Origin: Basidiobolus meristosporus CBS 931.73
Taxonomy: Eukaryota; Basidiobolomycota; Basidiobolomycetes; Basidiobolales; Basidiobolaceae
Length of the DNA stretch: 42,253 nucleotides
Direction: 5' to 3'
Assembly: GCA_002104905.1 (NCBI GenBank)
Contig: MCFE01000720.1
Span: forward strand, 1-42,253
Below are positions 1-42,253 of this stretch, in pieces (within the stretch, counting starts at the first letter, position 1; every line of letters begins with the position of its first letter). The position numbers were made by a program, and so were the translations under genes. The notes beneath the pieces are model-generated. The model was not told the origin of the DNA and did no database searches. It saw only the letters and a list, made by a program, of their open reading frames with translations.

Positions 1-2
1 AA

Positions 3-663
3 GAAGTCAAATATACATGCATGTGGTGTGACTCTGCCAACCATTCCAAAAGAAATTGCCAAGAGCTTCAGTAATTACTATCCACAGGTGATGTCCTATA
101 TAGTCCTCAGGGATGCATAGTCAGTAAGCATGGTGACAAATTATCCACAGCATTTGGACAAGGAGGAATGAGAGTTCACTACAAGCAAGTCACCTCTCAT
201 ACAAGAAAGGTGCACCTTCATGAAGAAGATACTGACTGCTTTGATCCAGCTGAAGTTCTGAACTTTGACTATGAGGACCCCCAAGAGGCCCAAGATCATA
301 TAGCTTCAATTCATGCTTCAAAGAGACACCATCCTGAAAAAATGGCCAATCCAGGCTCAGCAACAAAAGTACCAAGATGTGAGCCAGAAGGTGTGATTGA
401 GAAGAAAACATCACCCCCATTAATTTTACAAGAGTCTGCTAAGGCCAACAACTACCACATGCAGCCTAGAGTCAAGCAAAATGGTACCCCAGAGGCTCTG
501 GCAAGTCATATACTAGGAAGCAACATATCAATCAAGGTTAAAATGCTACTCAGTGTATCACCATCAGTAAGAAAGACTCTAGATGAGCACATCAGAATAA
601 GAAAGCATCCAATTGAAGCAACCCAAGGCAACCAGGTCAGGACAGTTCAAGGATGCCAAGATA
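3..663 (+). pseudogene. Ty3/gypsy gag-pol remnant
   Basis: Decayed retrotransposon coding sequence. Near position 18 the reading frame shows a CCHC zinc knuckle (CMWC-DSAN-HSKRNC), which in gag binds genomic RNA. One in-frame stop follows at 72-74. About 30 residues later comes a FGQGGMR-type stretch, which in many fungal Ty3/gypsy polyproteins lies between the knuckle and the protease. The open part (168-713) ends with a LLSVSPSVRK motif, like the segment just before the retropepsin in such elements. There is no protease or RT after it; the sequence runs straight into copia material. Motifs are seen directly; assignment to Ty3/gypsy is from family knowledge. It is non-functional and truncated by the window edge. 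Confidence 0.6.
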
Positions 664-689
664 TCAGTAAGCTGCATCAAATCCAACTT

Positions 690-850
690 TTTGTGCTAGA
701 ACTAGGCACATAGATATTAAGCATTGTTTCACACATGAAGCTATAGAGAATAACTTAGATAGCTTGGTTTGCTGTCCTTCAGATGAAATGATTGCCAACA
801 TATTTACTAAACCATTAGCATGAGACAAGCTTGAATATCCAAGGTCAAAA
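690..850 (+). pseudogene. Ty1/copia RNase H C-terminal remnant
   Basis: The translation from about 690 reads RTRHIDIKHCFTHEAIE, then IANIFTKPLA, an in-frame stop, and LEYPRSKLGL. This is the conserved end of copia polyproteins (RxKHIDI...H...ADIFTKPL...R..LGL), the last part of RNase H. A purine-rich tract (AGTGGGAG) precedes the LTR at 889 and fits the plus-strand primer site of such elements. The piece is 5'-truncated and fused to an unrelated gypsy remnant in another frame. Confidence 0.7.
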
Positions 851-888
851 TTAGGACTGATCAATATGAACATTTAGCTGAGTGGGAG

Positions 889-1590
889 TGTTGTAAAAAT
901 TTGTAATTCCACCTAAGTGTTCACATGGCTTAATCACTCTGATCATTACCTACAAATCCTAGAGAATACTCATCAAATTCCTTGTTTGGATTTACTTGTA
1001 ATATTTTTACCAAAATATTATGTGCCCAAAACATGAAAATTAGATAAGTTGTCCAAACTGCCCCAAAGTTTGCACACATGTTCTTGGTGTTGTAAAAATT
1101 TGCAATTTCACCTAAATATTCACCTAATTTAGTCACTTAGATCATTACCTTTAAGTTCTAGAGAATACTGACCAAATTCTTTGTCAGGACTTACTTAGAA
1201 TATTTTCACCAAGATACCAGGTACCCAGAACATGAAAATTCTCAAAGTTACTCAAACAGCCCCAAACTTTGCATACATGTTCTTGGGACCTTCCTTTACT
1301 TATTCTACATGTTTGTAATGCCAAGACCAGGTAGAAGTATAAATACTACTTTTACATCCAATAAATCATCAAGTGAAAACCACGTAATCTACTTGTTCTC
1401 CCAATCAATTCTATTATCTCCCAGACTCTTACAACACTTGGGACCTTCCTAAGCCTATTCTATTTGTTTGCTATGCCAAGGCCATGTAAAAGTATAAATA
1501 CTACCTTTACATTCAGCAAATCATCACATGAAAACCACAAAATCTACTTGTCCTCCCAGTCACTTCCAATATCTCCAAGACTCCTACATT
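889..1590 (+). repeat. copia 3' LTR, split by a nested LTR
   Basis: It starts TGTTGTAAAAATT directly after the purine tract of the copia remnant. The first half (889-1087) breaks at CTTGG and resumes at 1437 with CTTGGGACC, ending in a decayed CTCCTACA near 1588. The two halves together are about 346 bp, matching the other LTRs of this family in the window. The interruption is the solo LTR at 1088-1436. Confidence 0.8.
1088..1436 (+). mobile_element. Nested solo LTR, copia family, TSD CTTGG
   Basis: A complete 349-bp LTR with 8-bp inverted ends (TGTTGTAA...TTACAACA). It is flanked by the 5-bp target duplication CTTGG at 1083-1087 and 1437-1441. It carries its own TATA box (1338-1343) and AATAAA (1360-1365), so it is organised as a promoter plus polyadenylation unit. 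It inserted into an older LTR of the same family, and the internal region was then lost, presumably by LTR-LTR recombination. Confidence 0.9.
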
Positions 1591-1591
1591 A

Positions 1592-2519
1592 TTTGTACAC
1601 ATCAAAAGTAAGATCATCAGTTGAGTCAGGAAGTAAGGAGTGTAAGAAAGAGGCAATAGCCAATCAATGTACACAAATGTAGGAGGTGATCAGGTGCTTG
1701 GGATCAGAAAGTGAGAGAATTAGCAGGGGACAAATGAAAAGCCACTCATGAATCAATGTGATGAAAAATTGTGACCAAATTTTTTGAGAAATCTGGGGTG
1801 CAATTCTTTTTAACAGTCTTTTCATGATGTCCTGATGGGATCAATATCACTTAGTTGTGGGATTAAAAATTTGTGATGTCCTTTTTATGGGATCATCACA
1901 GTTGTTTTTCATACAGTCATGAATACAATAATAATCAGCTGATCTCACAAATGTGTTCTGCTGGTCATTTCTTGAGTTTTTTTCTTGTGGAATAAAAGAC
2001 CTTGCAACTGGTCTGTCTGGCCATTCAGGAGGGTAACTCTCACATATCCATCAGAGCTTGCACTCTTAGTGATTCCATCTCATCATGTGACAGTAATATT
2101 TTGTTGATTTGATTTCTAGTTTCTACCCCTGGGAGCACCTTTTTAATAAAGAGTTTTCATCTAAGGTACACTTTCTTTGCAGCTGAGCATGACTAGTCAA
2201 TACATTCTGATTTCTTCCAGGCATTCCTTGCCATTTTAGCTCTTGGCATCAAGTTAGTAATATGTCTATAACATTAACACATATGCAGTTAATGGCTCTT
2301 TGTTCTTTCTTCTGGTGCTTTAAGGCTTCTTCTCTTACACTTTTAGGTGATCATTCTTCTTCCATGGCAATATCCTAAAGGCCTCTTTCCTGTATCATCA
2401 TCTTCATCTTCACCTTCCATATTGGGTAGTTTGATCCATACTACTTTTCAGCCAAGGGAAAAGTTCCAGCAATACCATTGATGGACATTCCCCGGAGTGA
2501 CAACTTGGGGCTTGTAGCC
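1592..2519. other. No gene seen
   Basis: AT-rich sequence with only short shadow frames. It is probably decayed repeat, judging from LTR material on both sides. I see no RNA gene or conserved motif. Confidence 0.5.
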
Positions 2520-2690
2520 TGTTGTAAGAGTTTAGAGATATACAAGGTGGGTGGGAGCTCATATAGTTTATGTAGGCTTACTTAACAATTTATTTATTGT
2601 AAAAGTGGTATTTATACTTTAACAAGGTCCTGGTAAAACAAGCATGTGGTGTATACAATAACTTTGAGAAACTTCATACTTTTACAATGT
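2520..2690 (-). repeat. Reversed copia LTR fragment
   Basis: It begins TGTTGTAAGAGTTTAGAGAT on the plus strand, the reverse complement of the LTR 3' end of this family. It continues with a TTATTGTAAAAGTGG-type stretch corresponding to the polyadenylation area. It is truncated and diverged, with no matching second end. Confidence 0.6.
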
Positions 2691-2927
2691 CTTGGATCTC
2701 TACCTAACCCTAAGAAAAACTAAGAAAAGGCCAGCAAAACACCATCATAATATCAGCTGAATTCCAAGTTTGTCAAAACTGACAACTCTCAGCATCTCTG
2801 TTATTAGCTGATGGGCAGGCAAGTAAACAAATCCTCCAGGGGGAGACTAGGCCAAATAGCATCCATACCAAATTTGGTAATTGGCTGCCCATTACTTCTA
2901 TCCAAAATTGCATTTGAAATTTTGAAC

Positions 2928-3150
2928 CCAAAATACCAGCTGAATACCAGTAAAATACCATTAGAATACCAGCTGAATACCAGTAAAATACCATTAGAAT
3001 ACCAGCTGAATGCCAGCAAAATACCATTAGAATACCAGCTGAATGCCAGCAAAATACCATTAGAATACCAGCTGAATACCAGCAAAATACCATTAGAATA
3101 CCAGCTGAGTACCAGCAAAATACCACTAGAATACCAGCTGAAAATCAGAT
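2928..3150. repeat. 33-bp minisatellite, about 6-7 copies
   Basis: Tandem array with unit ATTAGAATACCAGCTG plus AATACCAGCAAAATACC (33 bp), itself built from ACCAG/ATACC submotifs of about 11 bp. Because 33 is a multiple of three, several frames on both strands stay open across it and read as 11-residue repeats. These frames are a by-product of the repeat, so I do not call a gene. Copies differ by single substitutions. Confidence 0.85.
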
Positions 3151-3159
3151 GAATTCCAA

Positions 3160-4238
3160 GTTTGAGATTCTTCATAGGGTAAATATATACGTCCATTGAG
3201 CCATGTATATCAAGCGGTATTATTGTTCTAAACATGATCCTGGGGAGTAGTGCGCAAAGTGCAGGGGCTTTTAGGCAAGTGAATAACCTGGATTCAAGCA
3301 GTATCTCCAGGTTATTTGAGATTGAGGAAATGCTAGACAGCACCAATCGCTCAGATATATCCACAAGTTCCCAAGACTCACCAGCAACCTCTGGGACTTT
3401 CCTCCAATCATTTAGATATCATACCTAGCGTGAAGCCAGTCAAATGTGGAAATACTTAGGCTTAAGATCCCCCTATCATCCAAATACTCCAGGTTACTTT
3501 TAGTCCTACCACCACTCCAGCAAGAACAAGGTGAGTTTTTTCAAGAGAAGGTCATAGTGTATCAACTATCAGCCCGGTTCTAATTGTCCCAGTGAATGTT
3601 TCAAGCTGGGATCTCTGCATACCTGGCTAACAGCTGCACTGGACTAGAAATGCAGTGTGAGGCGGATCAATTGATATCACAGACCCCTAGAGGGCGCTTC
3701 CCGTAAAACCAGAGATGTAAACAACCTCGCATGATGGTGGGGGAGGTATGCAAAGCCACCACGGTCTTATTTAACCTGGCATTCTTTGAGAGCTGATCAC
3801 GCAGCCAATACACCAGACCCACCTGGCGACTCTGGACGAGTCTCCGAAGGCGAGTCACACGCATATATCACATCACCGCAACTGACGTCTCCGTTCAAGG
3901 AAGCGGTGTATTCCCACTGCGCAGACACCGATCAGTCGTGGAATTAGTTAACTCTTACCTCTACACCAGCTCGGGATCGAAAACCCCGCCCATTGGCTCG
4001 TTTGGCGATCGTCATTTGGGGGGAGGGAGGGGGCCAGAAGGTGGGCCACGAGAATCCGGAAGATTCCAAGAGTAGCGGCCTAGGTTTCAATCATCCTCTG
4101 CGACAACTTGATGGTTTCCGGGATCGTGGGACGGATTGGGGAGGGGGATCCCCAGGGTTGGCGCTGGACATAGGGAGGTTTGACATTACGCGGCCCGGGG
4201 TCTTTTCATAAACCTCGGAGGGTGCGGGTGGCTTGAGC
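3160..4238. other. Transition zone and mannanase upstream region
   Basis: Composition changes from AT-rich repeat sequence to GC-richer sequence at about 3600-4000. A CCATTGG (CCAAT-type) box lies near 3990. Frames here are short or low-complexity (G-rich) and none is convincing. If the mannanase has a spliced leader exon encoding a signal peptide, it would be here, but I cannot identify one. Confidence 0.4.
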
Positions 4239-5417
4239 ATGCAGCAGTACGTGTCGGTTCGTGGGACAGAATTCCGCCTGGGAAGCCAGGCCTTCAGGGT
4301 GATAGGGATGAACTTTTGGTCGGCCATGAACCTAGGGTGCACCCAAGAGAAACACGGGGATGTCGCCCGGTTGGGACGGGAGTTGGACCGACTCTCCGCG
4401 TTGGGCGTGAACACGCTGAGAATCCTCGGGGGTTCGGAAGGGCCCACCTCGGAGCCGTATAGAATCCAGGTTCCACTGATGCCAGAGATGGGCCAGTACG
4501 ACCCTGAAGTCTGGTTAGGTTTGGATAGGCTCCTGGTGGAGATGGGGAAGAGAAACATGAAAGCCATCGTGGTGCTCTCGAACTTCTGGTTTTGGTCTGG
4601 TGGCTTTGGGCAGTTCTTGCAATGGGCTACGGGACAGTCCATACCGTACGATTGGGATACCTTCGAGGATTGGTGTGTGGATTTCTACCGGCAACCGCTG
4701 GCTCAGGAGTACTATTTGAAACATGTCGAAGCGGTCATCACCAGGGTTAACCAAGTGAGTGGGGTGAAGTATTCGGAAGAACCGACTGTCATGGCTTGGG
4801 AGCTGGCAAACGAGCCTAGACAGGCGAAGTCTGGTTGGGTGAGAGAGGTTGGGGGACTTATTCGACGGCTGGCGCCCAGCCAACTGATAGCGCTTGGCCA
4901 GGAGGCCATCGCGGGAAAGGAGGATTTCCTGGAAGTTCATGGGGTGGAGGAGATCGACTTCAGCACCTTACACATTTGGGTCCAGAACTGGGGGATCTAT
5001 GACCCTACCAACGGCACAGAACAACATCTCCGAGAGACGGTCGACTGGGCTTTGAGCAGGTACCGAGACGTGGCCTCTTGGGCGGAGGAACTAAAGAAGC
5101 CACTGGTCTTGGAAGAGTATGGGATGGCCAGAGACGGTTGGCTTCCCAACCAAGGTATATATGACCCCGACACCCCTACGTCCAATCGAGACCGATACTA
5201 CCAGGCCTTGATGGATGAGACGGTCGACTTGATGAAGAAGAAGAAATCCATGGGCCAGATGCTTTGGTCTTGGGCTGGCGAGGGGCGGCCCAATGACGAC
5301 GAGCCAAGATGGTTGGGAGACCCACCACATGAGCCTCCAGGATGGTATAGTATCTTCGACTCAGATGAAACAACCCTCAAGCTTATTCAAGAGCACGTCA
5401 GGAAGGCCCTTTCCTAG
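4239..5417 (+). CDS. Glycoside hydrolase family 5, endo-beta-mannanase-like
   Basis: This 392-residue protein belongs to GH5, most like the beta-1,4-mannanases (subfamily 7), which cut mannan or galactomannan chains with retention of configuration. The catalytic acid/base is Glu192 in WELANEP and the nucleophile is Glu293 in LEEYG. Early motifs FRVIGMNFW and LGVNTLRI are typical of the first barrel strands, and LHIWVQNWG lies between the two glutamates. The full barrel is present in one exon. The ATG at 4239 is the first in frame after a stop at 4209. This start gives no signal peptide, which is odd for a polysaccharide-degrading enzyme. Either an upstream leader exon is missed, the enzyme is cytosolic, or the gene is a transfer that was never fitted with a leader. 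Sure of family, less of substrate and start. Confidence 0.85.
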   Translation: MQQYVSVRGTEFRLGSQAFRVIGMNFWSAMNLGCTQEKHGDVARLGRELDRLSALGVNTLRILGGSEGPTSEPYRIQVPLMPEMGQYDPEVWLGLDRLLVEMGKRNMKAIVVLSNFWFWSGGFGQFLQWATGQSIPYDWDTFEDWCVDFYRQPLAQEYYLKHVEAVITRVNQVSGVKYSEEPTVMAWELANEPRQAKSGWVREVGGLIRRLAPSQLIALGQEAIAGKEDFLEVHGVEEIDFSTLHIWVQNWGIYDPTNGTEQHLRETVDWALSRYRDVASWAEELKKPLVLEEYGMARDGWLPNQGIYDPDTPTSNRDRYYQALMDETVDLMKKKKSMGQMLWSWAGEGRPNDDEPRWLGDPPHEPPGWYSIFDSDETTLKLIQEHVRKALS

Positions 5418-5472
5418 ATCATGCGGCCAGTTTATGTGCATTATCGATGACATAATTTCATGCCGGTACGCG

Positions 5473-5478
5473 TATAAA
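5473..5478 (+). promoter_or_regulatory. TATA box of small secreted-protein gene
   Basis: TATAAA lies 35 bp before the ATG at 5513. If transcription starts about 30 bp downstream of it, the leader is only a few nucleotides long. Confidence 0.55.
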
Positions 5479-5512
5479 TTGACCAAGCCAGCCGGGAGGC
5501 TGCCGAGTAAAG

Positions 5513-5770
5513 ATGAAGTCATTCGCAACCCTCATAGCGCTCTGTCAACTGATCGTTTTCTCTCACCAGCAGTGCATCCATCCGAACGGGGCGTGTGGAA
5601 GTGATGGTGCCGGAGCCTTTTTCTCCTCCATGAACTCGGAGCTGGGGGGATCAACGCCGACTGGCTCCCCGAGAGCGACCCTCCCGCCCACCAACCTCGG
5701 CGTACACAAGCAACCCCTCGGACCATGGCATCTGGTGGTATGTTTAGTGGGTGGACGCGTGGTAATCTAG
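5513..5770 (+). CDS. Small secreted protein, unknown function
   Basis: 85 residues. The first 20 (MKSFATLIALCQLIVFSHQQ) form a good signal peptide, followed by a short region with Cys residues near positions 21 and 28 and then a Gly/Ser/Pro-rich tail. A TATA box precedes it and AATAAA follows at 5792. It converges with another small secreted-protein gene on the minus strand. A GTATGT inside the last 50 bp could be a splice donor, so the C-terminus is uncertain. I do not recognise a family; effector-like or wall-associated roles are possible but unsupported. Confidence 0.5.
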   Translation: MKSFATLIALCQLIVFSHQQCIHPNGACGSDGAGAFFSSMNSELGGSTPTGSPRATLPPTNLGVHKQPLGPWHLVVCLVGGRVVI

Positions 5771-5782
5771 TCCATGTATACT

Positions 5783-5797
5783 TTTATTTCGAATAAA
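5783..5797. terminator. Bidirectional poly(A) signal
   Basis: TTTATTTCGAATAAA is a near-palindrome. It gives AATAAA on the plus strand (5792-5797) for the gene ending at 5770, and AATAAA on the minus strand (5788-5783) for the gene ending at 5881. One short site appears to serve both convergent genes. Confidence 0.6.
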
Positions 5798-5880
5798 CAA
5801 CGGGGCACCCTCAATAACCCTCTAAAAGCAAGTAATCTACATCCTATTTACATCGGTGCTGGGCCACATGCCAAAATTGG

Positions 5881-6162
5881 TCACTCCTCATCGAGCGTCG
5901 CCACGGCCTCCGCTTCTGGACTCAGGGGACTGGGTAGAAGGGACCCATAACTCTCCGCGTAATTCTCGAATTCATTCTCTGCATACTCGTCACCCGGCCT
6001 GTAATCCATGATATTCCGGATCGCCTGTCGCCAGGAGGCGAGCCCTTGATTGCTGGCTGCATGATCGAACACCTCCTGACGGCTGTCCATCCGGACTGGT
6101 AGCCCACTGGCAGAGAACACGAGCACCCCGGCGATAATCCAAACGAGCGGGAGAAAATGCAT
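5881..6162 (-). CDS. Small secreted acidic protein, unknown function
   Basis: 93 residues from the ATG at 6162. I chose this start because MHFLPLVWIIAGVLVFSASG is a clear signal peptide and a TATA box lies 31 bp upstream; the same frame is open further upstream but low-complexity there. The mature part is acidic and ends in an E/A-rich tail. It has no cysteines and no family I recognise. It converges with the secreted-protein gene at 5513. Confidence 0.55.
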   Translation of the reverse strand: MHFLPLVWIIAGVLVFSASGLPVRMDSRQEVFDHAASNQGLASWRQAIRNIMDYRPGDEYAENEFENYAESYGSLLPSPLSPEAEAVATLDEE

Positions 6163-6192
6163 GGTTTGATGTACGGGAGGTGGCCAACCAGA

Positions 6193-6198
6193 TTTATA
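6193..6198 (-). promoter_or_regulatory. TATA box
   Basis: TATAAA on the minus strand, 31 bp before the ATG at 6162. It supports that start. Confidence 0.55.
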
Positions 6199-7345
6199 CC
6201 CAGCATCAGCCGAGCGGCGGTTACTCAAGTAAACACCCGCTGTACCTGGAATAGGAATGCTGAGCTGTCGAATGTATCCTTTTCCTTGCGATGATGGCTT
6301 GAGGATGCTCAGAGGGGAGTGAGATTGGGATAGGGACGGGACGGGACGTGGATGGGGATGGGGGAGGATTTTTTTCGTCCCATAACAACAACTTGATTTG
6401 GCAACACCATGGAGTTGTATGGTTACTACGATCGGCGGAAGATTCGCCACTAGACATTGTAAGCAACCAGACCCTCTTGGCATGGTGCGCGGTCAGGGAG
6501 ATCCCAGAATGTGGAAGTGTGGACCACTGAGCAGAGGGCCTCAGTACAAATCGGGGGATACCCAACTACGGCCATTTAATCAGACCAAAGTAGACGGCTA
6601 GGCTGGTTGTAGAGGCGAATTTCCTCGGGGGCCCATGATTGGCCGAAGCGTGCATTTGCTAAATATTGTCACCAATTGGAATCCACACTTGGCCATTCCC
6701 TCAAACGCAGTTAGCCTACGGGCTATTTTTAGAGATCGATCAGCTTCCAATGCGAATTTGGCTGCATATCATGTCCCAACGCATTCCCATGCTTCTTAAT
6801 CAAGAGGGATTTTTAGGGCCAACGCTTGGAGTTTAGCTAACACCAGCAGTGTAACATGTGGTTGATGTCGCAGGCCAACTCGACGGTATTTATGATTGTA
6901 GCATTTAAGAGCGGACAGTCAAACCTAGGGGTCCAAGGGGCAGCAATGGGTGGGTAATCCCTTTCCCAGCGCGGAAATCTATGCGATGTAACATCAATGT
7001 GCATCCGTCCGCCTACCCTCTGAGGGTTCCCAGGTCCTCTGTGGTCTGGAGATTTCCTAAAATGGTTGGATGCCATTTTGTCGACCGAATGCTTCAAAGA
7101 GGGATCACTCCCCTTTTACATGAGCGAGCAGGATCCAAACTTGGTCGGATCTCGATGTTAGTGATCATTCATCTTCCGATTGATTTGGGTGCTTATGCGA
7201 GAAGAATGGACTTGTAGGAAGCTCAGGTAGTACTACGGGCCGAGCTGTCATTGGTTGTTCCTTTAATACAATGGTTGTAGGACTAGAGGCCATGGCAAGC
7301 CAATCAGAGGGGTGTCGACTGTTCCGGAATGATTGGGAAGTCAAC
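6199..7345. other. No gene seen, intergenic
   Basis: Mixed-composition sequence between divergent genes. Open frames on both strands are short with unremarkable composition. CCAAT-type boxes (ATTGG) recur at several points, suggesting promoter function for one or both sides. Confidence 0.4.
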
Positions 7346-7351
7346 TATAAA
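7346..7351 (+). promoter_or_regulatory. TATA box of unknown gene at 7546
   Basis: CTATAAATAGG, a strong TATA element 200 bp before the ATG at 7546. The predicted leader is about 165 nt and pyrimidine-rich (CACCACCACCAAG, TCTCC). Confidence 0.5.
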
Positions 7352-7545
7352 TAGGTACATGTGGTCTGAACTATTCTATACGCCATCGTGACCAGTTCGC
7401 TCCGTGTTTTTTAGAAGTCTTTCTCGTGCGCTGCCTGCACCACCACCAAGCTGTCTCCATCACACTCTACACTGGATCCTTCCCCCAACCCTTCTCCTAA
7501 GAGGCCCCTCCAAAGCTACCACAGATTTAGGCCCCGTAACTGTAG

Positions 7546-8010
7546 ATGTCTAGTAGTTTAGTGCGTAAATGCTCGGTGAAAGCTGGCGAGCTGTGGATCC
7601 CCGAAATGTCGAATTACACCATGGAAAATCACGCGATCACCAACGAGACCGCACTGGCCAAGATGAGTCTTCGTCAGCCTAGATCCCCCCTCAGTGGGTC
7701 CATCAGTGTGGACTACCTGTGCAAATACATCGCCACCTCCTCCACCAAGGCCGATGCCGCTTCCATCAGTTCCAATATCAGCGAACCTCTTGACTGTCAC
7801 TCTTTCAGCCGGGAATTGGATGAGGAGAGCTCCAGTAGCCAGTCGTCCCTTCAGGAATCGCGGTTCCTTGGCCTCCCGGAACTCGAGGAGTCCGACCAAG
7901 ATGGCGGCTATGTGTCCTTTCCCCCCGTCGACGAAATCCCCGACGTGGCGAGTATCAACAGCGCGCGTACCCTGCTCGAGTCGATATCGAACTCGATCCG
8001 ACCCAGCTGA
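7546..8010 (+). CDS. Uncharacterised Ser-rich protein
   Basis: 154 residues, no signal peptide or membrane segment. It is rich in Ser and acidic residues, with a SSSSQSS run and short acidic patches (LPELEESDQ), and looks largely disordered. Codon use is GC-rich at third positions like neighbouring real genes, a strong TATA lies upstream and AATAAA lies at about 8160, so I accept it as a gene. A second ATG in the same frame 60 bp in (7606) could also be used. I do not recognise a family. Confidence 0.5.
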   Translation: MSSSLVRKCSVKAGELWIPEMSNYTMENHAITNETALAKMSLRQPRSPLSGSISVDYLCKYIATSSTKADAASISSNISEPLDCHSFSRELDEESSSSQSSLQESRFLGLPELEESDQDGGYVSFPPVDEIPDVASINSARTLLESISNSIRPS

Positions 8011-8158
8011 GCTCTATGTAATTTTAACCTATCCTAATACTCCTACATTAATCTAAACCCCCCGAAGGAGCGAGACACCTCCGCCTCCTCCCTCGGATAT
8101 TGTACAGAGATCATACTTTACTCCTAATGTAGATTCCATCATCATCCCGGCCATACAA

Positions 8159-8164
8159 GAATAA
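8159..8164 (+). terminator. Poly(A) signal
   Basis: AATAAA about 150 bp after the stop of the Ser-rich protein gene. It is followed by a GT-rich stretch (GTGGGTGTGGG), which fits a downstream element. Confidence 0.5.
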
Positions 8165-8344
8165 AGTGTTTCTGGGAGTTGTCAACCATCCTAGGTTTAT
8201 TCAAAATCCATGGTGGTTTTGGGTGTGGGTGTGGGTGTGGGTTAGGGTTTCCAATCAATCTAGGTTTATTCTAAAGCAATGGCGGCCCGGGGAGTTCACA
8301 TCTATAGTCTTTGTTTTTGCTCCGCGGTCTATTGGTGCGCGGGC

Positions 8345-8665
8345 TCACTTCAGCGAGATCTTCTGCAACCACTCCACCAGCTCGCCTTTGCTCTCCTTCG
8401 TAGACTCCACAGGGCGGAAGTGGCACTCCTCTTCGAAGTGAGGGAAGGAGACATAGGTGGAGGCCGGCCGCTGGCGGGACACCGGGATCGAGTCGTCCAC
8501 CGGAGTAAGTCGTAGCATTGTGGCCACCAGTGAATTGCGCTTTCCCAGCGATTTGTCATTCGCCACCGCGGTGACGGTGTCACATACCTGTAGCGAGCCA
8601 CGACGTACAGGCATCCAAAACCCCCCGTTGTTCAGATGCGGCTGATTAGGCAGGTTGGTTTTCAT
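8345..8665 (-). CDS. Uncharacterised small protein
   Basis: 106 residues with no signal peptide or transmembrane segment and no recognised family. Support is indirect. A TATATAAG element lies at 8706-8699, 34 bp before the ATG. AATAAA occurs on the minus strand near 8269-8264, about 75 bp after the stop. The frame is fully open in GC-rich sequence, but so are two overlapping frames, so codon bias does not decide. The C-terminus (GELVEWLQKISLK) could be a short helix. Confidence 0.4.
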   Translation of the reverse strand: MKTNLPNQPHLNNGGFWMPVRRGSLQVCDTVTAVANDKSLGKRNSLVATMLRLTPVDDSIPVSRQRPASTYVSFPHFEEECHFRPVESTKESKGELVEWLQKISLK

Positions 8666-8698
8666 TGTATGGTGATCACCCGCCGTTAGAGCGTTCCC

Positions 8699-8706
8699 TT
8701 ATATAT
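8699..8706 (-). promoter_or_regulatory. TATA box
   Basis: TATATAAG on the minus strand, 34 bp upstream of the start at 8665. Confidence 0.45.
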
Positions 8707-8944
8707 CGCACGACCACCCACGATCAACCAACAATCCGTCCATTATCCTCGGATGCACGCATTGTTTGCTGGTGGCACTCATTAGTTCCACACACACCCA
8801 GACACATAGTATAATGTATACCGCAATGGATTGGAGAGATCATTTTATTTGGAATGAATTCCTGGACATGGCAGAACGGAAACAGGCCCCGACTGGATTC
8901 TGGGGGGAATTAGGGGGTGAACATGAAGTCGGACTTCTCGGAAT

Positions 8945-9865
8945 CTAGATGTCGGTGAAGACTTGGGGCTCCTTGAACTCCTTGGCGATCTTGGCACCGG
9001 AATCCTCGGAGGCATCTCCGTGGAGTTCCATCAACTTGCCAACATCGAACTTGGGGGCCTTGAGGATCTTGACCTTGTGGAGGTAGACGTTCTGGAGAGG
9101 GTAGATGCCTTGGCAAGCCTTCTCGATCTCACGGCCGATCACCTCGGGGATGAACTTCTGGACCAATGACTTGAGGTCACAGGTGGAAGCCTCACGGGTC
9201 ATAATCTCGAACATCTTCTTGCGAATCTGGCGGATTTGAGCGGATTGGGCGTAGGTGGTCTTCTTGAGTTGGTTGGGTCTTCTGCGGGTGAAGCCAATGG
9301 AGAAGAGACGAAGGAGGTATCCGTCGGTGGTCTTGACATCGACGTGAGCCTCGATGAGGGATTGCCACTTCTTGACAAGGGATCTCAATTTGTCGGAAGT
9401 GAAGGTCATACCGTGGAAGTTGGTGAGGCAGTTCTTGCCTTGGACCTCATCAACTCTAAGACGGATCTTACGGAAGGATTGGTCCTCATCCTTGTTCAAG
9501 TCGGCGAGGGAAACCTCGAGGACACGGCCCTTCAAGTAGTCGGTGGCGTTCTTCAAACCTTGGGTACGGTTAACAAGGGTCTTGCCAACATTACGGACCT
9601 CGAAGAGGGAAGGAGCCTTGATGTCATACCAGTCCTTACGGGTGAAGGGGTCGACACTTCAGATGCAGAGGAGGTTAGTCAGCAAACACGTTCAGAGCAA
9701 TGGATGCGTGATGGTTCGTGTATAGATGGAGATACGTACATCTTCTTCTTCAATCCCTTCTTTCCTTTACTAAGACGCCTGGTGATGGAACGAAGGTTAG
9801 TCAAGGCCGACACTACACTAACTATCAAGGTAAATCCCAACGCACTTGTTCTTTCCGACAGCCAT
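8945..9865 (-). CDS. RPS1: 40S ribosomal protein eS1 (S3a / Rps1)
   Basis: A component of the small ribosomal subunit platform, near the mRNA exit. Three exons join to give 256 residues, the usual size: 9865-9846, 9778-9740 and 9656-8945 (stop included). The tiny first exon gives MAVGKNK, the second [13 protein letters not shown], the third [15 protein letters not shown] onward. Introns are 67 and 83 nt with GTGCGT and GTACGT donors and AG acceptors. Further family motifs seen are [25 protein letters not shown] and TRRRPNQ. Codon use is strongly biased to C-ending and AAG codons, as in highly expressed genes. AATAAA on the minus strand at about 8849-8844 would end the mRNA. It is divergent from RFC2 across 323 bp. 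Confidence 0.97.
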
Positions 9866-10188
9866 GTTGATTTAGTCTGCTCACACACGAATGAGTTCGA
9901 ATGCAAACGCAAAAGGAATGTACAATTTGCCCACCACAGTGATTATAACGGTTTTTTTGGCCCATTGATCCGACCCGCTCAATCGTCGAAGGGATTGGCT
10001 CACACCCCTACCCTTAGATCTCATCTGAGTGGGCCCTTTTTTCTCGGGGGTCCTCTTGAGTGACGCAATGATTTTCTACCTGCGTTCAAGGTGATCCCGT
10101 GATAGGTTACAACAAAAACAATTCCCTGCCCGATATCATAAACAAACCAGGCCATGGCGAGTGGTTTCGACTTGTTGACCCACGTATC
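9866..10188. promoter_or_regulatory. Divergent promoter of eS1 and RFC2
   Basis: 323 bp between two opposite start codons. It contains a CACACCCCTACCC stretch, a T-run and a G-run (10020-10060). I see no canonical TATA for either gene. The C-rich block could be a Rap1/Reb-like site for the ribosomal protein gene, but this is a guess. Confidence 0.35.
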
Positions 10189-11530
10189 ATGAACGCTGGT
10201 TCTAGTTTGAAAGGAGAAACTGATGTCTACGAGCTTCCTTGGTGGGTGTGCCTGGGTCTCATGGATGCTTGGTGCGCCTGATTAACCTTCCTTCCCATTC
10301 ACTTGTAGGGTAGAGAAGTACCGACCGGTCGAACTCAAGGACGTAGTAGGAAACGAGGAGACCGTCAGTCGCCTACAGGTCATTGCCAAGGATGGAAACA
10401 TTCCTAATCTCATCATTTCGGTAAGCGACCCCTTCACCCTCTATTATGTGCACAATTGGAAGTGAAGGCTAATTTCCACCGGGCTTGTTAGGGTCCGCCC
10501 GGTATCGGTAAAACCACCAGCATCCTCTGCTTAGCCCATACACTCCTCGGTCCTGCATACAAAGAAGCGGTATTGGAGCTCAACGCTTCTGATGATAGGT
10601 ACGACAGAGAGCTACCCCCGCTAGATTCACGCAACGGCCATTGACCAGTGATTCCGTTGGATTTGTAGAGGAATTGAGGTTGTAAGAAATCGGATCAAGA
10701 TGTTCTCACAGAAAAAAGTCACCCTGCCACCTGGAAAGCATAAGATTATCATCCTCGACGAAGCTGATAGGTTCGGCCGCCCCCCTCCTTTCAAGCGTAG
10801 CGCTGTATACTGACCTTCCAACTGCACATTAGTATGACTCCTGGCGCACAACAAGCCCTCCGTAGAACCATGGAGATCTACTCCAGCACCACTCGATTTG
10901 CGCTCGCCTGCAATATGTCCAGTAAAATCATCGAGCCAATCCAGAGTCGATGCGCCATTTTGCGCTACACCAGGTTAACCGACAAACAACTGACCAAGCG
11001 CGTGCTGGAAATCTGTGAGGCAGAAAAGGTAAGCCGGGAGTAGCCCGACCGCGACGCTTAGCTCACCAACCTAACACAAACCCTAGGTCTCCTATAGCCC
11101 CGAGGGAATCGAAGCCATCATCTTCACCGCTGAGGGAGATATGAGACAAGCGGTGAACAATCTGCAATCCACCTTCTCTGGCTTTGGCTACATCAACCCG
11201 GATAATGTGTTCAAGGTTTGTGACCAGCCTCACCCGGTTATAGTGAACTCCATCATTGAGAACTGCCTACAATGCCATGTCGACGAGGCCCTCGCGGCAT
11301 TGAAGGAGCTCTGGCACCAGGGATACAGCAGCATCGACATCATCACCACCCTGTTCAGGGTGGTGAAGAATTTCCAGGGAATGCCGGAGTTCATGAAACT
11401 GGAGTTCATCAAGGAGATCGGCTTCACACACATGAAAATCCTGGAGGGGGTCCAAACGCTTATTCAATTGACGGGGCTGATCGCCCGACTGGCCAAGCTT
11501 TCCATGCCCCCGGAGGATTTCCAGATTTAA
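10189..11530 (+). CDS. RFC2: Replication factor C small subunit (RFC2/Rfc4 type)
   Basis: An AAA+ subunit of the clamp loader, which opens and loads PCNA at primer-template junctions in the nucleus. Six exons give 337 residues: 10189-10241, 10309-10420, 10492-10598, 10669-10770, 10833-11028, 11087-11530. The N-terminal RFC box reads LPWVEKYRP. The Walker A GPPGIGKT is at 56-63, Walker B ILDEAD ends at 124, and the arginine-finger SRC motif is at 163-165 (QSRCAIL). The C-terminal collar follows ([12 protein letters not shown], then the helical domain). Closest by pattern to human RFC2 / yeast Rfc4, the ATP-hydrolysing small subunit that starts MxxxELPWVEKYRP. Introns are 58-71 nt with standard splice sites. 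AATAAA follows near 11585. Confidence 0.95.
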
Positions 11531-11740
11531 TTGCCGTCATGACTGTCAGTTGCGTTGCTGTCCCTGTATATTCATAGAAATCTAAATAAATCATTGATCG
11601 AGCCATGGCGGTTTGTTGGGGGGGGGGGACGAGTGCAATTCCCCAGGTTGAAAAATTTTCGTCGATTTCTCCAGAGGATTAACTCCCAACTCACGTTCCA
11701 ACCACCAACACCATACACACTACCTTGCTTCGCATACAAC

Positions 11741-12082
11741 ATGGGCAATTGGGGAAAGGCGTTCGTTTACTCGGGAGTGATCATCGGCGGAGCGTACGCC
11801 ATGATGAAACTGACCGTTCCCACACCCGAGCAGCTCTACGAGGTGGGTTTTGTTTGCTGCCGCGGACTTTCGACTGCCACGCATGCTTAATTGGTTTTGT
11901 GCCCCGGTATGATATAGAGACTTCCAGAGGAGATGAAGCAAGAGGTCATCAAGAATAAGACCGAGCGCGAAAAGAAGCACCAGCTTTTGATGGAAACCAT
12001 CCAGAAGAACGTCAATTCCGACCGACCCGTCTGGGATGTCCAGGGCTTCGAGCCAGCCACCAAGGATAAGGACTCCGCCTAG
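11741..12082 (+). CDS. CBP4: Cytochrome bc1 assembly factor Cbp4
   Basis: Two exons (11741-11842 and 11918-12082) give 88 residues. A single N-terminal transmembrane helix (AFVYSGVIIGGAYAMMKL) is followed by PTPEQLYERLPEEMKQEV, the signature of the fungal Cbp4 family, and a charged helical tail (KNKTEREKKHQLLMETI). In yeast the protein sits in the inner mitochondrial membrane and binds newly made cytochrome b with Cbp3-Cbp6. The 75-nt intron has a GTGGGT donor and ATAG acceptor. The gene converges with the ABCA gene, 250 bp between stops. The family is known only from fungi, which supports the taxonomic call. Confidence 0.88.
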
Positions 12083-12208
12083 GCACACCTGCTGTTGGCG
12101 ACGATCATCCTACCAACCACCACCAATATTCTTTCCTTCCTTTCACTCGCTGTTCGTAATGTAATTATTTGAACCAAACTGTACTCTCACAACATGCTCG
12201 AAACAAAG

Positions 12209-12215
12209 TTTATTG
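12209..12215 (-). terminator. Poly(A) signal of the ABCA gene
   Basis: GTTTATTG on the plus strand reads CAATAAAC on the minus strand, about 120 bp past the ABCA stop and just beyond the CBP4 stop. Confidence 0.45.
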
Positions 12216-12331
12216 AACCACGGAAAACCACTGATCTATCGCTCTTTGGCGGGGGAGGGGAATGCATTAGGTAGGGTAAGGGGTCGTGCCGGATGGCATT
12301 TTCGAAGGTGGTTGTGGTTTGGTTGGAGCGG

Positions 12332-15300
12332 TCAAACGTCTTCTACGTCTTCCTGAACAATTTCTAGGAACACCTCTTCCAGACTGGTCTGGCTGAGACC
12401 CCAGCCGGTGATCCCGGCCTCCTCTCTGCCAGATCCCATTTTCTCGAAGATCACCGGAACCATCCCTGGTTCACTAGCGAACCGATACATCGTAGCCCCG
12501 GAGAACTCCTGCTTCGTCCACTTGGAGGGCAGCATGGACTCAACAAACCTGGATTTCAGGGAGTTAACGGGGGTGTTCGCACTGGGTTTCGCTGGATGAA
12601 GACGTTACCTGCAGGCCATGCTCATGTTCTCGGGCTCGGCGTTGAATCCCAGCTCAAACCCGTTTCCGTACAATTGCTTCAAATGTAGCGGGGTTCCTAG
12701 GCAGCGCAATTGTCCTCGGACCATGATCCCGATCTTGTTACACAAGACATCGGCTTCCTCCATTGAGTGGGTGGTCTGCAAAAAGAGAATCAACACCAGT
12801 GTATCGCGTAGCCAAGTTCAAACGTCGCTTACTAGAACCAGAGTTCGACCGTGTCTGGCCTCCAGGATGATATCCCAAATCAACCGCCGGACTTCGGGAT
12901 CCAAGCCAGTCTGAGTAAATATCAGTGAATGCCGATCAACTGGACCAACCATTCCAAACCCTTACCGTAGGCTCGTCCAGAAATACAACTCGAGGGTTCC
13001 CCACCAGTGCTATGGCAATCGACAGCCTACGCTTCTCACCACCGCTTAAGCCCTTGGTCAGCCGATCCACAAATGGCTGTAATGAGACGTGAGCTAACGC
13101 CTCATCCACAGCCTCGTGTTCAAACTCCGGGGATACCCCCTTGAGTCTGGCAAAGAACAGTAGGTGCTCTCCAACCGTCAGGTCATCCCACAGTATATCG
13201 TGCTGTTGTTATGGTTGTTAGAGTATCGTATCGTATCGCTTCGTAATGTTGGTGAGAGTGTACCTGTGGGCAGATACCAATGCTCATATAAACATCGCGC
13301 ATCTGTGTGCTGATATCATATCCATCCACCAAAGCTTGGCCTACAACAACCAATTTAGCACAGGCGGCACAAATCTATCGATCCATACACCTCATTTACC
13401 TGCAGATGGACTGTAAAGCCCAGTCAAAATACTGATCAGCGTGGTTTTCCCTGCACCATTGGGGCCTAGTAGACCAAAGATCTTGTCTGACTGGAATGGA
13501 GTTAGCATCATAAGCGGCGCTCTCACGAATCGACCGTTTACCTCAATGGCCAATGTCACATCCTTCACAGCGAACCGATCCTTTTCGTATCGTTTGCATA
13601 GAGACTTCATGATCAGGGGTGCGTCGTCCTCGTGTCTGTGCATCAATACCCGTCGCTTCTCCATCGTAACATCCTCATCCTCGCCCGGAAGCTTTTTGAT
13701 CTCCACATCTGCTACCGAGACTGGTAACTAGAGAGGTGAAGCCAGATTAATTAAAGTAGCTCACAGAGTCCAGACCATCGACCAATTACCTCGTCCCCTT
13801 CACTGTTCCTCGGCCTCCTCAGCTTGGAAAAGGTCTCGGTAAATATGAAATGCCAGGGTTTTCGGGTCCCGTATTCACCAGGAAATACGTTGTTGATGTA
13901 TCTACAGTCAGAGCATTAGTGACGAGTCTTGGCTGCATCGGAGGCCGTGGACTTACCCGGTTAATGCCAACAGAATGAATATCTCCACAACCAAGAAAAT
14001 CAGAGCTATCGCCACCTCGTCTGGGTACCTGAGATGTCCCATGGTATATGGCTAAGATGTATCAGAAGGCTAAGTTCCTGAAATGCAATCCCAATACATC
14101 GACGCACTTTACCATGGAGTTATCGTCAATAGATGCGATGTTGAGTAGCGTCAGGCAGTGATAGAATGCGAATGGCGGCCATATAAAATGCCACACCGGC
14201 GACGGCCCGTTGAAGATCAATTCTAAGAGGTTTAAGTGATGTTAAAGCCTGGCGCCTTCAAGGGTACTTGATCCACTTTACCAAGCGCAACATTACACAA
14301 AACTCCACACAATACAAGCAGGAAGCTGAAGACTAGAGGGAGGAGGGGTTAGAAGGCTGAGATAGGTGTCCGTGTGAGTGCGGGTGTACCCACTTAGTGA
14401 GAATTGGACTTTGTTCAGCACACTGCTCAGAAAGAACGCCAGAGCAATCTGTACATTTCCCCAGACGAAAAGGAGCAAAATGTAAACGGACGGCTCGGTT
14501 CTTGTGAACAGCTCCATCCCAAATGCATATCCGGTGATACAGAAAACGATCGAAGCGATGATGTGCAATGCGTAGAAGTGGATGTAGCAGGTTAGATAGT
14601 AAATCCAAGACTTCAGTCCATTCTGGATAGCAAAATCGGTTAGTAGGGATCCAAACGGCTATCGTAGGGACGTCGAAGTTCACCATCTTCATCATGATCA
14701 GAATTCGGTCTTCCTTCTCCTTGACCAGCATTATCACGAACACAGGAAGCAGGAATGATATACCTAGCAACGACCATGAGTTACTGCTGAAGTGAGCACA
14801 TGCACATAGTCCTACCAAATGGATAGAGAATTCTTCCAATAAACGATCCGACGGGAATCTTCAGCTCGTTCTTAGTCAACTGGGGCATCACCTACATGCA
14901 GCGAAGGGGGTCAGAAGCAATGCCGGGTTTGAGGGCGTTGAGATATAGGATATTTTACCCGAAAGCCGTGGCTTATTTGAGCTGTGGGAGTCTGTGGCAT
15001 AGATTGCACTAACAAACAAGAGTTAGAGAGCCAATTCATCTGTACTACACTACTTATAATCTTACAAAAAGCAGTCCCCAAGAAGGCCTGTGTGGCGACG
15101 TTTCTTAGGCCTCGCGAAGGAAAGGTAGCAGCCTTGGCAATGCGAGCATCCACGCCAACCTGCAATGTATAATCCCACTTCATTGATTTGGGATCCAGTT
15201 TCGAAAATATCATTGCTGAAGGGGGGACAAGGCGAGGTTAGAACGAAGTAAGCTTTCTCTGGATACAACGTTGGTCCGATTCGTACCTCCCCATGGCATT

Positions 15301-16685
15301 TGTGACACGTGCTGTGACGCTTCCGCCAGGTATCGAATTCTATGGTGCTACGTTAGTGTTTCCTTCATTAAATGCGTCGGAAATTGGCTGGACTCACGTA
15401 GATTCATCGTCTGGATCTGTCTCGTAGAGGATGGACTTGTTCATGGTTGATAGTCCCTGCAAAACACTGAGGTCCTTAATTAGACTGGCAAGGGAGATGG
15501 ATGAGAACAGGGAGCGTACGTTCGAATCTGAAGAGTGATGTACTCGTTGACTTCTTGTTGGGTGCCACCTTGCTTATCTATGAAAGGTAGCCCCAGCATC
15601 TCGGCATTTTTCGTGGTGCCCATCAAGTTACCAAACTGAACAAAATAGTTGATGGGCAGAGCCCCCATGAGTCCTAGAGCAACGTTAGAAATCCCAGCTC
15701 TATCCAGAGCAGCTGTATATCCCCTTACCCGTCCCTGAGGTTTGATTCAGTAGCATGCTATCTGGCAACGTGCTGTTGATCGTCATGGATGGGAGCTCAG
15801 GCTTCCTTCCTGAGCTAACACCAAGCTCGTCCTGAACAATGTACCATGGGTATGTCTGAAATCTGCCCAACCAGGTAGGATCTTTGATCTGCTCCTCTCC
15901 AAGCCATCCACCTACAGGATCTGGCTTGAATGTTCTGAAGCCAATATAAATAAACCAACGAGCCTCGATTAATTACTGCTTTAAAACTTACGTCGATAAT
16001 CGAAGCCGTTGATCAGTGACTTGGGGATCTAATTCGTATGGGGCTCGGAATGGATAGCTATGCTCAAACCAGAAAGTGCACGTTTGCAGATTTGGGTCAA
16101 GTATTGGGTTGCTTGAGGGCTCTTTGAACGGGTCGCTATTCGAGGTTGTAAAGAAGTTGGCTTGCTTGACAGCGCCCGAGTGCTCCGCGTTGGGGATCAT
16201 GCTGGATGGCAGTGTAGGCAGATTATCGTAGAATAAAGGAAACCCTTGGGCGTCCGAGGCGTTGTAATTAGAGCAAGTAACCATTTCTAAAGAAAGAAGG
16301 GCATTTTAGACGTTTTCCAACTCACTTACGATACACGTCTCAATACCTTGGATAGCCGGAGCGCTATTGCGCAACAGGGACAATATGACCCGACCCAAAA
16401 GCCCTGCAGCGGCGACCATAAAAAAGGGACATAGACTTCCATAATCCATTAGAAAAAGATGCTCGAAGGATCGAATTTGGACGCATACCTGATGCAGCAT
16501 ACGTTAACGAATAGTTGTCGTTTCTGATAAGACAGAGTTTTTCGCCCCTGTAACGATTTAAAAAGTGTCAAAGAGCTGAGCTGAAAAGAGTTGGATTGAT
16601 AGCGAAACGTGGAGAATACCAAAGCTCGGAACTGGTAACTCTTATTCCGCTCGTACTTTCGAGACTGAGTACTGTCTCTTGGCAA
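12332..16685 (-). CDS. ABCA-family half-size ABC transporter, many exons
   Basis: A membrane ATPase of the lipid-transporter-like ABCA class, built as one membrane domain plus one C-terminal nucleotide-binding domain, roughly 900 residues. Start at 16685; exon 1 (to 16489) contains [10 protein letters not shown], typical of the ABCA N-terminus, then the first helix in exon 2 (16435-16326) and a Cys-containing extracytosolic loop in exon 3 (16286-15992). The helix bundle follows at about 14700-13960, then RKPW..F before the NBD. NBD exons: 13727-13542, 13490-13400 (Walker [10 protein letters not shown]), 13340-13264, 13202-12966 (signature [10 protein letters not shown] and Walker B VVFLDEPT), 12910-12833 (TGLDPEVRR), 12775-12609 (H-loop TTHSMEEAD), 12548-12332. 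Phases agree at every junction I worked out; exons between 15990 and 14230 are not all resolved. Only one NBD is present. Confidence 0.9.
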
Positions 16686-17176
16686 CTCTATTATGCTGAA
16701 GTTTTCTTTTCAAAGGAATTTTCGTTAACGCTCGAAAGCTTCCTGCGCAACGAACTGCACCCTTACCATTGCGATTTCTATTTGAAATTACGTTGGGTTC
16801 TGAAGGTTTCGCAAACTCGTTCATTGCATTCTATGAAGTATTTTCAACAGGATACTTAGAGTCAATTGAATTATTCGAAGTGTTTGGGATTTTCCGTACT
16901 CATTCATCTTTCGGGAAACTTAAATACATTATAGGTTGCCACCTGCTTATTTTGGTTTGATGATTTTCCATCAATTCCATGTTCATGTGAATTCCTTCAC
17001 TTAATCTATTCTTGTGGATGGTTAGTATAGCTTAATTTAAAGTTCTGTAGTGAGATATGACGACACGGATCGGATTCGATTTTCCCCGGGCGGACTTCGA
17101 AATTTACATGCGATATCATTTCTAAAACCATACCATCTTAGATTCAGTTGAACGAAGGATAGTGTGCACTATGCCA
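16686..17176. other. No gene seen; ABCA upstream region
   Basis: AT-rich sequence upstream of the ABCA start and downstream of eL36 copy 1. Only short unconvincing frames; no clear TATA. Confidence 0.4.
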
Positions 17177-17177
17177 G

Positions 17178-17183
17178 TTTATT
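17178..17183 (-). terminator. Poly(A) signal of eL36 copy 1
   Basis: TTTATT on the plus strand is AATAAA on the minus strand, 14 bp past the stop codon. Confidence 0.5.
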
Positions 17184-17190
17184 CATGGAT

Positions 17191-18029
17191 GTATATTTAA
17201 TGGGCACGACGAGATTCGGCAATGACGTTGGACATCTCTTCAACCTTGGCCTTGGCACGGATGAAGGTACCAAGTCTCTTCTTGGCAAGCTTGCGGGCGC
17301 GCTTGTCCTTGGAGTTCTTCAGCAATTCAAGGATACGACGTTCGTAGGGTGCGAAGCCTGCGACTTCACGGACAATCTCACGGACGAACTTGACACGCTT
17401 GGAGGCAACCTAGATCATCGACAAACACTTGCTTAGTCTGTGTCCCATTGACATCCTATCCTATCCTTCCCCCCCCCTCTGGTGGTGCGCGCTGCTATCA
17501 TCTCCGCTCCAATTTCATCGTCAGCATACTCCTCTCCCTTGTCTGTCAGCTATAGGGCTACTCGTGCTCGTGCCCTTGCTCTAGCTTCAGCCTCATCTCC
17601 TTCATCAAGCATAGCCCGAATCAACCCACTGCATTCCGTATCTATACTCTCAGTCTCGTTCCATCCATCCGATCTCCGTCCTCTCTCTCCTCTCCTCTCC
17701 TCTCTGCATATCCTCCTCACCTAGTATTGTCCGAGCCAGAGCTGAGTTGACCGAACAGCGCGCGCGCACCACAACTTCCTAACCCACAAAGCTCAAAGAT
17801 GACCACTTACCCCCTTCTTGTGGGAAGGCTTGACCTTCAACTCGCGACGAGTGGTGATGTGACCGTGGTTAGCACCGGCGATGATACCTGACTTCTGAAT
17901 GACAGCCATTAGGTTTAGGTGAGAAGAGTGGGTTGAACGAAAAGGATTCGTTAGGAGAGAAACAAGAGGAGAAAGAGCATTGGATAGACATTGATCGTGG
18001 TCATAATCCTCTCCGCATCTCTGATTGGC
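17191..18029 (-). repeat. Segmental duplication, eL36 unit 1
   Basis: About 840 bp that recurs at 20712-21553 in the same orientation. It covers the stop codon, both exons, the intron, the leader and about 120 bp of upstream sequence up to GATTGGCT. The 3' untranslated regions differ, so the unit ends within about 10 bp after the stop. Exons match base for base by eye, while the intron has at least seven differences. Confidence 0.9.
17197..17909 (-). CDS. RPL36: 60S ribosomal protein eL36, copy 1
   Basis: A small basic protein of the large ribosomal subunit. Two exons (17909-17811 and 17409-17197) give 103 residues. Exon 1 reads [20 protein letters not shown] and ends HKKG; exon 2 continues [19 protein letters not shown]. 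The family core GFAPYERR and [16 protein letters not shown] is intact. The 401-nt intron (GTAAGT donor, CTAG acceptor) is by far the longest in the gene-dense block. A second gene with apparently identical exons lies 3.5 kb to the right on the same strand. Confidence 0.96.
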
Positions 18030-18304
18030 TCGTTGGATACCACACGTGACCGGCCTATCCGAGATAGCAAACAGGATTACAAATATCATGTAAGATCGTT
18101 GCTTTATGTCAAGCTCTCCGGATAGGAGTACGTTGCATATTCAATATAACATCACTCCAGCTACCCCATATATATGCTGCAGCATATTTCACCGTCGAGG
18201 GGAGATTCATGTCAAGCCTAAATTAGTGTCAACTTTTCTTCCGAGCGTTGGGCTACAGCAGTCATGCCACGCATCCTGCTCTTCGAGCAACTCATCCCTA
18301 GCAG

Positions 18305-18310
18305 TATAAA
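18305..18310 (+). promoter_or_regulatory. TATA box of Cys-repeat protein gene
   Basis: GCAGTATAAATACG, with the ATG 65 bp past the end of the TATAAA core. Confidence 0.6.
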
Positions 18311-18374
18311 TACGAGCTGACTGGGCAATTCCAGCTCAGACAATCACCGATACCACCATCACACGCTTGGATCA

Positions 18375-19541
18375 ATGAAGTTTTTTAGTGTTAGATCACT
18401 GTCGATTGTATTCGTCCTCTCTTCAGCCACCACCACCACCACCACCGCAATGGTGATCAAGCGTGACAAGGTTCCATATGCCGCTAAAGAGAATTATTGC
18501 AGCGGATTGGTGGCAAGATTGAATTATTTCGGCGCTAGGTTGGATGCCAGGGTTTGTATCGGGGAGGAGGGGAAGGTTCCCTCTCCATACGGTGGAAGAA
18601 ACCCCCATGATCTCACTTGCGGTGAGGCGGCCATCAGCGCCATCGCATTTGGAATCGACGTGAATGCCGACCTGTGCAGTGGCGACAGCAAGCCAGATCC
18701 ATGCTCGGCCATCGTGGCGAAGTTGGCGGTTCTTGGAGTGACGGCCAATATCAACGTATGTCTTCAGCACATCCAGAACGGAGGACTTCCGAATCTCAGT
18801 GGAGGAAACTCCTGCCCCAACATCGTCGCCGATGCCAACTTACTGGGGCTAAATGTCAACGCACAGATCTGTCTCGGCAGAGGGGACACCGACCATAGGG
18901 AGCAGACCACCTGCCCAGACATCCTTGCCAAACTTAACATCCTGGGGCTCAAGCTGGATGCGTCCATCTGCCTGAACAACCTGGTCACCGAGAACTTGGC
19001 TCGTTTGTCCGGTGGAAACAGCTGTCCGGACATAGTTGCCGACGCCAACCTATTGGGAATCAACGTGAATCCAAGAATTTGCCTGCGCGCTGATTCCGCT
19101 GAGAACAGCAATGGGAAAACCTGTCCTGAAGTGCTTGCTAAATTGGACCTGCTAGGGATCAAGATCGATGCCGCGATCTGCCCCGTTGGCACCAACCTGC
19201 CATTGCTTTCTGGGGGACGCTCCTGCCCTGATGTGGTCGCTGATGCGAACCTCCTCGGGATCAAGGTTAGCGCCAGTATCTGTCTCCACGAACAAAACGG
19301 TAACTCCGCCCCTGGTTGTCCCAACATCGTCGCCAGCCTGGTCAACTCGGGTATCGATGCCAATGCGTTTGTTTGCCTTGCCAATGGGGAGGTGAGAAGT
19401 AGCGCACCAGGCCTACATCTACCAAACCTAAACTTACAGGAGAACAATGCGGTGTGCAATAACATTCGTCTCCGTTTGGATGCGCTCGGAATCCGAGTTC
19501 GCGCGGTCGTCTGTCTCCCAGTGGTCGAAATTAGAGCATAA
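18375..19541 (+). CDS. Secreted protein of ten Cys-paired repeats
   Basis: 388 residues in one exon. A signal peptide (about residues 1-25, ending SSATTTTTTA, encoded by a CAC/ACC microsatellite) is followed by ten repeats of about 20 residues. Each opens and closes with Cys on the pattern C-x3-(I/V)-x-A-x4-G-(I/L)-x-(V/A)-x-(A/P)-x-(I/V)-C, for example CPDIVADANLLGINVNPRIC. Linkers are 10-25 residues. Repeats 4-8 alternate between a VADANLLG type and an LAKL-(N/D)-x-LG type, so the evolving unit is a pair. The 20 repeat cysteines suggest ten disulphide-closed hairpins or loops. It lies between the two eL36 genes. I recognise no named family; a cell-wall, adhesive or effector role is possible but unproven. 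Confidence 0.85.
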   Translation: MKFFSVRSLSIVFVLSSATTTTTTAMVIKRDKVPYAAKENYCSGLVARLNYFGARLDARVCIGEEGKVPSPYGGRNPHDLTCGEAAISAIAFGIDVNADLCSGDSKPDPCSAIVAKLAVLGVTANINVCLQHIQNGGLPNLSGGNSCPNIVADANLLGLNVNAQICLGRGDTDHREQTTCPDILAKLNILGLKLDASICLNNLVTENLARLSGGNSCPDIVADANLLGINVNPRICLRADSAENSNGKTCPEVLAKLDLLGIKIDAAICPVGTNLPLLSGGRSCPDVVADANLLGIKVSASICLHEQNGNSAPGCPNIVASLVNSGIDANAFVCLANGEVRSSAPGLHLPNLNLQENNAVCNNIRLRLDALGIRVRAVVCLPVVEIRA

Positions 19542-19633
19542 CCAGACACTATGTAGCCCCACCCTCCAAATCATATAGATTAATGAAAAGAAATATTTAT
19601 TAAACTGACTTAAGTAACGCCACCGCTCGTTGC

Positions 19634-20554
19634 TCATTGCTGCACCTTTTGAATCAAATTGAGCCCGTCAAACAACGGCAGGATTACCTGCTCCGTTCGT
19701 GGGTCTTGGAACACATGCTCATTGAAGCGGTGCATGGCTTGGGCCGCCTTCATTTTCTGCGTGCCGATTGGGTCGGTGGCTACAAGGGGGACCTCCCCTC
19801 GAAATAACACTAAAAGGCAGAGCTGGTTAAATTTGATCCTCACAGATGATCAAAGCACAAGTACCGTTATCCGCCACAATCAAGCCATTGTCGGCAAGTA
19901 GGTCTTGGTTGAGTATTGTCTCATAGTACTGGACGTAGCCACCCTTATTTGCATCTAACCAAGGTTCGTGGTTAGCAAGGCAATCTCAAGGTTACCTTGG
20001 ATTTCAACATACCAAGGAATACCAGGTCAAATTGCGTTCCAGGTGGAAATGCTTCAAGACTAGGGTTTGCTGGGAGTGAGTATTTGAAAGGGCGCCAATA
20101 TTTCTGGTACTAGTTACGTTTGTTGCGCCGGGCCTACCATCAGCTCTATCCTGTTGCGCTTATCGAAAGTCTGAAACGCTTCCCTGGCAACCCTCGCTGC
20201 AGTTTCGTCGGCCTCACAAGTAACCAGCTTGCATTTCCCAGTGGTCGGTAATCCGGCAAGCATGCACAAAGCAGAATACCCCGTAAAGGTCCCAATTTCC
20301 AGGATGTTTCGAGACTTCGTAAAGCGCACTATCTGCTTTAAAAGCTGCCCCTGATGTGGACTAATCATTTTAAACGCATCGGGGAATCTCTCCTGAGTTA
20401 AGTTAAAGACCGCGTCTAGCTCCTTCGGAAAGGAGCTCTTGTTTTGTACATACCAGCTGCTACCCTCAAGTGAGCTTGGAACCACCGAATAGCATCTTAG
20501 GTTCCGCACGAAGGTGGTATTTACCTTCTGAAGAATCAGCCGAGAAGATAACAT
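19634..20554 (-). CDS. CCoAOMT-like O-methyltransferase
   Basis: A SAM-dependent, probably metal-dependent catechol/caffeoyl-CoA-type O-methyltransferase (PF01596 type), 249 residues. Four exons: 20554-20118, 20059-20013, 19954-19865, 19809-19634; all phases close. The SAM motif EIGTFTGYSA is at 86-95. The acidic motif CEAD follows, then GPAQQTLEAF and the metal/active-site region FDLVFLDANKGGY. VADN with RGEV and the C-terminal EQVILPLFDGL complete the family pattern. The first 25 residues are basic and free of acidic residues (MLSSRLILQKVNTTFVRNLR), so mitochondrial import is plausible. The methyl acceptor cannot be told from sequence. Confidence 0.88.
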
Positions 20555-20670
20555 CAGGTTTCAGCAAGAGGTTCACTATGAGAAAAATTCCCTAGTAACT
20601 CTGGGATGAATTTGCAGCTTCCAACAAAATCATTCGAAATTTCCAAAAATGGTACAGGCGAACTGCATGA

Positions 20671-20676
20671 TTTATT
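20671..20676 (-). terminator. Poly(A) signal of eL36 copy 2
   Basis: AATAAA on the minus strand, 43 bp past the stop. The surrounding 3' sequence is unlike that of copy 1. Confidence 0.45.
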
Positions 20677-20711
20677 AATATTTGGGAGTAGAACACCATC
20701 TGAATTCGTTG

Positions 20712-21553
20712 ATGTATTTTAATGGGCACGACGAGATTCGGCAATGACGTTGGACATCTCTTCAACCTTGGCCTTGGCACGGATGAAGGTACCAAGTCTC
20801 TTCTTGGCAAGCTTGCGGGCGCGCTTGTCCTTGGAGTTCTTCAGCAATTCAAGGATACGACGTTCGTAGGGTGCGAAGCCTGCGACTTCACGGACAATCT
20901 CACGGACGAACTTGACACGCTTGGAGGCAACCTAGATCATCGACAAACACTTGCTTAGTCTGTGTCCCATTACATCCTATCCTATCCTTCCCCCCCCCTC
21001 TGGTGGTGCGCGCTGCTATCATCTCCTGCTCCAATTTCATCGTCAGTATACTCCTCTCCCTTGTCTGTCAGCTATAGGGCTACTCGTGCTCGTGCCCTTG
21101 CTCTGCTTTCAGCCTCATCTCCTTCATCAAGCATAGCCCGAATCAACCCACTGCATTCCGTATCTATACTCTCATCTCGTTCCATCCATCCGATCTCCGT
21201 CCTCTCCTCTCCTCTCCTCTCCTCTCTGCATATCCTCCTCACCTAGTATTGTCCGAGCCAGAGCTGAGTTGACCGAACAGCGCGCGCGCACCACAACTTC
21301 CTAACCCTCAAAGCTCAAAGATGACCACTTACCCCCTTCTTGTGGGAAGGCTTGACCTTCAACTCGCGACGAGTGGTGATGTGACCGTGGTTAGCACCGG
21401 CGATGATACCTGACTTCTGAATGACAGCCATTAGGTTTAGGTGAGAAGAGTGGGTTGAACGAAAAGGATTCGTTAGGAGAGAAACAAGAGGAGAAAGAGC
21501 ATTGGATAGACATTGATCGATGGTCATAATCCTCTTCGCATCTCGGATTGGCT
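20712..21553 (-). repeat. Segmental duplication, eL36 unit 2
   Basis: Partner of 17191-18029. Similarity ends at GATTGGCT upstream of the gene; beyond it the two promoters are unrelated (ACCAAAGCGG here, CGTTGGATAC in unit 1). Confidence 0.9.
20719..21431 (-). CDS. RPL36: 60S ribosomal protein eL36, copy 2
   Basis: Same structure and protein as copy 1: exons 21431-21333 (99 nt) and 20931-20719 (213 nt), 103 residues, intron 401 nt. Both exons look identical to copy 1, and the introns differ at about seven places by small indels or substitutions. Both copies have intact frames, splice sites and starts, so both are probably expressed. Confidence 0.96.
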
Positions 21554-21896
21554 ACCAAAGCGGATCATGTGATCAGCATACATGGTCAGTCACCTAGCAG
21601 TCAGTATTTCTAGATGATCATTGTGTAATTTATTCAATCTCTAATGGATTTCCATATTTGTACGTAGAGATGAAACCCAAAGATGATAGATCTAGATGAA
21701 CACCCAGAAGAGTAGTTTAGAATAGCAACCATCATCAATATTCGTAACTGTTGACAGCTGTGGAGCCACCCCTGGGTAAGTTCTGGAGACTGCTCCTCCC
21801 CCAGACCCCCACCTCGATTTCCTATTTAGCTGGGCTGACTGGTGATTCCTCCTGTTCAAATCGTCCTCGTCCGAGCGTTTACGAATTGCCAGAGAA

Positions 21897-23127
21897 ATGA
21901 GTTACAGAGATTTGAACCCGTCGTTGCGCACTATCATGACCCCCGGCCCGGTGGAGACAGAGCCCAGAGTGTTGAGAGCTTTGTCCACCCCCACCTGTAG
22001 GACAATTCGACCCCGAGTTCACCAAGATTATGGATGAGACTATGGAGATGCTTCGGAAACTTTTCCAAACCGAAAACAAATGGGCATTCCCGGTAGATGG
22101 AACTTCCAGAGCGGGGCTGGAGGCAGTTCTCTGCAGTATCATCGAGCAAGGAGACGTGGTGCTTGTCCCCATCTACGGTCGCTTCGGTCACTTGCTCACC
22201 GAGATTGCCCAACGTTATGGTGCGGAGGTTGTGAACATGGAAACCTCTTGGGGACAGGTGTTCGACCCTGCTGAGGTGATTCAAGAGATCGAGCGAGTAA
22301 AGCCCAAGATTGTTGCCATGGTTCATGGGGAAACCTCCACTGGGTGCATGCAACCTCTGAAAGAAATCGGCGAGGCATGCCGGGAAAAAGATATCCTCTT
22401 TGTCGTGGATGCGGTCGCGTCCATCGGTGGTGTAGACGTTCGTGTGGACGAATGGAAGATCGACGCCTGTATTGGTGGCACTCAAAAATGCCTCTCTGCC
22501 CCTTCTGGAATGGCACCAATCACCTTCAACTCCAGGGTTGAAGCTCTCTTGCTCCAACGCAAAAACATAGAGCAGGGATTGGCCGAACAGAAGGCTAGCG
22601 AGGCGGTGAGAAGCAGAATCATCCGTAGTAACTACTTCGACCTTAGCCAGTTGATGGATTATTGGAGCCCCACTCGCCTGAATCACCACACAGAAGCAAC
22701 CTCAATGCTCTACGCTCTGCGCGAAAGTTTAAGAATCGTGCTTGAGGAAGGATTGGAGGAGAGATTCGCCAGACACAGGTTCCACGAAAGGGCTCTCGTA
22801 AAGGGACTCCAGGCGATGGGTTTGGAGCTTTATGGAGACTCCCGGTCCAAGCTTCCGGTGGTTACTTGCATCAGCATCCCCGAGGGCATCGACGGGGAAT
22901 CTGTACGTTCCATGCTTCTTCGTGACTTTGAAATTGAAATCGCCAGCTCGTTTGGCCCACTAAAAGGGAAGATCTGGAGAATTGGTGCCATGGGTTTCAG
23001 CTGCAGGAAGAAGAATATCCTAAGTGTATTGGCCGCATTGGAGGCAGTCCTTGTTCGACACGGGGCAAAGATAAACCCTTCCAAGGGCGTACAGGCCGCA
23101 CTGGATGTGTACCAGGAAATAGCTTAA
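21897..23127 (+). pseudogene. Alanine-glyoxylate aminotransferase with +1 frameshift
   Basis: A PLP-dependent class V aminotransferase (AGXT/SPT type: glyoxylate + alanine to glycine + pyruvate). The ATG at 21897 opens MSYRDLNPSLRTIMTPGPVE and runs to STPT at 21995. The family then expects a G-Q-F-D-P-E-F segment, but that segment (from 21997) lies in the +1 frame; base T21996 appears to be extra. The 0 frame stops soon after. From 21997 the frame is open to 23127 and complete: HGETSTG, Asp in VVDAVAS, the PLP lysine in GGTQKCLSAP, and the C-terminal small domain. Options are a sequencing error, a young pseudogene, or rescue from the ATG at 22030, which would lose the N-terminal substrate loop. 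No PTS1 is seen at the C-terminus (QEIA). AATAAA lies at 23195. Confidence 0.8.
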
Positions 23128-23194
23128 ACATGTCGATACTTTGCTTTATCCCCCAGGGAAGTTCAACCCCTCCAACATTCTCATTTTGTCCACC

Positions 23195-23200
23195 AATAAA
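23195..23200 (+). terminator. Poly(A) signal
   Basis: AATAAA 68 bp after the aminotransferase stop codon. Confidence 0.5.
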
Positions 23201-23480
23201 CAGTTTTGCATCATCATTGTTTCAATTGATGTGGCATATCGAATGATAATCTCAGAGGACTAGATTCATAGCTCTCTATGCATAACTAAGCTGATATGCA
23301 ATGATCGTATTTTGACTCCAAGCTGTTGAGATACTTGTGAATGTTGCCCGAATCCTTTCAGAAACTTTGGTAGCGTTGCATAAGGTATAATTATCCATTT
23401 AATCTGATGGTAATCTGCTTTCATCTTGTTGCAAAGTGCTTTGTATTGCTCACGACTTGAGAGGTCCAATACAAAGCAGG

Positions 23481-23573
23481 TGTTGCAAGTGTTTTGGAGA
23501 TTTCGGAAGTGATTGAGCGAACTAGTAGATTGTATGGCACTTATTCTATTACAAACACGTAGAATGTGTTATG
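23481..23573 (-). repeat. Reversed copia LTR fragment
   Basis: It begins TGTTGCAAGTGTTTTGGAGA on the plus strand, the inverted 3' end of the copia LTR family. It breaks off after about 90 bp where a forward LTR begins. Confidence 0.55.
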
Positions 23574-23915
23574 TGATGTAAATTTCGTAATTACACCTAA
23601 ATAGTCACTTGACTTGGTCACTCAGATCATAGTCTACAAATCATAGAGAGTTCTGGCTAAATTCCTTGTCAGGGTTTACTTAATTTACATGTTCTGGGTA
23701 CTGATACTTTGATGGAATATTTTAAGTTATTCAAACAGCTCCAAACCTTGCACACGTGTTCTTGGGACATCCTAAACTTATTCTGTTTGTTTGTTTTTCC
23801 AAGGCCATGTAATAGTATAAACACTACTTTTATATTTGGTATATCATTAAGTGAAAACCACACAATCCACCTGTTCTCTCAGTCACTTCCAATATCTCCA
23901 AAACTCTTATTTCAA
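23574..23915 (+). repeat. Diverged copia LTR
   Basis: Colinear with the family LTR: GTAATTACACCTAA near the start, CTTGGGACATCC in the middle, AGTATAAACAC as the TATA region, and CCAATATCTCCAAAACTCTT at the end. The terminal ACAACA is lost. This is an older copy than its neighbours. Confidence 0.7.
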
Positions 23916-24036
23916 AGCCCACATTCAGAAATACACGAGTAATAGGTTGTATACATGTAGGGATTATTGCAGGTAATCTGTGCTGCTAAATTTTGGAAGC
24001 AATTAAAATACTTACACACTGTATAGTATTTGTTGC

Positions 24037-24368
24037 TGTTGTAAAAATTCGGAATTCCACCTATATGTTCACCTAACTTAGTCACTTAGATCATCACCTT
24101 CAAATCCTAGAGAATACTGACCAGATTCCTTGTTGGGATTTCCTTAGAGTATTTACCCAGAACATGAAAATTAGATAAGTTATCCAAGCAGCCCCAAACT
24201 TTGCACACATGTTCTTGGGACCTTCCTTAACCTATTCTACGTGTTTGTAATGCCAAGACCATGTAAAAGTACAAACACTACTTTTACATTCAATAAATCA
24301 TTAAGTGAAAACCACATAACCTACTTGTCCTCCCAATCACTTCCAATATCTCCAAGACTCTTACAACA
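24037..24368 (+). mobile_element. Solo copia LTR, TSD GTTGC
   Basis: 332 bp from TGTTGTAAAA to TTACAACA, flanked by the direct repeat GTTGC at 24032-24036 and 24369-24373. It keeps the AATAAA region (CAATAAATC) but is slightly shorter than the 349-bp copy because of an internal deletion near the ACCAAAATATCAGGTA segment. Confidence 0.9.
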
Positions 24369-24443
24369 GTTGCAAGATTCTAGGGAGTATTAGAGGAGAT
24401 TTGGAGAACTAGAAGTATTACATGATACTTGTTTTACAGAGCT

Positions 24444-24640
24444 TGTTGTAAGATTTTTGGAGATATTTGAAGTGATTGGGAGAATAAGTAGATTATGTGG
24501 TTTTCACCTATTGATTGATTCAATGTAAAGTAGTATTTATACTTTTACATGCTCTTAGCAAAACAAACACGTATAATATGTTTAGAAGGCCCCAAGAGCA
24601 TGGGTGAAAAGTTTTAGCTGTTTGGACACTCTATCCATCT
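24444..24640 (-). repeat. Reversed copia LTR, truncated
   Basis: TGTTGTAAGATTTTTGGAGA at 24444 is the inverted LTR end. Similarity runs through the AAAGTAGTATTTATAC (TATA) and CCCCAAGAGCATG regions and fades near 24640. No opposite end is found. Confidence 0.7.
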
Positions 24641-24785
24641 CTAATGCTAACAAGGCAAGACAAACATGTGTACATGTGGACAAAAATCAAGACCTTTGAG
24701 CAACTAAGGCTAATATCATGCTCTGCATACCTGACATCATGGAGAGAGTATTCTCCGTCTATGAACGTGATCAATGACTAATTTC

Positions 24786-25135
24786 TGTTGTAAAAATTCG
24801 TAATTGCACCTAAATATTCACCTAACCTAGTCACTTAGATCATTACCTACAATTTTTAGAGAATTCTGAGCAAATTTCTTGTTGGGATTTACTTAGAGTA
24901 TTTTCATCAAAATATCAGGTACCCAGAACATGAGATTTTGACAAGTTGTCCAAACAGTATCCAAACTTTGCACACATCTTTTTGGGACCTTCCTAAACAT
25001 ATTATACATGTTTGTTTTACAAAGAGCATGTAAAAGTATAAACGCAACTTCTACATTCAATATATCAATAAGTGAAAACCACATAATCTACTTCTTCTCC
25101 CAATCACTGCCAATATCTCCAAAACTCTTACAACA
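24786..25135 (+). mobile_element. Solo copia LTR, TSD ATTTC
   Basis: 350 bp from TGTTGTAAAA to TTACAACA, flanked by ATTTC at 24781-24785 and 25136-25140. Full length, near to the 1088-1436 copy in size and sequence, so probably among the younger insertions. Confidence 0.9.
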
Positions 25136-25299
25136 ATTTCTTTGTTGAGATTTACAGAGTCAATGTAATAAATAGGCGTGAGCACAAGAGTTTCCTTTTA
25201 GAACTTTACCATTCTGGCAATGGGTATGATTTAAAGAGTCTTGGCAAGTGTGAGGTTGTTAATACCAGTTAAAATCTTCAAACCACTTGTAGGATTTAG

Positions 25300-25620
25300 T
25301 CAATATTGTACCCAGCTACATAAATAGCTCTATACTTAGCAGATGATATTGGCATAGTATCTATCTTACTCCTTCCAACTACCAGCAAGATAACCTTATT
25401 CATGCTAAACCCAATTATATTGTTGCTGGTCTAAATAGAGTTGGAAAGCAAAGTCCTGTAGTCAAACTGGTATCCTATGTTGCTGTTGCTTGTCCTCCAA
25501 ATGCATGTAGTTTGATAGTGGTACCAAACTCCATCTAAGGTGTATGGCCCATAACTTATGGAAAGCGATGGCAAGGCTTCATATTTCGCTTGTGAAGAGC
25601 ACAAATTGGAGTCCAAAGAT
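25300..25620 (-). pseudogene. Probable copia RNase H remnant
   Basis: On the minus strand, scattered frames read an ISSAKYRAIY-like stretch and later YHYQTTCIWRTSNSNIG. These resemble the copia RNase H SSTEAEYxA and TDNQSAI motifs. Several stops and frameshifts break it. Weak call. Confidence 0.35.
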
Positions 25621-26651
25621 GCATTTGGGGCTAGGAGGTGATGGGTAAAAGTGGAGTATATACATCACAATTCTGAATGATTGGTGAAAGATCATACAAA
25701 ATCAAACCCACTCGATTGGGAGGCCTTTTCAATATCCACCCCTGATTCAGAATGGTATGCAGCCCATAGAGATGACTAAGAGGGGTAGCCTTTGTGGAAG
25801 GTTACCGAATGGAATTCAGGGGGTTACGAGGAAATCATTCGGCTCAACCATTCCGAATTTCTTCAGAATTGGCGGTAAGTTCCAAATCGATTTAGTGTCC
25901 ACACTCGAACAATGTGGTGTGAGGTTTAATCCACAGCTGTACCGCTTATTTTCAATAAACTCATCGGCAACCGAAACCTTCTCATCACGTGATCGGACGC
26001 CCTTCCATTGGCGACCATACGTGCGCGGATAAAAAGGCCGTGGGACACCCACTTGCCATTCATTATAATAAACCCAAACCTTCCCCCGGTTATGAGCCAA
26101 TCCAATCCAACTCACACGCCAACCGAATGAACAATCTCGGAGCAACTATTTCCCGCAAACGCATTTTCACACACCTCCTGCGGACAGGCGTTTCCGTGTG
26201 TGTCACCGCGCGCTCCACCCAATCTTGATCTGAATAGTGATGATCGTGGTTTGTTTCTCAAACCTGCTAATATATATGGCTCAATGGTCCTATGACAATG
26301 GGCGGTTTCATAGATGTACCGAAATCAAGCTGATGATGTTTGTCCGGGTAAAGACTTCTATTGCTGCGTAGAAGGGTGGGGATGGCTATCGCGAGGACCT
26401 TGAAAAGATCTCACACTTTAGCTGACCGCTCGTGTATTCGCATTTTTCGGCGAGTCTATCTTGGAGTAATCTGACGCTCGGGAAAGGGGCGAGTGGATTG
26501 GCCACTCCCGCACAAAGGTAACGTGGTGGCTTATGAAGTAAACAAAGAATGAAAGCATCAAGTAATACAGTGACTCCAGGGTTTTATTACTACGTTAAAT
26601 GGGTTCTAAGTCATGTATAATATACATTGGAATTACGGCAATTTACAATAT
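25621..26651. other. No gene seen
   Basis: Intergenic sequence with overlapping open frames on both strands at 25750-26230, none with recognisable domains. A run ACCAAACCTTCCCCC and a CACGTGAT box occur near 25985-26090, so promoter elements are possible. Confidence 0.35.
26583..26588 (-). terminator. Poly(A) signal of the MFS gene
   Basis: AATAAA on the minus strand, 64 bp past the stop of the MFS carrier. Confidence 0.5.
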
Positions 26652-28086
26652 TCAGGGGCATAATGTGGAGGGCTTCTCCTGGGTGATTTCCTCATCCTCA
26701 GCTTTACTGGGTAGCTGTTGCGGATGGTGGCCCCTCAAGCTGGTATCATTGGCGACGTAGTTGGCAATTGCAGCCACGATTGCCATGGCAAGAGTGGCAT
26801 ACCACATTCTGGTGTAGCTTTTGCGTACATCGTATTCCAGACCGCCGATATAGGCCCCACAGAATGCACCAATTTGGTGACCTACAAAGGTAATGGAGGA
26901 CATGGTTCCAAGATACCGGTGACCGTAAACATCGCCTACGAACTTGGTGGTGGCCGGGACCGTTGAGAGCCACAGGAACCCGAAGATCGCTGAGAAGGAA
27001 AAGACACTGGCCAAGGACAACGGAACGAATATAAAGATGGCCAGAATAATAGCCCGTAGCGAATAGATTCCAGCCAAGATGTATTTAGGTCGATAACTGG
27101 TACACAAATAGCCCACTAGTACTGTGCCAATCATGGAGCCAAATCCAAGTACCGACACCGTCCATGCTGAAACAGAGCTATCTATGCCTTGGCCAACCAG
27201 ATACGCAGGAAGATGCGTGGCAATAAAGCTGACATGAAATCCACACACACTGTACCCGAGGATGATTAGCCAGAAAGTGAGCGATGAGAATCCTTCCTTG
27301 AGAGCCGCGCCAATCGTCTGGGGCTCGTTTGATATGACCGCTTCCTTAAATCCATCTGGATCGTGCTGCTCTTCGCTCTGCCTCACAGACTTTGGGGCTG
27401 GTTCTTGGGAGACTGGCTCTACAGTTTGTAAGAAGAAAGCAAACGGGCTGACAGCCACAGACAGTATCCCTGAAGCGAGGAAAGAATGGAATTAGCCGTT
27501 GGTTGAGGACAAGGCCAGGAGTAGCCAGAGATTTACCAAGGATGAGCAAGGTGGTTTTCCATCCGATGTTATGGATCATGACGTTCGACACTGGCAAAAA
27601 GAAGCCTTGGCCAAAACTACCAAAGGCAGAGACTATCCCGAAGGCCAACGATTGTTTCTTGCTTCCGCGGACAAAGCGTCGACCGATGGATGCCAGAATG
27701 TTTGGGAAGCTATTTCCACCTGCCGCTCCTCCCACAATGATCCCCATAGCAAAGATAAAGAGGCCAGATTGACTGGGGGAGCACAGCTGCATCACGATGC
27801 ATCCGATGCCGTAGATGATGGAGCTGAAGAAAATGGTTTTGCCAAAGCCGATGTACCGTTCGGAAAGGTACACCAGAAATGGTTGGGAGCATCCCCAGAA
27901 CAGCTGCAGTAGAGCAGCAGCAATTGAGAATGTAGATCGACTCCAACCGTAGTCCTGCGTGATGGGGATGAGGTAAAGACCAAAGCTTTGGCGCACGCCA
28001 AATGAGATCCACAGGATCATCATGCCAGCAAAACAGGAGATTGTCGGTGACAGGGTTAGCTTTTCGATGAATGGTGGTGTCCTCAT
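26652..28086 (-). CDS. MFS carrier, monocarboxylate/OFA-like
   Basis: Two exons (28086-27537 and 27469-26652) give 455 residues with about 12 transmembrane helices in two bundles, split by a hydrophilic loop rich in Glu/Gln near residues 200-235. The N-terminus carries SFGVRQSFGLYLIPITQDYG and the second helix region LLQLFWGCSQPF. The C-terminal half has LWLSTVPATTKFVGDVYG and FVGHQIGAFCGAYIGG. These patterns are those of bacterial MFS permeases related to the oxalate/formate and monocarboxylate carriers rather than the usual fungal Jen1 or Mch families, which suggests transfer from bacteria. The 67-nt intron then argues that it has been domesticated. Substrate unknown; plasma membrane location assumed. 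Confidence 0.85.
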
Positions 28087-30121
28087 TGTTTCATAGGTTA
28101 ATCGGAAAAGTCAGAGTCGATTTGCGGCGAACGTGCCACTTAAATAAGATTTTTTTTTAATTAGTAAGCAGTGACTATACCGTTTTTCTTTCTCAGGGTG
28201 ATGCTCCTATTGTATGCTAAACGAGTCATAATAAGTGGTGTTACGATCCATTTTGTTTCTGAACCAAAACGCGTGGGCTTTATTTTTACTTTGACGATGC
28301 AAAAGTAAACTCTAATGTGACGCCATAAGGTGCCACCATGGGTGGGAGTGCTACAAAGTAAATTGCCTCTGCGCAATAGGGATGGTGTCACAAGGATATT
28401 TGAATGTTGCTGGTATTGGTTGTTCTCACTGGAGGCCACTTTGCCTAATAAAGAAGCTAGCCACGTCTTGACATGATTGAAAAGTGTACTCAAAATGAGC
28501 CGTCCTAACTTATAGTATAATATGCTCTTGACACATTGCTTAAAATTTGTGCATCAAAACGCAAAGGGTGAAGTTTTGGGGTCTTCGAACCATTATGCTC
28601 ACATGTTTCTTCAATCAACATTTTATAGAATACACTCCAATTAGTGGAAGAAATAAGGACTCAAGAATGAACTACTGTAACCACTGTACGTCCCTTAGAG
28701 TTGCTTTTGCTAGCACAGAGCTTTTATTGGTCTTTTCTTCATTCTGTTCTTTGCAAAATACACTCTAAAGTCCCTCCTTATAGTATTCCACCTGATATGG
28801 TAAAAACTGAGTGATGTGTTGCCATGAGCATGGGAATAATACTTGGCTGCACTCACAATCCATGCTGAGGTTTAAGACACCAAGGTTAAAGACTCCAGCC
28901 AGCTGTACAAGGATAATAGCCAATTTTCTTTAATATACATTACACAGTCTCACTAATACTACATTTATGTAAAGGCTCAATAACGCATGTGACATAGAGC
29001 AAGAAGTGCTATTCTTTATGAGACATGGAGGCGTAACTGGTTATGTGTTTGGTCTCCTGGTTTTAAATCAAACCCAGGTAAGTAGACTTAAACAAGCTTT
29101 GCAACAGGAGAGAGCTTTGAGGGATGCCTATCTTCTATGGGGGGTGTCAATTTAGAATTCTCAGTACACTCCAGTATCCTGTGTTTCCAGCGATCAGTCA
29201 GTTTTGTAAAAAAAAGGTTTACGTAGAATACTTTTGACCGGGGTGTCTGACACTCAGAAAACAATATCACTTACCAATAATTCAATGACTGATAATTATC
29301 CGTATGCTGAAGATTTTGTCAGCCGTCAGTGACTTTTGGCACCAGCTGGTAGAAATAAATAGTCATATGTAACTGCAGTACATTCGCACTGTTTAGTGCC
29401 ACCAAACCCAATTGGGGAGGAGCAAATCTCCAATAGATAAGTTGCCTTAATCACAAAGATCTCTGAGCAGTAAAATAGTATATGTGATGGACAGGCAGAT
29501 CCAGATCAATAGAGCATGACTTGGCGAAGTATGAGGCTGTAGAGCTATTAGTAGTCACAGCGTTGTTTGACCTGTTGAATGTCAATGAAATTGGAAAATA
29601 GGTCAACATAGCTTTCGGCATATTGATCGTAAACCTTGACCCAGTTCTGAACGCATTCTGTGCATAATTTATCATCTGGCACATCAGAGAGATCTTCGTG
29701 AATTTGCAGATCTTTTCCTTCCACCAAGAGACAGTATTCTTGCTGGGAATTTTAGGTGACACTCGAGCGCAATAAGTGGCTCATAGTTCATAGGCTTTGT
29801 GACCCAAGAATCAATGGCTTGGCAAGAAAATACCTGAGGGATTGTAATTTATCGTGTTCAGGTAAACAATATCGCAATAATATCGCAATAATATCGCAAT
29901 TGTAAGACATTACCGTTTGATTATGGCCTGTGATATAGTTCAGATGAAAACAAAAGTATACTGGTGAGAACACACAGATATAGATTGCTTTTATGATATT
30001 CCGAATACTCTACTAGCAACAAAGTCTGCGGGAAGCTCTGTGCGTGTTTCAAGAATGTACCACCACAATAAATATGAGATCTCTTGGAAATTCATTGGTC
30101 AGATATCCTAATATCCTTGTG
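28087..30121. other. No gene seen
   Basis: About 2 kb of AT-rich sequence with short frames only. A small direct repeat (ATATCGCAATA three times, about 29868-29901) is the only local structure I notice. Confidence 0.4.
29868..29901. repeat. Triple 12-bp direct repeat
   Basis: ATATCGCAATA is repeated three times in tandem with near-perfect identity. Probably slippage-derived; no function suggested. Confidence 0.6.
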
Positions 30122-30127
30122 TTTATT
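30122..30127 (-). terminator. Poly(A) signal of the FAD oxidase gene
   Basis: AATAAA on the minus strand, 28 bp past the stop codon. Confidence 0.55.
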
Positions 30128-30154
30128 TCAACCGGGTATGTTCGGTGTTTTCTC

Positions 30155-31603
30155 CTAGTGCAAGGGAATGCTTCGGGCAAATTGGAAAACATTTTTGGGA
30201 TCGTATTTGTTCTTGATATGAACTAGTCTATCGAAGTTATCCCCATAGTAGATCTTCTTCCAGTCCTTTTCGTCGTTGTCAACGTAGTTTTGGTAGCCTT
30301 GGGGGAAGTCTGGATGAAGCGTGTTATAAATTTCATGTAGCCAAGGAAGACGTGTAGCATTGAAGACGCCGATTTGGATGCTAGAAATGGTATTGCGGTG
30401 GACAAAGGAGGTGGCATGGGTCGAGTGTCTGCCAACTTGTCCCCCTTGCATATCAAACATGATGAAGGCCTGATTGTCAACCGATTTCATAATGTCATAG
30501 ACTTTGTTGGCCACTTCTTTGGTCACCGGCTTCACCAAATAGCCTGATTTAGCCTTGAAATAGCTCTTGACTGATCTCCGTTGGGTTTTGGCCAAATCAT
30601 CAACCGCCATATGAGGACCGTTGGTAGCAAAATATAGGAACGATTCGGGTAAAGTCATCTTTTGGTTAGTGATCAGCGAGGTCTTGGGGAGTTTATCGAT
30701 AATTTCCTGGAACAATTGTTTTTGCTTCGTCGGATTGCCTGTTAAGATGGTTCCCGATACTCGAATTGCTCCGCCAGGTAAGATATGGAAAATTCCAGTA
30801 ACTTCCCTGGGTGGGTTACTAGCAAACCATTCTTGAACCCCAATAAGCACGTCACTGAAGTTCCCTGGACTAGTAGGATAAGTGAGTGAGAAGACTGGGA
30901 ACTTGCTAGGTGCGTGGAAATAACGGAATTGGAACTTTGTCACAATGCCGTACGAGCTATGACCTGCACCCAATAGAGCCCAGAACAAGTCTTTGTTCTT
31001 CTTTTTACTAGCAACGACGACATCCCCAGTAGCGGTAACCACCTCCATGGACTCCACTCTATCCAGCATCAGCCCATGAAGACGACTGTACAAGCCGTAG
31101 CCACCACCTAGGGTATGCCCGCCCACTCCGATCTCTGGCTCGCTGCCATGTGGGAGACCCACATTACGCTCTTTCCACAAGAAGTGCAAGAGCCTGCCTA
31201 CCAATTGGCCGGCTTCAACGGAAACAGTACGATTGTTATCGTCAAATTTGGTCTCGTGCATGTTGACCAAATCAACGACCATCTTGCCATCTTCCCCTCC
31301 AAGTCCATAGCCCTCATAATCATGACCGCCGCTGCGAGCGACTACCTTAAGATTGGTTTTACTCGCACATCTCACTGCAAGCGCTACATCGTGAGTGCTT
31401 GTAGGGCGTACGATAACGGCTGGAGAAACCTCGGAGAGTCTGTCATTCCAGTTGAATCTTGCCTGGTCGTATCCGGTATATCCCGGAAGGAATACCTTAT
31501 GGTGAATCTTATGTAAGCATCGGGCTATATCAGCAGAAAGTAGCGATTTGGCCAGACTGCCGGAAGCGGAGAGAAAAAGGAGCAAAGCGCTGGCTGCTTT
31601 CAT
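30155..31603 (-). CDS. Secreted BBE-type FAD-linked oxidoreductase
   Basis: 482 residues in one exon; a flavin oxidase of the berberine-bridge-enzyme class, which oxidises alcohols, sugars or alkaloid-like substrates with O2. A signal peptide spans about residues 1-19 (MKAASALLLFLSASGSLAKS). The FAD-binding domain follows, with VRPTSTHDV and RSGGHDYEG; His94 is the expected covalent FAD ligand. GVGGHTLGGGYG is the second FAD loop. The Cys that gives a second flavin link in bicovalent members (just before P-x-x-G-x-GG) is replaced by Glu155, so attachment should be through His only. The C-terminal BBE motif is complete (YQNYVD, then KKIYYG, RLVHIKNKYDPKNVF). Substrate unknown. A TATAAAAG lies on the minus strand about 65 bp upstream of the ATG. 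Confidence 0.9.
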   Translation of the reverse strand: MKAASALLLFLSASGSLAKSLLSADIARCLHKIHHKVFLPGYTGYDQARFNWNDRLSEVSPAVIVRPTSTHDVALAVRCASKTNLKVVARSGGHDYEGYGLGGEDGKMVVDLVNMHETKFDDNNRTVSVEAGQLVGRLLHFLWKERNVGLPHGSEPEIGVGGHTLGGGYGLYSRLHGLMLDRVESMEVVTATGDVVVASKKKNKDLFWALLGAGHSSYGIVTKFQFRYFHAPSKFPVFSLTYPTSPGNFSDVLIGVQEWFASNPPREVTGIFHILPGGAIRVSGTILTGNPTKQKQLFQEIIDKLPKTSLITNQKMTLPESFLYFATNGPHMAVDDLAKTQRRSVKSYFKAKSGYLVKPVTKEVANKVYDIMKSVDNQAFIMFDMQGGQVGRHSTHATSFVHRNTISSIQIGVFNATRLPWLHEIYNTLHPDFPQGYQNYVDNDEKDWKKIYYGDNFDRLVHIKNKYDPKNVFQFARSIPLH

Positions 31604-34559
31604 GTTGAACTCAGAGTCAGATCGGCTTGATGACTTGTCTTCTTACCAGCCATTCAAGCCGCCACTTTTATACACAACCAGGAATTGGAAGTGCATTAGT
31701 AAAGCTTTACCGATACTGTAGGGCAGTATCGTCCACCCTCCCCCAAATCAGAAAGTATTACCATAAAAGGTATATAGAAGTACATGGTCACCAGGATCGC
31801 CCTCACAAATCTCCGACCACCAAACATCCACAAGAGATCGTGCCAAATGGGGCGGTTGGCGTATGCCAAAATTTACCACTCTTTCCACACCATATCGCTC
31901 TGACAGTGACCATTCTCATACGATAGAGAACACCATTGACCAGACTGGGAGAAGCCGATTGCTATTTGTCATGGGTAGAAAAAGATGCCATCAAGAACTG
32001 GGCAACTTCCGAATTAAGGTCCATATGTTGGACTCTAGCCTGGACTATTCTATTATTGCTAAAGATGTTACCGGTCGCTTGGTTGAAAGTTCCGGTTGAA
32101 TCAATGGTGACTTTTTGCATTTTTCAAAGAGCGCTAAAGGTTGTGTGGGTATCTGTTGTCCCTACCAACATACACTGCTTATTACTGCTGAACTTCATGA
32201 TGTTTATCATGTCAGATCGATTTACCCTGCAGGAACATAACATAATAAACATTTGTTATTCATGAGTACCTTCTACAAGTCCTGATGTGGGAGAGTATGA
32301 AATGACTCTCAGGCAGCTATTTTCGAAGTTATGGACCGAGATTATTTGCCAGTGAATAGTACAAAACCAAACACGGTAAAATGAAGCATGGTCGCTTTTT
32401 CCATATCTATCAGGGTAGTAAGGTCAGGCGTATACCAAATTTATTCCATACGCGCTCGATCCTATTGCAATCAAGTCACATACCTTGAAAATACAGCTCT
32501 TTGTATTGTATTGGCAAAGTAGGCAGTTGAAGTTTGGGCTACTTTGAGACACTAGATGCCTCCCCTCCCTCTAAGTTGGTAGCCAGTGCTGACGACCATA
32601 ATATTGGCCCAAGTTGTGGTTACCTATACAGCCTCTACCCGTAAGAACCTTGAAATCATGTATATTTCAAAGAAAAAACATGCACTTCTGAAAGAGATCT
32701 TTAACACTGTTATTATTGCCAACTCTAACACAGATACTCAGTATGCCTTCCAGTAGATAATTTGAACCTTCCAAAATGACATGACTTGCATATATACCCA
32801 TAGCAACTGTGACACTTTTTACCACTGTCATTGACAGGTGATTGAGAATGTAGAATCTATTTTCCTCGTTGCAATTACTCCGGGAATATCGTGAGAATAT
32901 ATTCTTTGAGCAGTTTCAGTGTGAAAGCCACACATACACACGAAGGGCATGTCACTTCCCTTGCCAGAGTATATCTGTACGATCACAGTCGGTCTAACAT
33001 GCAATGCATTTACGCAAATTATTGTCCAAGTAGCCCGATTATGGCAATGCTAGCAACGAAATTACATTCTTCTGTAGTGCAGGTGCGTTCTCATGTTCAG
33101 TTGTGTGAGAAAAAACCCACTTGAGGAAATTGCATCTAATTCCGTATCTGAGTCTATTGCATCTTTGTTCCTAGCTTTATAGGACCAATAGACAAGTGTC
33201 AGTTGAGCTATCTCCAATCCTATCCTCGCTAACGTGGCAACTTGTAGTGAATGCTCGTCTATGTAACATGTAAGAAAGCATTGCCGTTACCGAGAATCAA
33301 TTATACTAGTCGCGTTTGACCTTCTATGTCGGTAAGTGTCTGGCTTGAGAGCACTTCTGATGCCACTCTGCTGATGACTGTACCGGGTTACATAGACTTT
33401 GCAACATCAGCTCTTTTCTACACATCACCTCTTCTTGGAGAAGTGAGCAGGCATCAAGAATAGGACCATTCATTTCCTCTTGCTTGCTTACAAGTGCCTT
33501 TGGTGGTGTTCTGATATTCCTTTAAGTCAAATCTATTGGGCTTGGATTTGGTCGATTCCTCCGAAATGTCTTTCTGAACCGACAGAGCTCTAATCTGGCA
33601 GCCTCCAACGACGCTCTCAAACCGAAAGAAACAAGATCTGAATCCAGATATATCATGTATCCACGTTATTAGTGAACTCTACTATTCCATAAGTCCAGAG
33701 GCTCTAACTGCAGACAGCAAGAGTGGCCAAATGCTGGATTACCCAGAAATATAGACCATATTCCCTAACCCTATGGCTGTTAATCAGGCCACTTGAGCAG
33801 GGTATGCATCGTTCTTGAATGCGCCTTTATGATCAAGGTGTTGGCTGTAGCCGAACTAGAGTTAAAGACCATGGGGCAGAATCAATGAACGGAAACAGTC
33901 ACCGAATAATCCAAAGTCAGTCCTACAACACATATTACGAAGAACATGTATGCCGATAATCTAAAATCAGCATCCACAAGTGAGGTTGTCCAGTGCGCGT
34001 TCTGTGGAGTCGGAAATAATCCACATAGAACGTTACCTTCCTGCAATTGATCAAAATGTTTAGTGTTGTCCTACTTGAGAGCTCAAAGTTTGGATTAAGT
34101 CCATTTAACCAGATATGTATGGCCAGTTCGACTCAGGGCATGTCATGGTCATCCAGATGGCCTTTTTTGGAACATGGCTTCACCAAAAAGTGCACCAATT
34201 CAGTACTATTGGATGCTTGTCTTACTGCCTTTACCTCTGCCGCTACAGTTCCCAAAAGCGTATGATGCATGCCAGGATACTCCAATCACAACAGAATGAC
34301 ACAAACAAGGATTTCTCAGTGACACGCTCATTGATCAAACAATCTTTAGGGCTGGTAAGGCGTATGAAACTCCATAGAGTGCTGGTTATTGAGACAGTAC
34401 GATTGGTGCTTCATAATCATAATTAGGCAACAAAAGCATGTGGAGATAGTTCGCTATCCTACATTATGCTTCTGCCACCCGGGTTCTAAGCACACCGGCC
34501 AATTACCACTAGTAAATTGATATGACATCAAGGCATCTACATACTTTCCCATCAAAGGT
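31604..34559. other. Gene desert, nothing supported
   Basis: Almost 3 kb without a convincing frame. On the minus strand near 34240-34120 a stretch of about 35 codons reads plausibly (EVKAVRQASNSTELVHFLV) but lacks a start, a family or continuation. It may be a decayed gene. Confidence 0.4.
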
Positions 34560-34565
34560 TTTATT
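34560..34565 (-). terminator. Poly(A) signal of the RNase T2 gene
   Basis: AATAAA on the minus strand, 37 bp past the RNase T2 stop. Confidence 0.5.
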
Positions 34566-34601
34566 CCCATAAATCATAGATCGGGAGTATGTCTGTTGCC
34601 A

Positions 34602-35512
34602 TTATTTCAGAGGGTACCTGATACTGGTGCTGCAAGAGTGGCTACCTTTGAAGCTGTCTGGTACATAAATATCCTTACCTTTGACATGGAAATAAGCCCA
34701 AATTTCGTTGAGTACACCAGATTTACACTTGAAATAGGGAGTAACTCCGAGGTCATTCTTGATAGCATTAGCCATATTCGCTAGAGTGTAGGTTCCCCCG
34801 GGGACAATCCCTGCGGTAGCAAGGGCACCATATAGGTTGTATTTCGCACGGAGGTTTAAAACAGTTTGGAAGTAATCCAGCATATCTTCGTATTTTTGGT
34901 AATTGGTGCCATAGCAGTCTGGATCGAGTGTTGAGACGCAAGTTCCATGTTTACCCCATTCATGCTCCCTATCGAGTCAATGTGTTGGCATCCATTGTCC
35001 CTCTGCAGGAAAGTAATGTGCACATGTCTGCTTACCAAAAGACGCCATTATCTCCATTGTAGGAGGGCCAGTAAACATTCATTAGATCATAGAGACTGCT
35101 ATTGGCGCCTTGTACAATCTGTCCGACGTTGGTATACGCTCTCGACGGATCACAGCCATCAGAGGGTCCTTGCGCACCAGAACTATCATACCACACAGGT
35201 AAGTATTAGGGCTTCAATGCGCAGCTTTAGTGCTTACCAAGTATCCGGCCATAGCCCGTGAAGAGTAAAAGCGTCTTTGGGCCCGTAACCTGGGATCCAC
35301 TAAAGATGACAGAAATGGTTAGTGGCCTGATTACCGGGGTTTCCGTCAATAGATACCTGTTGTGTAAGCACAATTATTCCGTAAGATGGAACGCAACATG
35401 AATCAGCATTCGAGACGGCACAAGAGACTCCATCAATAGGGCAGGATTTTTGAGCAAACACAGTGGCCAAAGATACAAAAGTGCCGAATGCCAAAACGCT
35501 AAAGAGCCTCAT
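34602..35512 (-). CDS. Secreted ribonuclease T2
   Basis: An acid endoribonuclease that cleaves RNA through a 2',3'-cyclic phosphate; secreted or vacuolar. Four exons (35512-35357, 35299-35238, 35182-35036, 34968-34602) give 243 residues and all phases close. A signal peptide spans residues 1-20 (MRLFSVLAFGTFVSLATVFA). Then comes the Cys-rich start of fungal T2 enzymes (SCPIDGVSC, CCVP). Catalytic site 1 is FTLHGLWPD with His66; site 2 is HEWGKHGTC with Glu125 and His129. All catalytic residues are present, so it should be active. Introns are 55-67 nt with normal ends. It lies about 6.7 kb from the chromosome end. Confidence 0.95.
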
Positions 35513-36522
35513 TTGCTAAGTGGTTGATAGAAATGATATGCGATGCTTGGTCTTCTGAATGGTATTTTATACGCTTGAAACCGTGTGGTTACCAGGCCTT
35601 GTCACTCGTAAACCACTATTAATATCCGAAAATGAAACCAGTATTGCGCTAAATACGACTGAATATTCACATCTAAGATCCGGCAAAACATATCAGCAGT
35701 ACGGAAATGGTGCTCGTACCAATTAACTATGAACTCTCCTGCAAGAGATGCAATGGTGAAGACAGCCTGTTATGTTTATCCACCAGTAAGTACTCCTTTG
35801 ACCGCGATGGGCCAGTGAACAACAGGCTTGTATCTGGCTCAGGAGCAAAGATGGAAATACAGTACACTGATGAGAATATTCTCTTAAATGTTGAACAAAG
35901 TCACCAGCGAAGTATGGCTATGAGACAAGGCCTTGAACTTACCATTCTATCACGCTTCACTTGTGTTGTGTAGTAGGCGAAATTGCCAACTCTTCAATTA
36001 GGTGATGAACGTTAGAGAGCTATTCTTAGGTAGAATGATTGTATTGATGAGCTGTAATTATTGTGGAACGTATTAAATATATACTTAATTATTAGTGGAC
36101 CAAGCATCGATTGTCCAAAGCTCTGGATTGGACCTTAATATTTATTAATAGAAAAGCCATGATTTTCACGCAAGTACTGAACCACGTGGAATGGGGTTGA
36201 GGAATTTCAAGTCCGGGGACATAGTAGGTTTGAGATGATCCCACGCTTCTGCAAAACCTGGTACAAAATATTGTAGCTGAATTTATACAGGTCTAGTTCC
36301 ACCAATGATCTGAGCATGCACAAAGTAGCTAGTTTGTTTGACTTACGGTTGCATTTCTACTTAGGCATTGGCATAATGATTTGATCAAGTTAATACAAAC
36401 CACAAAAGGGTAATTTACCAGGGTGGAGGGAAAGTCACCAGTATGGTGAATTCTTTATTTTTGCCTAGTAATCATAAAATTACTAAAGCTAGTCAGTCAG
36501 GATTCTAAAGCAAAATACTCTT
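35513..36522. other. No gene supported
   Basis: AT-rich. A plus-strand frame of 88 codons at 35707-35973 has no signal peptide, no family and only ordinary composition, so I leave it uncalled. Confidence 0.35.
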
Positions 36523-36810
36523 ATGACTGACAACGCTCTTGGCCAAGGAATAAGGGATCTTAGTAAGGGTGTCAAACAGGAATTCCAGTCTACTGCTAAG
36601 AATTTGGATGATGCGGGCAAAGAAATAAAGCAGGGCAACAGCGACACTGAGGTGGTACCTCTCACTAAAGACACTTCAGTGAGCCTGGGACGAAGTGATA
36701 AGCCTGGTGAAGTTTCAGCTGAGCGCGTCAAGCATGGATCCCCGGGAGAGAAGTTAAATCTCACAAAAGGTAACCAGGATATGGTGGGATATATTCACTC
36801 GCGTGATTGA
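36523..36810 (+). CDS. Small hydrophilic protein, unknown
   Basis: 95 residues, strongly hydrophilic, rich in Lys, Asp, Gly and Ser, with helix-forming stretches (GIRDLSKGVKQEFQS, LDDAGKEIKQG). There are no cysteines, aromatic core or signal peptide. This composition resembles stress-related, LEA-like or CsbD-like disordered proteins, but no diagnostic motif is present. It is less AT-rich than its flanks, which supports coding. Confidence 0.45.
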   Translation: MTDNALGQGIRDLSKGVKQEFQSTAKNLDDAGKEIKQGNSDTEVVPLTKDTSVSLGRSDKPGEVSAERVKHGSPGEKLNLTKGNQDMVGYIHSRD

Positions 36811-37024
36811 TAGTTTATTACAAGTCTTAGCAACTATATGCTTATGATGAATAAACCTGATTTGAATATCTGCGTGACGCTCTTTGCTCTGCAGGTAAAG
36901 AAAGAAAAATTTATATTCTATTTTTATGATCCTCTTTTGTTGGAAGACCTTGAAATGAGGTAGAGCACATCTTATTTGATTACCTTACTTTACACTGGAG
37001 TATAACTCTTTTGCAAATTTTAGT

Positions 37025-37360
37025 GCACTCGCATCCCTTGGCTGACAAGCCAATGGGGCGAAGCTACCATCTGTCGGATTATGGCTGAACGCCTCTAAGT
37101 CAGAATCCGTGCTAGAAGGCGACGATGCTTACCTTCTCCATATTTAGATGAATACAAATAGAGTACTCTGGTAGTGCTCCGGTATCCTAACAGGGGGACG
37201 TTAGCCAAGTAGTGGAAGTGCTGCTTGGTGAGTTCCTGAATTGTAATTTCAAATATTGGAGAGGATAAATCCTTTGCAGACAACTTAAATAAGGAACGGG
37301 GTATTGTAGGCAGTAGAGTAGCCTTGTTGCTACAATCTGCTGAGATTAAGCCTTTTGTTC
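37025..37360 (+). rRNA. LSU (25S/28S) rRNA 3'-end fragment
   Basis: The stretch GAAGCTACCATCTGTCGG, GGATTATGGCTGAACGCC, TCTAAGTCAGAATCCGTG at 37058-37115 and GGGGTATTGTAGGCAGTAGA, GTAGCCTTGTTGCTACAATC, TGCTGAGATTAAGCC at 37298-37352 are the conserved last helices of eukaryotic LSU rRNA. It ends close to the natural 3' end. Only about 335 bp is recognisable and nothing upstream looks like LSU, so it is a truncated rDNA relic or the broken edge of an rDNA unit. Some substitutions (CTACAATCTGC for the usual TTACGATCTGC) suggest it is no longer under selection. Confidence 0.88.
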
Positions 37361-37501
37361 TTCAGGTGGAGAGTACTTTCGGGGTTGGATATATCTGCGC
37401 TGATGGTTTACTTTGCCAAGATTCAATTCCTTGGGGAGCAGTATAATTTTTATTTGGGGGGTTTGAGATGATTGGGGGGATGGGATTGAGGATGGGGGGG
37501 G
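37361..37501. other. rDNA-LINE junction, G-rich
   Basis: After the LSU 3' end come about 95 bp of unknown sequence (possibly rDNA spacer), then a stretch with four G-runs (GGGGGG, GGGGGG, GGG, GGGGGGGG at 37456-37501) separated by TTTGAGATGATT-like pieces. This reads like degenerated telomeric or G-tract seam material immediately in front of element A copy 1. Confidence 0.45.
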
Positions 37502-38145
37502 AGACAGTCACCAACAGGTGAAATCTTTATTTCAGTTGAAACAAAGAAGCCAGCGCTACTGTTGTAGCTTTGATACAAGAGTGTGTAGCTGAGGGGAATT
37601 TGTAGGTAAGTTAATAAGAAGTGATGATAGTTCTTCAGTGCTCAAGACACTGTTCAGTGGGAAGGGGGGTAGCAAGAGAGGTAAGAATGACTTGTCAACA
37701 ACATTAATGGGGGGGAATGTGATAAGGATTGATATTCATCATAAAGGGAGTGTGCTGCTGCAGATATTGCTGCCAAAGGTCTGTCAAGTACTTCAGGTAG
37801 GCCAGCTTGGGTTTTTCTGACTGCAGAATAAATTGAGCAAGCTTCTTGACTTCAGGATCTCCAAGTATAGTTCTCCAGCAGGAGCCTGGTGTAGTGTGGT
37901 GTGTTCTCTTCCAGGCCTTGAATCAGTGGGTTGTTGCAGTTGTGAAGTCTGAGGTATAATCTGGTTCTAAGGTAGAGAAGTCTGATCTTATAGGGCATAA
38001 ACCCAAAAGCACCAAGAATAGCATGTCTGTAGGGGCATTCAGGCAAATGAGGCACCAAGGAGGTAATGCACCATACTGCAAACTTGTCAAGCTTAGTGCA
38101 GTCTCTAGAAGTAAGAGAGAGAAGTGGTAAGCCAAATTCCAGGAC
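37502..38145 (-). mobile_element. Telomeric LINE element A, copy 1 (5'-truncated)
   Basis: Near-identical to 41419-42017 and extends about 45 bp further 5'. On the minus strand it ends with AATAAAGATT, then a stem-loop (TCACC-loop-GGTGA, 37521-37508), GACTGTCT and a C-tract. Its coding frame matches copy 2 (for example FAVWCITS, HAILGAFGFMPYK) but is broken by a one-base insertion near 37920 (CCTTGAATCAG against CCTTAATCAG) and a G-run indel near 37712. At its upstream end, after LEFG codons, the sequence hits TTAGGGT at 38146, taken as the truncation point. Confidence 0.85.
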
Positions 38146-38152
38146 TTAGGGT
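38146..38152 (+). other. Possible telomere seam
   Basis: TTAGGGT exactly where the element A copy 1 frame stops being LINE-like. Only 7 bp, so chance is possible; the same arrangement at other elements makes it suggestive. Confidence 0.4.
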
Positions 38153-38187
38153 GTAGGTGTTATAGTAAGGGCTAGGAAAAGGTCAGA

Positions 38188-38275
38188 AGAGCAGGGGGTC
38201 TGGGGGACGCAGTCCCCTAGAGAATAAAAAAGCAGGGGGTTTGGGGGATGCAATCCCCCATACTGCTCCCATACT
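38188..38275. repeat. Paired G/C hairpin direct repeats
   Basis: Two copies of AGCAGGGGGT-(C/T)-TGGGGGA followed by (C/T)GCA(G/A)TCCCC, 41 bp apart. Each folds into a strong stem (TGGGGGA...TCCCC). They are separated by CTAGAGAATAAAAA. Likely the end structure of another repeat. Confidence 0.65.
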
Positions 38276-38790
38276 CTTTAAATTCCTGTTGGATTACTTT
38301 ACTCTCATTCTTGGTTCTGGTCCCTTAGGGTTAGAATTCCTCCTCCTAACCCTTATCACCCTAACCATAAATATTTTTACCCTACAATTGGCACATTGTC
38401 TGCTGATATAGTGGGCATGTCTGGGCCAATATTTGTCTCCCTATACTGTCCATATGCTCTGTATAAGTCTTGATGACTATTTAATTAATAAATTGTTACT
38501 TTTAATGTATATCTAATAATTAATGGGATTCATCCCAATCTGGCCACAATCCCATATTTTGGTAAGCTTTGGGTACCATAAATTGTGTGGCCCTAATATG
38601 ATAAAAAAATTCATGGCCAATACAAATTTTCTGTAACCCAATTGCTTTTACCAAATATAAAGTGTATCCCAAAGCTCAATATATATTATGGCTATAATAG
38701 AGACTTTATTTGACACCATTGCAACTACTACTTATGTTCTATGCGCACATGTATCCCGTGGGAATTGTAAAACTTAGCCATGTGGTACAA

Positions 38791-39107
38791 AAGTGCTTTT
38801 ATTTTTCATCATGATAGTTTTACATGAGTTCCTAACGCACTTTGAAAGTACGCAGTAGCCATACCCCAACAGGTTTTAAGGATGTCTACTAGATACATCT
38901 ACTTGTGTCTAGCAGGAGCCATCAATCATCAGCCATGCGGTAATAAAGTGCTTTTATTTTTCATCATGATAGTTTTACATGAGTCCCTAACGCACTTTTA
39001 TAGTGCGCGGTAACCATACCCCAACAGGTTTTAAGGATACCCACTTGCTACGTTTACTTGTGTCTAGCGGGAGTTATCAATCATCAGCCACGCAGTAATA
39101 AAGTGCT
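38791..39107. repeat. 155-bp subtelomeric tandem repeat, two units plus stub
   Basis: Units begin AAAGTGCTTTTATTTTTCATC; AAGTGCTT recurs at 38791, 38946 and 39101, exactly 155 bp apart. The third unit stops after AAGTGCTT and continues as TTAGGG repeat. Units differ by about 10%. Each holds ACCCCAACAGGTTTTAAGG and TCATCATGATAG, with no open frame. Confidence 0.85.
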
Positions 39108-39159
39108 TAGGGTTAGGGGGGGAGACAGTCTTAGGGCTAGGGTTAGGGGTTAGGGGGGG
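39108..39159 (+). other. Interstitial telomere seam with LINE scrap
   Basis: TTAGGGTTAGGGGGGG (39108-39122) cuts the 155-bp repeat. AGACAGTC follows (39123-39130): the last bases of element A. Then TTAGGGCTAGGGTTAGGGG, TTAGGGGGGG (to 39159) and element B. Two rounds of telomere addition with a minimal retroelement fragment between them are readable here. Confidence 0.8.
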
Positions 39160-39245
39160 ATGATCATCACCAAAGGGTGAAATCTTTATTTAAATAATAA
39201 ATAAAGAAGCCAAATTTGAATATGAATATCTGAGATGCAGGAAGC

Positions 39246-40043
39246 CTACAAGATAAACTTGGACTTTGCTGTATCCCAAATATCCTCAATATCAAAGTCT
39301 AGAGGAGAGTGTAGCAAGACTGCTTGTTCACTGTAGTATTTCTTGAGGAAGTTTGTGACTTGAAGGGAAGGAGAGTTTTTCAACAAGCTGGTAAATCTTT
39401 TGAGGAGTTCTTTTTCTAGAGAGAATGGCACAAAGAGTGGAATGTCTAAATGATGTCTGAATATATGCTCTGAGAGCTCCCAATCCAGCATATTTTTGAC
39501 TTCTTCTGTAAAATCTTCAACAATATCTTTGTCAAGAATAACTTCCAAGAGATCCCTGGCAATGTACTGAATGTTAATAATCTTAGGCATATGAATACCT
39601 AGGTCCTTGAGGTAGTTTCTTTGTTCTGATATTGGGAGATATCCTGCATTTCTGAAATAGCAAACAGCCCAGTTGGCAGTAGGAGTATCAGGGCTGACAG
39701 GGAATCTTCTTCTGGCTTTAAAGTGCACTGGCTTAGGAGACTGTCTTGATGGAAGGGCAGCTGGATTTGGATGAGCTTGAAGTGCTTGGGAGTAGGTTTG
39801 AGTACAAGTAGTAGAAGTTCCTGGTTGCTGAGAATTTTCAGATTGACTGGATGAAGAGCTAATTGAGGGGCTACAAGGTAAGGAAGAAGCTGAAAGAGAA
39901 GTGGAGAGGGCTGGGTGAAGTTCAGAAAGAGTTTTGAAAAGAATTTGGATCTGAGATTTCAACATTGAGTTTTCAGATTCAAGAAGAGAAACTCTTTGTT
40001 CAAGGTAAGAAGTCTGTAAAGAGTGAAAGTTGGGTAAAGACAT
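39246..40043 (-). CDS. ORF1/Gag-like protein of telomeric element B
   Basis: 265 residues, uninterrupted. Residues about 8-45 form a leucine-zipper-like coiled coil (YLEQRVSLLESENSMLKSQI), then a Ser/Gln/Pro-rich linker (45-105) with a basic patch (KPVHFKARRRF), and a folded C-terminal half with WAVCYFRNAGYLPISEQRNY and ARDLLEVILDKDIVEDF. Coiled coil, basic linker and C-terminal domain is the layout of LINE ORF1 proteins that bind the element RNA as trimers or multimers. No zinc knuckle is seen. A TATA box in the adjacent monomer lies about 100 bp upstream of the ATG. An intact frame in a repetitive region suggests recent activity. Assignment to ORF1 is by layout and position, not by a recognised domain. 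Confidence 0.7.
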   Translation of the reverse strand: MSLPNFHSLQTSYLEQRVSLLESENSMLKSQIQILFKTLSELHPALSTSLSASSLPCSPSISSSSSQSENSQQPGTSTTCTQTYSQALQAHPNPAALPSRQSPKPVHFKARRRFPVSPDTPTANWAVCYFRNAGYLPISEQRNYLKDLGIHMPKIINIQYIARDLLEVILDKDIVEDFTEEVKNMLDWELSEHIFRHHLDIPLFVPFSLEKELLKRFTSLLKNSPSLQVTNFLKKYYSEQAVLLHSPLDFDIEDIWDTAKSKFIL

Positions 40044-40099
40044 GGAAGTAGTAAATAAGAAGAAAGGAGTAGTTGGGGTGGGAGGGTGGGAAAATAGGT

Positions 40100-41403
40100 A
40101 AGAAGAAAAGAGAGGAAAGATCTGAAATTGAAAATCTCAGAATTTATAGATGGATGGACAAGGGTAGAGGATTGATTAATCCAGGGTTAGGGAAAAATAG
40201 GTAAGAAGAAAAGAGAGGGGGAAAAATAGGTAAGAAGAAAAGAGAGGAAAGATCTGAAATTGAAAATCTCAGAATTTATAGATGGATGGACAAGGGTAGA
40301 GGATTGATTAATCCAGGGTTAGGGAAAAATAGGTAAGAAGAAAAGAGAGGGGGAAAAATAGGTAAGAAGAAAAGAGAGGAAAGATCTGAAATTGAAAATC
40401 TCAGAATTTATAGATGGATGGACAAGGGTAGAGGATTGATTAATCCAGGGTTAGGGAAAAATAGGTAAGAAGAAAAGAGAGGGGAAAAATAGGTAAGAAG
40501 AAAAGAGAGGAAAGATCTGAAATTGAAAATCTCAGAATTTATAGATGGATGGACAAGGGTAGAGGATTGATTAATCCAGGGTTAGGGAAAAATAGGTAAG
40601 AAGAAAAGAGAGGGGGAAAAATAGGTAAGAAGAAAAGAGAGGAAAGATCTGAAATTGAAAATCTCAGAATTTATAGATGGATGGACAAGGGTAGAGGATT
40701 GATTAATCCAGGGTTAGGGAAAAATAGGTAAGAAGAAAAGAGAGGGGGAAAAATAGGTAAGAAGAAAAGAGAGGAAAGATCTGAAATTGAAAATCTCAGA
40801 ATTTATAGATGGATGGACAAGGGTAGAGGATTGATTAATCCAGGGTTAGGGAAAAATAGGTAAGAAGAAAAGAGAGGGGGAAAAATAGGTAAGAAGAAAA
40901 GAGAGGAAAGATCTGAAATTGAAAATCTCAGAATTTATAGATGGATGGACAAGGGTAGAGGATTGATTAATCCAGGGTTAGGGAAAAATAGGTAAGAAGA
41001 AAAGAGAGGGGGAAAAATAGGTAAGAAGAAAAGAGAGGAAAGATCTGAAATTGAAAATCTCAGAATTTATAGATGGATGGACAAGGGTAGAGGATTGATT
41101 AATCCAGGGTTAGGGAAAAATAGGTAAGAAGAAAAGAGAGGGGAAAAATAGGTAAGAAGAAAAGAGAGGAAAGATCTGAAATTGAAAATCTCAGAATTTA
41201 TAGATGGATGGACAAGGGTAGAGGATTGATTAATCCAGGGTTAGGGAAAAATAGGTAAGAAGAAAAGAGAGGGGAAAAATAGGTAAGAAGAAAAGAGAGG
41301 AAAGATCTGAAATTGAAAATCTCAGAATTTATAGATGGATGGACAAGGGTAGAGGATTGATTAATCCAGGGTTAGGGAAAAATAGGTAAGAAGAAAAGAG
41401 AGG
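40100..41403 (-). repeat. Promoter-like monomer array, about 10 x 132 bp
   Basis: AGATCTGAAATTG recurs with its TCT at 40121, 40253, 40385, 40516, 40648, 40780, 40912, 41044, 41175 and 41306 (spacing 131 or 132; the 1-bp change is a G-run of 4 or 5). Units are otherwise nearly identical. On the minus strand each has CTATAAATTCTG, a TATA box, and CCCTAACCCTGG, a telomeric motif. Each also contains two copies of a 27-bp purine stretch (AATAGGTAAGAAGAAAAGAG). The last unit is incomplete and ends in GGGTTAGGG at 41402. Confidence 0.93.
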
Positions 41404-41418
41404 GTTAGGGGGGGGGGG
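41402..41418 (+). other. Telomere seam between elements B and A copy 2
   Basis: GGGTTAGGG followed by a run of 11 G in total, then AGACAGTCACC of element A. This is the junction expected if element A cDNA was primed from a telomeric G-strand end. Confidence 0.8.
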
Positions 41419-42017
41419 AGACAGTCACCAACAGGTGAAATCTTTATTTCAGTTGAAACAAAGAAGCCAGCGCTACTGTTGTAGCTTTGATACAAGAGTG
41501 TGTAGCTGAGGGGAATTTGTAGGTAAGTTAATAAGAAGTGATGATAGCTCTTCAGTGCTCAAGACACTGTTCAGTGGGAAGGGGGGTAGCAAGAGAGGTA
41601 AGAATGACTTGTGAACAACATTAATGAGGGGAATGTGATAAGGATTGATATTCATCATAAATGGAGTGTGCTGCTGCAGATATTGCTGCCAAAGGTCTGT
41701 CAAGTATTTCAGGTAGGCCAGCTTGGGTTTTTCTGACTGCAGAATAAAGTGAGCAAACTTCTTGACTTCAGGATCTCCAAGTATAGTTCTCCAGCAGGAG
41801 CCAGGTGTTGTGTGGTGTGTTCTCTTCCAGGCCTTAATCAGTGGGTTGTTGCAGTTGTGAAGTCTGAGGTATAATCTGGTTCTAAGGTAGAGAAGTCTGA
41901 TCTTATAGGGCATAAACCCAAAAGCACCAAGAATAGCATGTCTGTAGGGGCATTCAGGCAAATGAGGCACCAAGGAGGTAATGCACCATACTGCAAACTT
42001 GTCAAGCTTAGTGCAGT
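41419..42017 (-). mobile_element. Telomeric LINE element A, copy 2 (5'-truncated)
   Basis: About 600 bp, nearly identical to 37502-38101. Same 3' stem-loop (41438-41425) and C-tract. Its 5' side is cut at GTGCAGT and capped directly by TTAGGG repeats. Because the frame is intact here and broken in copy 1, this is the younger or less decayed copy. Confidence 0.88.
41473..42017 (-). CDS. C-terminal part of a LINE ORF2-like protein (partial)
   Basis: An open frame runs from the telomere junction to the stop at 41473, about 181 residues; an internal Met at 41973 is not the true start. It opens TKLDKFAVWCITSLVPHLPE, continues HAILGAFGFMPYKIRLLYLR and LRLYLRLHNCNN-type residues, and ends in a Leu/Pro/Ser-rich tail. 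The pattern (R)-AILGAFG-x-MP-x-K-x-R-x-LYL-x-x-RLYLRL resembles the region after the RT core in fungal and protist LINE polyproteins. The RT active site itself (F/YADD) is upstream and missing through 5' truncation, so the RT assignment is inferred. Confidence 0.6.
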
Positions 42018-42253
42018 AGGGTTAGGGTTAGGGTTAGGGTTAGGGTTAGGGTTAGGGTTAGGGTTAGGGTTAGGGTTAGGGTTAGGGTTAGGGTTAGGGT
42101 TAGGGTTAGGGTTAGGGTTAGGGTTAGGGTTAGGGTTAGGGTTAGGGTTAGGGTTAGGGTTAGGGTTAGGGTTAGGGTTAGGGTTAGGGTTAGGGTTAGG
42201 GTTAGGGTTAGGGTTAGGGTTAGGGTTAGGGTTAGGGTTAGGGTTAGGGTTAG
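42018..42253 (+). repeat. Telomere, (TTAGGG)n
   Basis: About 39 uninterrupted TTAGGG units up to the last base, G-rich strand running 5'-3' outwards. This marks a true chromosome end. No variant repeats are visible. Confidence 0.99.

Follow-up and report, generated by a model that had tools for sequence, protein, structure and literature searches.

Element B, located at one chromosome end of the 89-Mb genome of Basidiobolus meristosporus, is an ORF1-only telomeric non-LTR element. It probably belongs to a community of autonomous elements (A and C) and their non-autonomous partners (B1, B2 and D), every member of which would be copied onto chromosome ends by the reverse transcriptase (RT) that A or C supplies.

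Layout of the chromosome end

The window, i.e. the whole stretch of DNA that was analysed (42,253 nucleotides), contains the following features, given with their positions and strand.

37496-38142, minus strand: second 5'-truncated copy of element A (A reference 1-645)
39116-39130, minus strand: 15-nt stub of an A 3' end (GGGGGGGAGACAGTC), then TTAGGG-type repeats (read by eye)
39153-41407, minus strand: element B, a telomeric non-LTR element of family B1 that has an ORF1 only, from its 3' end (39153) to its 5' end (41407)
39153-39216, minus strand: 3' end of B1, two-hairpin structure and C-tract (fold z -3.06)
39167-39180, minus strand: B1 3' hairpin 2 (UCACC CUUU GGUGA)
39183-39207, minus strand: B1 3' hairpin 1 (arms 39183-39192 and 39198-39207)
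39246-40043, minus strand: open reading frame for the 265-aa ORF1-type protein of element B
40082-41404, minus strand: 5' array of element B, ten 132-bp monomers, 99% matches
41413-42017, minus strand: element A, 5'-truncated copy (A reference 1-605) with the 3' end and the last part of ORF2
41473-41973, minus strand: C-terminal fragment of ORF2, 166 aa from TTG, frame open up to the telomere junction
42017-42253, plus strand: terminal telomere array, TTAGGG x about 39

A preliminary description of this DNA had credited element B with an intact ORF1-like gene, a multi-monomer 5' region and a 3' end resembling that of element A, all of which are borne out: the 265-aa frame is homologous to the ORF1 of RT-bearing elements, the array comprises ten copies, and the 39-nt 3' end of B is 82% like that of A. 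Each monomer contains one GGGTTAGGG, and the monomers may serve as promoters. As described, A and B lie in one orientation and coexist with telomerase-type repeats, which form the terminal array. The proposed TTAGGG cap is present, whereas the tract between B and A, taken for a further array, consists of a single telomere-like unit (GGGTTAGGGG...). The two A copies in the window are 97-100% alike over three blocks, and the genome holds at least 41 further B matches of at least 300 bp with 92-98% identity (at least 42 counting element B itself); thus, the elements in the window are not chance resemblances. The 15-nt A stub is probably an abortive A addition; short stubs of 15-56 nt occur in the window and at loci L002 and L011.

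The frame in element A had been interpreted as the C-terminal part of an ORF2 protein, and a full-length A with an RT was to be sought elsewhere in the genome. Such an element is found at locus L029, and since the frame in the window matches the C-terminal part of its complete 922-aa ORF2, the A of the window is a 5'-truncated copy. Full element A, with 5' monomers, an ORF1 and this ORF2, is a LINE of the APE type: as in other APE-type non-LTR retrotransposons, there are an ORF1, an ORF2 with endonuclease and RT, and 5' truncations. The ORF2 domains are RVT_1 and Exo_endo_phos_2, the latter at an E value of 5e-4 that lies under the curated cut-off, and the GDLN and SDH endonuclease motifs are kept. 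The nearest solved structure to element A is that of LINE-1 ORF2p (50.8 bits). A source of RT is available in the genome: a first look gave 1,388 candidates for A ORF2, and 46 of the best 50 have no internal stop. In an RT tree of 60 rows, which used 58 of 84 hits and was built without named reference clades, A, C and P0003-P0007 form one clade with a branch of 2.36.

Element families and their common 3' end

The HeT-A/TART-like arrangement suggested for the window is supported, but the simple pair of elements gives way to at least five families: A and C with an RT, B1 and B2 with ORF1 only, and D, which is short and SINE-like. A two-hairpin 3' end with a C-rich tail is common to all five. The 3' ends of B1 are 74-77% identical to those of A and C over about 60 nt and 73-78% identical to those of the four other families, while that of B2 is nearest to D (85%), followed by C (83%). 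These identities led us to reject the idea that C was the source of the B1 3' end and A that of the B2 3' end, as B2 is nearest to D and C and B1 is similarly close to all. The last pair of hairpin 1 varies by family (C-G, A-U or G-C) and is paired in 19 of 20 ends; in hairpin 2, the stem is kept in 12 of 13 aligned ends and the loop is variable. Some pairs of hairpin 1 are broken in D. As read from the genome, the 3' end is a C-tract followed by UAACC (in RNA letters).

SINEs are marked by a pol III promoter, a LINE-like 3' tail and the lack of a long ORF. Family D carries a candidate A box and a candidate B box, each with one mismatch to the consensus and 43 nt apart, and two D copies contain no ORF longer than 58 aa. 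A plain tRNA derivative was considered for D and rejected: ARAGORN returned no tRNA in six D heads at any threshold, low-threshold calls being obtained in some of 200 shuffles, and a comparison of D with Rfam gave just a weak chance match and no tRNA fold. Locus L129, a candidate for a third ORF1-only family, was discarded, as it has no ORF of 80 aa.

Placement and junctions

Among the matches listed, all 42 B1 matches begin at the 3' end and 36 span the entire ORF, so that there is nothing of the size of an ORF2 between the ORF and the 3' end. A B copy with its own RT, which would have spoken against the proposed arrangement, was accordingly not found among the 42 matches scored. Its placement of B at chromosome ends in one orientation also stands, and a predominance of internal sites was not observed: among the matches listed, all copies but one (41 of 42) are no more than 10 kb away from the contig end faced by their 5' end, as are all 35 copies on contigs longer than 40 kb. 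In the genome as a whole, elements are found near contig ends with the 5' end outward. At least 1,554 element 3' ends are present, of which 1,235 (79%) are joined to TTAGGGG, as compared with 0 matches to the reversed pattern, and no reversed segment occurs in 30 loci. On all six telomere-bearing contigs in the list up to C25, the distance from the array to an element 3' end is at most 3 kb. Two long contigs carry an A copy that departs from the terminal, one-way pattern, one located mid-contig (C558) and one reversed (C726).

In 43 of the 64 distinct junctions, the element is joined without a complete TTAGGG unit before it, in agreement with attachment to eroded ends. Of these junctions, 38 have no telomere-like letters upstream, and in 22 of the 38 the chromosomal sequence ends in a G (27% expected; p 5e-5 with junctions counted as distinct, p 1e-6 with repeats counted separately). 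It might be argued that an endonuclease cuts the telomere arrays and that the elements are inserted there, similar to TRAS/SART, rather than being attached to eroded ends. The endonuclease motifs in ORF2 and the 1-4 telomere units kept before the element at 20 of the 64 distinct junctions would agree with such a mode of insertion. However, we regard it as unlikely, given the majority of junctions without a complete unit and the finding that the distal part of a disrupted element never reappears past the insert: among 83 ordered pairs there is no true case, the single flagged pair being a misassigned D piece.

It is similarly doubtful that recombination or break-induced copying from end to end accounts for most of the spread of the arrays, with retrotransposition being rare or past. 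A precedent has been reported for MoTeR arrays (PMC7367193, PMC8381367), B2 is cut at nearly the same place on contigs C22, C23 and C25, and a junction is duplicated in locus L014, all of which would be compatible with exchange between ends, and part of the spread may have come about in this way. In contrast, the 3' ends are constant across copies while the 5' ends vary, the families are mixed in differing orders at different ends, and the best A ORF2 copies are mostly intact.

The ORF1 protein of element B

The B1 protein is composed of an N-terminal coiled-coil-like stretch, a Ser-rich linker and a C-terminal domain homologous to ORF1 of A and C (BLASTP 4e-16; hhalign probability 99 over 150 columns), and does not represent an unrelated host gene family, a possibility that had been raised at the outset. 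A Pfam scan of the protein gave no family above the cut-off; residues 12-42 match bZIP_1 below it. The named relatives among those found are all from Basidiobolus and include a B. ranarum protein of nearly equal length (269 aa, 61%). The dN/dS of the B ORF is about 0.2 (0.22 between subfamilies), and 11 of the 12 ORFs examined are intact; this sample is not random, comprising the ORF in the window and best matches (8) and four ORFs picked from the 92-93% group, within which dN/dS is 0.52 (three pairs, few changes). Judged by these substitution rates, B ORF1 is evolving under purifying selection. Between B1 and B2, dN is 0.47 and dS 2.4 (near saturation), and the 5' regions of the two families are homologous (81-82%), indicating that the ORF1-only form is old.

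These data also bear on an already disfavoured explanation, by which B would be a deletion derivative of a LINE that carries its ORF as a passenger and spreads as a defective copy like MoTeR2. Such an origin would account for the absence of ORF2 and for a type of 3' end common to B and the RT elements. Yet selection on the ORF, the age of the ORF1-only form and the B. ranarum relative of similar length speak against it, as do the 5' monomers, which between B1 and A have only short matches of 18 nt or less. Element B does not resemble an A element shortened by deletion, and we consider this origin very unlikely. Purifying selection and conservation in the sister species would equally be expected of a host telomere protein that was joined to mobile 3' ends, but domestication of this kind is extremely improbable in view of the homology to LINE ORF1 and the terminal position of nearly all copies listed.

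Proposed mechanism

We favour a model in which A or C provides the RT that copies all families onto chromosome ends. This enzyme would recognise the two-hairpin 3' end common to the RNAs. Where a chromosome end is eroded down to a few G or TTAGGG bases, the C-rich RNA tail (CCCCCUAA) might pair with them, and the 3'-OH of that end would prime the first strand. Copying would often stop early and yield 5'-truncated copies, and telomerase may afterwards add TTAGGG. The ORF1 protein of B presumably coats the B RNA and brings it to chromosome ends, so that only the RT would be taken in trans. Telomerase_RBD matches of 40.5 and 34.7 bits, the second with one internal stop, are located on one contig. 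It might be speculated, at somewhat less than an even chance, that two end-maintenance systems coexist in Basidiobolus, with telomerase capping the ends and a community of retroelements (two RT donors, one SINE-like family and two or more ORF1-only families) re-extending repeat-less ends through one 3' hairpin code, and that the HeT-A way of life hence arose a second time without loss of telomerase.

Comparison with known systems

HeT-A, accompanied by TART/TAHRE, is described as an ORF1-only element that is arranged head-to-tail at chromosome ends, attaches terminally and uses the Pol (APE and RT) of its neighbours (PMC5537684, PMC4700185). Similarly, B has an ORF1 (gag) only, with no RT in the 42 matches listed, and 41 of these matches lie close to the contig end that their 5' end faces; B stands in head-to-tail arrays and would likewise draw on the RT of its neighbours and attach terminally. 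HeT-A ends in oligo(A) and the Basidiobolus elements, at the genomic level, in hairpins and a C-tract; telomeres with HeT-A lack TTAGGG-type repeats and telomerase, whereas Basidiobolus has TTAGGG and a Telomerase_RBD match, and also two or more families with ORF1 only and one that is SINE-like. B thus appears HeT-A-like in its working, a likeness that does not imply descent.

Among fungal elements, MoTeR1 and MoTeR2 are reported to reside at telomeres with the 5' end outward and TTAGGG tracts between them, MoTeR2 being the RT-less partner, which has 860 bp (5') and 77 bp (3') in common with MoTeR1 and an unrelated 786-bp middle; the RT of MoTeR1 resembles SLACS/CRE (PMC7367193). That CRE/SLACS-type RT is combined with a restriction-like endonuclease, whereas the Basidiobolus RT is of the APE type. 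The B ORF, in contrast to the middle of MoTeR2, is homologous to the partner's ORF1, and B1 has in common with its partners the 3' end only and not both ends, its 5' monomers being distinct from those of A, the element compared.

TRAS and SART are of the APE type and are not known to have an ORF1-only partner. These Bombyx LINEs are described from insect telomere repeats (PMC10088271) and insert within the repeat, whereas most of the distinct junctions examined in Basidiobolus lack a complete unit. FoTeR elements of Fusarium oxysporum, which are non-LTR elements, also reside at telomeres, have tandem repeats upstream and form telomeric junctions. The terms 'non-autonomous' and 'ORF1' do not occur in the main text of that report (PMC12857005). 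The endonuclease of FoTeR is REL, that of A APE-type. Among the matches listed from the open-licence literature, no title or beginning of an abstract describes elements at Basidiobolus telomeres or, in any fungus, a telomeric element with ORF1 only, and 'telomer' does not appear in one Entomophthorales genome preprint (PMC10515909).

With the Basidiobolus elements, telomeric elements that have ORF1 only and evolve under purifying selection are known from a second lineage, apparently independent of the first, in which telomerase and likely RT donors are still present. One can ask here how such a partnership starts and whether the chromosome-end target is set by ORF1 or by the RT. The elements also connect the biology of fungal telomeres with terminal retrotransposition, and the common 3' hairpins make recognition in trans directly testable.

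Organisation of the chromosome end

Element B, which lies beside a truncated copy of element A at the end of the window, is an ORF1-only element, and element A is a LINE.

Features at the chromosome end of the window, and element D elsewhere in the genome
Window end: terminal telomere array, about 39 TTAGGG
41413-42017, minus: element A, 5'-truncated, 5' end toward the chromosome end
39153-41407, minus: element B, 5' end toward the chromosome end
39116-39130, minus: stub, 15 nt long, from the 3' end of an A copy, read from the sequence
37496-38142, minus: another truncated A
Loci L059 974-1499, L005 428-957, L005 955-1484 and further ones: copies of element D (length about 525 nt), with the shared 3' hairpins

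Element B carries a 265-aa ORF and, on its 5' side, ten monomers of 132 bp. Our analysis is based on one genome, an assembly of 89.0 Mb in 1,311 contigs (the window is contig C1003), in which contig ends were taken as chromosome ends wherever TTAGGG is missing. The subtelomere also contains the 3' end of a large-subunit rRNA gene (36986-37369, plus; Rfam, 143.5 bits), the only Rfam match in 32000-37600, and the first A copy begins about 125 nt beyond it. A tandem repeat (38776-39108, plus; 155 bp x 2.1) lies directly ahead of the A stub. At the far end, 888-1588 consists of two abutting two-copy tandem repeats of 199 and 155 bp, the first unit of which, judged by eye, seems to recur beside elements in another locus (L007, near 370).

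Element B and its relation to ORF1

The preliminary description had taken the B protein to be ORF1-like and B to lack a reverse transcriptase (RT), and both points were borne out. About 150 C-terminal residues are homologous to ORF1 of A, of the second RT family C and of their kin (hhalign probability 99 against the partner ORF1), which argues against an unrelated host gene family. In phmmer comparisons, B1, the family of element B, scored 48-50 bits against A ORF1 and 33-34 bits against C ORF1, and the second ORF1-only family, B2, 42-63 bits against both; BLASTP against an RT-element ORF1 gave 4e-16 and a second, weak match of a coiled-coil stretch. The N side of the B protein is shorter than in its ORF1 relatives, three of which show a zinc-ribbon-like N part. 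Just two relatives of the B ORF were returned by the protein search, both belonging to Basidiobolus ranarum; one aligns at 61% across 99% of the query, the other at 70% across 40%.

Within its own genome B1 has at least 42 matches including the window (44 rows minus two below 300 bp; 40 of 133 candidates were scored), and since each begins at the element 3' end and 36 of the 42 extend through the start codon, there is no ORF2 in the listed matches. B2 (L031) is built to the same design: its ORF encodes 242 aa, and its 5' region matches that of B1 at 81-82%.

Selection was assessed on 12 of the at least 42 B1 copies, namely the window, its seven best matches and four picked from a 92-93% group; the ORF is intact in 11 of the 12. 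Nei-Gojobori dN/dS came to 0.29 across the 28 pairs of the first group and to 0.22 across the 24 non-independent pairs that span the two groups; for the second group's 3 pairs, in which changes are few, it was 0.52. As the ORF1 of B is thus under selection, our data suggest that B requires its own ORF1 product.

RT-bearing families

The full-length, RT-bearing A that had been hoped for was found in L029, where about eight units of some 99 bp (a match repeated at a spacing of 99-100), capped directly by telomere, are followed by ORF1, an ORF2 of 922 aa and finally the 3' end. Its ORF1 (4356-5926) is split over two overlapping frames; the N part has a zinc-ribbon-like Cys motif (by eye, Pfam matches being below cut-off), and the C-terminal part is 98% identical (186/190) to a protein of Basidiobolus meristosporus CBS 931.73, on which basis we assign the genome to this species. 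ORF2 matches RVT_1 (2.6e-25) and, below its cut-off, Exo_endo_phos_2 (5e-4), and contains FADD as well as GDLN and SDH, which we take to be endonuclease motifs. Of the 50 A ORF2 matches listed (the best from 1,388 preliminary candidates), all but four, 46 in number, are free of internal stops. The ORF2 of family C (L030, L033) is 47% identical to that of A and matches RVT_1 at 1.3e-20; in the L030 copy (3476-6321) it is split over two frames. Five database proteins group with A or with C, all in one isolated clade, and ORF1-type and ORF2-type proteins probably occur together on two contigs, the contig shared by each pair being presumed from equal length.

Position and orientation

Distances were measured from each element to the contig end which its 5' end faces. 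By this measure 41 of 42 B1 matches lie within 10 kb (35/35 on contigs above 40 kb), and reversed element segments numbered 0 in 30 loci, two of them pre-flipped from left contig ends and most chosen for matching A or B; the expected placement of B at chromosome ends in one orientation was thus observed. For A the figure is 24/27, the set being those of 44 listed matches whose contig extent is known, with minus-strand ones deliberately included; the exceptions on contigs above 40 kb are one mid-contig (C558) and one reversed (C726). Among the first 100 occurrences of the hairpin 2 pattern, 38 are on 11 contigs above 100 kb, 33 of these within 10 kb (expectation 4.9%) and all 38 within 25 kb.

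All six (TTAGGG)10 contigs among those listed up to C25 have an element 3' end at most 3 kb away: A on C1 and C2, D on C21 and B2 on C22, C23 and C25. On C1, 56 other bases separate A from the array, and on C23 about 950 mostly unassigned bases separate the B2 piece from the main array. B2 is cut at a nearly identical point ahead of TTAGGG on C22, C23 and C25 (L128, L129, L130), which may reflect end-to-end copying or a preferred stop.

Shared 3' end

A, B1, B2, C and D all share a two-hairpin fold at the 3' end (z -2.4 to -3.7). Twenty distinct ends were gathered by a search fixing most of the hairpin-1 arm positions, so that the fixed pairs 1-5 are uninformative. Pairs 6 to 9, with one side free, are paired in 73 of 80 cells, the sixth being A-U in 16 ends and G-U in 4; the freely searched last pair is G-C in 10, A-U in 5, C-G in 4 and unpaired in 1. 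Two pairs of hairpin 1 are broken in D. The hairpin 2 stem is kept in 12 of 13 aligned ends, with loops of 4-6 nt. Its pattern occurs at least 1,554 times in the genome (1,429 forward, 125 reverse), a lower bound because some B1 copies are missed (e.g. L124, L125), with TTAGGGG within 14 nt ahead in at least 1,235; the reversed pattern occurs 0 times genome-wide. By loop letters, the first 100 occurrences belong to A (50), D (29), B2-type (12), C (6) and B1 (3).

The short, SINE-like D has no ORF above 58 aa in two copies checked. Its sense start carries A- and B-box-like motifs (pol III box-like) 43 nt apart with one mismatch each; a tRNA fold was looked for and not found.

Junctions and mode of arrival

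Element copies vary at the 5' end but not at the 3' end, as expected of reverse transcription begun at the RNA 3' end. In 83 ordered pairs no disrupted element resumes past an insert, and for this reason the elements look added to ends rather than inserted inside; the sole flagged pair was a D piece misassigned to C.

Complete TTAGGG units ahead of the element's own (TTA)GGGG at 70 junctions in 30 loci numbered zero in 48, one in 13 and two to four in 7, with 2 unclassified (44, 11, 8 and 7 in a looser count; 43, 13, 7 and 1 for 64 distinct junctions with repeats merged). Telomere-like letters stand directly upstream at 5 of the 48 zero-unit junctions. At the 38 distinct ones lacking them, the tail is preceded by G in 22, C in 13 and T in 3, a G excess over its 27% share (p 5e-5; 19/34 without the elements' own ends, p 3e-4) such as would result if a G-ended primer paired with the C-rich tail of the RNA. 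A never precedes the tail there, though it makes up 30% of bases. Aborted copying is what the stubs look like: they measure 15-56 nt, and either TTAGGG-type letters or the TTAGGGG of the next element come after them. In L014 (281-512) a short B1-D junction is seemingly duplicated in tandem. A telomerase RNA-binding domain was matched in two pieces on C880 (40.5 and 34.7 bits), with a stop inside the second.

We conclude that A and C are the likely source of the RT and that access to it would be granted by the two hairpins together with CCCCUAA, B and D being probable passengers; the ORF1 product of B would presumably act on B RNA, with RT coming from outside.

Comparison with known systems

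Among the open-licence literature matches listed, none described elements of this kind from Basidiobolus or an ORF1-only telomeric element from fungi. FoTeRs are described with a REL endonuclease (PMC12857005), and MoTeR2 as having both ends in common with MoTeR1 and an unrelated middle (PMC7367193). B as proposed here would resemble HeT-A in its way of working (PMC5537684, PMC4700185). HeT-A, however, ends in oligo(A) at its 3' side and exists where telomerase is absent, unlike the Basidiobolus elements, which have a C-rich tail in a genome with a telomerase-domain match.
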